DNA from: Atopobium sp. oral taxon 199 str. F0494
Lineage (GTDB): Bacteria; Actinomycetota; Coriobacteriia; Coriobacteriales; Atopobiaceae
Direction: 5' to 3'
Assembly (NCBI RefSeq): GCF_000411555.1
Contig: NZ_KE150487.1
Span: forward strand, 287,768 to 351,767
DNA: 64,000 nucleotides
The notes beneath the pieces are model-generated. The model searched no databases and was not told where the DNA came from. It was given only the letters and a program-made list of their open reading frames with translations. Shown piece by piece: positions 1 to 64,000 of the stretch (within the stretch, counting starts at the first letter, position 1; each line of letters begins with the position of its first letter). The position numbers were made by a program, and so were the translations under genes.

Positions 1-2
1 GC

Positions 3-302
3 GTTTCAATCCACGCACCCGTGAAGGGTGCGACAACGGCACTGTTACCGGCATAGGCACCGATAACGTGTTTCAATCCACGCACCCGTGAAGGGTGCGA
101 CGTCGCGTACGGTGACCATCGAGTGCGAGGTTCAGGGGTTTCAATCCACGCACCCGTGAAGGGTGCGACTTTATCGGTACTATTTTCAAAGTCGAAAATA
201 GCAGTTTCAATCCACGCACCCGTGAAGGGTGCGACCCGAGAGCCACAATGCAACTCACTACGCTTTGATGGTTTCAATCCACGCACCCGTGAAGGGTGCG
301 AC
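3..302 (-). CRISPR. Type I-C CRISPR array, leader-proximal end, five repeats
   Basis: Five identical 32-bp repeats start at 3, 70, 138, 204 and 271. On the plus strand each begins GTTTCAATCCACGCACCC and ends GGGTGCGAC, with a short inner palindrome. The four complete spacers are 35, 36, 34 and 35 nt and all differ. The reverse complement, ending in GGATTGAAAC, is the usual type I-C repeat orientation, so the array should be transcribed leftwards from the leader between the last repeat and cas2. The copy at 271-302 is therefore the newest end. The array runs off the left edge of the window, so its total size is unknown. Confidence 0.98.
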
Positions 303-476
303 TGTCACTTTATGCATTATTTTGCATTGACATCTCTATTTTATACTTTCTGGAGGCTTTTGGAATTTTGGTAACCAAAATAAATCTGTTTTGGTTATAA
401 ATACCCCCCCCCCAAAGACTGCGCGAATCTCCCGTATATAATCCATTGCTCACGGTTCGCGCACACAATTAGTATC
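303..476 (-). promoter_or_regulatory. CRISPR leader
   Basis: An AT-rich gap between the first repeat and the cas2 stop, where the array promoter and the Cas1-Cas2 integration signals are expected. It contains an interrupted palindrome, ATTTTGGT-A-ACCAAAAT (365-381), a related half-site TTTTGGTT just to the right, and a run of ten C (G on the transcribed strand) at 404-413. Leader role is inferred from position; no -10/-35 pair is convincing. Confidence 0.7.
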
Positions 477-779
477 TTAAATGCATAAAATCCCCTCGGG
501 ATCATAAGAACTTTTAGCACCTACATGATCAACTCGGTTTTTCCATTGCTTGCCTAAATTATAGAACCGTAAACTATCCTTTTCTTTGTCGATAATTCTA
601 ACAAGCTCATGTTTCATACTTTCATATTGACTGGGGTCAACTAGACATTCAAATACAGAGTATTGAACTCTTTGCCCGTATTGCATACAAACTTTCGCGA
701 CTCGCCGCAAACGTCTTGCTCCATTAACATCTCCACTTGCAACATCATAGGTCACCAAAACATACACAATTACCTCCAA
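477..779 (-). CDS. cas2: CRISPR-associated endoribonuclease/integration factor Cas2
   Basis: 100 residues, normal for Cas2. The N-terminus has the ferredoxin-like first strand with the conserved Asp in VLVTYDV, followed by a basic helix (RRLRRVAKVC) and the QYSVFEC strand. Cas2 dimers bridge two Cas1 dimers in the spacer-integration complex. It is the last gene of the cas operon and its start overlaps the cas1 stop by 10 bases, which suggests translational coupling. Confidence 0.97.
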   Translation of the reverse strand: MEVIVYVLVTYDVASGDVNGARRLRRVAKVCMQYGQRVQYSVFECLVDPSQYESMKHELVRIIDKEKDSLRFYNLGKQWKNRVDHVGAKSSYDPEGILCI

Positions 780-1789
780 AAAAATGCAGGATAATCGCTA
801 AGATCTCCTCTTAGATACCGAGAAAATAACTGAGCTTGAACGAACGGAACAAGACCCAAAGGCATTTTTTCTTTTAAAAACGGATGAATAATCTGACTCT
901 GTTTCTTTTGCTGCCAGTAACCTATCGCTTTCTTGAGCGAAGCATCTTTGAAGAAGAACCCTTGGGATTGAGTGAGAAAATCTGTTTCAGAAAGCTGCTT
1001 CCGGTTGAACAATGAGAGGACAAATCGATCTACCATGGGAGCGCGTAGCTCTTCAATAAGATCAAGAGCGAGACTTGCTCTTCCAGGTCGGCAGGCATGC
1101 AAATACCCCATTTGTGGATCAAGGCCAACAGATTCACAAGCAGACAATAGCTCTCGGCTTAACATTGTATAAAAAAATGAAAGAACAGCATTGACGGGAT
1201 CTTTAGGTGGTCGCTTCTTCCGGCCTGAAAAAATTATATTTTCACAGCGCAAGGCCCCACCTAATGCTGAGTAGTAAAGATGAGCGGCATTGCCTTCAAC
1301 ACCTCTCAGCTCATCAAGATTATTGCAATAGAATATTTCTTTTTTACTATTTTCCAGTGCATCGACAATTCGGTCTACGCCAATATCTTTCATATCTGAA
1401 TAGTCGCGGGCATAGTGCTGAAGTACTAGTCTTGCGTTATGAATTTTCGCACTAACAAAACGCTTTGCAATCGAAAGGCATGCCGATGAATCCATTGAGA
1501 GCCTATATTGTTCTCTTCTGAGCAAGACATTGCCAGATGTTGGACCGTTCACATGAGCTTGGAACCTTCCTCTTTCATCTAGGATAGAAACAGAAATTCC
1601 ATGCATCGCACAGGCTCCAAGTACAGAGGTGCTGCAGCCGACATGTCCAAACAGAACAACTCCTTCAAGAAGATGAAAAGGTACACTCATTATTTTCTTC
1701 TGATCAACATATACAGCAAGAGCATCATCTTTTTTTCGAAGGTAGGCATCAGGGTTTGTTAGATAAAGCGTATTTAAAAGTCTTTTCAT
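770..1789 (-). CDS. cas1: CRISPR-associated integrase Cas1 (type I-C)
   Basis: 339 residues, usual for I-C Cas1. The metal-binding residues are visible: Glu165 in RGVEGNAA, His231 in GYLHACRPGR and Glu246 in DLIEELRAP. An N-terminal beta domain precedes the all-helical catalytic domain. Cas1 is the metal-dependent integrase that inserts spacers at the leader-repeat junction. It sits six bases downstream of cas4 and overlaps cas2, giving the compact cas4-cas1-cas2 adaptation module. Confidence 0.97.
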   Translation of the reverse strand: MKRLLNTLYLTNPDAYLRKKDDALAVYVDQKKIMSVPFHLLEGVVLFGHVGCSTSVLGACAMHGISVSILDERGRFQAHVNGPTSGNVLLRREQYRLSMDSSACLSIAKRFVSAKIHNARLVLQHYARDYSDMKDIGVDRIVDALENSKKEIFYCNNLDELRGVEGNAAHLYYSALGGALRCENIIFSGRKKRPPKDPVNAVLSFFYTMLSRELLSACESVGLDPQMGYLHACRPGRASLALDLIEELRAPMVDRFVLSLFNRKQLSETDFLTQSQGFFFKDASLKKAIGYWQQKKQSQIIHPFLKEKMPLGLVPFVQAQLFSRYLRGDLSDYPAFFWR

Positions 1790-1795
1790 CTCAGT

Positions 1796-2419
1796 TTACT
1801 GCCTCCTGTCAAATTGCATCCAATACTCTTCTATTGCAAAATTACTTATTTTAGGAAGACATTCATCAGCGAGTGAACAACGGCAACATTTTGGGCCTAT
1901 CTTAGCTTGAGGAGTTTTCTCTGCCTCAAAAAGATTGTGCATATGTTCTGCAAGTTCCTTTACCTCACTCCTAAGTTTTTCATTCACCTCTATATATTCT
2001 CTTCTTCGCGTCTCTCCATAAAAAAGAGAAGCCGTAGTAATAGTCTTTCCGTGCATCTCCTCAAGACATAAGACTTGTGCTGTTGCTTGAATCCTATCCC
2101 AATCCTCCACTTTCGGTTTTCCTACCTTATATTCAATAGGTCGAATATAAGAATCGGCGCCGCCAACACCGTATTCCACAATGTCAGCGACACCATATAG
2201 CCCAAGTGAATAACTTACAAGATGAACCCCACGTTCAGCTCTTACGCCATCAACACAAGAATATCCTGCCATATCCACACGCTCATGAAAGTAATTACCA
2301 CGTACCGTGTCGATACTATCTTTCCAAATCTTCTCTAAATGAATGAGAGCCCATTGACGTTCACAATATGCCAGATGCTGTAAGCCTGAGAGAGCCAGCA
2401 GCTCGTCCTCGGTGTACAT
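1796..2419 (-). CDS. cas4: CRISPR-associated exonuclease Cas4
   Basis: 207 residues. The iron-sulfur cysteines typical of Cas4 are present: Cys19 in AYCERQW, then a C-terminal cluster CCRCSLADEC (about 178-187). The RecB-type nuclease core is seen as GVADIVEY (Asp79) and PIEYKVGKPK (Glu96, Lys98). Cas4 trims prespacers and helps choose PAM-containing ones. It lies directly between the interference genes and cas1, as usual in type I-C. Confidence 0.95.
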   Translation of the reverse strand: MYTEDELLALSGLQHLAYCERQWALIHLEKIWKDSIDTVRGNYFHERVDMAGYSCVDGVRAERGVHLVSYSLGLYGVADIVEYGVGGADSYIRPIEYKVGKPKVEDWDRIQATAQVLCLEEMHGKTITTASLFYGETRRREYIEVNEKLRSEVKELAEHMHNLFEAEKTPQAKIGPKCCRCSLADECLPKISNFAIEEYWMQFDRRQ

Positions 2420-2425
2420 GACAGC

Positions 2426-3340
2426 CTATATGGAAGGCGCTATATAGTCGTAAATCTCCACCTCAATGCCGGGCATTTCCTCTTCAGAAACCTTAATCTC
2501 GTAGTCTTCAAATTTTCTTGGTTCTTGATTGGCAGGAATCTTCTTCTCAACCTGCACCATATCAAAAAGTGTATGGGCAGGAGCATTGCCAAGTTTGCTC
2601 TCATGCTTGAAGACTACAAGCTTACGCGATGTCATAAGGCCACGAGCAGCGCTGCGATCGCTCTCGAACATGTTCATGAAAGCCTCCCACAGAAGGTCGA
2701 GGTCAGCCTGGCAAAAACTAGATTTCTCGGCAAGGAAGGCAGAAACGAATCCCTCTATTCGATAAAGACCGTAGGGCACGTACTGCTTACGACCCATAGT
2801 CTTATTGTCCTTATCTTCCTTGGCTTCCGTTGCGGCCATTCGCGTGATGCTCATCTCAAGCGGCACGACTGGATCGATGGACTCGCCGAAACACAACTGC
2901 ACGGGACCACGCACCTGGCCGCAGTTAACACCCGTTGTCATAACCGCACCAAAGGTCCTGATGTCGAAGAAGTTGTTGCACATGAATCTGGTGACCTTCA
3001 GCTGCTCCTCGACCTTCTTGGGCAGCTTCTTTTTTTGCGGCGTCAAATTGTAATGCCTATACGCTCTAAGATTGCGCTCGTTGAGAACAGCACCCTCCTG
3101 CACGTAAATCTTGTAGCCCAACTCTCCCTCATTAGTGTCCGGATCGTCTATGGCCTCTCCCTTTATAAGATTGACGTAATTGCGAATCTTACGCTTGATG
3201 CATACATCGGAAATAATCCCACGCGAGGTATCAGGATCGATGCGCGGGAGATTTCCTGCATCGGGGTCACCATTGGGGTTGCCGTTTTTGACATCACAGA
3301 AGAAGACGAAATCGTAACGGTTCTTGATAGGTTCTGCCAT
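2426..3340 (-). CDS. cas7: Cascade backbone subunit Cas7 (Csd2 type)
   Basis: 304 residues, with the family start RYDFVFFCDVKNGNPNGDPDAGN and the FGAVMTTGVNCGQVRGPVQ segment characteristic of Csd2/Cas7. Several copies wrap the crRNA in the I-C interference complex. It lies 9 bases after cas8c and 6 bases before cas4. The segment TRMAATEAKEDKDNKTMGRK is typical of this subfamily. Nothing looks broken. Confidence 0.96.
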   Translation of the reverse strand: MAEPIKNRYDFVFFCDVKNGNPNGDPDAGNLPRIDPDTSRGIISDVCIKRKIRNYVNLIKGEAIDDPDTNEGELGYKIYVQEGAVLNERNLRAYRHYNLTPQKKKLPKKVEEQLKVTRFMCNNFFDIRTFGAVMTTGVNCGQVRGPVQLCFGESIDPVVPLEMSITRMAATEAKEDKDNKTMGRKQYVPYGLYRIEGFVSAFLAEKSSFCQADLDLLWEAFMNMFESDRSAARGLMTSRKLVVFKHESKLGNAPAHTLFDMVQVEKKIPANQEPRKFEDYEIKVSEEEMPGIEVEIYDYIAPSI

Positions 3341-3349
3341 GATATTCTC

Positions 3350-3709
3350 CTAATTCTCACTGAGTCTACTGTCTGCAGTTTCATTGGATTCACTACCATT
3401 TTGTTTGTGTGAAGTCCAGAGATCTACGCGCTCTTGGTAGTACCCGATAAAGAACTCACCCTGATCCTCCATGGAGAGCGTCCCTGGATAGGGATTATCT
3501 GAGAGCTTCTTTCCCACTATCTCGTCAAGTTCCTTTTCAAGGATAACATTCAATCCTGGCTTCTTCTTGCGCAAATCGCTTAGGTGGTTCTGGCAACCAT
3601 GCATGAGCGTCGGCATCACACGAGCCGGCGTAACTGATGCGGAACCTATATACTTATCCCGGATGGTTGCATTGGTGGTTCCCAACGCCTCCGACTGCGC
3701 TCTTTCCAT
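3350..3709 (-). CDS. cas11: Candidate Cas11c from an internal start in cas8c
   Basis: In characterised type I-C systems the small subunit Cas11 is translated from inside cas8c. Here an in-frame ATG at codon 490 of cas8c (MERAQSEALG) would give 119 residues, close to the known size, covering the helical C-terminus. A GTG lies immediately before it. No strong Shine-Dalgarno sequence is visible upstream, so this is inferred from family knowledge and length, not shown directly. Confidence 0.4.
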   Translation of the reverse strand: MERAQSEALGTTNATIRDKYIGSASVTPARVMPTLMHGCQNHLSDLRKKKPGLNVILEKELDEIVGKKLSDNPYPGTLSMEDQGEFFIGYYQERVDLWTSHKQNGSESNETADSRLSEN

Positions 3710-5176
3710 CACGGCAAACAATCTACCAAGAAGGTACCCTACGTTGTTGTTGTCTCTATTTAAAGCCACGTCAATCTCGCTTTCTCTTATTGATGGAATT
3801 CCCGAAACACGCCGCGTGCGGACAAGGCAAGCTTTGATGAGCGATGCACGCTGACCTATGTCCCAACTGTTGTTTGACCCATGGTCTGCCCGCATGCGCG
3901 AGAGCAAAGTGCTGAGCAACGAACGGGGAAACCTGCCGCCAGTGAGCATCGCCTGCACACAAGGGTTCACAAGTGTGGAGGGGATATTCTCGTACTTTCT
4001 CTGAACGGCACATTGTCTGATGAGTTGAAACAGCGAAGTCTCCCGCACGCCTACCATCTCAATATCCCGCAGGTATTGGCCATAGTGCTCAGCCACTTCT
4101 CCAAGTGTGGCAGTCTCAAAGAACCGAACAGAAAGTCGCGCAGCGTTGGGAGATATGCCCAATACGTAGTAACGCACGTCAGGATTAAAGCTCATACTAA
4201 AAGGACGTCCGTTTTTGATACCTTCAATTGCATTACGGACACGATCAACAATTGCCGAGTCCTCAGCGACCTTATTTCCGTCGTTCCCACCAAGGAAATG
4301 CGTGAGCAGGCTGTCCTCGTCAGGCGATGGCCTGTCGCTCCAGAACGTAAAGGTAGTATCGCCCAAGTGAACCTTGCGTTCTGGGTCAGAGAGCAGCATC
4401 TTGAGGGCTGTACCCGCTCCAAAGGCAACCCGCTCTGAAACCGAGGCATTGTAGGCTTGGGTCTTGCCGTAGGAATTGAACGAATCACAGTTGAACGAAA
4501 TGAGAGAGGCGCCGGAAGACTGCGCACCAGCAAAGCCTGTCACTGGCAAAAAGACACGGGCTAACATAGCTTTCTCACTCGTGACAGAGCACTGACCGGA
4601 GGTGCTGCTTTCGGGGTTTTCTGTACGATAACGATTCCAAGCATCAATCACAGACGGACGTTCATGAGCAAAAAATCCTTCTCCTGCAAAGTTCTCGACA
4701 TAAAAAACAAGAAGGTTGCTTTTATTGTTTGCCTGTTTGAAAGACAGGATATCTTCTAATCGCCCTACATCCCACTGTCCCATCGGAAGACTTTGTGAGA
4801 AGAACTTGCGCACTGCGTCTGCAACGAAATCATCGCAGTGTTTGAGCACATTCTCGTGTAGCTCGCGCGATTTATTGCGCTTCTCGGTGCTACCTAGTCC
4901 AAACAGATACTCTGCCGTATCACAAAGAAAATAGGGTCTGACATTTGAGCTCCGTCGTTCGTTTAATGGTCGTGGAACGAGCATAACTGTATGCTCGTTG
5001 TCATTCTTGCTCCCTCCTTGTGACAAAGAGAGGATATTCTTCAGCTCACCATTTTCCGAAAGGACAATCTCCCAGAACACTTTCTCAGCGCTCATGCCTT
5101 CGGGTGGTGTTTGTCCGGATTTTTTTGGGTCGGCAGCATAGCGCTCGTAGAGGTCGTAAAGGTCCCTGATAATCAT
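3350..5176 (-). CDS. cas8c: Cascade large subunit Cas8c (Csd1)
   Basis: 608 residues, usual for Csd1/Cas8c. The N-terminal half begins MIIRDLYDLYERYA and contains the ASVSERVAFGAGTALKMLL block; a long region then leads to the helical C-terminus ending in the Cas11-like part. Cas8c recognises the PAM and contacts Cas3 in the I-C effector. The start overlaps the cas5 stop by four bases (ATGA). Assignment rests on family resemblance and on its place between cas5 and cas7. Confidence 0.94.
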   Translation of the reverse strand: MIIRDLYDLYERYAADPKKSGQTPPEGMSAEKVFWEIVLSENGELKNILSLSQGGSKNDNEHTVMLVPRPLNERRSSNVRPYFLCDTAEYLFGLGSTEKRNKSRELHENVLKHCDDFVADAVRKFFSQSLPMGQWDVGRLEDILSFKQANNKSNLLVFYVENFAGEGFFAHERPSVIDAWNRYRTENPESSTSGQCSVTSEKAMLARVFLPVTGFAGAQSSGASLISFNCDSFNSYGKTQAYNASVSERVAFGAGTALKMLLSDPERKVHLGDTTFTFWSDRPSPDEDSLLTHFLGGNDGNKVAEDSAIVDRVRNAIEGIKNGRPFSMSFNPDVRYYVLGISPNAARLSVRFFETATLGEVAEHYGQYLRDIEMVGVRETSLFQLIRQCAVQRKYENIPSTLVNPCVQAMLTGGRFPRSLLSTLLSRMRADHGSNNSWDIGQRASLIKACLVRTRRVSGIPSIRESEIDVALNRDNNNVGYLLGRLFAVMERAQSEALGTTNATIRDKYIGSASVTPARVMPTLMHGCQNHLSDLRKKKPGLNVILEKELDEIVGKKLSDNPYPGTLSMEDQGEFFIGYYQERVDLWTSHKQNGSESNETADSRLSEN

Positions 5177-5856
5177 CCAATCACCTCTCGCGCAGCTGTG
5201 GAGACGTCGATGACGCCGCCTCTCATGACGGCACGGAAGAACTTAGGCTCAGGGTGCTCCATATCCGCAAAGTCCAAATCGTAGAGCATAAAACCAAGGT
5301 CCTTCTCAGAAACTCCTGCATATGCGGAGAGAGGAACGTTCTCCCCCTCCTCAACTAATGAAACTTCTGCGGAGAACTCCCTGCACCCAAGATAAGGCTG
5401 ATTGAAGCACTGACCCTTGCGCAGGCGCCGCAGGACAATGTTGTAGTGCTTCTCAACCGTATCGTCCTCACCCACGCGGTTAGTCAAATCGAAGTGGGCA
5501 TTGACGACATATGCAACGTCCCGTAACAGCAAAGTTGCGCGCTGCTGGCGGTCTGTCGATACGGTTTCATAGAGGGGCAGGTTTTTACCTCCCTCGATTG
5601 ACTTAGCGCCCGCCGATCCACTGTAGGGAAGTTTACTTCCCACCTCGTTGCGGCGAAACGTCTCGAAGCGAATCTTGTTGAGCACCTCAATGCTATCAAT
5701 GTGCCATGTGATTGCTGGTTTCCAATACACGGCCTCTAGGATTCCACGTGCCGCCGATGGCGTCATCACGTCATAGCTAACGCGCTCCGCCTTCATCTCG
5801 GGACGCGTGAAGCATGCGCGTGGTCCTTTTACCAGCATCTTTATGCCATATCCCAT
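5173..5856 (-). CDS. cas5c: Cas5c, pre-crRNA processing endoribonuclease
   Basis: 227 residues. In type I-C, which lacks Cas6, Cas5 cuts the repeat and caps the 5' handle of the crRNA. The N-terminus GIKMLVKGPRACFTRPEMK and the following YDVMTPSAARGILEAVYW are family hallmarks. The GRxPyLGxReF-like segment is present as NQPYLGCREFSAEV. The gene lies about 50 bases after cas3 and overlaps cas8c by 4 bases. Confidence 0.96.
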   Translation of the reverse strand: MGYGIKMLVKGPRACFTRPEMKAERVSYDVMTPSAARGILEAVYWKPAITWHIDSIEVLNKIRFETFRRNEVGSKLPYSGSAGAKSIEGGKNLPLYETVSTDRQQRATLLLRDVAYVVNAHFDLTNRVGEDDTVEKHYNIVLRRLRKGQCFNQPYLGCREFSAEVSLVEEGENVPLSAYAGVSEKDLGFMLYDLDFADMEHPEPKFFRAVMRGGVIDVSTAAREVIG

Positions 5857-5910
5857 GTATCTCCTCCTTTCCTTGAATAGCTTTGTCCCAATCGTAATGC
5901 ACGAGGTGCG

Positions 5911-8382
5911 TCATAGTACCATCACATTGAGTACCTCCTCATCCGGTGGGAGAAGACCCGTCTCTTCGCTGTAGACTGTACGGCAGTCGTCCTCCATGCG
6001 CAGCACGTTTACAAGACCCAGGTGTTCGATGAGTCCCTCTTGCTCTAACTCGCGCATGAGCTGAGGGTATACGCTTACGCTATAAGGCTGCAGCTGTCGT
6101 ATAAGGGACGCCTCTTCACGAAAGGCCTCATGAGAGTGCAGGCGACTAAACAACTTCATACCCTTTTCATTCCAAGGGACGAAGACGGATTCACCTGAGT
6201 CTTCTATGACCCTATAGGTACGAGCGTACATCTCAAAGTCGTAGCAATAGTCCATGTAGCGCGATAGGAGACCCTTACTGAACGAAAGATGTTTCTGGTC
6301 AGACATGTCCTCGTAGAGTCCCGAGGAACCGTACTTCCTATGGCCCTTTCCGTCGTCTCCCACTATACATTTAGCATCAAGGCCTTCGGTCTGATAGCAA
6401 CGCCTAAAGTAGAGGTCGACCGTATTCGCGTCAATGCCTAAGCCATCTACATTGAGCAGCTCAGATGCAATCGAGCGTGTCTTTCCCAGGAAAGAGCGCG
6501 TTCCTGACCGTACGAAAGCCTCATCCCTCTCGGCGAACTCGAAGATAAAAACATCTCCCGGAACCTTCTCGCCTACCTCATCGGTGCGTCCTCCATTGCG
6601 GTTACAGCGTCCCGCCGCCTGCACGATAGAATCCAGTCCAGCCATCTCGCGCCAGACGATAGGGAAATCGACATCCACACCCGCTTCTATAAGCTGGGTT
6701 GATATGACTACGCATCGTTTCCCTGCATCAAGCCGATTTCGTATCTTTGCAATCATCTGTGATCTGTGCACTGGAATCATGTGTGCGCTCAGATGAAAGA
6801 AACCTTCTTCATAAGGCTCTCTATTGTCCTCGATCAAAGCGCTCTCGCGCGCTCGGGCCACCACGTCGCGATAGAGAGTAAGCGCCTCAGCTTTCTTGCC
6901 AACAACACATAGTGCTTGATGCAATTGTATGAGTTTATCCACCAAGTCCTTTTCTAGAATCTCGCCCACTATCTGGTAGTGGACTCGTCCATCAAACGCC
7001 TTTGAGAATAGTTCCTCGTGTGCGCGACACAGTTCATGGGGGCAAGAGCCGAACGGCCACTCGTTTTGCACGGCTGGCTGCGTCGCTGTACAGAGCACGA
7101 TGCTCGCACCGAAGTCGAGTGCCAATTCCTCGAGTGCCGCAAGCGTCGGGTGTATGAGCTCGATTGGTATGGTCTGTGCCTCGTCAAGTACGATAACGCT
7201 ATTCGCAATGTTGTGCAGCTTGCGGCATTTTCCTGGCTTGTTTGAGAACAACGACTCCAGCAGCTGAACATTCGTAGTAACCACGATGGGCGCATCCCAA
7301 TTCTGTACGGCAAGCCGCTCGTATTCGCGTCCTTCCTTCGCCGCTTCCTCAAAGTCGTAATTCGAGTGATGCTCAAGAACGTTATCAGCACCAAAAATAT
7401 CCCTAAAAATAGTGGCGCTCTGCTCGACGATGGACGTAAAGGGGATGGCATAGATGACACGCTCGAGATCGTTCTCCGCCGCATGACGCAAGGCGAACTC
7501 CATAGACGAAAGCGTCTTACCACCGCCGGTCGGCACCGTGAGGGTGAAAAGGCCAGGCTTGGATACCGCTCCCTCTCTGCAATCGGCAAGAACGGCAGCA
7601 CGTGCTTCGTTGACCGGCGTGTTCCCAGCCTTACCCGCCAGCCTCTCGAGATGATTTTCGAGTCTATCGAGCAACATGGGAATGGAGTCGTAGTCATGCC
7701 CCCTCTTCTCCGCCACCTCAGGGCTCATAAAGCTCTCCGTGTCAATCCAATCGGCATCGACAAGACACGAGAACAGCATGCGCGTCAGAGCCTGCCCCGA
7801 AAAGGATAGATGTTGCTGGAAGATTTGTCGCACCGCATTATCTTGCAGGGCTTCAGGGGATGATCTCATGATGCGGGAAAGCATCGTTGGTTCAAGGTCA
7901 ACTCGATCCGGGGGGACAACATCAGGAAACTCATCTATCATGACATAGTACGGACTGTAGTCATCAATGGCTTTTCCTGGGGAAGGTGGGGTGCCAAGGC
8001 GCTCTATCCTATTCTCCATATCGATAGAGGTCTTCATACCGCCATGATGTCCTAGGATTGCATAAGCCAAAAGTTCGCCCACATAGGCCCCACTACCACA
8101 TGCGTCATCTTTATCACCTCGGCCGCCATAGAGCTCAAGCGCACGTTTCGCACCAAACGCCGCATGATCTACGCTTACAGGCCTGTTGTGCAGGCGCTCA
8201 TTCTGGAACCTGTCGCATGACTTACCCGCGTCATGCAAGAGGCCGAGTGCACGACCCCATTGCTCGTAGCCAAACGTGGATGCAAATTCGGCGCTCAGTT
8301 CCGACACGTTTACCAGATGCTCAGACAGAGGCTGCCATTCAGCTTCATCCTCGTCTTTTGAATGTGCCCACAGAATACTCAT
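5911..8382 (-). CDS. cas3: CRISPR-associated nuclease-helicase Cas3
   Basis: About 823 residues: an N-terminal HD nuclease fused to an SF2 helicase. The HD domain shows LLHDAGK, a second His-Asp pair in SVDHAAF, and ILGHHGG. The helicase shows Walker A VPTGGGKT, a DEAQ box in VLDEAQTIP (many Cas3 proteins have DEAH), STQLIEAGVDVDF and motif VI QAAGRCNRNG. Cas3 unwinds and degrades targets marked by Cascade. I chose the ATG at 8382 because GAGGGG lies just upstream; an ATG four codons earlier at 8394 is the alternative. It is the first gene of the operon, and the 119-bp gap to its right should hold the cas promoter. Confidence 0.96.
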   Translation of the reverse strand: MSILWAHSKDEDEAEWQPLSEHLVNVSELSAEFASTFGYEQWGRALGLLHDAGKSCDRFQNERLHNRPVSVDHAAFGAKRALELYGGRGDKDDACGSGAYVGELLAYAILGHHGGMKTSIDMENRIERLGTPPSPGKAIDDYSPYYVMIDEFPDVVPPDRVDLEPTMLSRIMRSSPEALQDNAVRQIFQQHLSFSGQALTRMLFSCLVDADWIDTESFMSPEVAEKRGHDYDSIPMLLDRLENHLERLAGKAGNTPVNEARAAVLADCREGAVSKPGLFTLTVPTGGGKTLSSMEFALRHAAENDLERVIYAIPFTSIVEQSATIFRDIFGADNVLEHHSNYDFEEAAKEGREYERLAVQNWDAPIVVTTNVQLLESLFSNKPGKCRKLHNIANSVIVLDEAQTIPIELIHPTLAALEELALDFGASIVLCTATQPAVQNEWPFGSCPHELCRAHEELFSKAFDGRVHYQIVGEILEKDLVDKLIQLHQALCVVGKKAEALTLYRDVVARARESALIEDNREPYEEGFFHLSAHMIPVHRSQMIAKIRNRLDAGKRCVVISTQLIEAGVDVDFPIVWREMAGLDSIVQAAGRCNRNGGRTDEVGEKVPGDVFIFEFAERDEAFVRSGTRSFLGKTRSIASELLNVDGLGIDANTVDLYFRRCYQTEGLDAKCIVGDDGKGHRKYGSSGLYEDMSDQKHLSFSKGLLSRYMDYCYDFEMYARTYRVIEDSGESVFVPWNEKGMKLFSRLHSHEAFREEASLIRQLQPYSVSVYPQLMRELEQEGLIEHLGLVNVLRMEDDCRTVYSEETGLLPPDEEVLNVMVL

Positions 8383-8513
8383 AGTGCCCCTCATTTTGTT
8401 AGTTATACGGCCGCACTTTATTAAACTCTCTCCTATAAGAATCTTGTTCTATTTATACGTCATCATCTTCTCTTTGTTCTTGAATCCTTTGTAATATCCT
8501 GCAAGCGGTATAA

Positions 8514-8979
8514 TTAGCGATGCAAATGCCTTGAAAAAAATAAAGGCCTGTCAAAATTTCCTTTGGTGTCGAAGCACAATCGAAAATAAGATTCAAAAAA
8601 ACCATCGATATATCCTCTCTGCGAATCAAGAAAGTATCGCAAGAAGGATAGTGCTGCTAAAAGTGGTGCTGGGAGTGCAAGAAGCACTGCAAACTGGGCG
8701 TCTCCTCCAGCGTTGCCGACCAAAACGGTAGTACCACCCCACCAAAGAGCACGGGCCGTGGTGGTAAAGACGAATGGAGTGACAAGCATTAGATTTAAAA
8801 ACAATGGGAGCACCGAAGATAATAGGCTCATTTGATATTAAAGACTGCCGGAAAGACGGCAATTCATCCCAGATATTTTGCATACTTCGACTTACACGCG
8901 GCAACAAAAAGAATAGTAAGTCCGATAGTCGTATTAGCACCGCCAATAAAAATGAACCACAGATAGAAAAGTCTCGCAA
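8514..8979 (-). pseudogene. Remnant of a PTS EIIC (lactose/cellobiose-type) permease
   Basis: Two overlapping reading frames together give the C-terminal part of a membrane permease. The first ends in SNEPIIFGAPIVF, which matches the conserved NEPIIFGxPIV motif of the Lac/Cel EIIC family. It continues in a second frame as NLMLVTPFVFTTTARALWWGG after a one-base shift in the T/A run near 8794-8801. The second frame has two hydrophobic stretches and then odd sequence. The N-terminal two thirds of an EIIC are missing, so this is a relic. It lies between cas3 and the MurNAc operon. Confidence 0.65.
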
Positions 8980-9043
8980 TGATTGAAGAAATTATCTTGG
9001 TACGAGAAGAACTTTCTCGCCTTAAACAACGCGACCACACAAA

Positions 9044-9943
9044 CTAAGTATCTGCGATAGCCTCACGGACGTGCCCGCGAGCAGCCTGAAGCCGAGAGCG
9101 TGCCTCATCAGCGTTCACCTGCGCTAGCAGCATAACCACCGCGCATTTAACGTCCTCGTCCGCGAGACGCAAGGTCTTGTCGGCGTCCTGCAAAGAGCAG
9201 CCCGTAGCTTCGCACACAATATTGCGCGCGCGGCTTACCAGTTTTTCGTTCGTCTGCTGCACGTCAACCATGAGGTTTTGGTACACCTTGCCGATGCCCA
9301 CCATAGCGCCTGTTGAAATCATGTTGAGAATTAACTTCTCCGCGGTGCCCGCCTTCAGACGCGTTGAGCCCGTCAGCACCTCTGGACCCGGCTCGGCCTC
9401 TATGGCAAGCTGAGCCACAGCTCCCGCCTCAGAACCCTTATTCGCGGTAACGGCAATCGTCTTACACCCGAGGGCGTTCGCGTAAGCAAGGCCGCCGATG
9501 ACATAGGGAGTGCGGCCAGAAGCAGCCAGGCCAACAGCTAAATCTTTCTCGCAAAGGCCAATATCCTTAAGTTCCTCGACGCATAGCGTCTGACTGTCTT
9601 CCGCGCCTTCAATCGCTCTCACAAAGGCCTTCTCGCCACCAGCAATAAGACCGACAACCACACCGGGATCAACCCCGAAAGTTGGCGGGCACTCTACCGC
9701 GTCAAGCACGCCCAGGCGCCCTGAGGTCCCCGCGCCAAAGTAGATGACGCGCCCGCCCGCCTCAAGCGCTTCTTTCGCCCATGTAATCGCTTGCGCTACC
9801 TGCAGAAGCACTTCTCCAACAGCGTCGGCGACCTTATGATCTTCTTCATTCATCACCCGAGCAATCTCAAGCGGCGTCATTTGATCAAGCTGCATCGTAT
9901 GGGCGTTTCGGCTCTCGGTTTTGAATTTGTCCAACTTGATCAT
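9044..9943 (-). CDS. murQ: N-acetylmuramic acid 6-phosphate etherase
   Basis: About 299 residues. MurQ cleaves the lactyl ether of MurNAc-6-phosphate to give GlcNAc-6-phosphate and D-lactate in the cytoplasm. The SIS domain is clear: YFGAGTSGRLGVLDAVECPPTFG, then a second sugar-phosphate segment, and ISTGAMVGIGKVY. The start is the ATG at 9943, with GTGGAG six bases upstream; it overlaps the mupG stop as ATGA. It is the last gene of the MurNAc operon. Confidence 0.96.
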   Translation of the reverse strand: MIKLDKFKTESRNAHTMQLDQMTPLEIARVMNEEDHKVADAVGEVLLQVAQAITWAKEALEAGGRVIYFGAGTSGRLGVLDAVECPPTFGVDPGVVVGLIAGGEKAFVRAIEGAEDSQTLCVEELKDIGLCEKDLAVGLAASGRTPYVIGGLAYANALGCKTIAVTANKGSEAGAVAQLAIEAEPGPEVLTGSTRLKAGTAEKLILNMISTGAMVGIGKVYQNLMVDVQQTNEKLVSRARNIVCEATGCSLQDADKTLRLADEDVKCAVVMLLAQVNADEARSRLQAARGHVREAIADT

Positions 9944-11103
9944 GCAAAACTCCACTTCTCAAGCGTAAAGCCTCTGCCGGTATGAATGTACGACAGCAGC
10001 GGAATGTCCGACGCGGTGACACGCCCCACTACGGCGTCTCGCGGGTCAAGCGGGAGCTCTTTTTTCGTGATGGAGACTTCCCCGACGTAGCGACCGTACT
10101 CCGCGGCGCTTACCAGTATCGTTCCTACGGGAAGCAAGGCTCCCTTCTCGGCGGTGAACGGCGCCGTGGTGGCAACCGGCGATGACGCGGCAGCCACTGG
10201 CGGCGTAGCAACACACGGCGCGGCAACGGGCCCCTCCGTAGCGGCAGGCGTTGCCTCAACAACAGACGCGTCAGTCCACAGGCGCGACTCCTGCGAGCGG
10301 ATAAGGTAGTCGGATGAGTCCACTCTATCGTGCTGCACCCGGCCGTACAGATAGTCGTATGTATCGTCCAGCTCTACCCGCAAAGGAACATGTCCCTCAC
10401 TAAACGCTCGCAGCCACTTCCAAACACCCTCAGAGGCGCTAATGTCGCCGATAAAAACAACGTCAGTTTGGGCGTCATAGAGCTCAAGGGCATCGCGAGC
10501 GAGAAGAACTCCGGTATGGTCGCGATGCTCCTCAACAGTAGGAAGGCCTTCAAAAAGCGGACAGCGCTTCTCAGCGTCTCCCGGTATGAACGCAAGAGTT
10601 TGGAAACCCAAGCTCTTGAGGCGAGCATTACTGCGCGCAACACGTTCTATGGAAAGGCCAGTATATCGTTTGGGATAGTAATTGTGGCAGGCCGCGAAAC
10701 GAGAAAAATCAGCCCCCGCTTCCTGCCAGACGCGGATGACGTCCTCCGTGATAGTTGACGCGTTGAAGACTACATGAAACACCCTAGAGAGCTCGATGAT
10801 CCGTTGAGCGTCAAAGCCATAATCAAGACGCACATAATCAATTCCGAAGTCAGCGAGTTCTTCAAGACGAGAAACACCCAGTTTCTCCAAGGTATGAGGA
10901 GATACGTCGGCGATTAGGTGGACGCCCTTCTCGCCACAAAACCTGATGAGGTCACGGGCATCTCTTTGATACTCTGCGCTTGTTTCTTCAGGAATGTGCA
11001 GCGAAGTAAAGGTGTAGCGAGCACCGGCCTCATATGCTTTTTTCAGCATGCACGCATTCTTTTCAAATCCGCTGCCAACATAGAGAGACACTCCCGTAAA
11101 CAT
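9940..11103 (-). CDS. mupG: MupG/DUF871 family 6-phospho-N-acetylmuramidase
   Basis: About 387 residues. The N-terminal TIM barrel starts FTGVSLYVGSGFEKN and contains YTFTSLHIPEE, LIADVSPHTLEKLG and ACHNYYPKRYTGLS, typical of DUF871. Members such as staphylococcal MupG cleave MurNAc-6P-GlcNAc imported by the PTS. The C-terminal cyclophilin-like domain (from about residue 320) is separated from the barrel by an Ala/Pro/Val-rich low-complexity linker of about 45 residues that family members usually lack. Start chosen at ATG 11103 with GTGAGG upstream. The genes around it (murP, murR, murQ) support the role. Confidence 0.85.
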   Translation of the reverse strand: MFTGVSLYVGSGFEKNACMLKKAYEAGARYTFTSLHIPEETSAEYQRDARDLIRFCGEKGVHLIADVSPHTLEKLGVSRLEELADFGIDYVRLDYGFDAQRIIELSRVFHVVFNASTITEDVIRVWQEAGADFSRFAACHNYYPKRYTGLSIERVARSNARLKSLGFQTLAFIPGDAEKRCPLFEGLPTVEEHRDHTGVLLARDALELYDAQTDVVFIGDISASEGVWKWLRAFSEGHVPLRVELDDTYDYLYGRVQHDRVDSSDYLIRSQESRLWTDASVVEATPAATEGPVAAPCVATPPVAAASSPVATTAPFTAEKGALLPVGTILVSAAEYGRYVGEVSITKKELPLDPRDAVVGRVTASDIPLLSYIHTGRGFTLEKWSFA

Positions 11104-11231
11104 ACGCCTCACATCCTTTCTGCAACATGCCTCAATCCCCCGCCTGCAACGACGGGAGATTGAAGTCAGAATCAAGCCAAACGAGAATCAAATCGAATTA
11201 AAGCCAAGGTGCAGACAGGGCCAAACGGCCG

Positions 11232-12737
11232 TTACTCACCAAAGACATCGTTAATACGGTCTTCGTCAACGCCAAAGAAATACGTCAGGACAAAGCCGGC
11301 GACATAGGCCGCAAGCATAGCGATAACGTAGAAGCCCTGCGTGCCAGGCTGCACGATGAGCAGGCCAAAGAGACCGGATACGCCCTGCGAAACTGTACCA
11401 AGATGGAAGAGCCACGCGAGGATAGAGCCGACACCAGCGCCAAGGCAGGCCGTGATAAAGGGCCTGCCTAAAGGAAGTGTTACCGCATACATCAAAGGTT
11501 CACCGATACCAAGCACGCCAACAGGTATGGATTCAGTCAAGAACCGCTTAACGTGAGTGTTCTTCGTCTTAACAAGAATGGCGAGACCCGCGCCAACTTG
11601 TCCGCCGCCAGCCATCATAAGGATAGGCAGCAAATAGTTCACTCCCTGCGTAGGACCAGACGGATCATTGAGCATGACGTGGATTGGCGTCAACGCCTGA
11701 TGCAAGCCAACGGAAACGAGCGGCAGGAAGGTTGAGCCCAACAGGTAGGCTCCGAAGACGCCGAGCTTATCGTAGAAGAACTGAAGGATAAAAAAGATCG
11801 CTTGCGTAAGGAATGCGCCGAGGGGCTGCAGCACCAAAACAGCCACGATAGAGCCGACAATGACTGTGCAGAGCGGTGTTAAGAAGGTATCCAGAACGCT
11901 CGGCATAATCTTGCGGAAGTTCTTCTCAAGCCAAGCAAAGAATATAGCACAGATAAGCGCGCCGAGAAGACCTCCTGCGGCGGCATTGAAGACATTCGAA
12001 GTCGTCACCGAGAACACGCCTTCAGCGAACTTCACTGACGGAAGGGCAAATGGCAAGTGAACTAGGTCCACGCCTTCCGTATTTTTGGCTAGAAGCGGCA
12101 TACCCGCATTGGCAATGGAGAGCGCCGCCGCCATGGCACCGAGTACGGCCGACCCGCCAAACTCCTTCGCGGCATTCATTCCTACAAGAATCGGAAGGTA
12201 GGCAAAGAGCGCCCAACCCATCGTGCGAATGGTCTGGTACCACCAGGCTGTAGCAAACGCGTTGTGCGTGCCAACATTGATGACGTTACAGAGGCCGTTG
12301 ATAAGGCCGGCCGCAATAATGCCCGGCAGAAGTGGCACAAAGATATTGGCAATCCTTTTCAGGAAGCGCTGCACGGGCTTATCGTACTTGGCCTTCTGAG
12401 TTGATTTGTTGCTCTTGGCAACCTCAGCCGCACTCTCGCCCGATGGCTCTTTGCTCAAGGCGCTCTGGTCTAGAACATCCCCAGCTTTGATGCCGGTCAA
12501 TGCGGAAAATTCAGCAATGACTTTGTTGACCACGCCGGGACCGAGTACAACCTCAAGCCTGTCGCCTTCTTCCACGAGACCCATGACACCGTCAAGCGCC
12601 TTGAGGCTATTCGCGTCGACTTTTGAGGGATCGGCAACCTTGATGCGCAGCCGTGTCATGCACACCATGTTACCCAGGACGTTTTCCTTGCCACCAACGG
12701 CGGTAAGGATAGCCCCTGCAAACGTACTGTAATCCAT
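11232..12737 (-). CDS. murP: PTS EIIBC, MurNAc-type transporter
   Basis: About 501 residues. The N-terminal EIIB domain has the phosphorylatable Cys in MVCMTRLRIKV; a linker rich in Ser/Lys follows, then an EIIC domain with about ten membrane segments and the GIGEPLMYAVTLP signature. No EIIA domain is present, as for MurP, which borrows EIIA from another system. The start is ATG 12737 after AAGGGAAG. Substrate is assigned from the murR, mupG and murQ neighbours; the EIIBC sequence alone would only say glucose-superfamily (sucrose, trehalose or MurNAc). Confidence 0.85.
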   Translation of the reverse strand: MDYSTFAGAILTAVGGKENVLGNMVCMTRLRIKVADPSKVDANSLKALDGVMGLVEEGDRLEVVLGPGVVNKVIAEFSALTGIKAGDVLDQSALSKEPSGESAAEVAKSNKSTQKAKYDKPVQRFLKRIANIFVPLLPGIIAAGLINGLCNVINVGTHNAFATAWWYQTIRTMGWALFAYLPILVGMNAAKEFGGSAVLGAMAAALSIANAGMPLLAKNTEGVDLVHLPFALPSVKFAEGVFSVTTSNVFNAAAGGLLGALICAIFFAWLEKNFRKIMPSVLDTFLTPLCTVIVGSIVAVLVLQPLGAFLTQAIFFILQFFYDKLGVFGAYLLGSTFLPLVSVGLHQALTPIHVMLNDPSGPTQGVNYLLPILMMAGGGQVGAGLAILVKTKNTHVKRFLTESIPVGVLGIGEPLMYAVTLPLGRPFITACLGAGVGSILAWLFHLGTVSQGVSGLFGLLIVQPGTQGFYVIAMLAAYVAGFVLTYFFGVDEDRINDVFGE

Positions 12738-12798
12738 ATGCTTCCCTTCTCTCGTGATTGCCACCGAGGTTTTCCTATACGACAATGAACGACTCTCT

Positions 12799-13785
12799 CT
12801 ATGTACCTTCTAACGTTGCGGCGTCTTCGCCGGCCGCGGCGTTTGCGCTCGTTGTGGCGTTTGCGCCGATTGCGGCATCCGCATCAGCTGCGACGGTATC
12901 GGATTCTGGAGCGGAAGCTGCTGAAGCCTTATTGGAAGGCGCCGTTGACTTCTCGATATAGTTTGACGAGAAGCGCCTGACGCTCTTCTCGTAATTACGA
13001 TTCACATAGGCGACAAAAAGGGTATCGATAACGTTGAGCTGGGCGATTCTTGACGACATGGCGCCACTTCTCAGCACATGCTCCGTTTCTGCAACCCCAA
13101 GAACAAAATCAGCGCGGCGCGCAAGTTCCGAATCCACACCGCTTCTGGTAATCGCTACCAGTTTGGCTCCATTCGCCTTTACAATCCAGGCGCACTCAAG
13201 CATTTCGCGCGTGAGTCCCGAGTAGCTGATTACGAGGGCAAGATCTTCTCGCCCCGTGTTCTTCGCATAGAGCAGCTGCGAGTGCAAGTCATCGCAAAGA
13301 TTGCAAGCGATATTCAGGCGCATGAGTTTAAGCTGCAAGTCATGAGCCACGAGAAGCGACGCACCTACGCCAAAGAGGCAGATAGAGCGCGCCTCCATCA
13401 TAAGCGACACCACTTCATCAATCGTATCCGCGTCCAAAAGCTGCTTGGTCAGCTCAAGCGACGCGATATTTCTGGATGTTACCTTTTCGATAACGTTCTC
13501 GGTTGAGTCGCCTGCGATAACACCGCTCACAGCAATATCATTACTCTTGTCGCTTACCGCGAGCTCGTACACTAAGGCCTGCTGAAATTCTCTGTATCCG
13601 GCGCATCCGAGTTTTTTGCAGAGACGGACTACCGTTGACGCGGAGGTATATGTCTGATCCGCAAGTTCATGAATCGACTTACCAGCCGCTTCTCGGGAAT
13701 TGGAAAGGATGTAGTCAATGATGTCACACTCCGCCGAGCTGGCATGTTGACGGTACTCTTCCAGATGTAAGCGCACTCCCCGCAT
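12799..13785 (-). CDS. murR: MurR/RpiR-family transcriptional regulator
   Basis: About 328 residues: an N-terminal HTH_6 domain (TYTSASTVVRLCKKLGCAGY is the recognition helix region) followed by a SIS sugar-phosphate domain (ICLFGVGASLLVAHDLQLKL, and LVISYSGLTREM). It probably senses MurNAc-6P or a related phosphosugar and controls the downstream mur genes. The C-terminus carries an unusual Ala/Asp-rich tail of about 45 residues. Start ATG 13785, after AAGGAGG. It is the first gene of the operon. Confidence 0.9.
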   Translation of the reverse strand: MRGVRLHLEEYRQHASSAECDIIDYILSNSREAAGKSIHELADQTYTSASTVVRLCKKLGCAGYREFQQALVYELAVSDKSNDIAVSGVIAGDSTENVIEKVTSRNIASLELTKQLLDADTIDEVVSLMMEARSICLFGVGASLLVAHDLQLKLMRLNIACNLCDDLHSQLLYAKNTGREDLALVISYSGLTREMLECAWIVKANGAKLVAITRSGVDSELARRADFVLGVAETEHVLRSGAMSSRIAQLNVIDTLFVAYVNRNYEKSVRRFSSNYIEKSTAPSNKASAASAPESDTVAADADAAIGANATTSANAAAGEDAATLEGT

Positions 13786-14118
13786 ACGGCCTCCTTTTAC
13801 TAGCATCTTACTAGCTCACTGTAATTTTGAGCCTTGTATGACTAATTTGTTTCACCATCTGACTAAAAAGCATGACGTATTTTTCGCTCATGCCTCTTTC
13901 CAGACCGTTCGCGGACGATTTATCGCTGCTAGTTTGTCATTTCAACAGGCTTTATCAGGGTGCGCACGCTTTTCGCCACCCACCGCCTGTCTGATAAAAT
14001 TGTTTCAAATAACGTGTAATGAGGCGTCTATAGTGACGTATGTATGCTGGCGTATATATCAGATTCCCCAGAATAACTGAAGCGGTGCTTTCATTTAATC
14101 TTTTGATTCGGCTCAAAG
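13786..14118. other. Intergenic region upstream of murR
   Basis: No convincing gene here. It presumably holds the murR operon promoter near its left end, where AT-rich sequence lies directly upstream of murR. The rest is unassigned. Confidence 0.4.
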
Positions 14119-14151
14119 AAAACCCCACTCCCAATGCTGCGAGCGGGGTTT
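14119..14151 (-). terminator. Hairpin terminator after the STAS-like gene
   Basis: Arms AACCCCACTC and GAGCGGGGTT (one G-U or mismatch position) enclose a 10-nt loop, flanked by A and T runs. It lies 20 bp past the last gene of the glmM-to-STAS block, read on the minus strand, and could work in both directions. Confidence 0.6.
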
Positions 14152-14172
14152 CATCTGCTCTTTTAATTAACG

Positions 14173-14484
14173 CTAACTCCTGCCGAGCGGAGCGACCTTC
14201 TCAAGACTTCTTGCGTCAATTGCACTTCTGACAATCGTCGCCCAAAAAGTAGAAATATGAGTAAAGGTAGTCCTTCTCCTTAGCTCATTAAATCCAAGCT
14301 CATAAGCTAATCTGCCAAAAACTTCATCAGCAAAAGAACTCGTTATAGTATTCACGCCCTCAAAATCGAACGTGACTACATCTTGAGAGCTACTATCAAA
14401 AGCTTGAGAAATCTGACTGAAGGCGCTTCTTCCTGCCGAGCGCGTTACTAAAGAGGTGCCAAAAGTATTCATATGTATAACCAT
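14173..14484 (-). CDS. STAS-like DUF4325 domain protein
   Basis: About 103 residues. The core VTFDFEGVNTITSSFADEVFG matches the DUF4325 STAS-like fold, where the SFADE helix is the most conserved part. Such proteins are often found next to GHKL ATPases, resembling anti-sigma/anti-sigma-antagonist logic. Start ATG 14484 after GGGGAGAG; 71 bases separate it from the ATPase gene. No DNA-binding domain is visible. The partner or target is unknown. Confidence 0.75.
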   Translation of the reverse strand: MVIHMNTFGTSLVTRSAGRSAFSQISQAFDSSSQDVVTFDFEGVNTITSSFADEVFGRLAYELGFNELRRRTTFTHISTFWATIVRSAIDARSLEKVAPLGRS

Positions 14485-14555
14485 AAAACTCTCCCCTCTG
14501 TAACGAACATTATCATATAGCAAAATTAGATGTACACACAAAAATATCTAATTCG

Positions 14556-15527
14556 TTACCAAAGAGGTCCTTCTTGTGACTTTTCTGAATATATTGCGTC
14601 TTTCGAATTATATCTAAATGAGCCTTTTGCTTCATCAGGGAGAAGATCATTCGTTTGAATGTCGATAGTTCTATCTACGGGTATTCTAAATGAGATTATG
14701 GTGCCTGGAAAATAAAGGTTAGGTACTTTTTGTATGCCCCGCTGCCTATCGATTTTTATAGAAGATTCATTTGCTATAGCTAAAAGATTCCCGTTAGCAG
14801 CTCTTACAAAATTTGAGAGAACTGAAAGTCCTACTCCTCCACTTACCTTCTCACTTCCGTAATCTTCTTTTCCTATCCACTGGCCTGTTTTTCGTTCAAA
14901 TGCTTTAGCCATCCTATCTTCGGAGGATAGCTTTGCATATATCTGATTCTCCTTCATGCTTGAATCAATGCCTATGCCACCATCAGCAACGCAAACTTCC
15001 AAAAATCCCAAATTGGGAAAGTATTGTGCGCCCAATAAACCGCCTATCTTTGATTGCGCATGCATTTCTACATTATCCAAAATCTCACCAATTGAATAAT
15101 CGATGGCACTTTTGACGCTATCTTGTACTTCAAGCTTTGAAACGATAATATCCATCAACCTATTGACTAAAGAATTGATATCAAAATCATCTTGAATTAC
15201 TAATAAGGGAAGAAATCTGTTCTTTTCAGCATGACGATTAAAATCTTCGATCTGTTGTAATCCCACATACTTAAAGAAATCCATTCGGGATATATACTGT
15301 CGAACATTTTCCTTTATACCATTACTGTCAATGCAATCCTTAAGATTAAATCGCTTTACAAAAATCGCTAAAGCCACAATCTGGCTAATTGAAATAAAGT
15401 CGCATTTTGTCCAATCAAACTGAAAATCAATTTCTTCACCCAGGTAAAAATTTGGCTTGGCACACAATGTTACCAGCGAAGACTCATCGCATTGCAATGA
15501 TGAGGCGCTCACGCGTATACGTTTCAT
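14556..15527 (-). CDS. GHKL (histidine-kinase-like) ATPase
   Basis: 323 residues. The C-terminal half has a GHKL ATP-binding fold: N-box EILDNVEMHA (Glu148, Asn152, His156), G1 box VADGGIGI (Asp182) and G2 box SGGVGLSVLSNFV. No phospho-acceptor His region, membrane segment or receiver domain is seen. The first 100 residues contain a STAS-like strand-helix segment (FDWTKCDFISISQIVALAIF). The start overlaps the tsaE stop as ATGA, so it is coupled to a housekeeping gene. With the DUF4325 gene it forms a two-gene module of unknown function. Confidence 0.8.
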   Translation of the reverse strand: MKRIRVSASSLQCDESSLVTLCAKPNFYLGEEIDFQFDWTKCDFISISQIVALAIFVKRFNLKDCIDSNGIKENVRQYISRMDFFKYVGLQQIEDFNRHAEKNRFLPLLVIQDDFDINSLVNRLMDIIVSKLEVQDSVKSAIDYSIGEILDNVEMHAQSKIGGLLGAQYFPNLGFLEVCVADGGIGIDSSMKENQIYAKLSSEDRMAKAFERKTGQWIGKEDYGSEKVSGGVGLSVLSNFVRAANGNLLAIANESSIKIDRQRGIQKVPNLYFPGTIISFRIPVDRTIDIQTNDLLPDEAKGSFRYNSKDAIYSEKSQEGPLW

Positions 15528-16087
15528 TGTTTGGTGTCCTCATATAAAAACGATTCAACCAACTGCTGACCGCGGGAATCATGCACAACAAAGCGGATCT
15601 CTCGCTGAGGCTCACTGTTGCCATCAACGTCGCCACCAGCGCTACCATCACTGACGCTGCTATCGACAGCGCCTCCCTCAAGACGGGAAATGAACACGTC
15701 AACACGTTCATCACCAATATCGTCGGCAAACTGCTCACCCCACTCAATAACGGTGGGACCGTCAGATCCAATGGCATCAAAAAGGCCGGTATCTTCAAGC
15801 TGGCTGGAATCATTCAGGCGATACAAATCAAAATGGTAGAGCGGCATCGCGCCGCCCTCATACACCATCTCAATAGTAAAGGTAGGGCTCGTCACATCAG
15901 CGGCAATACCCATACCCTGCGCGATACCCTTCGTGAACTGCGTCTTTCCTGCTCCAAGATCTCCTGTCAGCACCAGCACATCGCCAGCTGCAAGGAGTTT
16001 TCCGCACTTCTCGCCAAGAGCAATGGTCTCGGCCGCGGAAGAAGAAACAAAGACGCCGGGGCTAACCATACGAGGAAGCTTACTCAT
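15524..16087 (-). CDS. tsaE: tRNA t6A synthesis ATPase TsaE
   Basis: About 187 residues. Walker A is GDLGAGKTQF; TSPTFTI, YHFDLYRL and VIEWGEQF are family motifs. TsaE works with TsaB and TsaD to place the threonylcarbamoyl group on A37 of ANN-decoding tRNAs. A Gly/Asp/Ser-rich insert (SSVSDGSAGGDVDGN) lies near the C-terminus. The start is ATG 16087, overlapping the udg stop by 8 bases. tsaB, which often follows tsaE, is not here; the GHKL ATPase takes that position. Confidence 0.95.
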   Translation of the reverse strand: MSKLPRMVSPGVFVSSSAAETIALGEKCGKLLAAGDVLVLTGDLGAGKTQFTKGIAQGMGIAADVTSPTFTIEMVYEGGAMPLYHFDLYRLNDSSQLEDTGLFDAIGSDGPTVIEWGEQFADDIGDERVDVFISRLEGGAVDSSVSDGSAGGDVDGNSEPQREIRFVVHDSRGQQLVESFLYEDTKQ

Positions 16088-16685
16088 GCACGACCTCCCC
16101 TTGCGGGTGTTCGCGGAGCCATCCGCCCAGAAGACGCAGGTCATCGGCAAGCAGCGTTCCCCAGTCCGGATGGTAGATAGTAGCCGCGGGGTGGAACGTT
16201 GGTAATACAACGAAATGACCCGTCTGGTACAGGCGGCCTCGCAGCGACGTCACGCCCTTCTCGGTACGCAAAATAAATTGCGACGCAAAATTACCCAGGC
16301 ATACAATCGCGTCCGGCCAGATAGCACGAACCTGATTGCGCAGGTACGGAGCGCACGCCTCAATCTCTTCAGGACGAGGGTTTCTATTTGAGGGTGGCCG
16401 GCACTTGACCACGTTGGTGATGAAAATATCGTCGCGAGAAAGGCCCGCCGCTGCAAGGTAGCCGTCAAGTTTCTTGCCCGCCGCGCCGATAAACGGTCTT
16501 CCGCCAAGATCTTCGTTTCTGCCGGGTCCCTCGCCGATAAACATCACGCGCGCATGAGGATTTCCGTCCCCAAACACGATGGTATTGCGACCCTCGCATA
16601 GCTGACAAAGGCGACAATCTCTCATCTGGGCTCGGATTTCTTCGAGCGTAATGGACGGAATGTGTTGAGATGAATTCTCGGGCAT
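16080..16685 (-). CDS. udg: Uracil-DNA glycosylase, family 4/5 (Fe-S type)
   Basis: About 201 residues. The Fe-S cysteines appear as CRLCQLC and, further on, VVKCRPP and a Cys in ACAPYL. The catalytic-pocket motif GEGPGRNED and the C-terminal TFHPAA motif fit family 4 UDG. It removes uracil from DNA. The start is uncertain: ATG 16685 was chosen, but a TTG four codons upstream is also open; neither has a clear Shine-Dalgarno sequence. It overlaps tsaE. Confidence 0.92.
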   Translation of the reverse strand: MPENSSQHIPSITLEEIRAQMRDCRLCQLCEGRNTIVFGDGNPHARVMFIGEGPGRNEDLGGRPFIGAAGKKLDGYLAAAGLSRDDIFITNVVKCRPPSNRNPRPEEIEACAPYLRNQVRAIWPDAIVCLGNFASQFILRTEKGVTSLRGRLYQTGHFVVLPTFHPAATIYHPDWGTLLADDLRLLGGWLREHPQGEVVHE

Positions 16686-16770
16686 CTTTTCAACCAACCA
16701 TAGTTCTTAGGCAAACGGCCCCACGCTCGCTCCCGCGCCGCGCTCGCCGCGTTGCTCCGCGTACAGTGCA

Positions 16771-17922
16771 CTAAAGGTAAACTTTATCGAGGCGCATTCC
16801 AAAATCGCATACGACCTCGTAGTTGATGGTATTACAAAGCTCAGCAATCTCTTCCGCGGAAATAAACTCATCGCCGTCAGCGCCCATGATAGTCACCATA
16901 TCACCTACGCTGACCTCGTATCCGGGTCGATAAGAACGCGTTCTGTTGACATCAACGGCAAACATGAACTGATCCATGCAAATGTTGCCCACCTGTCGCA
17001 CGCGCATGCCATCTACCAGCACATCCATGCGATTAGAAAGGCAGCGCGCGAGACCATCGGCATAACCGATAGGCACTGTTGCCACCTGGACGTTCTTCCG
17101 CGGAACCCGCCAGGTCAGTCCATACCCCACTCCATCGCCGACGTTGGGATAGACCGCGCGCGACACGCGTCCCCGCACGCTCATCACGGGCTCAAGAGCA
17201 ATGCGCGGCACGGTGTTTTCCGCAGGATGAAGACCGTACAGGCCAATGCCCACCCGGCACATATCAAACTGAATGTCGGGATGAAGGATGGTGCCGGGGG
17301 TATTGTCGGCATGTATCAAACCGGTTTCAAGTCCGGCTTCATGCAGTATCGAAACCGCCTCGGTAAAGCGATTCACCTGCAAGGCGAAATCCCAGTCATC
17401 GAGCAAGTCAGCGGTGGCAAAATGCGTGAACGTACCGGCGCATGCAAGACCACGATGGAAATCGATGGCGCGCCGAACCTCAAGAGCTTCTTCTCGCCGC
17501 ACGCCGATGCGAGTCATGCCGGTATCAAGGGCAAGATGATACTGGCCGACCTTGCCGGCCGCAGAGGACGCCTCCCCGTATTCGAGTGCGAAATCAACCT
17601 CGTATATCGCGGGCATCAAGTCAAATGTGACCAGGTCAGCAATGCTCTCCAGAGGCGGCTGGCTGAGCACCAAAATGGGATCTTCAATGCCCGCCTGGCG
17701 CAGGGCGATACCTTCGTCAACTGTGGCGACCCCAAATTGATGGGCGCCCGCCTGGCGCAAAGCCTTAGCGCACGCAACGGCTCCGTGACCGTAAGCATCG
17801 GCCTTGACGATGGCCATCAGCTTCACACCGCGCGCCATCTGCGCCTGAAACGCCTTCGCATTGTGCTTGAGCGCGCTGAGATCTATCTCGACCCATGCCC
17901 ACCTGTTATTTGGAAGCGCCAT
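16771..17922 (-). CDS. alr: Alanine racemase
   Basis: 383 residues, normal length. The PLP lysine is Lys40 in AIVKADAYGHG, and the second-half catalytic region appears in VGYGLTWRV. It supplies D-alanine for peptidoglycan. It lies 5 bases after nnr, in the alr-nnr-acpS order common in Gram-positive genomes. No anomaly seen. Confidence 0.97.
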   Translation of the reverse strand: MALPNNRWAWVEIDLSALKHNAKAFQAQMARGVKLMAIVKADAYGHGAVACAKALRQAGAHQFGVATVDEGIALRQAGIEDPILVLSQPPLESIADLVTFDLMPAIYEVDFALEYGEASSAAGKVGQYHLALDTGMTRIGVRREEALEVRRAIDFHRGLACAGTFTHFATADLLDDWDFALQVNRFTEAVSILHEAGLETGLIHADNTPGTILHPDIQFDMCRVGIGLYGLHPAENTVPRIALEPVMSVRGRVSRAVYPNVGDGVGYGLTWRVPRKNVQVATVPIGYADGLARCLSNRMDVLVDGMRVRQVGNICMDQFMFAVDVNRTRSYRPGYEVSVGDMVTIMGADGDEFISAEEIAELCNTINYEVVCDFGMRLDKVYL

Positions 17923-17927
17923 CTTTG

Positions 17928-19544
17928 CTACTCCGTCATCGTTTCCACAGGAAATGAGATTTGCTCTTCAAGAGCGTCCGCCGCGAGGCCGACCGCCTCG
18001 GAAATATCGGACGCCATAACGCCACGTGTGCCGAATTTCTCCACCGCCAGCTGTCCCGCATAGGCGTGCACCTCGCAGGCAAGCGAGCAAAACGTTGGAA
18101 GATCGTCAGCGACTCCTCCAGCCAGAGCCAAACGCCCCGCGAGAACGCCTGCAAGAACATCGCCCGAACCGGCAGTCGCAAGCGTTGCGAAGCCGGGCTT
18201 GGGTAGTACGGCCTTCTGAACACCAACGCAGGCGGTCGCCGTGCTTTTAGCAACAACGACGAGCTCAGAGCCACCGTCAGCCCAAATGATCTTGCGAGCG
18301 GCGTCAAGCTGCTCTACCAGGCTTGCGGGCGGATTGTCAATCCTGCCTACCAAGCGGCCAAGCTCACGGCGATGCGGCGTCAGGATAAGCGGCGCTGAAC
18401 GCCTTGTGACCTCGGGAAAATCGGGAAGATTATGGGACGTCAGACGTGCGATGCAGTTGAGCGCATCAGCGTCAACAATAAGCGGCAGGCTGGAATCGAT
18501 AAGAGCCGATGTTACAGCAACCGTACCGCCGGAAACCCGCATACCCGGGCCAACAAGCGTGACCGTTCGCATGCCGGCAAGCTCGCTTACGAGAGGAACC
18601 GCGTCTTCGGTAAGCATGCCCTCCTCATCACAAGGCAGACCGACCGCGGGAATCTCCGGGCATTGAATCTGCACCGTAGGTAAAATGGCTTCCGGAACCG
18701 CAAGGGTCACATAACCGGCGCCCGCGCGAGCGGCGGAGCGCGCCGCCATAACCGCGGCACCCGGGAAGCGAGAAGAGCCTCCCACCACAAGCACAGATCC
18801 ACGCGAGAACTTGTCCACGTCGTTTTGCTGCGCAGGCAAGCTGTCCAGATAGTCTTCCAAATCAGTACGCCACGCTACGGGATCCGCGTCCACTACAAGA
18901 CGCTCGGTTTGCTCGGCAAGCGGTGCGACCACAATGGAGCCGCATACGTCACGGCCCGCATCCGCCAAAAGGCCTGGTTTAAGGGCTATCATCGTGACCG
19001 TCATATCCGCTATAACACAGGCGCTTTCGGCGTGGCCGGTCTGGGAGTCAAGACCCGACGGCACGTCCACCGCAAGCACGCGGGCGCCGGACTCATTGAG
19101 CGTCTCAATCCAAATGTCAAAGGGAGCGCGGACTTTTCCGTGAAAACCGGTTCCCAACATGCAGTCAAGGACGGCGTCAGCGGTGGAAAGCAAGTCCGCA
19201 AGTTCCGTCTTTGATGGGCCGACCAGCACTGATACGCCGGAGCGAACCGCGCGCTGCGCAGTTTGGCGCGCAAGATCGCCTGATATTTGATCCGGCTCAA
19301 TGGGAGTAATGACCTTGACGTTAACGCTTCGCGAACGCAGCGCCTCAGCAGCCACCCAGCCGTCGCCGCCGTTGTTGCCCATGCCGGCAAGCACCACCAC
19401 GTTATCGATGGTTCCTCCAAGATTCAGAACTTCCTGGGCGGCCGCATAGCCGGCGCGATGCATCAGCTCAGAAACGCTCACCCCTGTACGAGTAAGCGAG
19501 ACCTCAACGCGCTTAATATCCTCAACGTTCAGAACAGGCTGCAT
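17928..19544 (-). CDS. nnr: Bifunctional NAD(P)H-hydrate epimerase/dehydratase
   Basis: 538 residues, a fused YjeF protein. The N-terminal epimerase half has VVVLAGMGNNGGDGWVAA and AVDVPSGLDSQTG; the C-terminal ADP-dependent dehydratase half has LVVGGSSRFPGAAVMAA, LTPHRRELGRLVG and GFATLATAGSGDVLAGVLAG. It repairs hydrated NADH and NADPH. It lies between acpS and alr with gaps of 3 and 5 bases, so clearly one transcription unit. Confidence 0.96.
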   Translation of the reverse strand: MQPVLNVEDIKRVEVSLTRTGVSVSELMHRAGYAAAQEVLNLGGTIDNVVVLAGMGNNGGDGWVAAEALRSRSVNVKVITPIEPDQISGDLARQTAQRAVRSGVSVLVGPSKTELADLLSTADAVLDCMLGTGFHGKVRAPFDIWIETLNESGARVLAVDVPSGLDSQTGHAESACVIADMTVTMIALKPGLLADAGRDVCGSIVVAPLAEQTERLVVDADPVAWRTDLEDYLDSLPAQQNDVDKFSRGSVLVVGGSSRFPGAAVMAARSAARAGAGYVTLAVPEAILPTVQIQCPEIPAVGLPCDEEGMLTEDAVPLVSELAGMRTVTLVGPGMRVSGGTVAVTSALIDSSLPLIVDADALNCIARLTSHNLPDFPEVTRRSAPLILTPHRRELGRLVGRIDNPPASLVEQLDAARKIIWADGGSELVVVAKSTATACVGVQKAVLPKPGFATLATAGSGDVLAGVLAGRLALAGGVADDLPTFCSLACEVHAYAGQLAVEKFGTRGVMASDISEAVGLAADALEEQISFPVETMTE

Positions 19545-19547
19545 GTT

Positions 19548-20069
19548 CTACTCCTCAGACTGCTGTTTCATGGTGTCTATTATAGTTTCTTGCACACGCT
19601 CAAGCTCATCTATCACAGAACGCGCCTCTTTAAATGAGGCCACAAGCGCTTGAGCTGCGTCTTCTTTCTCGTCAATTTTTGGTTTCACCGCGTCCGTCAC
19701 GGTAACTGCATTTGCCACCGCAACAGAGCGGGTATGCGAGATTGAAAGAGCTACCTCACGAACTCCCTGCTCGCGCGCCACCTCAGCCGCTCGTCCGGCG
19801 AGAAGAACCCTCGGACGGCCTGTATCATCCAGCGTAACCGAAACGTCAGAGAACCCGACACCCGCGCCAAATCCCAGCCCCAACGCCTTCAGCACAGCTT
19901 CGCGAGCGGCAAAGCGGGCGGCATAGTGCTCGGCGGGATGCGCCGTATGCTCGCAATAGAGACGCTCCTCCTCCGTAAACACACGCCTGATAAAGTGAGG
20001 ATGGCCATCAATCGCCCGCTGCATGCGCGCAATCTCCAGCATATCAACGCCAATTCCTGCAAGAGCCAT
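19548..20069 (-). CDS. acpS: Holo-ACP synthase with C-terminal extension
   Basis: 173 residues. The first ~125 are a full AcpS: GIGVDMLEIARM, the metal-site region RRVFTEEERLYC and ARFAAREAVLKALGLG. It transfers phosphopantetheine to ACP for fatty acid synthesis. The remaining ~45 residues (PKIDEKEDAAQALVASFKEA onward) form a charged, probably coiled helix that ordinary AcpS of 120-130 residues lacks. Its purpose is unknown. Start is the ATG directly 13 bases after glmM. Confidence 0.93.
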   Translation of the reverse strand: MALAGIGVDMLEIARMQRAIDGHPHFIRRVFTEEERLYCEHTAHPAEHYAARFAAREAVLKALGLGFGAGVGFSDVSVTLDDTGRPRVLLAGRAAEVAREQGVREVALSISHTRSVAVANAVTVTDAVKPKIDEKEDAAQALVASFKEARSVIDELERVQETIIDTMKQQSEE

Positions 20070-20082
20070 ACGTTACCCGCGC

Positions 20083-21426
20083 TTACGCCGTCAACTTGAA
20101 GGGTTCAAGCGCCTTCAAAACAATTTCATTGGCTTCCTGGCAAAGCTTTTCGGAGGAAGCCTCCGCAAGTACGCGCACCAGCGGCTCGGTGCCCGATGCC
20201 CTCACCAGAACACGACCATCGCCCTCGAGGTACTTCTCGGCAGCTTCAACTGCCTTCTTTACGTCGGCGGACTCCATGGCGGCGTTCTTGTCGGTAACCC
20301 GGACATTGAGCAACTGCTGCGGGTACAGGCGGACAGGACGAGCCAGCTCTGAGAGTTTCTCGCGTTCGGCGCGAAGAACTTCCATAATGCGAAGGCTGGT
20401 CATAATGCCGTCACCGGTCTTTTCCAAATCGCCAAAGATGATATGGCCGGACTGCTCGCCGCCCAGGCTGTACTCGTGCTCATTCATGCAGGCGTAGACG
20501 TTCTTATCGCCCACGTCGGTTTTCGCGTAGGAAAGACCCGCGTCCTCGAAGGCCTTGAACAGCCCGAAGTTGCTCATAACCGTGGTGACAACCGTCTGCT
20601 TTGCCAGGCGGCCGTACTTATTGAGATAGCAGCCACACACATACAAGATAAGGTCGCCGTCGACCACGTGGCCGCGTTCATCAACGGCCAGACAGCGGTC
20701 GGCATCGCCGTCGTAGGCAAAACCGACATCAAGGCCGTTTTGCACTACAAAGCGCTGCAGCTGGTCAATATGGGTGGAACCAGAGTCCACGTTAATGTTA
20801 AGGCCGTTGGGAGCGTTGTTGATAACGTGTGTCTCCGCGCCGAGCGCGTCAAAAACAGGACGAGCAACGCTTGAAGCCGCGCCGTTAGCGCAGTCAAGCC
20901 CGATTTTCATGCCCTGAAGGCTGAAGCCGCACGAGGCGATAAGACTGGAGATATAGCGATTGCGTCCCTGCATATAGTCGATGGTGCAGCCGATCTGTTC
21001 GCCTGTGGCGAGAGGAACCTCAAAGGTGCCGTCGATGTAATCCTCAACTTGCTGGAGTACATCCTCCTCCATCTTATAGCCATCTTTATTCACAAGCTTA
21101 ATGCCGTTGTCCGTGAAGGGATTGTGAGAAGCGGTAATCATGATGCCGCAGTCAAAGGCGCCGTCGACCACCTCATAACTTACTCCGGGCGTCGGAATAA
21201 CATGAAGGATATACGCGTCAGCGCCCGAAGCCACAAGACCAGAGACGAGTGCCGACTCAAACATATAGCTGGAGCGGCGAGTGTCTTTTCCCAAAATCAC
21301 GCGGGCGCGATGACCCTGACGAAGCCCGTAGTACCACCCGATGAAGCGGCCAATCTTGTACGCGTGGTCAACGTTGAGGCCTTCGTTCGCACGGCCTCGA
21401 AATCCATCAGTGCCAAAGTACTTCAT
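20083..21426 (-). CDS. glmM: Phosphoglucosamine mutase
   Basis: 447 residues. Start MKYFGTDGFRG, active-site phosphoserine in TASHNPFTDNG, metal loop DGDADRC, sugar-binding GGEQSGHI and phosphate loop VRASGTEPLVRV are all present. It makes glucosamine-1-phosphate for UDP-GlcNAc. ATG 21426 has AAGGAG five bases upstream; upstream in-frame codons look non-coding. First gene of the glmM-acpS-nnr-alr-udg-tsaE series. Confidence 0.97.
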   Translation of the reverse strand: MKYFGTDGFRGRANEGLNVDHAYKIGRFIGWYYGLRQGHRARVILGKDTRRSSYMFESALVSGLVASGADAYILHVIPTPGVSYEVVDGAFDCGIMITASHNPFTDNGIKLVNKDGYKMEEDVLQQVEDYIDGTFEVPLATGEQIGCTIDYMQGRNRYISSLIASCGFSLQGMKIGLDCANGAASSVARPVFDALGAETHVINNAPNGLNINVDSGSTHIDQLQRFVVQNGLDVGFAYDGDADRCLAVDERGHVVDGDLILYVCGCYLNKYGRLAKQTVVTTVMSNFGLFKAFEDAGLSYAKTDVGDKNVYACMNEHEYSLGGEQSGHIIFGDLEKTGDGIMTSLRIMEVLRAEREKLSELARPVRLYPQQLLNVRVTDKNAAMESADVKKAVEAAEKYLEGDGRVLVRASGTEPLVRVLAEASSEKLCQEANEIVLKALEPFKLTA

Positions 21427-21565
21427 AGCAGCTCCTTGCATATGTCGTATATCGTATGTCATAGGTCCGCGCAATGCGGACGATTGGATGTTCTTCTCGC
21501 CTCGCACGCCTGCGCATGCGCGGCAATACTAATATTTTAGGTGAAATCAAAGTGCAGCCAACAAG

Positions 21566-21600
21566 AAAAAGGGTCTGTCGTAAAATCGACAGACCCTTGT
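21566..21600 (-). terminator. Rho-independent terminator of rplM-rpsI
   Basis: Perfect 10-bp stem GGGTCTGTCG/CGACAGACCC with a 6-nt loop. On the minus strand it is followed by a T run, so it ends the ribosomal protein operon about 70 bp after rpsI. Confidence 0.85.
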
Positions 21601-21669
21601 GTGCTTTGGTTCTCGCGTGTCCGCATTCCTTGCGCCAATGCACCTTGCGCTCGGATACGTCCTGAAACG

Positions 21670-22065
21670 TTAGCGCTTCGAGAACTGCGGACGCTTGCGT
21701 GCCTTCTTCAGGCCGTACTTCTTACGCTCGACCGCACGGGAATCGCGGGTGAGGTAACCAGCCTTCTTGAGATCCTCACGGTACTCGCCGGCCTCAAGGA
21801 GCGCGCGGGCGATGCCCAGACGAAGCGCACCAGCCTGACCGTTGATGCCGCCGCCATCACAATTTGCGAAAACATCAAAATGACCAAGGGTATCGGTAAC
21901 GCGCAGAGGCGCTACGGCATTGTCAACGAGCTGCTGGCGACCAAAATAGATGGCTGCCTCACGACCATTGACCACTACCTTGCCGGTACCGGGAATAAGA
22001 CGAACACGAGCCACGGCCTCTTTACGACGACCGGTGCCAGTATAAACTGCAGTATTTTCAGCCAT
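21670..22065 (-). CDS. rpsI: 30S ribosomal protein S9
   Basis: 131 residues with the S9 signature [19 protein letters not shown] and the basic C-terminus [12 protein letters not shown] that reaches the P-site tRNA. It lies 3 bases after rplM, the universal L13-S9 pair. Confidence 0.98.
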
Positions 22066-22068
22066 CGT

Positions 22069-22509
22069 TTAGCCCTCCAGCTCGATCTTAACGGGATTCT
22101 GTGCAGCATGCGGATGATTGGCTCCGGTATACACCTTGAGCTTCATGCCCTGCTTGCGACCGAGAGTGGTCTTGGGGAGCATGCCCTTAACGGCGTGCTC
22201 AATGACACGCTCAGGATGCTTCTCCATAGCTTCCTTGAAAGACTCAAGCTTGAGACCTCCAAGATAGCCAGAGTGACGCCAGTACTCTTTGTAATCAGCC
22301 TTAGTACCGGTAAGGATGACCTTCTCGGCGTTGATGATAACTACAAAGTCACCAGTATCGGCGTTAGGGGTATACTGCGGCTTGTTCTTTCCGCGAAGGA
22401 TCATTGCTGCCTTCGTGGCCAGACGGCCGAGCGTAGCGCCCTCAGCGTCGATGAGCACCCACTTGCGCTCGACTTCGCCAGCCTTGGCGAACTGAGTCGA
22501 CTTCTTCAC
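22069..22509 (-). CDS. rplM: 50S ribosomal protein L13
   Basis: 146 residues. The L13 core shows [31 protein letters not shown] and [12 protein letters not shown]. The GTG at 22509 is chosen as start because GGAGGAG lies six to seven bases upstream; the open frame continues eight codons further but without a ribosome site. First gene of the rplM-rpsI pair. Confidence 0.97.
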
Positions 22510-22702
22510 TAGACTCCTCCTACGAATGTACAAAATGGCAGCTTCTGGACAAGCTACCGCTGCTTTTATCAGAGATTACGGGGCTCTGTGGAAAAGCCTT
22601 AAAAGTATACTCCACTTGCACGGCAATATCACGAGGAATTTTATATACGTTCTTCAGCAAACCGAGTATTATCAGTAGTATCCCACTCATCGGAGGTTGC
22701 TG

Positions 22703-23635
22703 ATGATTTATACCGTTACGTTAAACCCCGCACTCGATAAGACCGTCCAAATTCCGCATTTTACCATTGACCAAGTCAACCGTATCACCGATATCCGTCA
22801 GGATGCGGGAGGCAAGGGCATCAACGTATCCAAGGTTATAGCTCAGCTGGGTGGAACTTCTGCTGCTGTCGCTCTTCTTGGCGGCACTACAGGCACCTGG
22901 ATTGAGCGCTCTCTTAGCGAGCAGAACATCAAAGTCCATGCCTTCGACGCCGGTGGACAGACGCGAACCAATCTCAAGGTAGTTGACGCTGTCAGTCACA
23001 CCAATACCGACATCAACGAACCGGGACCTGAGGTGCGCGATGAACAGCTCACTTCCATTCTCGACGAACTTGCGGGCATGACCTCCGCGGGAGACATCGT
23101 AGTGCTCTCCGGCAGTCTCCCGCGCGGGGCTTCCATAGATACCTACGGTCGCTGGACGCGCCGCCTGCGCGAAGCGGGACTGAAAGTCTTTTTGGACGCT
23201 GACGGCGCTGCCCTCCAGGCCGGCCTTGCCGAGAAGCCCTATTACACCAAACCCAACGATCATGAACTTTCTGAACTCGTAGGCCGCAGACTTGATACCG
23301 TTGACGATATAGCCGACGCCGCGGCAGCCCTTGTCGCAGAGGGTCCCAGCACCGTTTGCATCTCTATGGGAGGCAATGGCGCCGTCTATGTTGCCAAAGA
23401 TCAGGCATGGTACGCATATCCTGTACGCGTGCCGGTAGGAAGCACCGTTGGAGCGGGAGATTCGGTAGTGGCGGCTTTTGCCTATGCCGAGGATAAAGGA
23501 CTTTCCATTGAGGACACGCTGCGCCTCGCTATGGCAACTGGCGCCGCCAACGTCATGGAATCCGGTACGCAAGCCGCTCCACGCTCCGTTGTGGATTCGC
23601 TTCTTGAAAAGGTGCAGCTCAAGCGCCTTACCTAA
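22703..23635 (+). CDS. fruK: PfkB-family 1-phosphofructokinase
   Basis: About 310 residues. It starts MIYTVTLNPALDKTV, the usual opening of FruK/LacC kinases; DAGGKGINVSKV and VGAGDSVVAAFAYA (anion hole and catalytic Asp) are the PfkB signatures. It phosphorylates fructose-1-phosphate or tagatose-6-phosphate. No PTS fructose gene or FruR is next to it, so the substrate is uncertain. The ATG 22703 follows CGGAGG. It is the only clear plus-strand gene here and overlaps the converging patatin gene by 8 bases. Confidence 0.88.
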   Translation: MIYTVTLNPALDKTVQIPHFTIDQVNRITDIRQDAGGKGINVSKVIAQLGGTSAAVALLGGTTGTWIERSLSEQNIKVHAFDAGGQTRTNLKVVDAVSHTNTDINEPGPEVRDEQLTSILDELAGMTSAGDIVVLSGSLPRGASIDTYGRWTRRLREAGLKVFLDADGAALQAGLAEKPYYTKPNDHELSELVGRRLDTVDDIADAAAALVAEGPSTVCISMGGNGAVYVAKDQAWYAYPVRVPVGSTVGAGDSVVAAFAYAEDKGLSIEDTLRLAMATGAANVMESGTQAAPRSVVDSLLEKVQLKRLT

Positions 23636-24659
23636 CGCCATCCGCGACAAAGGAGCGGATCTCTTCAATCCGCTTTTCCGCCTGTCCACGCCCTTGCAGA
23701 TAAAGCGTCAAAAGCGCCTCGCCCGAGCGTTCGTTTACCTTCACCTCTACCGGCTCGGGAGGGGCTAGCACCAGGCACCGTCCTTCTCGCTCCAGCTGCC
23801 AGAGCTGCTCCCTGCAGGCGTTGTATCTTTTCGCACGCGTCTCAAGCGCGTCGAGATAATACGGGAAAGCGTCATAGCGATGTGAGCGAATGGCCATTTG
23901 CTCGTTTGCGGTGCCCTTGAGGTATTCACGGTCTTGCGTCACAATCACCACTGCTCGTTTTGACGGCATGTGATCCTCGGGGATTCGCGCTCCCGAAAGT
24001 CCGAGCGCAGGAGCAAAGGGAATGGAATCGGTGGTGCCGCCGTCCAAATAGCGGCGTCCCTCCTGCTCGACCGTCCTTGATACCAACGGCATCGAAGCCG
24101 AGGCCTGAACTTTCCAGATATCCTCAGGCAGAGATCGTACGTGCAGGTACGCGGGGGTCCCAAAGGTAACGTCAGAAGCTACGGCATACATTTGCAGAGG
24201 ATTTGAGTTGAATGCCTCAGAATCGCATGGGTCCAGATGATTTTGTATCTCTTCGTACATGAATTCGCTGCCGGCAATATTTCCCGTAGTGGCCAGCGAC
24301 CAGAACGACATGAACCTGCGATCGTCCCGGAATGCCAAGATCACGCGCATGGCACGACCGATCTGACGGGATTTGAAACTCACTGCATTGATGGCGCCCG
24401 CAGAGGTTCCCCACACGCTGTCGAAGTCGGCAATGCCATGTTCAAGCAAGACATCCAATACGCCGGCGGTAAAAATGCCCCGAAAGCTGCCGCCCTCAAG
24501 AACGAGGGCGGTAGTCGATTGGTACGCTCCAGCCTGTTGAGACGGTCGGACCGAAGGGGTTTCTCGCTCTTCTTTTGCCGCTAGGGTTTCCTTTGCAGTT
24601 TCTGTCGAATTCCTCGCCTTAGGTTCTGTTGGGTTTTCCTTCTCGGCTTCTGCTCCCAT
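23628..24659 (-). CDS. Patatin-like phospholipase
   Basis: About 343 residues. The oxyanion loop is GGSFRG, the nucleophile elbow is GTSAG (Ser in VWGTSAGAINAVSF) and the second catalytic Asp is in DGGTTDSIP, the patatin Ser-Asp dyad. A low-complexity Glu/Lys/Thr-rich N-terminus of about 45 residues precedes the catalytic domain and no signal peptide is seen, so it is probably cytoplasmic. Start ATG 24659 follows AAGGAGG. Likely a lipid acyl hydrolase. It lies 39 bases downstream of the DUF3021 gene and may be co-transcribed with it. Confidence 0.88.
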   Translation of the reverse strand: MGAEAEKENPTEPKARNSTETAKETLAAKEERETPSVRPSQQAGAYQSTTALVLEGGSFRGIFTAGVLDVLLEHGIADFDSVWGTSAGAINAVSFKSRQIGRAMRVILAFRDDRRFMSFWSLATTGNIAGSEFMYEEIQNHLDPCDSEAFNSNPLQMYAVASDVTFGTPAYLHVRSLPEDIWKVQASASMPLVSRTVEQEGRRYLDGGTTDSIPFAPALGLSGARIPEDHMPSKRAVVIVTQDREYLKGTANEQMAIRSHRYDAFPYYLDALETRAKRYNACREQLWQLEREGRCLVLAPPEPVEVKVNERSGEALLTLYLQGRGQAEKRIEEIRSFVADGVR

Positions 24660-24697
24660 GAGGCCTCCTTCTGTTACTTGAAAGAAGTGTACCCTCA

Positions 24698-25210
24698 TCA
24701 GCGCCGAGCGTCCTGATACTTTTTGAACGCCATTTGATATTCTCTATTCTCACGTTTGAAACGCCAGTTAAAGAGGATGGTCATCACCAGAAGAATCACA
24801 AGATATGACCCTACAAACGAAACCCATGCCTCAGGGATGCCGGGTAACCAGCCTCCGATGAGCGCCATTATCACTAACACGGAAAACATGCAGACGTTAA
24901 ATCCCAGATACCGTTTGAAATAGCTAAAGCGCAGGATAAACGGTTGGTAATTAAACCAAACCTGCTGAAACAGCCCCGCTCCTGCTCCCGCGCCAATGAG
25001 CGTCAGAACAAGGATACTTTCCTGTCTGTCGCCAAAGTCACCAAGCAGCATCACCACAAAGTACACAAGTGAAACCATCGTAAAGTAAAACGCTCCTATA
25101 ACAAGACCTTTCCGCGCCGTCTCGCCCATCGTTTTGTTGGCGCCACCGCCAAACTCTTGATTGGCGGTCTGCTCAATGTTCTGCATGCCCTGCGACTGTT
25201 TAAGTTCCAT
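24698..25210 (-). CDS. DUF3021 membrane protein
   Basis: About 170 residues. After a Gln/Asn-rich N-terminus there are four hydrophobic segments (about 35-56, 68-86, 105-125 and 132-150 of this start), with a Lys/Arg-rich tail. DUF3021 proteins are typically encoded beside a LytTR regulator and are thought to inhibit it at the membrane. That arrangement is present: the LytTR gene is just upstream. Start ATG 25210 follows AAGGGG. Confidence 0.8.
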   Translation of the reverse strand: MELKQSQGMQNIEQTANQEFGGGANKTMGETARKGLVIGAFYFTMVSLVYFVVMLLGDFGDRQESILVLTLIGAGAGAGLFQQVWFNYQPFILRFSYFKRYLGFNVCMFSVLVIMALIGGWLPGIPEAWVSFVGSYLVILLVMTILFNWRFKRENREYQMAFKKYQDARR

Positions 25211-25346
25211 GGTATCCCCTTCTCTTGGGACGTTTTGAATTTGAAACATACTCGAACACCCTGCGGCCTAGTGCCCCAATCACCTCGTGACTGCCCGCCC
25301 TCGCGCATAATGCCTCGCGCGGCTGGCTACCTTTGCCCCGAGGCAC

Positions 25347-25793
25347 CTACCTGAGGCCAATGCGCTTTTTAATGCCTGCCGCATATTTTCTTGAGGCAAC
25401 CAGGTTCTTCTCACCAAGAGAAAGAAGCATGCGTCCGGATCCCGCGGGACTAATCCCTGTAACATGGTCCAAATTGACCAATTCCTGTCGAGAAGTACGG
25501 ACAAACTCCGTTTCTTTCAGGGCCGCTTCAAGCTCATGCAGGCGACTGTCGCTTTCAAGCGTTTCACCAGTTGCAAGATGAATCAGTGATGCGTTCTCGC
25601 TCGTTTCAATCCACGCTACATCGGCGAGAAACACTATGCGCCGCTTGATGGTTCCGGGAACGTACCCCGAAATTTTGCCGTCAGCCATCTGCAGCTGGCG
25701 AACAATTCCGGCAACGCGCCAGTCATCCGACCCGCTCAGGATAGTCACCTCTATCTGCGAACGACCCTTTTCCTCTACGACACGAATCTCCAT
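25347..25793 (-). CDS. LytTR DNA-binding regulator
   Basis: About 148 residues. The C-terminal LytTR domain is recognisable: DVAWIETSENASLIHLATGE, LHELEAALKETEFVRTSRQELVNLDHVTGI and LSLGEKNLVASRKYAAGIKKRIG. There is no receiver domain, so this is a single-domain LytTR of the kind that partners DUF3021. ATG 25793 is taken as start; a TTG five codons earlier is possible. Such pairs usually control themselves, but no binding sites are proven here. Confidence 0.85.
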   Translation of the reverse strand: MEIRVVEEKGRSQIEVTILSGSDDWRVAGIVRQLQMADGKISGYVPGTIKRRIVFLADVAWIETSENASLIHLATGETLESDSRLHELEAALKETEFVRTSRQELVNLDHVTGISPAGSGRMLLSLGEKNLVASRKYAAGIKKRIGLR

Positions 25794-25950
25794 CTTTCGT
25801 CCAAACAATCGATTCTGCCTGTTGCCGCCTCGCCTTAAGGCATCTCTAGCATAAGCAAACTGAATGCGAATAGCTCAGCATGCGCCCAAGATGCACTATC
25901 TGGCAGGTAGAATGCTTTTTATGCAATAAATTCAACATCGCCGCAATATT

Positions 25951-25991
25951 ACAATCGTTCATATTGCATGTATGGCAATATGAACGATTGT
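25951..25991. repeat. Perfect 17-bp inverted repeat with 7-nt loop
   Basis: ACAATCGTTCATATTGC (25951-25967) and its exact complement (25975-25991) around ATGTATG. It lies just after the sortase gene (minus strand) and about 160 bases before the LytTR gene. It is AT-rich with no T run, so a terminator is possible but not typical; an operator for the LytTR regulator or a transcript-end structure are alternatives. Confidence 0.75.
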
Positions 25992-26017
25992 TAATTCATT
26001 ATTTATCTCTATTCATA

Positions 26018-27061
26018 TTATCTTTTATGGGATCTGTTGCTCCTCTTCTTATGGAACTTCACTGCAAAAACTATGCCTAAAATAATACTTATTGTAACCA
26101 GTATGCCAGCAATTGAATAAAACACCATATGCCTAGGCAAATCGGCAAGCGGTTCAACAGAACGATTGACCAGCTTCTTTGAAGACTCCCATTCCGCAGG
26201 GACTTCACAGCGCTCTGCGTGCACGAGCAAACGATGGGTATTAACGCCATATGGTGTACAAGTTACGAGAGTAACTTGGTCTTTTCCAGGTTCGATTGAG
26301 AGACTATTTACTTCTTCAGGAAGAACAACCTCGGTTGAAGTTACTCTATATGCGTGATCTTCACCAAGCACACGAACAATGAACCAATCATTTACGCTCA
26401 GTTCATTCAGCTTATCAAAAATGCGAGCAGTTGGTAATCCGGTATGTCCCGCAAGGACACAGTGAGTTGATTCTCCACCGATAGGAACTGACGTGTTCAC
26501 AACATGCCCAACACCATGCTGAAGCACTTTATCAGTTGTAAAATGATAAATGGGGAGATCAACACTAATTTTTGGTATTATCAGCTCACCCATGGTACCG
26601 TCTCCGGCAACATTGAGGACTTCCTTGTATTCTTCGTTTCCAGGCATCGTATCTTTACTGTCAAATGGGTCAATGACTTTTGAGCTACCATCACGAAGAT
26701 GTTTATTAAAGGCTATTGCTTTCTCTTTTTCAGAAGAAAGATCCTCTTTTTTCATTGCTGTTACAGTTTTTTCTTGAGTCGCACTCACTTCATTTTGGGC
26801 TTGCTGATTAAGCCAATCACTTACAAATGGATAAGATATAAGTGCAAGACCTGCTACTAAAGCAATAATAGATAAAATCAGCCAAATCTGGGAACGTTTC
26901 TTTTTCTTTATATTTTCAACATTTAACTGAGTTCCGGACATCTGTATACCGGATACTTGAGGCACTGATACTTTCCTTCTACCGGACACAGTAACAGAAG
27001 CAGGAGAATCTGATGATTCTCCTGCTTCACTGCCATGCTTCATATGTTTTGCATAAGCCAT
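26018..27061 (-). CDS. srtC: Class C (pilus) sortase, second
   Basis: 347 residues. An N-terminal membrane helix (about 58-77) and a C-terminal one (about 316-339) flank the sortase barrel. The catalytic His206 (AGHTGLP), Cys268 (TLVTCTPYG) and Arg277 (THRLLVHAER) are all visible. A DPF lid motif (131-133), typical of class C pilus sortases, covers the active site. It should polymerise the pilin encoded just upstream (22-base gap). The first ~50 residues are low-complexity and the exact start is uncertain. Confidence 0.93.
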   Translation of the reverse strand: MAYAKHMKHGSEAGESSDSPASVTVSGRRKVSVPQVSGIQMSGTQLNVENIKKKKRSQIWLILSIIALVAGLALISYPFVSDWLNQQAQNEVSATQEKTVTAMKKEDLSSEKEKAIAFNKHLRDGSSKVIDPFDSKDTMPGNEEYKEVLNVAGDGTMGELIIPKISVDLPIYHFTTDKVLQHGVGHVVNTSVPIGGESTHCVLAGHTGLPTARIFDKLNELSVNDWFIVRVLGEDHAYRVTSTEVVLPEEVNSLSIEPGKDQVTLVTCTPYGVNTHRLLVHAERCEVPAEWESSKKLVNRSVEPLADLPRHMVFYSIAGILVTISIILGIVFAVKFHKKRSNRSHKR

Positions 27062-27083
27062 GATTGAAACAAGCTCTGCTTAC

Positions 27084-28514
27084 TTAAGCGCGCTGCTTCC
27101 TTGAACGAACGATTGCAAATACGCCAGCAGCGAGAAGAACAGTTCCTGCTGCCGTAAGAGTAAAGGTGCCCGCATCGCCGGTAATAGGAAGAGCAGGCTG
27201 CTTGTTGTCGACTACATTCTGAGAATTAACGAGGAAATTGTTCTCGATTACACCATCTGTTGCTGGGTTATCAGCAGTAGCGGTAGTCTCATCGAGATCA
27301 AACTCAATGTCGTTAACCTTAGTATAGCCAGTAGGAACGCCAGTTTCAGAAATCTTGTAGTGCCCAGCAGCGAGACCGGAGAAGTAAACATAACCCTTAT
27401 CATTGGAAACAGAAGTCAAAACCTTACCGTTGGGAAGGGTAAGAGTGAAGGTAGCGCCCTTAAGAGGATTACCCTCAGGGTCAGTCTTCTTAAAGACGTA
27501 ACCGTAGGTTTTCACCTTAGTCGTGCTGCCAGGAGTAACCGTCGCTGAATCATAAGGATTGGGATTGAATGTAACGGTGGCGGTGTTGCCAGTCACATCG
27601 TCTGCACTATGAGAGAAAGCTTCAGAAGTAAGTTCTGCTTCATAAGTAACTTCAATCGCCTTGCCAGGGTTAGCAAGGATATAGTCCTTCTTATACTCAA
27701 TCGTGTAGCCATCCTCAGCTGCTGTTAACGTATAGTCAGCACCAGACTCTGCCTTTTGGCCGTTGATTTTGATGGTATCAGTCTTGATTTTAAGGCCCTT
27801 GGTCGGCTTATCACCAATCGTGAACGTGGCATTTTTAGAGTCCTTCGGATAGTTAGGGATAGCGGTATTGACCTTGAAGGGGACACTGTCACCAACACTG
27901 TACTGGTCAGTAGACTCCTTATACTCAGAACCAACGGTCTTCTTAACAGTTACATCAGTCTTCTTGACATCAATAGGAGCAACGTCGCGGGACTTATAGG
28001 TACCATTTTCAACCTTGGGGGAAACGTCGACCACCATATTCTGGTACACACGAGTTTTACCACTTGTAGTAGTAACACGGACAAGATAGTAGCCGCTGCC
28101 GAGCGTCAGCTTAGCAGTACCATCAGCACCTGCAGTAGCAGTTGTATATGCAGGTTTTGAGGTTAGAGCATTTGCGATAGCCGCAGTAGCGTTCTGCATA
28201 TCAGAGCCCTGAGTAAAAGTATAGCCATCAGTAGCAACAGCAGCAATCTTATCGATTGTGTCGTACTCGGACGGAAGACCGTCAGCCATCTTGTAGGTCA
28301 GGTTGTTAGCAGCATCAATATCTGCGTCAGCGATCTGATACGCACTTACTACGTCACCGCTCTCAAGACCCTTAATGGTGATTTCGCTATCAGCAACATC
28401 GTTAACGCTTGTAGGCGCTGCAAATGCCTTGACCGGTACCAGGGAAAATACCAAAACGACTGCTGCAAAAAGACAGCCAATCTTCCCCAGAATACCCTTA
28501 GAAGCAGATCTCAT
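27084..28514 (-). CDS. Sortase-assembled pilin (D2-type isopeptide fimbrial subunit), second
   Basis: 476 residues. A signal peptide (about 1-32, cut after FAA) leads into an N-terminal domain ending VVDVSPK (Lys167), the likely acceptor lysine where most pilins have VYPK. The middle has a D2-type domain, then a Cna-B-type domain with the E-box ISETGVPTGY. LPITG (442-446), a hydrophobic segment and a positive tail form the sorting signal. It pairs with the sortase just downstream. Major or minor subunit status cannot be told from sequence. Confidence 0.93.
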   Translation of the reverse strand: MRSASKGILGKIGCLFAAVVLVFSLVPVKAFAAPTSVNDVADSEITIKGLESGDVVSAYQIADADIDAANNLTYKMADGLPSEYDTIDKIAAVATDGYTFTQGSDMQNATAAIANALTSKPAYTTATAGADGTAKLTLGSGYYLVRVTTTSGKTRVYQNMVVDVSPKVENGTYKSRDVAPIDVKKTDVTVKKTVGSEYKESTDQYSVGDSVPFKVNTAIPNYPKDSKNATFTIGDKPTKGLKIKTDTIKINGQKAESGADYTLTAAEDGYTIEYKKDYILANPGKAIEVTYEAELTSEAFSHSADDVTGNTATVTFNPNPYDSATVTPGSTTKVKTYGYVFKKTDPEGNPLKGATFTLTLPNGKVLTSVSNDKGYVYFSGLAAGHYKISETGVPTGYTKVNDIEFDLDETTATADNPATDGVIENNFLVNSQNVVDNKQPALPITGDAGTFTLTAAGTVLLAAGVFAIVRSRKQRA

Positions 28515-28671
28515 TCTTTCCTCCTTTTCCTTTTCTGGCTAACCAGAATAAGCCTGTAGTTATTATACCTTGCAGCTTCTGTTTACAAGCTCCAATTTAA
28601 AACTACATAAATTACTTGAATTTAAGTACTCAAACATCATGTTGGGCTCTAAAAAATACCTTAGCCCCCCT

Positions 28672-29670
28672 TTATTCCTTCTTTTTATATCTCCTTCGGA
28701 TAAAAATCAAACCTATAATTAAACTAATTCCTATTACTAGACCAACCAATGTTAGAATAAATAGAGGAGTTTCAAAATACAGACGTGATTCAGGAGGCAT
28801 AGAAGTATCTCTTTTTTCATTCCATTCTTCCGGAACATCGCACCTTTCAGCGTGCACCAAGAGGCGGTGCGTATTAACGCCATAGGGAGTGCAGGTAACT
28901 AATGTCACCTGATCCTTCCCTTCAACTATTGTAAGACTCCCTGTTTCTTCAGGAAGTACTGTTTCAACAGAGGTCACACGGTATGCGTGGTCTTCTCCTA
29001 ACACTTTAATAATAAACCAGTCACCTTCCTTAAGTTGATCAAGATTATCAAAAACTTTGGCTGAAGGCAGGCCAGTATGGCCTGCTAGAACACAATGTGT
29101 CGATTCACCGCCCACGGGAAGCGAAGTTGTAGGCATGTGTCCTACACCGTGATCCATGCCCTTTCCGGTCACATCATGATATATTGGCATACTAACGTTA
29201 ATGCTCGGAATGATAATCTGCCCCATCACGCCGTCATCTGAAATATTTAGGAGCGACTCATATTCTTCATTAGAAGTTTGTGTGATACTGGGATCAAATG
29301 GATCAGTGACGAGAACCCTACCCGCCTGTAAGCGTTTGTTATAATCTTGCGCCGCATCCATGTGAGCAGAAAGATCTTCTTTAGAAATATTGGATACTGC
29401 CTCTTCTTGATTTTTTACAACTTTATTCTGCTCAATTTGATTTAGCCAACTGCTGGCATAGGGATAAGCAATCAACCCAACACCAAACAAAAACAGCAAC
29501 ATCGCTATAATAATTGCAATTGTAAGGGATTGAGGAATATGCCTACAACATTTACAAGCATCGCGCTGAAGCGACTTCGGTGCTTTACTTTCGTATTTTA
29601 GCAAAGAAGAAGAGGGAATCACTACTCCCTCTTCTTCGATCTTCCTATAATGTTTACCGTTAACCAACAA
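28672..29670 (-). CDS. srtC: Class C (pilus) sortase, first
   Basis: 332 residues. Membrane segments at about 50-69 and 309-326 flank the catalytic barrel with His198, Cys260 and Arg269; DPF lid motif at 123-125. It is a clear paralogue of the sortase at 26018-27061, sharing the TLVTCTPYGVNTHRLLVHAE block. A TTG start with AAGAGAG upstream is used; the next upstream frame is closed. It follows the first pilin by 18 bases and probably serves it. Confidence 0.93.
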   Translation of the reverse strand: MLVNGKHYRKIEEEGVVIPSSSLLKYESKAPKSLQRDACKCCRHIPQSLTIAIIIAMLLFLFGVGLIAYPYASSWLNQIEQNKVVKNQEEAVSNISKEDLSAHMDAAQDYNKRLQAGRVLVTDPFDPSITQTSNEEYESLLNISDDGVMGQIIIPSINVSMPIYHDVTGKGMDHGVGHMPTTSLPVGGESTHCVLAGHTGLPSAKVFDNLDQLKEGDWFIIKVLGEDHAYRVTSVETVLPEETGSLTIVEGKDQVTLVTCTPYGVNTHRLLVHAERCDVPEEWNEKRDTSMPPESRLYFETPLFILTLVGLVIGISLIIGLIFIRRRYKKKE

Positions 29671-29688
29671 TTACTCTCTTGTAATCAA

Positions 29689-31122
29689 TTACTTACTAAT
29701 CTTTTTACGAGAACTCGCGACAATCATAGCACTACCGGCAATCATAACAACACCAGCAACAGTAAGAGCAAGCGTACCTGCACCACCCGTTATAGGAAGA
29801 ACACCCTGATCGGGGTCGACAACAGTATTGTCATTTGTATACTTTTGGTAGTTTGCTTCGGCGATACCGGTTGTAGCAGGGTTATCAAGCGTTGCAGAAG
29901 CAGCTTTAATGGTTACTTTAAAATCGGCAACTGCTTGCTTCCCGGCGGGAACCTTTGTTTCCTTTACTGTATACGTCTTTCCATCAGCAAGATCCTCAAA
30001 CCAGACATAACCATTAGCGTCTGCAGTCGACTTAAGCACATCGCCATTCTCGTCTTTAATGGCTTCTGTGCCGTCTTCATTATAGAGCGTAAACTCGGCC
30101 CCCTGAAGCGGGTGACTGTCTTTGTCAACCTTTTGGAAGTAGAAGCCATAAGTGTTCACTTTATCTTTAATAGGATCACTCGTATGAGTGGTTGTGGGGC
30201 TATTGCTGTAGTCAAGCGTAAGGGAATTCTTTGTTCCATCAGAAGCAGTTTTGAAAGCAGCGCTCGTAAGTTTTGCCTTATATGCCACCGTGATGGTTTG
30301 ACCGAGATGGGTCTTAATAAAATCAGACTTAAATGAAAGCGTAAAGCCATTGCCATTAGCGGCAACTGTGTACTCAGAAGCCGCAACAGGGTTGCCGTTA
30401 GCTTTCACTTCAATAGTGTCAGTCTGATCAATAAGACCGTCGTTAGGAGCATCTTTAAAAGTAAAAGTCGGATTCGTGTAGTTGGAAGGATAATTCGGAA
30501 CCGCAGCAGTAATGGTAAATGGAACTAGGTCGCCAACCTGGTACTCACTGGTTTCGTGAGCATTACTTTCACCGACCGTCTTATCTGGCTGGGGGCCATC
30601 CTCAGCTTTAATATCAACTGTCTGTGGATTTGCAACATAAGTCAACCCAGAAGACTTAGGCGTATTATTAACAACGGTATTCTGATAAACCTTTGTCGAT
30701 CCATCAGCATTAGTAACGACAAATAGCCATTCGCCGTCATCAAGACCAGAGAATGTAACTGCGCCGCCGGCTGCCGTTACAGTTTTTACGTCAAGGGGAG
30801 TAACACTTCCGCCAGCAATATCCGTTGCAATTTTACCCACCGCAGCCTTCATTTCAGCAGAATTTGATTGGAGCGCTGAATACGTATTGCCATCGATTCC
30901 GTTTGCATACTTATACGTTAAGTTATTATTAGAATCAACAACTGCGTCGACAATTTGGTAGGCGGTAACAGTAGCTCCACTGTCAACATTCTTGAGAGTG
31001 ATATCAGAAGCGTACTTACTCCCCGGTTCTGCTGATGCCATGCCAACTGGCACCATTGAAAGAGCAAGCGCTGCCGCAGCAATGCCTGTTAGCACCTTCT
31101 GTCTAAACCCTTTTTTGATCAT
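29689..31122 (-). CDS. Sortase-assembled pilin (D2-type isopeptide fimbrial subunit), first
   Basis: 477 residues, nearly the same size and layout as the second pilin: signal peptide (about 1-31), an N-terminal domain ending VVNNTPK (in place of VYPK), a D2-type domain, a Cna-B-type domain with E-box VKETKVPAGK, then LPITG (442-446), hydrophobic stretch and RKK tail. Overall similarity to the second pilin suggests duplication, but the sequences have diverged. Upstream of it is the tip gene, downstream the first sortase. Confidence 0.93.
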   Translation of the reverse strand: MIKKGFRQKVLTGIAAAALALSMVPVGMASAEPGSKYASDITLKNVDSGATVTAYQIVDAVVDSNNNLTYKYANGIDGNTYSALQSNSAEMKAAVGKIATDIAGGSVTPLDVKTVTAAGGAVTFSGLDDGEWLFVVTNADGSTKVYQNTVVNNTPKSSGLTYVANPQTVDIKAEDGPQPDKTVGESNAHETSEYQVGDLVPFTITAAVPNYPSNYTNPTFTFKDAPNDGLIDQTDTIEVKANGNPVAASEYTVAANGNGFTLSFKSDFIKTHLGQTITVAYKAKLTSAAFKTASDGTKNSLTLDYSNSPTTTHTSDPIKDKVNTYGFYFQKVDKDSHPLQGAEFTLYNEDGTEAIKDENGDVLKSTADANGYVWFEDLADGKTYTVKETKVPAGKQAVADFKVTIKAASATLDNPATTGIAEANYQKYTNDNTVVDPDQGVLPITGGAGTLALTVAGVVMIAGSAMIVASSRKKISK

Positions 31123-31187
31123 TTTCTACTCCTTTCGCGACTGATTTTCAGTCATGATCAAACTTACTTTAGCCATCAACTGCACCT

Positions 31188-33380
31188 TTAGTGAGCAACT
31201 GATACAAACGACTTGCGGTATATGCAGTACAGAACAAACCCTACCGCAAATACTATGAACATGATTCCCGCACCAACAAAAGGTATGTTCCCTACGCCAC
31301 CTGCATATGGAAGCGCACCTAACACGCGGTTATCCACATCAATTTGGAACCAATAACCACTGCTACCATTTTCTCCCTGATGATCGGAGCTGATAGGTAG
31401 TCCATTTAACGTAGCATTCCCAGAAGTATCAATTACAAGCCTCAAGTCATTATCAAGTTTTTGATAACCGGCAGGAACCTTTGTCTCACGAATGATATAT
31501 GTACCTGGCTTAAGATCAGAAAACTTTGCTTTACCGTCATTATCAGTGGCAATAGCAGGCGCGACTATCGTCTCTCCATCTTCAGCAAAAACCGTAAACT
31601 CTGCACCAGCAAGAGGTGTTTTCGCATTTCCATCAGTACTTGAAGTCTTGTACATAATAATATCATACGTTTTCAGAGTATTAGTAATGGTATTTACACC
31701 GTCAGTACTACCATTAATATTCCCTGACCTATACGAACTATATATAACTGGCGAACTATATGAAGTATCATATCCTTCAATCGGGCTTATTTCATCGACT
31801 GACCAGGTGGTATCTCCCTCAAGACCTCCGGGTACAACAATATCCTTCGACCAATCATTACCAGCATCTAACGTGATTGGATCTCCATAGTCCTTAGTGA
31901 TTTCTACACCGTTTATGGTCATAGTCCTTTTAAGCTGCACGGTAATGGTCTTGCTGGCATGGTCAGAAATATCATCACCTGACCATTTCTTTTCAACTTT
32001 AACTTGAGACAATGGAACTTTCATCGTAGGACGCTCGTAAGGCGACATCCCATGTTCCTGATCGGTAACAACACCATTAACCGTTTTTTGTCTAATATAC
32101 TCTAACGTCGCAGACGTATTGGAATAGACTGAGTACGTGCCGTCTCCATTATCAAGAACATTCTCATCTAGACCATTACCATTAGCAGCAGCTGCTACAG
32201 AATCTAGTGCCTTTTGTGTGGGAGTAACTGTAAAGCTTACTGAATAGATTACGTTATTTTCAAGCTGACTAATACTTGAAAGATCCCATGTGACGGTATC
32301 GCCACTTAACTTCGCCTTCGGAGCTTCTGACCAATCGGTTGTAACCCCATTAGCACTGGTTTTAGTATATTTGAAAGTAGTTACCTGACCATCAATATTC
32401 GTTGCTGAAACCATATCAGTAAGAGTGTCTTTTATCTTAACGTCTCTGTAGTAGGACTTATGCGTAATGTCAGCAACAATAGAACTAAAAGCATTGACGA
32501 TGCCTTCTTGATCTTTTGCATCAAAATAGTAATTATCGGTCTGCTGTCCGTCATACGCATAATCTACAAGATCTCGCATACGATCAACATCGCCAAATGT
32601 ACCTATAGCGTAAAAAGTATTTCCAGAAGTAACTACATTACGCGCGTCATCTGTTGCTGGTCCAAAACACTCTTGAACGTTCTTCTTTCCCTCTTTCCCC
32701 TCATCATGACCGGTTCCAAGAAGATAGTGACCACTCGCTGTCTTTGTGTAATTATGTTTAGTGCCATTATAAAATGTAGGGTTTCCATCAGATACAAAAA
32801 TGACATATGTAGGGTCACCATCGCTGCTTTGAGCCACTTCATTTGCAGCCTTTAATGCATCTTCCCAGTTAGTTCCTCCATGATACTTTGGCAATCCTGC
32901 ATCATGGGGTGTTTCAATGTCATCTACCGCCTGTTGAAACGCATTTAAATCTGATGTCCAGAGACTCCCACCAAATCTTTCCTTATATGCAATTGATTCA
33001 AACGTTACCAATGACATTTGAATACGGCTAGGATCATCAATAGTATTGTTCTGCATTAGCTCATCCGCTAATGCGTTTACCGCCTCTTTTGCCACCTTAA
33101 GACGCGTCTCCTTTTTGTGCTTATTATTCATGCTATTCGATTTATCAAATACGACAATAACGTTCGCACGCGTCTTTTCTGTACTTATTTGAGACCTACC
33201 TTTTACACTAAGCGTAAGAGTATAGGAGCCGTCTCCATTAGGGGTAAGAGTTTTGGTGTGAACAGGAGGTTCATCCGCCAAAACGGGTATCGGTGGCACT
33301 ACAAGGAAACCCACAAGTAGTACTACTCCAATAATTACTCCCCACAGAGCAGTAAAACACGCTCTATATCGTAGACTCAT
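31188..33380 (-). CDS. VWA-domain pilus tip adhesin
   Basis: About 730 residues, starting ATG 33380 after GGAGGCC. A signal anchor/peptide covers roughly residues 1-35. A VWA domain follows with the metal-site DKSNSM and the Cna-B-type domains later on, including an E-box IIRETKVPAGY. The sorting signal is LPYAG rather than LPITG, then a hydrophobic segment and a short basic tail. Tip pilins with an integrin-like VWA domain usually mediate host adhesion. First gene of the five-gene pilus cluster; the ~30-codon N-terminal part could begin slightly upstream. Confidence 0.92.
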   Translation of the reverse strand: MSLRYRACFTALWGVIIGVVLLVGFLVVPPIPVLADEPPVHTKTLTPNGDGSYTLTLSVKGRSQISTEKTRANVIVVFDKSNSMNNKHKKETRLKVAKEAVNALADELMQNNTIDDPSRIQMSLVTFESIAYKERFGGSLWTSDLNAFQQAVDDIETPHDAGLPKYHGGTNWEDALKAANEVAQSSDGDPTYVIFVSDGNPTFYNGTKHNYTKTASGHYLLGTGHDEGKEGKKNVQECFGPATDDARNVVTSGNTFYAIGTFGDVDRMRDLVDYAYDGQQTDNYYFDAKDQEGIVNAFSSIVADITHKSYYRDVKIKDTLTDMVSATNIDGQVTTFKYTKTSANGVTTDWSEAPKAKLSGDTVTWDLSSISQLENNVIYSVSFTVTPTQKALDSVAAAANGNGLDENVLDNGDGTYSVYSNTSATLEYIRQKTVNGVVTDQEHGMSPYERPTMKVPLSQVKVEKKWSGDDISDHASKTITVQLKRTMTINGVEITKDYGDPITLDAGNDWSKDIVVPGGLEGDTTWSVDEISPIEGYDTSYSSPVIYSSYRSGNINGSTDGVNTITNTLKTYDIIMYKTSSTDGNAKTPLAGAEFTVFAEDGETIVAPAIATDNDGKAKFSDLKPGTYIIRETKVPAGYQKLDNDLRLVIDTSGNATLNGLPISSDHQGENGSSGYWFQIDVDNRVLGALPYAGGVGNIPFVGAGIMFIVFAVGFVLYCIYRKSFVSVAH

Positions 33381-34980
33381 CCTGGCCTCCATCACTCTAT
33401 GCCATATGATCAAAGACTAAAAACTGGTTGATCGCCCACTACCCCAAGCAATCTGTTCCATCAGATTCAGTTCCCCAATCTAAACACTCTCACTAAAATA
33501 ACCAAAATAATCTTACCAAAAGACTTAATACATTCTTAACACATTTCTACTAGAATTTTGCAAACTAATAATTTTTACACAAATAAGGTACGAGTAATTT
33601 TTTGGTCTCCTTCCTTTGGAGGGTGTGTCAAAGTTCCCCTCAGCGCTCGCTCAAATTTGATCAGTCGAATGGTTCTTTGATTCTATCCTTGCGGCAATAC
33701 CGAAGTTTTCCACAAACTCCTCCGCTGAAACATCGCACCTATCACAGTGGCAGAGAGGCTTGCTCTTTAGATTTTTCTCTAGGTTTTTAGGTAAGCGTCT
33801 AGAAATCCTTCACATATCATGTTATCAGAGCTATATCCTTTGGTTGGAGCAAGTTTCAATAGTAATTTACTACTCCATATATCGGTCCAACCGGTTCAGT
33901 ATCAGTACGAAATGAAGTGTTGCTTGTATGCCAAATCACCTTTTGGCAAGTGCTGCAAGTAGATTTGAGCTGAGAAACTTGTATTTTGATGTATACTCAT
34001 AGTCCGTTCAACAGATCTGCTGTCAAGGCAGACTGCAGCAACACTCGGGCAGACTTTTATTTGGGTCAAGACTCAGCTGTGTCGATAAGTTACAACTTAC
34101 TGAAAATGCCTGCATGAAAGCGTCTTTTTTTAAATTATTAGATATCTTTAGTCTTTCCAGTATGAAAGACACAACACCAATAAAAGCAGACGTAGAAAAC
34201 GTACTATTTCTTTTCTTACATAGTGCGTAATACTTACCTCTCGCTGACACGTATACCAAAGCATACATACCAGCGCAACACGATAGTTCCATACCCCTTA
34301 GCCTTTGGAGAAAAAGTTTTTAACTATTCCTCGCGTGTTGAGGTTGTGCTTAAGACCAGACGGTATCGATATACTTAGGGGAGCTCTTCGATATTTTCAA
34401 TAAGGGCTAGTTGAACAGAGAAGCAGGTCTGCTGCCTATCTCAATTTCTCACTAAACTTGCACTTTCCTTGTTTAAAATCAAAGCCAGACCTCACCTCCT
34501 CCTCTTTTAGATCGAACAACGCCGCTCGAAGTAAAGGCTCTCTATCCGGAAAGGCTTAATCCTTATTAAGACCCGTTCTTTGAAGGATCATACGGATGTT
34601 CTTGATCTTATTCGAGCCAACCATAGTCTTTTCCTTCGTCAACATGCGCTTCGGGAAATGTTAATTAAACTTAAAGTACATCCTCGTGCTCATAAGATCT
34701 TTACCCTTAGATCTCCTTTGTCATTTAAGATATCGAGATGGTGTGCTTATACTTCACCATTTTATCCCGATAGTTCTTTCGTATGCGGACGCTCTCGTCT
34801 TTCAGGGCATCTATCTAGCAAGATTACGCACAAGTTGGTAAAGAAACACAAGGTTGTGAAAACTGTTTTAAGACAAAAACCTTAGGTGACAATTAGTTGT
34901 TCGTCTAAAATTTTAAAATCGCTCTACAAGCAAAGTGAATCCTTTTAAGGGGTAATGCTCGTTCATAAATCCATATAAAT
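33381..34980. other. Long non-coding, decayed stretch upstream of the pilus cluster
   Basis: About 1.6 kb without a convincing gene. The first 220 bases are AT-rich and should carry the pilus promoter on the minus strand. Open frames exist at 34023-34292 (minus, 89 codons) and 34580-34885 (plus, 101 codons), but neither has recognisable motifs or a clear ribosome site. The sequence resembles decayed mobile DNA, consistent with the element boundary at 35037. I cannot name any gene in it. Confidence 0.45.
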
Positions 34981-36593
34981 TCATATACACAAACTCCAGC
35001 TCATTTCTTTAAAACAAAATTCAACATTTCCCCTTATGGTGGAGCCAGAGGGGAAGCAATCGAACCTGACGGCTTCCCCTTCAGCAAAAGGGTCTTCCGT
35101 CTCCCCGTCCAGCACCTCCATCGGAACCTCGCGGTTGTCCTCGGAGTACCACGAGGCTACCACGAGCCTGTCCTCGTGCAGATAGATTTTATCGACGAAG
35201 TACTCCATGACGGAGTCCCTCACTTCCGCATTGTCGAAATCCGCATGGAGGAACCTGTCGTAGTAGGACCTTATTGAGTGCTCGTTCTCGAAGAGCGACG
35301 TCTGACCGTCTCGGCAGCTATGGCGTCGTCCAGGGCTTCCTTGCGCGCCTGAAGCTCGGCCATGCGTTTCTGGCATCGCCTCGTTGAATATGCCCGCCTC
35401 TATCGCCCTCACGAAGTTGGCGAGGCCCTTCTCGACGTCCCTGCGCTGCTGCTCAAGGCCCGCGAGGTAGTCCGTGCCCTTGTAGTGCTCCTCGTAGTAT
35501 TTGGCCGCGTCCACAGCGATTGACGCGAGGTTCTCGCTGTCGTCCAGGAACCCCTTGAGGATGTCGATCACCGCGCCCTCGACCCACTCCTTGCGAACGG
35601 GCCTCTTCGAGCACCTCTTGGCCCTCTGCTCCTTGCAGTAGTAGTAATAGTGCTTCGCCCCGGTCTTGCTCGTGCCCGAGACGCCCTGCATGGAGCCTCC
35701 GCACTCGCCGCAGAAGAGCTTGCCCGTAAGCCAGTAGCGAGGGGCGTCCTCTGCCTGTGCGCTCGCCCTGCGCCTTGAGCCGTTGCGCTTGTTCTCGGCG
35801 AGCCGCCTCTGCGCCCTGTCGAACAGCTCCTCGTCCACAATCTGCGGCATGCCGCCCTCGACGGTGACGCCGCCGTGGCGATACTCGCCTATGTAGGCCC
35901 TGTTCTTGAGCAGCTTGTTCATGGTCTTGACGCCGAAGAGCGCCCCGCGCGTCGTCCTGAGGCCCCTCTCGTTGAAGTCGTCGCATATGGACTGCATCGC
36001 CTCGCCGTCGGCGTAGCGCTCGAACATGTCAACCACGAACGGGGCGACGGCATCGTCCACGACATAATGCTTCTCGTCGTCCACACCGTAGCCCCACACC
36101 TTGTGACCGTTGTATAGGGCGTGCTCCGCGTTGTAGGTCATGCCTCGCCTTATGTTCTGGGACAGCTATCTTGAGCAGAACTCGGCCATGCCCTCCATCA
36201 TCGTCTCCATGAGCACCGACTCCGGCGAGTCATCCGGCGTAGGCTCCGCGATGAGGCAGACGCGGCAGCCAGCGTCTCGAATCCTACGCTTGGCGTCCGC
36301 CAGCTCGAAGCGGTCACGCCCCAGCCGGTCGGTCTTCCACAGGATGAGAACGGCTGGCCTTATCGCGCCCACCTCGGAGAGCATGACTGGTACTGCGGGC
36401 GGTCACTGATCGTGCCCGATATGGCGGCGTCCTCGTACTCCTTGGCTATGCGGTATCCGTGCGCCTCGGCGAACGCCTGCGCCTGCTCCCTCTGCTGGTC
36501 GATGGAAGCCTCGTTCTGGCTGTGTGACGAGAAGCGGTAGTAGGCTATAGCGAGGTTGTTGTCGTTCTGTACGAATCTATTCTGCTTTGCCAA
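34981..36593 (-). pseudogene. Large serine recombinase, multiply broken
   Basis: Three pieces of one gene of about 537 codons. The N-terminal resolvase domain starts TTG 36593 (GGAGGTG upstream) with AIAYYRFSSHSQ, whose Ser is the nucleophile candidate. A one-base deletion occurs near 36385 (QYQS to MLSEVGAIRP). A TAG at 36166-36168 interrupts EFCSR-LSQNIRRGM where Q would fit. Near 35372-35385 and 35300 a pair of shifts scrambles about 27 codons; the other frame reads KRMAELQARKEALDDAIAAE. A zinc ribbon (CGECGGSMQGV...YYCKEQ) and coiled-coil C-terminus are still visible. It catalysed integration of the surrounding element at ssrA and is not expected to be active. Confidence 0.92.
35037..35044. 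other. Candidate attachment site, left copy
   Basis: The 8-bp direct repeat TGGTGGAG also occurs at the ssrA end. It lies within the 3' coding end of the recombinase. On the minus strand the recombinase reads GTTCGATT, 13 bases, CTCCACCA, while ssrA reads GTTCGATT, 8 bases, CTCCACCA. So the attachment region imitates the tmRNA T-arm and acceptor. Sequence left of this copy (34981-35036) and left of the right copy are also similar, including CTCATTTCT, TTCAAC and TTCC. Confidence 0.65.
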
Positions 36594-36621
36594 CTAAAGA
36601 ATCACCTCCTTACTCGAACGC

Positions 36622-37953
36622 CTAAATATCGTCGTCAGCAAGAGAAAACATCCAATTAAGCCACGAAAGAACACTGGACGCACGTCTGTGTACAGTTGCC
36701 CCGCCGTTACATACATTCAACTGCAACATAGCTTCTTCAATATATTGCTTATCAGGATAATTACCATTTTCTATTACTGTCTTAAACAAATTATGAAAAA
36801 TTCGATGTCTCAAAATCAGGCTCACATACGCAAGTTGTCTTTCTCGATAATTCATATCGAGTATCTGAAAAGCTATATCTGTGAGTTTTACTTTCCCCCG
36901 TTCAGAGCGGTCAAAAAGACCCAGATATTCTCCCGCTGCAGGATAATATGCAGCCTGACGTTTTACAGTACCCATAAACTCGGTAACTTCATCTGTTGTC
37001 ATTGCATTTTCGGCGGCGGCGCCCAAACGCTCTGCTAAAGCAATTACCCTGTCAAGCCTGTCTGCTTGAATGAATGGAACATTTGTCTCCGTTTGATTGT
37101 CATTGAGATTTGCAGTTGTCTTCTTCCATGTATCAATAAGGTCTGACATGGAAATTTGACAATCTTCGAAAGTATATGCATGTTTATTTATAAGCCTTAT
37201 TGACGAGAGAAGATTATGCTCAGTAAACTCATATTCATACAGATAATACGTTAGATTTGTATACTGCGAAAACACCAGTCTGATAGGCTTTTTCACCAGT
37301 GCAAGATATTTGCGATATGGGAAATAGAGTTGCCGAATATTAAAATTATCATGCCTGATATTTTTTGCTTCCATAATACAAATTGAGCTTTGTGACTCAA
37401 ACCCGCCATCAATTTCAAGCTGCGCTTTGCTTACATTAATAGTCTTTCGCACCGCTGCATTAGAGTTAGCTGCTTGCTGTGGAAGTAAGTTCACATCAAA
37501 CGAAAAGTCACCACTTCCCATACGTCCGTTGAAAGTCTCGACTAAATCTTGTTCTTCCTCATTAAGGAACTGCTCAAGCGTATGACTTACAAGAAGTGCG
37601 TTAATTGCATTTGATTCACTGGTCAGATTTTCCACTCGCAAAGTCTCATAATCAGGGAGTGAAATAGGTGTTGGTTTCATTCCTAATGTATCTGGGAAAG
37701 CTTCGTACAAATCAAATTTACCTATCACATAAGAATGACGCGACACTGGTAATATATTCAATCCAAGCTCTCGCAAGGGACTTGCCACCGAATCGACAGT
37801 ATCAAACTTCGTCATTAAGCGAGGCTCTCTGAATTCTTTTATGGCATCCGCCTGAATCTCAAAAAGGCCTCCGTTTTTTGTCTGCTCTTCAATAGGATAT
37901 TTTTCGAAAAGCTTCAACCAGGCATTATCCGTTTTGCCAATTGTCTCAGCCAC
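36622..37953 (-). CDS. Putative type II restriction endonuclease
   Basis: 443 residues, no signal or membrane segments. A PD-(D/E)xK-like nuclease core is visible at EIDGGFES (Asp182) and ICIMEAKN (Glu195, Lys197). Role is inferred from its 8-base overlap with the adenine methyltransferase gene and from this nuclease motif. Sequence specificity is unknown; the methyltransferase family often modifies GATC or similar sites, but this enzyme is larger than DpnII-type endonucleases. The AT content is higher than in the neighbouring mobile genes. The frame is intact. Confidence 0.7.
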   Translation of the reverse strand: MAETIGKTDNAWLKLFEKYPIEEQTKNGGLFEIQADAIKEFREPRLMTKFDTVDSVASPLRELGLNILPVSRHSYVIGKFDLYEAFPDTLGMKPTPISLPDYETLRVENLTSESNAINALLVSHTLEQFLNEEEQDLVETFNGRMGSGDFSFDVNLLPQQAANSNAAVRKTINVSKAQLEIDGGFESQSSICIMEAKNIRHDNFNIRQLYFPYRKYLALVKKPIRLVFSQYTNLTYYLYEYEFTEHNLLSSIRLINKHAYTFEDCQISMSDLIDTWKKTTANLNDNQTETNVPFIQADRLDRVIALAERLGAAAENAMTTDEVTEFMGTVKRQAAYYPAAGEYLGLFDRSERGKVKLTDIAFQILDMNYRERQLAYVSLILRHRIFHNLFKTVIENGNYPDKQYIEEAMLQLNVCNGGATVHRRASSVLSWLNWMFSLADDDI

Positions 37954-38788
37954 TAATTAACACCTCCTTCACCGTGCCACGTCTGTCACCGCGAGAGTTG
38001 ATAGAGCGTTTTGCATCTACTGTTTCAATTTTGAAGCTTTTATATAGTTCTCGAATCTCTTCGCAGTCACTATTCGATTGCAAGAAATGTATGCCCTGCT
38101 CACGCAATTTGACACATTCATCACGTAACCGTACTTGCTCGTCGTATCCGAAACCGCCTTGCGTATAGCCAGTAAATGCAGAGGTTGCAGTAATAGGCAT
38201 ATATGGCGGGTCTAAATACACAAATGCCCCTTTAGGTAGGCCTATTAAGCAATCCGCAAAATCACCCTCGCGCATTTCGATATTTGCATTGCAAAAATAT
38301 CCATGCAGTGCACGAATGCCAACTTCGTTGACAATATTAGGATGTTTATATCGACCATATGGAACATTAAGCTGTCCAGCAGAATTCACTCGAAAAAGTC
38401 CGTTGTAACAAGTCTTGTTTAGGTAAATAATGCGTGCAGCACGCTGGAAATCTGACATATTCTCAAACTCGGGTGTTCTATCTAAACCTCGAACAAAGTA
38501 GAACCATTCGCTACCAGATTCGTCATTTTTCTTTTCGTGATTCTTGAGTTCTTCTATTAAATCATCTGGGTTGTCTCTGACTACCCTATATACATTAATC
38601 AGCTCTTTGTTGTAATCGTTGATTCGTACATATTGAGGCTGCCTGTCAAATAAGACCGCTCCTCCTCCAACAAACGGCTCGACATAATAGGAAATTCTTT
38701 TTGGTAGTCTTTTCTCTATTTCTTCCAGAAGTTGTCGTTTTCCGCCTACCCACTTTAGAATAGGTCGTACAAGTTTATTTTTTTTCAA
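37946..38788 (-). CDS. dam: DNA adenine methyltransferase (Dam/D12 class)
   Basis: About 280 residues. The class alpha N6-adenine methyltransferase order is clear: KWVGGKRQLL (SAM motif region), EPFVGGGAVLF (motif I) and VYLDPPYMP (motif IV). It protects DNA from the partner endonuclease. AGGAGG lies 7 bases before a TTG at 38788, which I choose; a GTG three codons earlier overlaps the Shine-Dalgarno sequence and is less likely. It overlaps the endonuclease by 8 bases and follows the ribbon-helix-helix gene closely. Confidence 0.93.
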   Translation of the reverse strand: MKKNKLVRPILKWVGGKRQLLEEIEKRLPKRISYYVEPFVGGGAVLFDRQPQYVRINDYNKELINVYRVVRDNPDDLIEELKNHEKKNDESGSEWFYFVRGLDRTPEFENMSDFQRAARIIYLNKTCYNGLFRVNSAGQLNVPYGRYKHPNIVNEVGIRALHGYFCNANIEMREGDFADCLIGLPKGAFVYLDPPYMPITATSAFTGYTQGGFGYDEQVRLRDECVKLREQGIHFLQSNSDCEEIRELYKSFKIETVDAKRSINSRGDRRGTVKEVLISG

Positions 38789-38800
38789 AATACGCACCTC

Positions 38801-38980
38801 CTATCTTTGGTCGACGTTTGCTGTCTCAGCATGCTTTGTCGCATATTCTTTCGCAGCCAATCGCAAGAATGCAGAAAGAGACAAACCATATTCTTTTGCG
38901 ATGTCTTTGATTTCGTTTTTTTCTGATTCCGCCAACGATATGGACACTGATACTCTTTTTTCTGTTGTATCGCTCAACAT
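38801..38980 (-). CDS. Ribbon-helix-helix protein
   Basis: 59 residues: KRVSVSISLAESEKNEIKDI then AKEYGLSLSAFLRLAAKEYA, a typical RHH/CopG-like fold. Start ATG 38980 follows GAGGTG by 5 bases. It ends just before the methyltransferase's Shine-Dalgarno site, so it probably heads the restriction-modification transcript and may control it, where many systems use an HTH C-protein. This regulatory role is an inference. Confidence 0.75.
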   Translation of the reverse strand: MLSDTTEKRVSVSISLAESEKNEIKDIAKEYGLSLSAFLRLAAKEYATKHAETANVDQR

Positions 38981-39086
38981 TAAATCACCTCATCTATAAA
39001 TATGAATATAGTTAAGCATAGCACTAGCAGACTCTATTTTCAATAATTCTTATATAATTCTTAGTCAATATTATAATTCTAATTTT

Positions 39087-39242
39087 CTACTCCCACATCT
39101 CAAGACCATAGACATAACCATTCGCTGCTACCTGTTCAGCGAGGACTTGAATGCGCTTGGATAGGAATCTTTTGACCACTTTCGTAACCGTTTCTCGCCC
39201 AAATTCAGGCACAAAAATAACCATAGTGCCAGCCATCGGCAT
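39087..39242 (-). CDS. Small hypothetical protein
   Basis: 51 codons in the gap between the RHH gene and the relaxase remnant: starts MPMAGTMVIFVPEF and ends NGYVYGLEMWE. Several in-frame ATGs are possible and none has a clear ribosome site. It resembles no family I know. It may be a real small element gene or chance. Confidence 0.3.
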   Translation of the reverse strand: MPMAGTMVIFVPEFGRETVTKVVKRFLSKRIQVLAEQVAANGYVYGLEMWE

Positions 39243-39287
39243 TATGGTTACTTTTTTGCCACATTCTGGTCTTTATTGTGACCAAAA

Positions 39288-40612
39288 TCATAACTGCATC
39301 TGGTCGTCGTCATTCTTGTGCGCATCGGCCTCCAACAGGTCGCCGAACCGCAGCGAGATGTCGCGGGCGCGGTTCCTGACGTCTTCCCTCTTCCTCTGAA
39401 GCCCCTGCCATGCCCTCTCACAGCTTGCATAGAAGTTAGGATACCTCTCCTTGACCTTGGGGATGATAAACGAGGCGAAGCCTGACGGCTCAGAATTGAC
39501 CTCCTCAGCGTCTTTTGCAAGCCGCTCGACCTCCCGTGCCCTCTCGGCAACCAGACGCGCCCTGCGGTCGTTCTCGGCCCTCTGGCGGGCTATCTCGGCC
39601 TTCTGTTTTGCAAGGTCGTCTGTCTGCCTCTTGGCCTCCTCGATTTCCCGCCTGACCCTCTTTCGCTCAGGCACAAGGTCGGCAAGCTCGTCCCTGGCAT
39701 CTGCGACCTGCTGCTGCACGTCCTCAAGGTCGCCTATCATCTCGTTGACCTCGTCGTTCAGCCGGTCCTTCTCGTCCTCCATGTAGGCCTGCAGCCCTTC
39801 GAGGTGGTCGTATTTGTCCTCCACCTCCTCGTGCAGCCTTTCGTTCTCGCCCTCAAGGGCATGCCTCAGCTCGTTGGCCTTCTCGGCGTCTTTCATCGCC
39901 ATGTACTCGTTAGGGGAAAGGCTCCTCCTCGCCGCCTTCCTGGCGATGTGCGCCTCTTTGTACGCTCTCTTCTCGTCGTCGGTCATGTTCTTGACCGCTT
40001 CCTCGTCGTAGGTCTTCAGCTCGTTGACGTCCCAGCCCTTCTCGCGCATGCGCTTCGGATAGTCGCGGTTGAGCTTCTTGTACATCTTCAGGTTGACGAC
40101 GTCCTTGCCCTTCAGCTCGCCCTTGCCGTTGTACGACATGGCGATGATGTGCTCGTGCTCCGCCCCTCGTCGCGGTAGCGCTCCCTCATGCGGACGTCGC
40201 CGTCCCTCAGGATGCCAATCTCGCAAAGCGTCTCGTAGGAGTCCTTGAAGAACCTCTCCCTGTCCTCCGGCGTCTGGGCGTCAATCCACTCCTTCTCTGG
40301 CTTGACGATGAGGGAGAAGGCGAGCACCACGTCCGAGCGGAGGCCTCGCCCTTTGTAAGACGTCTTTCTCATCTCGTTCTCGTAGTCCTTCACCTCTTCG
40401 AGCATGGCTTCGTATGCCTCCACTCCCGAGGCGTGAGGCCCGAGGTGGGCGTTAGTGTCGCTCATCTTACGATCGAGCGTCTTCGTCTTCGAGTATCTCT
40501 CGGTGCCCGCCTCGCAAAGTATCTTGCGCAGGTTCCCGCGTCTGTTCGAATTGCCCTTGGCCGCCGCTCCTCTCTTGAGCTTTAGCACGGGCATACCAAC
40601 ATTGAATCCCAT
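39288..40612 (-). pseudogene. mob: Mob/Pre-type relaxase, frameshifted
   Basis: Two frames join into about 440 codons. The N-terminal part starts MGFNVGMPVLKLKRG (ATG 40612, AAGGAGG nine bases upstream) and runs to RERYRDEG, then continues in the other frame as GAEHEHIIAMSYNGKGELKG. One G is missing from a four-base G run at 40163-40166. The C-terminal part is a long coiled coil. Plasmid-recombination/mobilisation enzymes nick at oriT and have His-Asp-Glu/His-x-His motifs; HEHI fits the latter, though the expected HxDE motif is degenerate. Inactive unless the shift is a sequencing error. Confidence 0.72.
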
Positions 40613-40739
40613 GGCATTCATCCTCCTTGTCACATGGATTTTTCGGAGGATGATTCAGGCTAAGGCGCCTCCGTATTTTCGAGCGGCATTCCCTCTCGGC
40701 TGGCCGCTCTCTCTTTATGCAACGGTGTCCGTCACTCTG

Positions 40740-40793
40740 CTTATCGCCACGATAAGTTAGAGTAACACTCCATCCGACTTATCTGCGATAAGT
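40740..40793. repeat. Two related palindromes; candidate oriT/relaxase site
   Basis: CTTATCG-CCA-CGATAAG (40740-40756) and ACTTATC-TGC-GATAAGT (40777-40793) share a core and are 37 bases apart centre to centre. They lie about 130-180 bases before the start of the relaxase gene, a usual place for a transfer origin. Function is inferred. Confidence 0.5.
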
Positions 40794-41107
40794 CTCCTGG
40801 ACCGAGAGGGGCTGCCGCCCCTCTGGACTCCCTGCCTGCCTCGAAAAGTCATGCCCACCCTGTGGGTCATAACTTGCGTTCTCGGCATGGTCGGTCGCAC
40901 CCGAAACTTCAGGGTAAGCGCTCTGCGCACCCTTCCAGCCTTCGAGATACTCCTCAGTTTCGAAGCGTCGTCTGGCACGTCCGGGAACATCTCCCGGAGC
41001 GCCTTCCCGAGCTTCTCGTTGGCCCGCCTCTCGGCGGTCTGCTTGTCGCGGCGAACCGCATTCATCTTCTCCTTCAGAGCCTCAAGCTCCGCGTCGAAAT
41101 CTCTCAT
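40757..41107 (-). CDS. Small coiled-coil protein of the element
   Basis: About 116 residues. The first half is a charged helix (MRDFDAELEALKEKMNAVRR and on), the second half basic. Start ATG 41107 has AGGAGG nine bases upstream, lying in the end of the primase gene. Not recognised; accessory mobilisation proteins beside Mob genes often look like this. The stop touches one of the palindromes. Confidence 0.55.
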   Translation of the reverse strand: MRDFDAELEALKEKMNAVRRDKQTAERRANEKLGKALREMFPDVPDDASKLRSISKAGRVRRALTLKFRVRPTMPRTQVMTHRVGMTFRGRQGVQRGGSPSRSRRLIADKSDGVLL

Positions 41108-41120
41108 AATCGTTTGCCTC

Positions 41121-42908
41121 CTAATCCATCTCGCCTGTGTCGCGATCCGCAACGCCAAGCTGCACCCTCACCGCCTCGTAGCAGTTCCCGAGGTCTGCGG
41201 GTGTCGTGCCGTGGGCGTTGCAGTACTCGAAGACGACCGTGCGGTAAATCCCGCGTTCCCTAGGTTTCATGTTGACCAGCGAGGGGCACCACTTTGAGCT
41301 GTTCGTGAAAAGCAACTTTCCGTTTGCGCCTCTGACCTGCATCCATTCGCCGTCGGCGCATGCAATCTCACAGATTCGCTGTGCGAACATCTTGCTGCTC
41401 ATAGGGTTCCGCATGCCCGGATGCTCGCAATCCATCCACCTGTCATACTTCCAGCGCAGGTACCTGATTGGCGGGAAGTCATGATGCTCCGTGTCTTTGT
41501 CCTCATCCCAGAACTCGGCCAACGTGTCGTTGCCAAGAACCCACTCGTGCTTGAGCTTTGCGGCCTCCTCTAGCTCTGGTAGCTCGTAGTATCTCGGCCA
41601 CTTCACCAGCGACTGGTAGGCCATGTACTCGCACACCTCTCGGGGTACCAGCCACTCGGAGCGTATGGTCTTGTCGTCCGCCTTGCCTATGAACTGGCCC
41701 GTGAACGGGACGTAGATGTTCCTGTCCAGCCACGCGTCGCCCTTGTCCCTCGTCTTGGGGATGTCGTTGGCGGCGCAGACAATCAATGCATGCGGCGTGT
41801 AGTCGAACATGCCCTTGTTCTTGCGCTCGACGCCTATAGCATCATGCGAGATGATGTTCTTCAGGCGGGAGTTGTCCTTCAGGTACGCACCAGAGTCGGA
41901 GTCCTCGCACGTGATGAGCGAGACGCCAACAATGTTGGATACCCCGAAGCGGCCGCCGTCTCCACCACCGGCGAGCAGCGCGAGGCTCGACGTCATGCAC
42001 CCATCGAAGCCGACGAGCGCCTTGAGGTGGTCGAGCACCGAACTCTTGCCGTTGTGACCCGTCTTGTTGTACAGGGTCACCATCACACGCCAGTTGTGGT
42101 AGCTACGCAGGCAGGCGCCTGCGAGCTTGACCAGAAGGTCACGCCCGCCATCGTACGGCGTGTAAGAGTCGGACAGCCCCCCACAGGTCAATCACGGTAC
42201 CATCAGGCATCGTATGCGTGGGCACAGGCGGCTCCTTGTCTGGAAGCGCCGTGGCGCTCTTCCTGAGCGATACGAGTCAGGCGAGAAGTCCAGCATCACG
42301 CGCTCCTCGTAGTCCCAGATGCCGTTCGCCATGAAGACGAGGGCGGGGTCGTCGCACTCGCACACGCGGTTCTCGCGACGCGACGCCATGTCGTGGAGCT
42401 TCTGGACGAAGTTCTTCTTCCAGCTGCCGTTGACGGAACCCGCCAGCTCGTGGCACCACCTTTCTATCTGGCCGTCGCCAATCTCGCGGTAGACGCCCTC
42501 GTCCCAGTCGTAGACCGCGAAGACGCCCTCGGAGGTCTCCTTGCCGATGGTCTCCCTCACGCACACCATGCGGACGACTTCTCGCATGAAGACCAGCTCG
42601 GCGGCCTGCACGGGGTCTATGGCCTTCGGCCTCGCCCACCTCAGGGCACGCCCGCGAGGCGGCTTATGATTATCGCCGTGGCCTTCACGAGGGGAATCCA
42701 CCCAGTAGACCAGATTGTCCGTCACAATCACGACCCTCTCGGAGAGCATGTCCAGACTGTCAAATGGGTGTGCCGTCCTGCACACGTAGGTCACCGCCGC
42801 ATGAAGTGCCTTCGTGTAGCTCTCCCCACCGTACATGTAGCCGGGATTGTATGCATTGCCCTGGTTGTTCACGTCATAATCAGGGCCTTCCTTCAATCTC
42901 TGCGCCAT
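41121..42908 (-). pseudogene. D5/P4-type primase-helicase, twice frameshifted
   Basis: The N-terminal part starts MAQRLKEGPDYDVNNQ and reaches SYRSG. A deletion near 42260 moves it to a frame reading KSATALPDKEPPVPTHTMPD and then VIDLW. An extra G in the six-base run 42177-42182 shifts it again into GLSDSYTPYDGGRDLL. The C-terminal SF3 helicase keeps Walker A KTGHNGKSS, Walker B GVSLITCED and a sensor-like ALIVCAANDIP. Such proteins start replication of phages and mobilisable elements. Both lesions lie in or near short runs, so resequencing matters; as read, the gene is broken. Confidence 0.85.
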
Positions 42909-43036
42909 GCCACTAGGCGCTTGAAATATCGGTCGAAACGTGATATTGCGATATTATTTCTATACGTAGATGAGGCGATTCCTGTTGCTGTGGCGGCAAG
43001 GGAGCTGCCCTTTTGTTTGTCGTTATAAATCCGCAC
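42893..43036 (-). CDS. Possible small ORF upstream of the primase
   Basis: About 47 codons ending at a TGA that overlaps the primase start. AAGGAGG precedes it, but the only nearby starts are a GTG that overlaps this site (43036) or a rare ATT (43030). The peptide (IYNDKQKGSSLAATATGIAS) is not recognised. Low confidence. Confidence 0.25.
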   Translation of the reverse strand: MRIYNDKQKGSSLAATATGIASSTYRNNIAISRFDRYFKRLVAWRRD

Positions 43037-43041
43037 CTCCT

Positions 43042-43251
43042 TCAGTTCCTCGGCTCGACGAGCTGATAGTTCTCGCCAATCCATGCATCCACGTCTTCCC
43101 TCTTATAGAAAATGGAGCGGTGAAACCTGTAGAACCTCGGTCCCGTGCCGTTCGTCCTCCATATGCGGAGCGTGGTCGGGCTGAGGCCCGGCCTCTCCAC
43201 AACCTCGCGCGTAGTAAGAAAACCCTTATTCTCAACCTGCATGTCTTCCAT
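43042..43251 (-). CDS. xis: Excisionase-like helix-turn-helix protein
   Basis: 69 residues, ATG 43251 after GAGGAGG. GFLTTREVVERPGLSPTTLR forms the HTH of a MerR/AlpA-like small domain, followed by the wing IWRTNGTGPRFYRF and KREDVDAWI. Excisionases of integrative elements look like this. It is the rightmost gene of the element. Confidence 0.8.
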   Translation of the reverse strand: MEDMQVENKGFLTTREVVERPGLSPTTLRIWRTNGTGPRFYRFHRSIFYKREDVDAWIGENYQLVEPRN

Positions 43252-43294
43252 ATCTGATACCTCCTCGATTCAGGTTCGGCGAGCAACAAAAAGG

Positions 43295-43363
43295 CCCCCT
43301 GTGGAAACCAGAGACGAACATGGGCATGAAAATGCCTTGCCTATCTCGGTTTCCACAGGGGGC
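43295..43363. repeat. 16-bp perfect inverted repeat, 37-bp apart
   Basis: GCCCCCTGTGGAAACC and its exact complement. They lie just past the excisionase-like gene start, so they may form a hairpin in the leader transcript or an operator. No known family matches. Confidence 0.7.
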
Positions 43364-44045
43364 TTCGTCAATCGTTGTTTCACCTGTGACGCTTGGCCTG
43401 TATTGCCTCGCGCTCGGCCCTTATTCCCGGCAGTAACCCCGCATCAGAGGCGGGACGGGTGCTGAGCCTTGTTCTCTATGCCTCTATAATACGCCAAAAA
43501 CAACCGCAACACAAGGAAAACATTCGCTTAACCGCAGGTCAGAAGGCTGTTCTGCTCGTATATGAGCGGAAAGTGACAAAAAAATTTGCGCCCCACATAA
43601 TGGAAAACCGCCACGACCACATGGGGCTGAACACATCCTGAACACATCGAAATTCAATGTGTTCAGGCAAAGCGCTTGTAAACGAGGCTTTCCACTTTTC
43701 GCACCCCGTTTTCATGTCCTTCGCAAGTGCGCATTTCGGGCGCTTCGCGCCCTCAATGCAGGCTAGGGCGGCCCTGCGGGCCGCCAGACTATTACAGACG
43801 ACGTATGAGGACGGGTTCGAATGGAGGAATCCCTCTCATGCACACATGCTTTTCACACGTCGTCCATCCCTCGGGCGCGGAGCGCCCGAGCCTTTGAATC
43901 TCTTCCGCCGTAGGCGGTGCATTCGCAGCGGGGCGGCGATAGCCGCCTCCGCCCATAGGCAGAGCGCCGTTCGCAGTCGCTGTCGATGGTCTGCGGGTGG
44001 GACGGGACCAGATTCGCCCTCAGGAGCCGTTTTAAGGCACAAAAA
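43364..44045. other. Non-coding, hairpin-rich element end
   Basis: No convincing gene. Apart from the iterons, it holds several GC-rich hairpins, for example GGGCGCTTCGCGCCC (about 43739), a GCGGCCCTGCGGGCCGC stem (about 43769) and CGGGCGCGGAGCGCCCG (about 43874). These may be terminators or recombination sites close to attR. Confidence 0.5.
43627..43667. repeat. Iteron-like repeat cluster
   Basis: CTGAACACATC occurs twice in tandem (43627-43648) and once inverted as ATGTGTTCAG (43657-43666). Such short phased repeats often bind replication or excision proteins. This is 560 bp from ssrA, inside the element end. Confidence 0.6.
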
Positions 44046-44073
44046 CCTTGGATGGGATTTTATCCATCCAAGG
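44041..44073 (-). terminator. Terminator read from ssrA into the element
   Basis: 10-bp perfect stem CCTTGGATGG/CCATCCAAGG with an 8-nt loop. On the minus strand it is followed by TTTTT, a rho-independent terminator lying about 120 bases after the tmRNA end. Confidence 0.75.
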
Positions 44074-44189
44074 CCTTAAAGCCGCCCTACGGGCTTCGTA
44101 GGGCGTCGCTCGTGGTCAGTAATCGTCCACGAACCTATATACAAGCGCCAACTCATTTCTCACGAAATAAAGTTCAACGCTTCCTACTC

Positions 44190-44197
44190 TGGTGGAG
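44190..44197. other. Candidate attachment site, right copy
   Basis: TGGTGGAG at the 3' end of ssrA, identical to 35037-35044. The spacing between the copies would make the element 9.15 kb. ssrA is a common target for integrases, and the copy keeps the CCA end intact. Confidence 0.65.
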
Positions 44198-44559
44198 GTG
44201 CGGAGAATCGAACTCCGGTCCAAAGCAAATCCGCGGCAGGTGTCTCCAAGCTCAGTTGCTCATTACATCTTAAACAACGCACGCCGAGCAACCCGCGTTT
44301 GTTGTTCCAGCCGGTTCAATCTTTTTGTAAGGCATACCGACTACGTCCTTACAAGCATCTCCCTCACATGACGTCGCCCCGGAAGCGGGAGCATATCCCG
44401 GTTTGACGCGCTGAACTTTTAATTAAGCAGCGAGAGCCATCTGAGGCTCATAAGAAAGAGTGTTGTCAATTCAATTTGACATTTCCCCTGTTTAACGTGG
44501 CGAGGAGACCACGGCTTGCTGCCCACCTAAGACTCACCCTGTCGAATCCAGTCACCCCC
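44190..44559 (-). ncRNA. ssrA: Transfer-messenger RNA (tmRNA)
   Basis: About 370 nt. The 5' GGGGGTG pairs with CACCTCC before the encoded ACCA at 44190. The T-arm is GTTCGATTCTCC-like, matching tRNA T-loops. The tag reading frame ends SYEPQMALAA then TAA, so it keeps the usual hydrophobic -LAA proteolysis tail; codons for DNTL precede it. It rescues ribosomes stalled on broken mRNAs together with SmpB, whose gene is 1.9 kb away. Confidence 0.96.
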
Positions 44560-44742
44560 GGATGAATGAGGTGCTGTGTCACCATACAGCTTTCAAGTTA
44601 CGCACGCGAGAAGCACAGCACAGGCGGCGTTGCTTGCGCCGTACCGGACGGACGGCATCTCTGCCGTTGCCGAGCTTTTCTCAGCGCCCGACAATAACAT
44701 CGGGACGAACAGTATACCCCTTTTTGTCGGGATATGCTCGTG

Positions 44743-44986
44743 TTTCCAGACGACAACACAGCGCGCGAGGTAACTTTCCAGAAGTGCGGCGCCGCGCCTT
44801 CCGAAAGTATGGCCCAGCAGGTGACTTTCCAGAAAGGGGTATGGCTCACGGGTGGCGTTTCCAAAAAAGTGCCACAGTTGTGATAAAAATACTTCACAAC
44901 TCATGGCATTTTTAGGGGATTTATCACAACTGATGCCTTTTTTAGGAGTTTTCATATCACAACTCATGCACTTTTTTGGAAACGCC
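44743..44986. repeat. Repeat cluster upstream of ssrA, unexplained
   Basis: TTTCCAGA recurs at 44743, 44775 and 44826, with TTTCCA again at 44858 (spacings 32, 51, 32). TCACAACT occurs at 44894, 44924 and 44957 (30 and 33 apart), each followed by (C/G)ATG and then a T run. A perfect 19-bp inverted repeat GGCGTTTCCAAAAAAGTGC (44854-44872; complement 44968-44986) brackets the last group. Open frames crossing it on the minus strand look like translated repeats rather than a gene. No family known to me fits. Confidence 0.65.
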
Positions 44987-45082
44987 TCAATGGACGCCCG
45001 AGTAGACCGGAAGCGGACGCCTAAGTGGCACCTAACGAGGACTGAAGTGGACCAGAGAGCCGGACGCTAAAATGCACTGGAG

Positions 45083-45877
45083 TCAGTCGGCTGAAGAAGA
45101 GCTTCCTAGCTGAGAGGTTCTTCTCGCCCGCTCATGCGCTCGGCCTGCCGCGAAACCTTTGGCATACTCTGACCTGCGGCGATCCTTTGCCTCGCGAATC
45201 TCCTCATCATGCAGCAGCTGCCGCTCCCGATCGATGAACATAACCGCAATCACAGCGAGAAGAAACACGGGGCTTGCAAGAATCATGTAATTCCCCATCA
45301 CGGGAATCAACCGACTCCCGATAACGGCTCCCGCGACAAAGCAGAAAATGGTTCCGAAATAGAGCAGGGAAGACTCCGCGTGCTCCTTGTTGTGCGTGTG
45401 GATATATGCGGCGACTTCCTGCGTGCCGCTTCGAAGGTTCCCTATGCACATGGTCGTCGCGAACGCGTGTCCGTGCAGCTTTCTGAACGCCTGCACCTGG
45501 ATGCCGCACGCCAGCGACGTAAGGCTGTTTGCCAGCAGGTTCATATCCTGCGGTATAAACGCAACGCAGGTCAAGAGAAAGATTTCGACAAAAACGGCAA
45601 GCTGTCTCCAGTGAAGATGACGTTCGCGAGCCACTATGCGAATGACATACGCCACCGCGATGCCGATGGCAAACGCCAGCACCGGCATTCCATACTTAGC
45701 ACACTTTTCAAACGAGCCGCTGGTTACATGAATGCCCAACAACAACAAATTGCCCGTTTGCGCATTGGCGAAGACGTGATCGCGCACAAGATAGGAGTAG
45801 GCGTCCATCACGCCTCCCGACAGCGCCAAAAGCGCCGCTACCTCAACGGAATCCGACATTTGCAGCGCGTGTTTCAA
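45083..45877 (-). CDS. DUF1275 (YoaK-like) membrane protein
   Basis: 264 residues with about six hydrophobic segments. The N-terminal LALSGGVMDAYSYL and FANAQTGNLLLLGI, and FATTMCIGNLRSGTQ, are the DUF1275 hallmarks. The function of this family is unknown. A TTG start at 45877 follows GGGAGATT. A charged tail rich in Arg ends at SSSSAD. It is the only gene between ssrA and the rubredoxin gene. Confidence 0.88.
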   Translation of the reverse strand: MKHALQMSDSVEVAALLALSGGVMDAYSYLVRDHVFANAQTGNLLLLGIHVTSGSFEKCAKYGMPVLAFAIGIAVAYVIRIVARERHLHWRQLAVFVEIFLLTCVAFIPQDMNLLANSLTSLACGIQVQAFRKLHGHAFATTMCIGNLRSGTQEVAAYIHTHNKEHAESSLLYFGTIFCFVAGAVIGSRLIPVMGNYMILASPVFLLAVIAVMFIDRERQLLHDEEIREAKDRRRSEYAKGFAAGRAHERARRTSQLGSSSSAD

Positions 45878-46023
45878 GGCAATCTCCCTGCTGATTGGTC
45901 ACCATAAGTCGTGCAACTCGCACGAAAAAAGCGGCGCAAGCGAAAAGCTTACACCGCTAACTTAGCACTACTCGACAAAAATGTTGTGGCTCAATTGCCA
46001 AGCTTCATTCGCATCAGTCAGAG

Positions 46024-46161
46024 TTAGTCCTCGACAAGCTCAAACTGATCGGGGCCAACGCCGCACACGGGGCACGTGTAGTCCTCGGGAAGCTCGGGAG
46101 TATCCACCTCAACCTCATAGCCGCAAACGGTGCATACGAACTTGTATGTCTTTTCTGCCAT
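46024..46161 (-). CDS. rub: Rubredoxin
   Basis: 45 residues, a little shorter than usual (50-55). Two iron-binding Cys pairs are present: VCTVCGY and [12 protein letters not shown]. The usual rubredoxin fold [18 protein letters not shown] is clear. It is a one-electron carrier, often used by anaerobes against oxygen stress. ATG 46161 has AGAGGAAA upstream. No partner oxidoreductase is adjacent. Confidence 0.93.
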
Positions 46162-46340
46162 CTTGTTTCCTCTCTCCACGACCGGCTCCATACCGGTCTT
46201 TTACGTACTTCTGGTCCTGCAAACACGCGATCGCACTGGGTAAATTACGACCGCGTTTGAAGCATTTTATCAATACCTGACTTTTTTACAAGCCCGAGAG
46301 CTCCTTATCGGCACGTAACGTCACCGGCCTCTAAGCTGCC

Positions 46341-46368
46341 GGCGCCCAAAATCTGGCGCCCAAAATCT
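46341..46368. repeat. Two tandem 14-bp repeats
   Basis: GGCGCCCAAAATCT occurs twice directly, followed by GGCGCTC. It is in the gap between smpB and the rubredoxin gene. Probably slippage; no function seen. Confidence 0.7.
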
Positions 46369-46417
46369 GGCGCTCACAGCCTGACGCATCAACACCGGAG
46401 CATCAAAACCAGCACCG

Positions 46418-46888
46418 CTAAAAGCGACTCCGCTCCTTGAGCGCGCGCTGAATCTCCCTATCGGAATCACGACGAGCGGCGTCGGCCCGCTTGTCATATA
46501 GTTTCTTGCCGCGCGCGAGTCCAATAACCAGCTTCACACGATTATGCGTGTCAAACAGCAGGTCAAGCGGTATGAGCGCAAGCCCCTTTTGGCGCAGCTT
46601 ACCGTCAAGATAGGTAATCTGGCTCCTGTGCAGCAACAGCTTGCGCTTGCGGTCCGGGTCTACATTCCACACACCGCCATTTGAGTACGGATGGATATGC
46701 ACCCCGTGAAGCCACACTTCACGACCACGAACCAGGCAGAACGCGTCCGTAATCTGCGCTCCACGGTCACGAAGGCTTTTGACCTCCGTGCCCGTCAGCA
46801 CCACACCGCATTCAAACGTCTCCAGTATTTCGTATTCATGGCGAGCAGAACGATTGCGCGCAATACTCTTACGCTCACGCTTTTCCAT
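46418..46888 (-). CDS. smpB: tmRNA-binding protein SmpB
   Basis: 156 residues. The OB-fold core is present: ARHEYEILETFECGVVLTGTE, VWLHGVHIHPYSNG and GLALIPLDLLF; the basic C-terminal tail DKRADAARRDSDREI reaches the decoding site. SmpB carries alanyl-tmRNA to stalled ribosomes. It starts 14 bases inside the preceding TPR gene. ssrA and rnr are close by, so the quality-control genes cluster. Confidence 0.97.
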   Translation of the reverse strand: MEKRERKSIARNRSARHEYEILETFECGVVLTGTEVKSLRDRGAQITDAFCLVRGREVWLHGVHIHPYSNGGVWNVDPDRKRKLLLHRSQITYLDGKLRQKGLALIPLDLLFDTHNRVKLVIGLARGKKLYDKRADAARRDSDREIQRALKERSRF

Positions 46889-47837
46889 CGTCCGCCTCCT
46901 TTTGTGTCTTGGACCCGGGCTCCTTGCCGGCCGACATCTCAGACCCGGGCTTCTTGCCGGCCGACGTCTCAGGCTCGGACTCCGTGCCGTTGTCTGACGT
47001 CTCGGAGTTCAGCGCCGCGTCGCGCACGAGCTCTAAAAGAGCGAGGGCAGCGGGCTCGCCCACAAGGTCGCGGGCGCGAATGGTCAACTGCGTTGCCTCG
47101 CCGCGATTGCCCATTGCAGCCTCATCTTGAGCGCACATCAAAAGGCAGACCGCGATTTCCGCGTTGGCTCCATCAGGCAAGCCTTCCGCCGCGAGAAGAT
47201 CCTCCGCTTCAGAGTCGGACACGCCATCCGGGTCGGTTTCGGTACCCGCGGCCTGACTCAAAGCGGCGTCAAGCGCCCCGTCACGCGCGTCAAGACGGCG
47301 AGCTGCACGCAGCGCCGCTGCCGCCTGCTGCGGACGACCTGTCTGCTCAAACCATGCGGCGAAATTCAAAAAGGCGCGCGCAAGATGCCTTACCTCGCTT
47401 GCTCGCTCAAAGACGCTGAAGGTAAGCGCCAGATACTGCTGGACATCGCCGGCAATCTTATACAAATCAGCCAAATCAAGACGGGCGGCGCAGTTCATGG
47501 GGTTCCAGCGGATAGCCTGCTTGAGGGCGTCTGCCGCCTCTTCGTATTTGCCCGTCCGCACGCAGGAAAGCGCAAAGTCGGCATACAGACGCTCAAACGG
47601 CTCTCCAACGTCACGCAACTCTCGGGGGTCCTTCTCTACACGCCTATAGGCAAGACGGTCAAAGAGCGTGGGAAACGCGAACCATTGAACCTCGTTGGTT
47701 GTCTGATAATTGCGGTCAACGTACTCTTCCGCGTCCTCCGCGAGACGAGCCAGCAGCCCATACGCCTGTTCATCTTCATTTTGCAGCAACAAGCCCTCGG
47801 TATCGATGAGCTCATCGGAAAGTTCTGTCTGTGCCAT
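46875..47837 (-). CDS. TPR-repeat protein
   Basis: About 320 residues, no signal peptide. Tetratricopeptide-like helices are seen between about 95 and 250: GKYEEAADALKQAIRWNPMN, CAARLDLADLYKIAGDVQQY and TGRPQQAAAALRAARRLDAR. The C-terminus is low-complexity (SAGKKPGSEM and SAGKEPGSK form a short repeat). ATG 47837 follows AAGGAG; the frame upstream is a non-coding repeat. Unknown function, possibly a scaffold. It lies between rnr and smpB and overlaps smpB by 14 bases. Confidence 0.8.
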   Translation of the reverse strand: MAQTELSDELIDTEGLLLQNEDEQAYGLLARLAEDAEEYVDRNYQTTNEVQWFAFPTLFDRLAYRRVEKDPRELRDVGEPFERLYADFALSCVRTGKYEEAADALKQAIRWNPMNCAARLDLADLYKIAGDVQQYLALTFSVFERASEVRHLARAFLNFAAWFEQTGRPQQAAAALRAARRLDARDGALDAALSQAAGTETDPDGVSDSEAEDLLAAEGLPDGANAEIAVCLLMCAQDEAAMGNRGEATQLTIRARDLVGEPAALALLELVRDAALNSETSDNGTESEPETSAGKKPGSEMSAGKEPGSKTQKEADDGKA

Positions 47838-47875
47838 GTCTCTCCTTCGGAGGCAATGCTTTATCCTTTTCGGCC

Positions 47876-47937
47876 GGCCACGTTGCGCATCGGCTACACT
47901 ACACCCCCGGCCACGTTGCGCATCGGCCACGTTGCGC
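47876..47937. repeat. Direct repeats between rnr and the TPR gene
   Basis: GGCCACGTTGCGCATCGGC occurs at 47876-47894 and 47909-47927, with a third partial copy GGCCACGTTGCGC at 47925-47937. The repeats lie in the gap before the TPR start. Possible regulatory site or slippage product. Confidence 0.75.
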
Positions 47938-48007
47938 GGAACCGCGTTGTGCGCCAGTAGCTCTTGCACGGCGGCTTTTTGCGCAGCTACTCTATACCCG
48001 CCTTGGC

Positions 48008-50107
48008 TCACCTTTTAACAGACGGTCGCTTAACAGGCGACCGTTTGCCATGCAGCATATTCACCGGCAAAAAATCAATCTGCCCGCGTTCTATTGTAAC
48101 CGCAGAAACCTTGACCTTAATGCGATCTCCGATGCGCCACCTTTTGCCGGTAGCCTCTTCGGTAAGCATGAACTGCTCCTCGTCGTAGCGAATCCACTCC
48201 TGCCCGAGATCTCTGACATGCAGCAGCCCTTCAGCATACGTCGTATCCAGCGTAATAAAGAGGCCAAAGCGCTCTACGCTCTCAATGGTTCCCCATGCCT
48301 CCTCGCCGATTCGGCTCTGATAGAACTCGGCCATTTTTATTTTCTGCGAAGCGCTGGCGGCGCTGTCGGCTACACGTTCGCGCTCGGAGCACGTCGCGCA
48401 CAGCTGCGGAAGCGCTTTTATCTGCTCAAGCCGACCTTTTCCGAGGTTCTTCTCGCCGGCGAGAAGAGCTTTAAGCGCGCGATGCACCAGTATGTCCGGA
48501 TAGCGCCGAATGGGCGAGGTGAAATGGCAGTACGCAGTGGCTCCAAGCGCGTAGTGGCCTTGATTGACGGGTAGATAAATCGCACGCTTTTGCGCTCTGA
48601 GCAGCACGGCATTAACCACACGGGCATAGGCGGTACCGCGCGATTTCTCAATCGCCTCGCGAATGGCACGGGGGTCTCCATTCGCTATGCGCGCGGCTTC
48701 TGCAGCCTCCAGGGCTCCGATGGCGATAAGCGCCGACAAACCGGTACGCAGTGCCTCGGGAGAAGGCTGCTCATGTACACGATAGGCTGTCTTACTGTCC
48801 GCGTCGGCGAGCATCTTGGCCACTGATTCGTTTGCCAGCAGCATCGCCTCTTCTATCAAACCTGTGGCGCGCGTTCTCCTGCGAACAGAGACACCAGTCG
48901 GATGCCCGTTTGTATCCAGCAGCATGCGCGTCTCAACGGTCTCAAAATCAATGGCTCCCCGCTCGCGACGAATCTTCTGGCGCTTCGCTCTGATTTCATC
49001 GAGAACTTCAAGCATTTCGACTAGAGCTGACTGCTGAGCCTCACCGTCCGCAGCACCGTCTGCAGCACCGTCCGATACAACGACATCTTGAGCTTGCTTT
49101 CCTTCAAGCAAATCATCTGCCTGCTCATACGATAAGCGGGCTGCAGAACGAATCATAGCGTTCATCGCTTGAGCAGAACAGACGGCGCCCTTCTCGTCAA
49201 GTCTCATGCGAACGCTTACGGTCAGGCGATCTTCATGAGGGCGCAGCGAGCACAAATTATTGCAAAGCTGCTCAGGCAACATGGGGATAACACGATCCAC
49301 AAGATACACCGAACAGGTCCGCACCTGCGCTTCAAGATCAATCGGCGAGCCCCAAGATACATATCGAGAAACGTCCGCGATATGAACGTCGAGTTCATAT
49401 CCGCCATCGGGCAGCCGACGGGCGCCCACAGCGTCATCAAAGTCCTTCGCGTCCGAAGGGTCTATCGTGATGCAGAGCGCTTCTCGCAAATCAACACGAC
49501 TCGCGTCGTCCGCCAGCTCTGTATTGCTATCGAGTGACAGGCGTGACGCCTCTGCCAGAGCGCTTTGGGGAAACTCCGTAGCAAGTCCGAATGAGGCAAT
49601 TACAGCCTCAATATTCATATCCAACTCATCGGACGAGCCGACACGCCGGTCAAGGGTAACCACTGCGGCGCTCATGCGCGTGGGATACTCCACAATACGA
49701 GCGACTACAATGTCGCCGTGAGAGACACCGCAGCGCTTCGGCGAAGAGTCTTCCGGCAACACAAAGAAATCTCTTTGGATGCGGGCGTCCAGCGGTATAA
49801 CAGCACCGAGAGGACCGGCGGTTTCATAGCGTCCTAAAAAAGTTGAGGTAGCACGTGTCAGCACAGAACGAACGATTGCCTGTGGCTCTCTGCCCCTTGC
49901 CGTTGCAAGAGACACCTGCACTTCATCGCCATCCATGCCCTCATGCAGACCATGGCGCGCAAGCGCAAAGGTGCCTTCAGGCGTAGTCACCGTCCCTGTT
50001 CCTGGCCGCATTACGCGCAGGATTCCCGTTAGAAGCTTCGGCGATTTTCTCGCTCTTTTAACCCTACCCTGCTTGCGGTTGCCGTTATGTACCTTTTTGC
50101 GCGCCAC
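48008..50107 (-). CDS. rnr: Ribonuclease R
   Basis: 699 residues. An N-terminal cold-shock-like region is followed by the RNB catalytic domain, with the metal-binding ITIDPSDAKDFDDAV and the LPEQLCNNLCSLRPHEDRL segment, then ALGATAYCHFTSPIRRYPDILVHR and a C-terminal S1 domain (EEAWGTIESVERFGLFITLD). The very basic N-terminus (RKKVHNGNRKQGRVKRARK) is a common feature. It degrades structured RNA 3'-5' and works with tmRNA-SmpB on defective mRNAs. First gene of the rnr-TPR-smpB group. Confidence 0.97.
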   Translation of the reverse strand: MARKKVHNGNRKQGRVKRARKSPKLLTGILRVMRPGTGTVTTPEGTFALARHGLHEGMDGDEVQVSLATARGREPQAIVRSVLTRATSTFLGRYETAGPLGAVIPLDARIQRDFFVLPEDSSPKRCGVSHGDIVVARIVEYPTRMSAAVVTLDRRVGSSDELDMNIEAVIASFGLATEFPQSALAEASRLSLDSNTELADDASRVDLREALCITIDPSDAKDFDDAVGARRLPDGGYELDVHIADVSRYVSWGSPIDLEAQVRTCSVYLVDRVIPMLPEQLCNNLCSLRPHEDRLTVSVRMRLDEKGAVCSAQAMNAMIRSAARLSYEQADDLLEGKQAQDVVVSDGAADGAADGEAQQSALVEMLEVLDEIRAKRQKIRRERGAIDFETVETRMLLDTNGHPTGVSVRRRTRATGLIEEAMLLANESVAKMLADADSKTAYRVHEQPSPEALRTGLSALIAIGALEAAEAARIANGDPRAIREAIEKSRGTAYARVVNAVLLRAQKRAIYLPVNQGHYALGATAYCHFTSPIRRYPDILVHRALKALLAGEKNLGKGRLEQIKALPQLCATCSERERVADSAASASQKIKMAEFYQSRIGEEAWGTIESVERFGLFITLDTTYAEGLLHVRDLGQEWIRYDEEQFMLTEEATGKRWRIGDRIKVKVSAVTIERGQIDFLPVNMLHGKRSPVKRPSVKR

Positions 50108-50186
50108 TATCCCTCTCTCGCACTTTTTCTGTATCTTCGATGTACTAATCGTTTCATTCTGATTTGACTAAGATATTACGATACGC

Positions 50187-50214
50187 AAAAGGGGTCGTCT
50201 CGCGAGCGACCCCT
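50187..50214 (-). terminator. Terminator after the amidohydrolase gene
   Basis: GGGGTCG/CGACCCC stem with a T run on the minus strand, about 50 bases after the amidohydrolase stop. Confidence 0.8.
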
Positions 50215-50262
50215 TCCTCCTTAATCGATTAAAATCCTATCCGTTCAGGACTGGCTTATACC

Positions 50263-51510
50263 CTACAACGCGCCCCTAATGACAATATCGCCTTCCTTCA
50301 TGATAACTTCCATATTGTCAGGTGTCAGATCATGGATGTTGGAGGCAACGTCGCCCTTAACCACGAGAAGATCAGCAAGTTTACCCTTTTCAAGTGAGCC
50401 AAACTCATCCTCATGATGAACCATCTTTGCACCGTTCAGGGTACCGGCTTTGATGGTATCAAGAATGGAGATGCCTGCCTTATCAACAAAGTCATACATC
50501 TCATCAATGGTGACATAGCCGTATGGAGTTACAAAGCTGAAGGAGTCAGAGCCAATAGTCAGGGTCACGCCACGCTCATATGCGCGACGAAGATTGGCAT
50601 AGGTGCGCTCCAAGCCCTTCTCGATAACACCGTTGCCTGGGAATTTGTCCAGCTCCGGCGTCCACTCGGGCGGGTATGTCGCATACCAGGTTGGCAAAAA
50701 GCCGATGGTGGGAGTAAAGAACGTTCCCTGTTCAACCATCAGATCCATGGTCTTATCGTCAAGCTCAAAACCGTGAATGAGCTGCTCGCAGCCACAGCGA
50801 ACTGAATCATACGCGGCAGAAACGCTGTTGTACGAATGCGACCATACGGGAATGCCGACCATTGCGGCTTCATCGCAGACCGCCTTAATCTCCTCGTAGC
50901 AGTAGTGCTGATCCCTGCCGGAGTCCCAATGCCAGATACCGCCACCGGTTGCCCAAATCTTAATGGCGTCAGGGTTCTCGCGAAGACGACGGCGTACCGC
51001 CTTGCGCAAATCCCACGGACCGTCTACCTGGTCTCCCCATGGGTGGCTGTCTTTTGAAATCTGCAGTGGGAGATGGTGCGAATCGCCATGTCCGGCAACG
51101 CGGCAAAAACCAAGCCCGGTCGCGTAAATGCGCGGACCCTTCATAATGCCCATATTCACCAAATCGCGAATAGCAATACCGTTGCGGCCAATCTCACACA
51201 CGGTGGTAAGGCCGTGCGTCAGAGCATCGTAGGACTGCTTGACCGCGCAAGCCTGTTTCTGGGCAACGGATTCAATAACCCAATCGTTGTCATCATCTGT
51301 CAGATTTCCGGAAAAGTGCAGGTGAGAATCGATAAGACCGGGCATAATGGTACGGCCCTGAATGTCACGAACCTCATAACCCTCGGGGATCTCAGTCCGA
51401 GGTCCTGCATAGGTGATCTTTGTATCGTCGACAAGGACCAAGGAGTCCTCAACCGGAGCTGAACCGGTACCGTCAACGAGTTTACCGCCTACAAAAGCAT
51501 ACCTTCCCAT
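50263..51510 (-). CDS. Metal-dependent amidohydrolase
   Basis: About 415 residues. The HxH metal motif is DSHLHFSG; KIWATGGGIWHWDSG, PVWSHSYNS, LIHGFELDD and LTIGSDSFSF supply the other usual amidohydrolase positions. It resembles prolidase/imidazolonepropionase-like members, so the substrate is a small peptide or cyclic amide, not known. ATG 51510 follows GGAGAGG. It is co-transcribed with the permease gene 53 bases upstream, so they probably handle one imported substrate. Confidence 0.85.
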   Translation of the reverse strand: MGRYAFVGGKLVDGTGSAPVEDSLVLVDDTKITYAGPRTEIPEGYEVRDIQGRTIMPGLIDSHLHFSGNLTDDDNDWVIESVAQKQACAVKQSYDALTHGLTTVCEIGRNGIAIRDLVNMGIMKGPRIYATGLGFCRVAGHGDSHHLPLQISKDSHPWGDQVDGPWDLRKAVRRRLRENPDAIKIWATGGGIWHWDSGRDQHYCYEEIKAVCDEAAMVGIPVWSHSYNSVSAAYDSVRCGCEQLIHGFELDDKTMDLMVEQGTFFTPTIGFLPTWYATYPPEWTPELDKFPGNGVIEKGLERTYANLRRAYERGVTLTIGSDSFSFVTPYGYVTIDEMYDFVDKAGISILDTIKAGTLNGAKMVHHEDEFGSLEKGKLADLLVVKGDVASNIHDLTPDNMEVIMKEGDIVIRGAL

Positions 51511-51563
51511 AATCCTCTCCAATTCTTTGTCGTTATCCGACACAGTGCCGCGTATTTTTCGCG

Positions 51564-52994
51564 CTATCCGCGCTTGTTAAACGCCAGAAGAATTACAAGG
51601 CCTATAAGAATCCACGCGCCGGTAATCATCCATTCAACAGGCTTCATTGCGGCTGGGCTGAAGGGAACGACCATAAGGGCGATGATAATCGCTCCAGCAA
51701 GAATGGCGCATATGATTCCGAATATGCCACCATTGACCTTGTAAGGCCGCGGAAGATCAGGTTCCGTCCGACGCAGGCGCAGGCAGGCCAAACCGGCCAT
51801 CGTGCAGGCAAAAATAAAGCCGAGCGACGCAACGTTTGTCAAAGGAACGAGCATATTGCGGCCCAAGAACGGCCCCACAAGGGTGAGACAGGCCATGAAG
51901 ATATTGGCCGTTTTCGGCGCGCCCGACTTTGGGTCAAGACGAGCAAAGCTTTCAGGCAGCATCTTCTTGCGACCCAGAGCCAGCAGAAGGCGAGTTGAAG
52001 CGCCGAAGAACGAATTCATGGGACCAAGGGGTCCAAGTGTCGCGATAATGAGCATCGCGATATAGAAGAAGATGTTAATGCGCTGAAGCACTGCAAGCGC
52101 AGGCACAGAACTCTTCACAAATTCATGCCAGTCAATCATGGTGCCGAAGGCGTAAATGCAGATGAGATAGAAAATACCAGAAGCTATGAGCGCGAGCGCC
52201 GGAATGATACCAAATTTCTTCCAATCCAAACCCTCAGAAGCTTCTTCAGCCTGCTGAGGAATAGTATCGAATCCGGCATAGAAGAAGGGTGTCATGACGA
52301 GAACGGCAATGACTCCGCCCAAAAATGAAGTCGCTTTTGTTGGATCTCCGCTTGCAACCTCAGTAGCCTGTGAGAAAAGAGGCATACCATTTTGCGGTGA
52401 GCCCACAAAAAATGAGATCACCATTGCAAGAACCATGCCAGCAAGCAGAGCCTTAGCAAGGAAGCTGGACAGTTTTGCCGCCGCTCCCGCACCCCTAAAG
52501 TTAAGGAAGATAACGAGAACCGCAAAACCTAAAGCAATAATCGTCGGCCATAGATACACGTCCGCACCAAGAATGGTATAGAGCTTGACGGATCTCAACC
52601 ATGAAAGCGCAGGGAAGGCACCAAAACGATCCGTCAAAAGCGTTGAGATCGCAATAGCTTCCCACGGACACAGAGGCGCGTTACCCAAAAGCAGCATCCA
52701 GCCGGTAAAGAAGCCAACCGGGCGGCCAAAAGTTCTGTCCGTGTATTCAATGATGCCGCCTGAAATGGGAATTGCGGCGGTCAGTTCGCCAAAGACCATG
52801 CCAATCGGAACCAAAAACAGCGCGCCGATTGCAAATGCGATCATTGCCGGATACGGGCCGCCGCCAAGAATCATCCAGTCGCCGACCAAAAGCACCCATC
52901 CGGTGCCGATAATCGCGCCAAATCCAATGGTAAAGAAGTTAAAAAGCGAGAGCGACTTCTTCATTTGCGGTGCGGAAACATCTGTACTTGCCAT
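51564..52994 (-). CDS. APC-family amino acid permease
   Basis: 476 residues with about 12 hydrophobic segments. NFFTIGFGAIIGTGWVLL in helix 1 and MVFGELTAAIPISGGIIEY are APC signatures. It imports amino acids or a related solute. Pairing with the amidohydrolase suggests the substrate is an amide or peptide. Substrate cannot be read from the sequence. Confidence 0.9.
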   Translation of the reverse strand: MASTDVSAPQMKKSLSLFNFFTIGFGAIIGTGWVLLVGDWMILGGGPYPAMIAFAIGALFLVPIGMVFGELTAAIPISGGIIEYTDRTFGRPVGFFTGWMLLLGNAPLCPWEAIAISTLLTDRFGAFPALSWLRSVKLYTILGADVYLWPTIIALGFAVLVIFLNFRGAGAAAKLSSFLAKALLAGMVLAMVISFFVGSPQNGMPLFSQATEVASGDPTKATSFLGGVIAVLVMTPFFYAGFDTIPQQAEEASEGLDWKKFGIIPALALIASGIFYLICIYAFGTMIDWHEFVKSSVPALAVLQRINIFFYIAMLIIATLGPLGPMNSFFGASTRLLLALGRKKMLPESFARLDPKSGAPKTANIFMACLTLVGPFLGRNMLVPLTNVASLGFIFACTMAGLACLRLRRTEPDLPRPYKVNGGIFGIICAILAGAIIIALMVVPFSPAAMKPVEWMITGAWILIGLVILLAFNKRG

Positions 52995-53155
52995 GCCAAA
53001 TCTCCCCTACAACTCAAAACGTATGAAGTTCTCTAGCCGTATCCTCACACGAAAATGATAAAAACGATTACATCATTTTGCGAACGGTCGTATAAATCAT
53101 GTAGACGGATTACAGCGTTTCGCTTCTCCGACTGACGCGATAGCATACCGCTGAA

Positions 53156-53187
53156 AAAATGGCGAGAAGACCAATCTTCTCGCCATT
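53156..53187 (-). terminator. Terminator after ftsX
   Basis: A 13-bp stem AATGGCGAGAAGA/TCTTCTCGCCATT with loop CCAA, followed by TTTTTT on the minus strand, 35 bases after ftsX. Confidence 0.9.
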
Positions 53188-53222
53188 ACATGCTTCAGTA
53201 CCGTACTATGTGCGTTTACAAT

Positions 53223-54158
53223 CTACACTTTCAGATAGCGCCCCATGGCAATCGCAGAACCAAAAAGGCCCAGCAACAATCCGAGCAGCAAAAGCAGGCC
53301 GCTCATGCCCCACACCACATAGGTCGGAATGGCAAAGGTCAAAAATGACATGCTCTCCGTCAGACGCGGAAGCACAAAGTGCATACCGATAACGAGCGTT
53401 ACCACGGCGAGAATCGCGCCAATCAGGGCCTCAAGCGCGCCTTCCATCAAAAATGGCCCGCGGATAAAGCTGTTAGAGGCTCCTACCAGGCGCATGATAG
53501 CAATCTCACGGCGACGCGCGTTGATTGCCAGACGAATGGTGTTGTTGATGAAGACGAACGCCACAAAAATAAGGAGCGCTACCAGCACGATGGCGCCGAT
53601 ACGGATGTACGAGGTAACGCTGAAAAGCCTCTCGACAGTTTCGCGGCCGTACTGGACGTCACCTGAAGGATTGTCCTTGTTGTCCGCGATGGCCTTAAAA
53701 TCACTTGACGAGGAAATCTTCTGGGCTGTTGACTCTACCTGCTTGGGATCCTTCATCTTGATAACAAGTGAGGCCGGAATGGGGTTCTGACCGTCAAGCG
53801 CGCTGACCGCGTCAGCGGCATTGCGGTAGGACATAGTATTCCTGTATTCCTCGAGAGCCTCGTCCTTGCTCTTGTACGTCACAGATTCAACGTTGTCCCA
53901 ACCCTGCACCTGCTTGGTAAAGGCGTCAACGGCGGTCTTATCGGCATCGTCTGAGAGGAACGCCTGGATGGTAACGCGATTCTCAACGTTGCCGACCATG
54001 TTTTCAATCAGAGCTGAGCCAAGCACAAACAAGCCGATGATAAAAAGCGACAGGAAGATAGTAACAACAGCGCCAAAAGCCGTTGACCAGTTCCTCCTAA
54101 AGTGATGACCCGCCTCACGCAGGGAATAGCCAAAATTAGAGAGCACCATAATAGCCAT
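53223..54158 (-). CDS. ftsX: Cell-division ABC permease FtsX
   Basis: About 311 residues: one N-terminal membrane helix, an extracellular domain (about 60-170) and three C-terminal helices. NARRREIAIMRLVGASNSFI is the FtsX coupling segment. FtsEX controls peptidoglycan hydrolases at the septum. ATG 54158 was chosen with AAAGG upstream; a second ATG at 54149 would start [11 protein letters not shown] and is equally possible. It overlaps the ftsE stop. Confidence 0.92.
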   Translation of the reverse strand: MAIMVLSNFGYSLREAGHHFRRNWSTAFGAVVTIFLSLFIIGLFVLGSALIENMVGNVENRVTIQAFLSDDADKTAVDAFTKQVQGWDNVESVTYKSKDEALEEYRNTMSYRNAADAVSALDGQNPIPASLVIKMKDPKQVESTAQKISSSSDFKAIADNKDNPSGDVQYGRETVERLFSVTSYIRIGAIVLVALLIFVAFVFINNTIRLAINARRREIAIMRLVGASNSFIRGPFLMEGALEALIGAILAVVTLVIGMHFVLPRLTESMSFLTFAIPTYVVWGMSGLLLLLGLLLGLFGSAIAMGRYLKV

Positions 54159-55113
54159 AGCCCCCTTTCTCTTGATCGCGCACGATATGGCCGGCTTCAA
54201 GCGCAATGACACGCTTGCGCAGAGAGTCAACCATCTCACGGTCGTGCGTTGCCATTACAACCGTTGTACCAGCGCGATTGATGCGATCAAGCAGCTTCAT
54301 GATGCCGAGTGAAATGGCTGGGTCAAGGTTGCCGGTGGGCTCGTCGCAGATAAGCAGCGGCGGGCGGTTGACCATGGCACGAGCAACGGATACACGCTGC
54401 TGCTCGCCGCCGGAAAGCTGATCGGGATACGCGTCCATCTTCTGTCCAAGACCCACGAGGCGCAGTACCTCAGGAACCTGAACATTGATAATAGAGCGCG
54501 GCTTGCCAATGCATTCAAGCGCGAATGAAACGTTTTGATAGACCGTCTTGTCGGGAAGCAGCTTAAAATCCTGATACACCGTGCCAATCTGACGGCGCAG
54601 ATACGGGACTTTAGAATTTCTCATCTTAGTGAGATCCTGGCCGGCAATAATCACTTTGCCGCCCGTGGTCTTTTGCTCACGGGTAATAAGGCGCAGCAAA
54701 GACGACTTGCCCGACCCCGAGTGACCAACGACAAATACAAACTCACCGGGATAAATATCGGCACTGATGCCGTCAAGCGCGGGTTTTTCAGGCTGCGACG
54801 GGTACACAAGCGTTGCCTTTTGAAATGAAATGGCCGGAGTTCCTGTACGGGAAATCGTTGGCTCGTCTTCACGGGCAAGGTCAGCAAACAGGCTGGCTCG
54901 ATCCACCGGAGCCTGTTCCGGCTCCGTTTGCTCTTCAGCTGTAACAACATGAACACCGTCAGCAGTATCAAGCGGATCAAGTGAGTTGTCACTTGCAGGC
55001 GCGCTGTTCTGCTCGCCATATTCGCTCACGAGGCCGGCGTCGGGCGAAATCACGCCAAAACGCTCCTCTACATCGGCATTTTGTTGTTCATCGGTACGAA
55101 AATGATTAGCCAC
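54136..55113 (-). CDS. ftsE: Cell-division ATP-binding protein FtsE with long N-terminal extension
   Basis: 325 residues. The ABC domain (from about residue 95) has Walker [10 protein letters not shown], signature LSGGEQQR, Walker [14 protein letters not shown] and the H-loop MATHDREM. It is the partner of FtsX. Ordinary FtsE is about 220-230 residues; here about 95 acidic, low-complexity residues precede it ([13 protein letters not shown] for example). A GTG start at 55113 follows AAAGGAG, so the extension is real, not a start error. Its purpose is unknown. Confidence 0.94.
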
Positions 55114-55200
55114 AGATGCTCCTTTTCACATACCGTAGAAACAGATACAGGGGTAATTCTACCAAACACGCAGGTATCTTGCGAAATCACCACGTAGATT

Positions 55201-56079
55201 TTACGTTATCGCCTGAAATGACTTAAAACCTTCACCAAACGCCTCGTGAACCTCGGACACAAACACGAGCGCCTCGGAGTCTATCTCGGCCACAATCTCT
55301 TTGAGCTGGATTGATTCTGAACGATTGAGTACCACAAGAAGAACGGGCTTGGTATTACCGCTCCACACGCCGCGAGCCTGCAGCTCCGTACAACCGCGGT
55401 TGAGTGAGTAGAGAATCTCATGAGCTATCGCGTCATGCTCCTTGGAGATGATGTACGCCGCGCGCTCCGACTTGGGGCCGTCAACCACATAGTCGAGCAC
55501 TTTGCCTGTAATGAACATGGCCAGCATCGAATACAGTCCGCTCTCCAGTGAAAAGACGGGAATGGAGATTATGATGACAACCATATCAACAATGATGACC
55601 GCGGTGCCCATGGGAACCAGGAACCTCTTTGCGAAGGCCTGGGCGATAATATCGGTGCCACCCGTGTTGGCGCCAGCTCGAAATACCAGACCGAGTCCAA
55701 TGCCACAGATAATGCCGCCCCAAAGCGACGCGAGTATCAAATCGTGCTTTCCAAGCACCGGAAGAACCGGCGCGAGAAGGTCGATAAACAGTGAGGACAC
55801 CATGAAGCCTACGACTGAGCGGACCACATAGCTCTTGTTTCCTCCTCGTATGACAAAGACGATGAGGATGATGTTCATGGCGATGGTCTGAGCGCCAATA
55901 GGCAGCTCAATGCCGGCGGTTGCCGCAAGCGCGTGAAATACCGTTGCGAGACCAGTGATACCACCGGCCGCGATGCCGTACGGAATCTCAAAGCAATCGA
56001 GGCCAATCGCAAAGATTATCGAGCCAAGTATGATGAAGAATGTATCGCGGACAAGCGTGCGTATTTTCATTCTTTTCAT
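55201..56079 (-). CDS. YitT-family (DUF2179) membrane protein
   Basis: 292 residues. About six hydrophobic segments, with the family motif GLVFRAGANTGGTDIIAQ, are followed by the C-terminal DUF2179 domain (SNRGCTELQARGVWSG and LNRSESIQLKEIV). Function unknown. Start ATG overlaps the prfB stop as ATGA. Confidence 0.9.
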   Translation of the reverse strand: MKRMKIRTLVRDTFFIILGSIIFAIGLDCFEIPYGIAAGGITGLATVFHALAATAGIELPIGAQTIAMNIILIVFVIRGGNKSYVVRSVVGFMVSSLFIDLLAPVLPVLGKHDLILASLWGGIICGIGLGLVFRAGANTGGTDIIAQAFAKRFLVPMGTAVIIVDMVVIIISIPVFSLESGLYSMLAMFITGKVLDYVVDGPKSERAAYIISKEHDAIAHEILYSLNRGCTELQARGVWSGNTKPVLLVVLNRSESIQLKEIVAEIDSEALVFVSEVHEAFGEGFKSFQAIT

Positions 56080-57191
56080 GAAGCGTCCTTTTGTCCGACA
56101 ATCCAGCGGTGATACGCGATGATAAAGGGGTCAAGATCTCCATCACTCAAGACAGCATCAACGTTACCCGTTTCCTCTCCAGTGCGGAGATCCTTAACCA
56201 GCTGGTATGGATAGAGGACATAACTGCGGATTTGATTGCCAAATGAGATCTCATGCTTAGGTCCACGCAGCTCATCAAGCTCCGCCTCACGCTTTTCTCG
56301 CTCGATTTCATACAGGCGGGAACGGAGAATGTTCATGGCCGCGGCCTTGTTTTGCAACTGGCTGCGCTCGTTTTGACACGTCACAACGGTACCGGTAGGA
56401 ATATGCGTGATGCGCACCGCGGAGTCGGTGGTGTTCACTCCCTGCCCGCCGGGTCCCGATGCGTGATAGACGTCAATGCGCAGGTCACTAGGGTCAATTG
56501 CGACTTCTATGTCGTCCGGCAAGACCGGAAGCACTTCAACGCCGGCAAAGCTTGTTTGGCGACGTTTCTTATCGTCAGTGGGAGAAATGCGAACCAAACG
56601 ATGGACGCCTTGCTCGGCGCGAAGCATTCCATACGCGTTTTTGCCCGACACGGTAAACGTAGCGCGGTCAATACCAATAACTTCAGCGGGAATTGCCTCC
56701 GCGATATCCACGCCCCACCCGCGACGCGCCGCATAGCGAAGATACATGTGGTAGAGCATATCCGCCCAGTCCTGGGCTTCAAGGCCGCCTTGCCCCGGCT
56801 TGACGGTAACAATCGCGTCGCCGTGATCAAGCTCATCCGTAAACCAGCTGGAAAGCTCCAACTCCGAAAGGTCATGCTCAAGTGCATCGACAAGCTGCTC
56901 CGATTCAGCGAGAAGCCCCTCGTCTCCTGTTTCATCACCCAACTCACGAGCGGCCTTCGCGTCATCCAACTTCGTTCGAGCCGCGTCAATGCCGGCGACA
57001 TCGTCCTTCAAGTTTGCGAGATGAGCCATGGTCTCCCGCGCAAAATCAGCGTCGTTCCAAAAGTCAGGTTGCGCGCTTACCGAAGTAAGACGCGCTATTT
57101 CTTTGCGCTTCTCGTCAATATGAAGATACTGTTCGACTTCACCAAGACGAACGGCAAGAGCGCCTAAAGAGGCGTGCTCGGTTTCAGCCAT
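56076..57191 (-). CDS. prfB: Peptide chain release factor 2
   Basis: 371 residues, one uninterrupted frame, so the usual programmed +1 frameshift at codon 26 is absent. The GGQ motif is in HASGPGGQGVNTTDSAV. The stop-codon tripeptide, normally SPF in HRLVRxSPFD..RRHTSF, reads SPT here (HRLVRISPTDDKKRRQTSFA). Release of UGA by RF2 depends on this loop, so the change is notable, although many genes in the window end in TGA. The gap to secA is 10 bases. Confidence 0.94.
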   Translation of the reverse strand: MAETEHASLGALAVRLGEVEQYLHIDEKRKEIARLTSVSAQPDFWNDADFARETMAHLANLKDDVAGIDAARTKLDDAKAARELGDETGDEGLLAESEQLVDALEHDLSELELSSWFTDELDHGDAIVTVKPGQGGLEAQDWADMLYHMYLRYAARRGWGVDIAEAIPAEVIGIDRATFTVSGKNAYGMLRAEQGVHRLVRISPTDDKKRRQTSFAGVEVLPVLPDDIEVAIDPSDLRIDVYHASGPGGQGVNTTDSAVRITHIPTGTVVTCQNERSQLQNKAAAMNILRSRLYEIEREKREAELDELRGPKHEISFGNQIRSYVLYPYQLVKDLRTGEETGNVDAVLSDGDLDPFIIAYHRWIVGQKDAS

Positions 57192-57201
57192 GTCCTACCT
57201 G

Positions 57202-59961
57202 TTATCTGTTTTTTCCGTGGCAATTCTTGAATTTTTTACCGCTTCCGCAAGGACAGGGATCGTTTCGGCCTACGTTGACATAGGGGTTGGGGTCGTCAGC
57301 CTTGCGGTAGGTCGCAACCGACGAAGAGCCCACGCCGGAACCCTGAGGAGATTTTCCAATGGCTGCGCTGCGATTCTTGACCATCGCCGGTTTCTGACCC
57401 CGGTCTCCGTCCACCTCTTCGCCGCCAGAGTATTGCGCTCCTCGAAGCGACTCAGGCTCTTCGTCAGCAGACACACTCGTGCGGGGACGATTGACCAGCT
57501 CAATGTGCAGAATAGTACGAAGGAAATCCTCGTACATCGTATTGACCAGCAACGTAAATGCCGCGTACGCCTCGGTCTTATACTCAACGAGAGGATCGCG
57601 CTGGCCAAAACCGCGCAGGCCGATGCCCGTCTTCAGGTAATCCATCTCCTGGAGGTACGTCATCCAGCGGGTATCAATGACACGCAGCATAACCTGGGCA
57701 GAAAGCTCTTGCATAACTTCTTCACCCAGGCGATCGGACTTTTCATTGAAAGCGGTTTTGATGAAGTCAGCGACCGTCTTCGCAAGCTCCTCGGATTTCT
57801 TCTCTTCAGAAAGCTCCGGCACCTTTTTAGACTGGACACCCGTGAGCTCCTTGAGCCACTTGACGAGGCCGTCAAGATCCCATTCTTCATGAGGACCGAA
57901 GCAGTACTCGCCGATCACGCGCTCTGCGGTGGCGTCAGTAACATCCTCGATAAGCGCCATAAGATCTTTACCGTCAAGAATCTTATTACGCTCACCGTAG
58001 ATAACCTGACGCTGCTTGTTCATGACGTCATCGTAGTCAAGAACATTCTTACGCATAGCGAAGTTGACTTCCTCAACCTTGTGCTGAGCTCCCTCAACGG
58101 CACGGGTAACAATCTTTGCCTGAATAGGCTGGTCGTCAGGCATTTCGTAGCGCTGCATCATAGCGGAAATGCGATCCATTCGATCTCCGCCAAAGCGGCG
58201 CATCAAATCGTCTTCAAGAGAAAGATAGAACTGAGTCTCGCCGGGATCGCCCTGTCGGCCCGAACGGCCACGAAGCTGATTGTCAATACGGCGGCTCTCA
58301 TGGCGCTCGGTACCAATGACGCAAAGACCGCCGGCAGTAAGTACGTGCTGTCTCTCTGTTTCACAGACTTTCTCGGCACGAGCTTTTGCGCCTGCAAGTT
58401 GCTCGGCAGTAGCCTCTTCAGGATCGATGCCCTGCTCGCGAAGGAGATCTTCCGCCAGAACCTCCGCATTACCGCCCAGCAGAATATCGGTACCACGGCC
58501 GGCCATGTTTGTTGCGATGGTCACCGCAGCTTCGCGGCCGGCTTGCGCGACAATCTGAGCCTCACGCTCATGGAACTTAGCGTTCAGAACGCTGTGTTTA
58601 ATGCCTCGTTTGTCCAGCAGGCGAGAAAGGCGTTCGGAGTTGTCGATAGAAACAGTACCAACCAGAACAGGCTGACCATTCGCATGGCGCTCCTCAACGT
58701 CATCAACGACCGCCTTGAATTTTGCGTCCACTGTGCGATATACCAAATCATCGTGGTCAACACGAATGACCGGGCGATTGGGTGGGATGACCTGAACAGG
58801 GACATGATAGACCTCGCGAAACTCCGCGTCCTCTGTCATGGCGGTGCCGGTCATGCCGGAAAGCTTGTCATACATCAGGAAGTAATTTTGGAGCGTAATG
58901 GTGGCAAGCGTCTGGTTCTCTTCACGAACCGCAACATTTTCCTTTGCCTCAATTGCCTGGTGAAGACCCTCGGAGTAGCGGCGGCCTTCCATAATGCGGC
59001 CAGTAAACTCGTCAACGATTTTGACTTCGCCGTCCATAACGACATACTGCTGGTCACGATGGAACATGTACTCGGCTTTGAGCGCCTGCTGCAGGTGATT
59101 GACAAGCTGTCCCGCATCGTCACCGTAAATATCAAGCCCAAGCTTCTTCTCGACTTTTGCAAGGCCGCTCTCTGTAGTGGCAATCGTGTGTTTTGCCTCG
59201 TCCATCTCAAAATCGACATCAGCAATAAGACCACGAACCGCCTGAGCGAAATCACGATAGGTACCGGCTGATTTAGTCCCCGCGCCGGAAATAATGAGAG
59301 GAGTGCGAGCCTCATCAATAAGGATGGAGTCCACCTCGTCGACGATAGCAAAATGATGGCCGCGCTGAACGCGCATTCCCGGCTGGGTAACCATATTGTC
59401 GCGAAGATAATCGAAACCAAATTCAGAGTTGGTTCCATAGGTAATATCTGCCTCGTAAGCCGGCTTTTTTAAGCTGAGGCGCATTCCGTTTTGAAGCAGG
59501 CCAACTTTCATGCCCAGGAACTTATAGATCTTGCCCATCCATTCAGAGTCGCGCTTGGCAAGATAATCGTTCACGGTAACGATATGAACACCGTTGCCTG
59601 AAAGCGCATTGAGATAACCGGCCAGCGTTGATACGAGCGTCTTGCCCTCGCCGGTTTTCATCTCTGCAATGGTTCCCTTATGCAACGCGATGCCGCCAAT
59701 AAGCTGCACGTCAAAATGGCGAAGACCTGTTGTACGGACAGATACCTCACGGACAGTGGCAAATGCCTCCGGAAGCAGGTCATCTAGACTTTCTCCATGT
59801 GCAAGGCGTTTTTTAAACGCGTCCGTCTGCGCGCGAAGTTCATCATCGGTCATCGCCTGCATTTCCGGCTCAAGGGACGTAATCTGACGTGCGATTTTCT
59901 CATATGCCTTCAAGTCCTTATCGGCGCCGAAGGAAAGAACCTTTGAGAGAAAGTTTGCCAT
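57202..59961 (-). CDS. secA: Protein translocase ATPase SecA
   Basis: 919 residues. Walker [13 protein letters not shown], the [20 protein letters not shown] block, [18 protein letters not shown] and [10 protein letters not shown] are all typical of SecA; the C-terminal zinc motif is [16 protein letters not shown]. It drives export of unfolded proteins through SecYEG. Start ATG after AAAGGAT. Essential, intact. Confidence 0.98.
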   Translation of the reverse strand: [919 protein letters not shown]

Positions 59962-60161
59962 AGGTATCCTTTAAGTATCGGTTTCTCTTTGTGAGAGTCC
60001 CTTAAGAAAGAGACTCCTTTATCCAGCCTTTTAATTCTACTCATTTTTTCCCTTGATGGAATATCCTAAGCTCCTTTAGGTGCCTATTTGCCCCTACTTC
60101 ATGAAATTGCTACATACTTACCTCACCGCAACTACGCCATTACTTCACTGAGACTCCACCA

Positions 60162-63100
60162 TCACTCCACCGCGACTTCAATATAGGAATCCTCGATACG
60201 CAGCGGCTCCGCCTTGTGTGATTTGTCGCGAATATCCCCAGCGATTATACGCAGCTCTTTTGAGGGAATACGATTCTCCTGCTGCAGACAGCGCCTTACA
60301 TAATCGTCGTAGCAACGCTGGGCTTCTGCCGATCTTCCGCAAGCCCGCATGGCCTTTACCAGAGCAATGATTGAGCTTTCTTTGTATTCATCGACAAGAA
60401 CGGCGTTTTCGGCGAGAAGTACCGCGAGCTTATAGCACTCTAGACGCAACGCGGCTTCTGAACCGATTGTCATGATGTCGATATACTTTTGACAGAAATT
60501 TCTTCTCACCGTTTCAACGTAGGAAAAAGCATCGTCTGTCGGAACATAGACATCACCTCTATACAGACACCGAACTTCCTGCGCAAGATGGACCAACTCT
60601 TCATCGTCCGTAACGGTCGGTACTATCCGAGCGATTTCTTCAAAGCGGTCGATATCAACCGTAAAGATTTGATCATTCAACATGACGGTCTTCTCACCTC
60701 GAATCGATATGATTGGATTGCATGTTTCATCAATTGAAGCGATTGCCTGTCTAATCACTCTTGTTGCCTGGTAGATTTTCTCGACACCTGCTCCATATGT
60801 GCAATTTGGCCACAGCGCGTCAATAATGGCGTGCCTCGGCGCGGTATGTTTTCTGGAGAGCGCCAGGTAAATAAGGAGCAGTTTAGCGTAGCGTTTTCCA
60901 AACATACTCTCCGGAACAGGCACCCCATTAACCGTTACCGAAAATCCTCCCAAAATAGAGAGCCGAATACCCCGATGTGGAGACGCCTGAGTGGAACCAG
61001 CCTCTTTCTGCGTTTCATGCTGTATTTCATGCGAATGGGGATTTATGCTGCCAGAATTCTTCTGCAATGAGGCTCCCATTGCACGTTTCCAAGACTCAGG
61101 GATACACTTTGTAAGTTCGTCCGAAAACTGCCCAATTCCTTTTACAAGCGCACGAATAAGCCAAAGCGCGTTCTGAGGCGCCGACTCAGCAGACATCCGC
61201 GGCTCTTTGAGAGACCCGCATCCTGAAAAGGAATCCATCGCATTTACAATCACCTTATACGCCTCGTACAGCGAAGGATTAACAACAGGACGTGTTTCTT
61301 GTTCTTTTGGAGGCTCGCCCAGCATAAAGCGGGATACTCCCGAGAGAATGAAACCTGTTTCAGCGAGGTAGTCGCACCGAACCTTTTGCGCAAGAACCAA
61401 CGCATTGTTTGCATGAACATACGCTCGCGGATACGCTTTGCTTCGCAGGTCAAGTATGCTGACCGCAAGCAACTCAACAACTTGCGCAATCACATCGCCG
61501 CGCTCTTCAGCCTGAGACGCGTAGCGCTCAACCTGATAAATTGAGGCAACATCTGTTTCTTTCTGCTCAATAAGCCGGAGACTTTGCACAATGCCGATAT
61601 AACTTCTCAACCCCATAACATCAGACGTTCTCAAAAAGCCAAGCGCCTCATCCAACCGAACTGATGAAGCTGGTTGAGGAATTCCTAAAAGGATGCGGAG
61701 TATCTCTCTGTCAATCGTGATACATGCGGACGACAGGGTCATTTTGCAGTCATCATGTATTTCAAGGCTCAAAAGTCGATATGCATCGGCCAACCTTCCC
61801 ACACGAACAAGCGAAAAGACCTGTCTGTGCAGCATGAGCCTCTGAACCATGGAGCTTTGCTCATCGATGTCTCCTGCAAGAAACGGCAACGGTTTAACAA
61901 CGAGCATCCTTGCAGACGCGAGCAGAGCACATGCATTGACAAGAGACTCCGGTGAAGCAATTGATTTGGCGGAGAAGGTATCGTCAAAATCCTTGTTTTG
62001 CGTCTGCCCCTGTACGACATATGAAAGAGCGTGCTCAAGCGCCCTCATACCAGTCCGCGAAAGAACATCTCTGTTTCTCATGGTCAAAAATACATTGCTT
62101 ACAAGGTGAGTTTCTCCCGCGTCAATCAGCTCAGCAGCATCCGGCAATACCAGGTTCCAAGAGTACGCCTCGCCAAGAAGCGTGCATGCGAGGGACAGGC
62201 GCTTGTATTCGTGACGCTCCTTTAGTAATAAGGCTATCTTCTGAAGGTACGCCATCATGAACGGCACATATTGCTTAAGCTTTGGAACGCAGCCTTCAAG
62301 AAGGTCGGCGCGGCTGTTAAGAATACAACTGAACCGTTTGCCCTTGTTATCGACACCGAAATAGGGAACGTTCGCTTCAAAATATGGCATATATTCAAGA
62401 GCGCGTTTTCCGAGAACCGTCTCAATATCCTGAAACGTTCCCTTACCAAGTAGCAAAAGGGTTGATCTGGCTATAAGCTCTTCGTGACAAAGCGTTTCTC
62501 TCACCGTATCAAAAATAAGAGAGAGCAGTGCTTCCTGGTATCTAATTGACAGCTTTGTTGTATCACCACAGAGCATTTCTTCTCGCAAAGATCCTACGAG
62601 CAGCGGGACTCCTCGCGTAAGCTTTGTAGCTTTTCTCTTTACACTCTCAGGCGCAGGGGAATTGCTCTCATCAAGGAGCAATTCGAGCGCACTAAAAACG
62701 AGACAGTTTGGTATTTCTTCAATAAGCTGCGCCGCCTCGGGCAGGCAAGCGACAACAACGGCACAACCTGCAGCTCTCAACCGGCTGAATGCGCGAGCCT
62801 GTTTAACCACCTGCGCTTCATCTGATTCCGGTACATCGTCAAAGAAAACAATCCGCTGTTTGATTGAGTTTTTGCAACGAGAAATGTCATATGATTTGCG
62901 AGCAATATATGCGGAAGCGTCTTTTGGAGTGTAGCCGCAAAGCGAAAAATCATAGTACTTCCAGCCACGATACTCCGATTGCGCTCGCAATTCACGCATG
63001 AGCGTTGTTTTACCCATTCCAGGCTCAGCGCAAAGGACCAAGATTCTATCGCGCATAGCCGAATCAATAAAATGACCAACCGTAAGTGAATGGCTAAAGA

Positions 63101-63173
63101 GACCTTCGTAGGGACTCACAAAGGAGCAGCGCGACGGTGCATGATGAGTCTCTTCAGAATTTTCTTGATACAT
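60162..63173 (-). CDS. Large NTPase-SARP transcriptional regulator
   Basis: 1003 residues. The N-terminal STAND/AAA-like domain has Walker A LCAEPGMGKTTLM (about 48-60) and Walker B IVFFDDVPES (about 107-117). The middle ~400 residues are helical repeats. The C-terminal ~250 residues hold an OmpR-type winged helix (IRLSILGGFSVTVNGVPVP, AKLLLIYLALSRKHTAPR) and a BTAD domain. In MalT/LuxR-type regulators the DNA-binding end is also C-terminal, but here it is SARP-type. Ligand and targets are unknown; nothing adjacent gives a hint. Confidence 0.88.
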   Translation of the reverse strand: MYQENSEETHHAPSRCSFVSPYEGLFSHSLTVGHFIDSAMRDRILVLCAEPGMGKTTLMRELRAQSEYRGWKYYDFSLCGYTPKDASAYIARKSYDISRCKNSIKQRIVFFDDVPESDEAQVVKQARAFSRLRAAGCAVVVACLPEAAQLIEEIPNCLVFSALELLLDESNSPAPESVKRKATKLTRGVPLLVGSLREEMLCGDTTKLSIRYQEALLSLIFDTVRETLCHEELIARSTLLLLGKGTFQDIETVLGKRALEYMPYFEANVPYFGVDNKGKRFSCILNSRADLLEGCVPKLKQYVPFMMAYLQKIALLLKERHEYKRLSLACTLLGEAYSWNLVLPDAAELIDAGETHLVSNVFLTMRNRDVLSRTGMRALEHALSYVVQGQTQNKDFDDTFSAKSIASPESLVNACALLASARMLVVKPLPFLAGDIDEQSSMVQRLMLHRQVFSLVRVGRLADAYRLLSLEIHDDCKMTLSSACITIDREILRILLGIPQPASSVRLDEALGFLRTSDVMGLRSYIGIVQSLRLIEQKETDVASIYQVERYASQAEERGDVIAQVVELLAVSILDLRSKAYPRAYVHANNALVLAQKVRCDYLAETGFILSGVSRFMLGEPPKEQETRPVVNPSLYEAYKVIVNAMDSFSGCGSLKEPRMSAESAPQNALWLIRALVKGIGQFSDELTKCIPESWKRAMGASLQKNSGSINPHSHEIQHETQKEAGSTQASPHRGIRLSILGGFSVTVNGVPVPESMFGKRYAKLLLIYLALSRKHTAPRHAIIDALWPNCTYGAGVEKIYQATRVIRQAIASIDETCNPIISIRGEKTVMLNDQIFTVDIDRFEEIARIVPTVTDDEELVHLAQEVRCLYRGDVYVPTDDAFSYVETVRRNFCQKYIDIMTIGSEAALRLECYKLAVLLAENAVLVDEYKESSIIALVKAMRACGRSAEAQRCYDDYVRRCLQQENRIPSKELRIIAGDIRDKSHKAEPLRIEDSYIEVAVE

Positions 63174-63744
63174 AGTGTGTCCCCCTCACCTATTGCTAGC
63201 CGTGCAACTCCATTCTCTTGGACTTACTTTTGGTTGCACTTTTGGCTCTTTAAAAGTTTCACTACTAAGAGTGATACAAAATGCAATAGAAAAATTAAGG
63301 ACTCGGTAATCGGTAGGGAGAAATTTGTAAGATTAAGGTCAAATAGCAGTCAGATAACGGTCAGATGAAACATAAGGTGTGTTGAGAATGTTTAAAACTC
63401 TCTCATAATATATTACATATTTTGTTATCTAATCATTTTTTCTTAAATAATATAAGCTAATTTAACGAAAGTTATCGAATTATGAAATTTATGTATTTTA
63501 TATATGTAGGTTTTGTTTACTATCCGTAGAAAAATCTTCGAAGAAAAGTTGAAAAATTGCATCTTAAAGAAGCGGCTCAAGATATAGAGATTTCATGTAG
63601 GGGCTGAACGGTCACACAAATCCGCCTATGCACACAGTTTCATCAAAAAAACTCGACACATCTTCCACATTTCATCTACGGCATCGTTCTTCAAAAGCCT
63701 CCACATACGCGCACACAAAAGTCCCTCTCTATGCAAATGCCCCT
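63174..63744. other. AT-rich intergenic region between the regulator and 5S rRNA
   Basis: No gene seen. The part right of the regulator start should carry its promoter (minus strand); 63370-63600 is strongly AT-rich. It also holds the end of the rRNA transcript. Confidence 0.5.
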
Positions 63745-63868
63745 TGTTGGTCAGCGACGTCCTGCTCTCCCACGGACTTCCTCCGCAGTACCATCGGCGC
63801 TCGGGAGCTTAACTTCTGGGTTCGGAATGGGACCAGGTGTGCCTTCCCTGCCATAATCGCTGACCAAC
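63745..63868 (-). rRNA. rrf: 5S ribosomal RNA
   Basis: About 120 nt with the diagnostic GGTCCCATTCCGAACC, GAAGTTAAGC, CCGATGGTACTG and GGGAGAGCAGGACG blocks; CCTTGTTGGTCAGCG pairs with CGCTGACCAACAAGG as terminal stem. End points are approximate. Confidence 0.95.
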
Positions 63869-63975
63869 AAGGGGTATTCGACTTTCAAGCGAGGCTTTCG
63901 CTCACGTACCCTGAGGGCCGCACAGTGTGATTGTTCGATCGAAGAAGGATCGCGTTTGGTAAAAGTATGTTTGAA

Positions 63976-64000
63976 AAGAAGAGCTCGACCGATTAGTATT
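63976..64000 (-). rRNA. rrl: 23S ribosomal RNA, 3' end only
   Basis: The last bases on the minus strand read AATACTAATCGGTCGAGC, the conserved 3' end of 23S rRNA. The rest lies beyond the window. The order 23S-5S shows a normal rRNA operon. Confidence 0.9.

Follow-up and report, generated by a model that had tools for sequence, protein, structure and literature searches.

The window analysed here, a stretch of 64,000 nucleotides from Atopobium sp. oral taxon 199 str. F0494, carries two genes downstream of tsaE, one for a GHKL protein predicted to be a serine kinase and one for a short DUF4325 protein. These genes and the features around them are as follows.

Positions 1 to 286, strand not assigned: edge of the CRISPR array of the type I-C system; the array continues beyond the window
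Positions 477 to 8394, minus strand: type I-C cas operon (cas3, cas5d, csd1, cas7, cas4, cas1, cas2), identified with Pfam, within the same exchangeable island
Positions 9044 to 13806, minus strand: operon for MurNAc-6-phosphate use (murQ, mupG-like, PTS, MurR/RpiR), names from sequence reading
Positions 14120 to 14151, minus strand: intrinsic-terminator-like 14-bp inverted repeat, just 3' of the DUF4325 stop
Positions 14173 to 14484, minus strand: DUF4325/VapS-like STAS protein, 103 aa
Positions 14485 to 14559, minus strand: spacer between kinase and DUF4325 genes, 71 bp between the genes; possible operator or RNA stem
Positions 14556 to 15527, minus strand: predicted STAS-GHKL serine kinase, CapK/VapK-like without HTH, 323 aa
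Positions 15524 to 16090, minus strand: tsaE (Pfam TsaE, 3.5e-36)

Both reading frames of the pair are intact. The ATG of the kinase gene and the TGA of tsaE overlap as ATGA, and the GAGGA Shine-Dalgarno sequence of the kinase gene is located inside the last tsaE codons. The likeliest start of the DUF4325 gene is at 14484, with GGGGAGAG ahead of the ATG, which gives a protein of 103 aa. The two genes of the pair are 71 bp apart and thus not coupled to each other; of the coupling of the pair to tsaE described in the initial annotation, the overlap of the kinase gene with tsaE has stood. We read in this overlap the co-transcription of the pair with tsaE from a housekeeping promoter and see no more in it. 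The terminator-like repeat at 14120-14151 follows the DUF4325 stop, which argues that the transcription unit contains no third gene. The spacer holds two nested perfect 8-bp inverted repeats (14500-14507/14552-14559 and 14524-14531/14546-14553), and such a nested pair was obtained in 0 of 5000 shuffles; no counterpart was found in relatives, and Rfam returned no match in 13700-16200.

Predicted kinase and its STAS partner

A GHKL gene with intact N, G1 and G2 boxes, starting on the tsaE stop and followed by a DUF4325 STAS-like gene, had been proposed in the initial annotation, and the open reading frames and sequence bear it out. The N box comprises E148, N152 and H156, G1 reads DGGIGI and G2 GVGL; furthermore, a comparison of 27 relatives showed no variation at E148, N152, D182, G184, G186, G231 and G233, and hardly any at H156. 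In SpoIIAB, the Glu of the N box has a catalytic role. Pfam placed the GHKL protein in HATPase_c at sub-threshold level only and identified its partner as DUF4325 (PF14213, E 6e-13). As had been noted before, neither a histidine acceptor nor a receiver or membrane part could be recognised in the GHKL protein.

The AF2 model of the window kinase (pLDDT 85, pTM 0.88) was compared by VIA, where the five best matches were SpoIIAB (Z 11.9-11.0), followed by RsbW (9.4) and histidine kinases (about 8). A feature beyond the initial annotation is the N-terminal STAS-like domain of this protein, an assignment that rests on the family profile, which hits SpoIIAA with its N-terminus, and on the fold of a fused relative, a STAS domain not being among the matches listed for the window kinase's own model. 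In that relative (L056; AF2 model with pLDDT 92, pTM 0.90), an N-terminal STAS domain (RsfB Z 10.8, SpoIIAA 9.4) is followed by a GHKL domain matching SpoIIAB at Z 14.7.

Two related systems were characterised in 2026, and the remark in the initial annotation that no mechanism is established is out of date. VapKSC is composed of the STAS-GHKL kinase VapK, the STAS antitoxin-substrate VapS and the PIN RNase VapC, and is linked to ssDNA (Chambers et al. 2026, PMC13373217). CapK-CapS consists of an HTH-STAS-GHKL kinase and a STAS-wHTH repressor of immune operons; in both systems, as tested, the kinase is activated by ssDNA and phosphorylation of the acceptor breaks a complex (PMC13373217).

Residue F44 of the window kinase aligns with W53 of VapK from Deinococcus gobiensis. 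An aromatic residue is kept at this position in nearly all split kinases and is absent from the fused relatives. Judged from these alignments, F44 is a putative ssDNA-contacting aromatic, probably equivalent to VapK F54 and CapK W68, the equation with Escherichia VapK F54 being made only via the Deinococcus VapK. At the opposite end, residues 315-323 form a C-terminal tail that is disordered in the AF2 model and ends in LW, as do the chains of 13 of the 21 kinases that are neither fused nor CapKS-like, the window kinase included. The LW tail could be a docking tail that substitutes for the covalent linker of the fused form. It should be added that the LW endings of split kinases follow a flexible, often acidic tail, and that D. 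gobiensis VapK ends in LF.

For the DUF4325 protein, Escherichia VapS (9z7o) was the only credible match in the PDB (E 1.6e-4; profile E 7e-4). In the printed alignment S48 of VapS, its phospho-acceptor (PMC13373217), falls on S49 of the window protein. By sequence, S49 and the neighbouring S50 are candidate phospho-acceptors, both at the SpoIIAA/VapS acceptor position. In close DUF4325 relatives S50, F51, D53 and E54 are invariant, and several have Asn at position 49; given that several Coriobacteriia relatives have this Asn at the canonical acceptor position (TNSF), it may be the following Ser that accepts the phosphate, or these relatives may not share the phosphorylation. Among 38 aligned fused proteins, SSFADEVFG is invariant, and the existence of relatives joined in one chain with this motif argues that the two proteins work together.

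The anti-sigma-like, NTP-driven switch of a partner suggested in the initial annotation fits these data, with SpoIIAB and RsbW as nearest folds and a DUF4325 partner resembling VapS. The same folds would be expected of a partner switch that controls a sigma factor in the manner of SpoIIAB/SpoIIAA/sigma-F, and at one Brevibacillus locus (L052) the next gene encodes a sigma-70 region 4 protein. However, no sigma factor was found near the window pair or near other pairs, L052 aside, and the nearest characterised substrate by sequence is VapS and not SpoIIAA; control of a sigma factor is, in our estimation, quite improbable.

Insertion at the 3' end of tsaE

The G+C contents of the pair are 37.2% and 42.6%, against about 52% (52.7% in tsaE). 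Same-species genome G025 matches the window at 95.7% DNA identity from 15555 onward and synteny breaks at this position; the last nine tsaE codons read SFLYEDTKQ here versus ELGR in the same-species copy. Base composition and the breakpoint inside the last tsaE codons show an insertion, in agreement with the 'merely inserted' option of the initial annotation. The pair is absent from all four congeners, the same-species genome included; a survey of 140 genomes of the family yielded 9 with the pair, counting the present one.

Downstream of tsaE, G025 has a type I-E cas operon with an array, congener G024 has type II cas1, cas2 and csn2, and G023 and G026 have unrelated genes. The second flank of the exchanged segment is at C2:280042, the point at which 97.5% identity to G025 stops, and the approximately 23 kb between the flanks hold a csn2 remnant (C2:280995-281377), a CRISPR array, the type I-C cas operon, the MurNAc operon and the pair. 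Sequence reading gave the names of the csn2 remnant and of the cas types in G025 and G024; for the type I-C genes, Pfam provided confirmation. CRISPR-Cas types are exchanged in this genus at the segment that follows tsaE (15555 to C2:280042; L016, L017, L127), and the pair was acquired recently and horizontally at the edge of the CRISPR-Cas island. This connection with a type I-C locus, like the STAS-like domain of the kinase, had not been part of the initial annotation. The pair is separated from the cas genes by the MurNAc operon, which is absent beside tsaE in congeners; past the terminator and this operon, cas3 begins about 5.8 kb from the pair. In the literature searched, neither a tsaE-adjacent CRISPR hotspot nor Atopobium type I-C was found; the genomes compared here indicate that CRISPR-Cas systems are exchanged at the 3' end of tsaE within the genus.

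These observations also bear on a possible functional tie of the pair to t6A synthesis or to tsaE, which would account for its position after tsaE. The ATGA overlap and the Shine-Dalgarno sequence in the last tsaE codons would suit such a tie, as would fused betaproteobacterial relatives situated between glyQ and glyS, another tRNA-related operon. Against it stand the absence of the pair from all four congeners, the breakpoint in the last tsaE codons with alien G+C, and the CRISPR-Cas genes at the same site in other strains. Moreover, the neighbourhood survey named beforehand in the initial annotation as the test of a link to tsaE found the pair unlinked to it, with tsaE near none of 82 loci related via DUF4325 (relatives were gathered with DUF4325, the GHKL alignment having no stretch sufficiently conserved for a genome scan). 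The pair had also been thought to replace tsaB, but nothing was replaced, as tsaB is present in this genome within a frame of 828 aa at C2:239432, some 64 kb from the pair; in no congener does tsaB directly follow tsaE, where CRISPR-Cas or unrelated genes are found instead. An involvement in t6A is very unlikely, and with it a false lead is removed.

Layouts and neighbourhoods of related pairs

Split pairs like that of the window occur in Coriobacteriia, Clostridia, Bacilli and phages, and the window kinase belongs to a supported clade (100/99) of eight Coriobacteriia/phage pairs. Some split pairs adjoin serine/tyrosine recombinases, integrases, or endolysin, lysis or terminase genes, and others, in few loci, adjoin AbiLi/AbiLii, type I HsdR, or an MTase with a TIR protein; many of the closely related pairs belong to prophages or have Abi, restriction or TIR genes as neighbours. 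In Pseudomonadota and others, most of the remaining relatives found are fused STAS-GHKL-DUF4325 chains about 410 aa long. In several betaproteobacteria (L053, L054, L057-L061, L065) the fused gene adjoins glyQ and/or glyS, with 4-bp overlaps where the ends are readable. A CapKS-like chromosomal pair (GHKL and a 200-aa STAS-wHTH protein) was seen in many genomes of one actinobacterial family (f15; L132-L158). A vapKSC operon with PIN is present on plasmid P5 of D. gobiensis and aligns with both window proteins. Viral sequences scanned with VapS gave no hit.

The fused proteins match positions about 100-395 of the PADLOC DrmA model. DISARM was rejected for the window proteins, which match only the N-terminal part of this 1750-position model. 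As a separate observation, positions about 35-395 of the DrmA model PDLC02567 match STAS-GHKL-DUF4325 proteins; some sequences behind it probably carry the module fused to a helicase, and the model may yield false DrmA calls.

No PIN gene was found beside the split pairs examined. One reading of this is that the window pair is a decayed vapKSC or a prophage remnant, which has lost its toxin or target and is functionless. Consistent with decay, there are neither PIN nor phage genes beside the window pair, and in G040 and G062 (L025 and L026) an intact DUF4325 gene follows a kinase gene that appears truncated or broken. The one PIN gene of the genome was considered as a VapC acting in trans and rejected: it is carried by a contig other than that of the pair, and a PIN gene of equal length is also found in the same-species genome, which has no pair. 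Many loci, however, have the two genes without VapC, with intact boxes and a conserved SFADEVFG; both window frames are intact, and in several of the genomes or phage records that carry a pair nothing matches PIN. We consider decay unlikely.

No recurrent partner gene was found beside the split pairs, except for a CI-like repressor in four prophage-like loci, where it is positioned as follows.

L044, 5722 to 6390; L048, 5221 to 5889; L049, 5210 to 5938; L122, 3892 to 4587; relatives of these repressors, L159 to L188

In three of the four the repressor directly precedes the kinase, and in three of the four the opposite side of the pair is occupied by an integrase or recombinase. The S24 domains of these four repressors have Cys for Ser and Met/Leu for Lys. 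Such neighbourhoods would agree with a lysogeny-control module of Coriobacteriia phages, carried into the island, in which the kinase replaces RecA-driven repressor cleavage. Yet nearly all of 30 fetched repressor relatives have the dead dyad, most of them without the pair, and no repressor is found beside the window pair. A dyad that is dead with or without the pair indicates that the two features are not specifically linked, and the substitution of the pair for repressor autocleavage was rejected on this control. As an origin of the window pair, lysogeny control has little probability. It should be added that the CI-like repressor family of Coriobacteriia has Cys for the catalytic Ser and Met/Leu/Ile/Val for Lys in S24, with the Ala-Gly cleavage site mostly kept.

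Proposed switch and comparison with known systems

The reading we prefer, and regard as probable, is that the pair is a horizontally acquired, toxin-less kinase-substrate switch of the CapK/VapK type. By analogy with the characterised systems, it should be a stress-activated kinase with its substrate. The N-terminal STAS domain of the kinase, and its groove to the GHKL domain, would probably sense ssDNA arising from damage or phage replication; the active kinase, of SpoIIAB/CapK fold, would then phosphorylate the DUF4325/VapS-like protein at S49 or S50, and the phosphorylated protein would let go of, or bind, a partner not encoded next door. With no toxin, DNA-binding domain or adjacent immune operon at the locus, the STAS protein must have its partner encoded at another locus. 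We infer kinase activity, ssDNA as signal, an unlinked target and a role in phage defence or stress.

More tentatively, such pairs might form a third output class of CapK/VapK, in which a mobile switch of two proteins senses ssDNA without having a toxin or a repressor, and the STAS protein, docked via the LW tail of the kinase, controls an unlinked target. In prophages this could be the non-cleavable CI-like repressor or the adjacent integrase, and in the island the CRISPR-Cas locus; we hold this extension possible but doubtful. The preferred reading extends the newly described CapK/VapK logic, from ssDNA via kinase to STAS protein, to a widespread form without any known effector, and what these effectorless pairs control becomes a concrete question.

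VapKSC and the window pair have in common a STAS-GHKL kinase that has no HTH and precedes the gene of a short STAS protein, and an acceptor position in the latter (S49 on VapS S48, with Asn there in several close relatives); F44, aligned with D. gobiensis VapK W53, is a putative ssDNA-contact aromatic. Unlike VapKSC, there is no VapC/PIN gene in the window operon or near any closely related pair, the window DUF4325 protein has a shorter C-terminus, and most split kinases of the window group end in an acidic tail with LW. CapK-CapS is likewise a defence-associated STAS-GHKL kinase with a STAS substrate; the window kinase, by contrast, has no HTH and carries a STAS-like domain at the start of its 323 aa, its 103-aa partner, like those in closely related pairs, has no wHTH and the STAS domain reaches the end, and a terminator and the MurNAc operon, instead of an immune operon, lie directly downstream. 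SpoIIAB-SpoIIAA and RsbW-RsbV share the GHKL serine-kinase fold (Z 11.9), the catalytic Glu and Asn of the N box (E148/N152 in the window kinase) and a STAS substrate with Ser at the same place, whereas the window kinase bears a STAS domain of its own, has no sigma factor in its context and is only remotely similar in sequence. Finally, the fused STAS-GHKL-DUF4325 proteins differ from the window pair in being single chains, chromosomally located (e.g. between glyQ and glyS) and without the aromatic equivalent to F44, but they are built of the same three domains, and it is in this fused form that SSFADEVFG is invariant.
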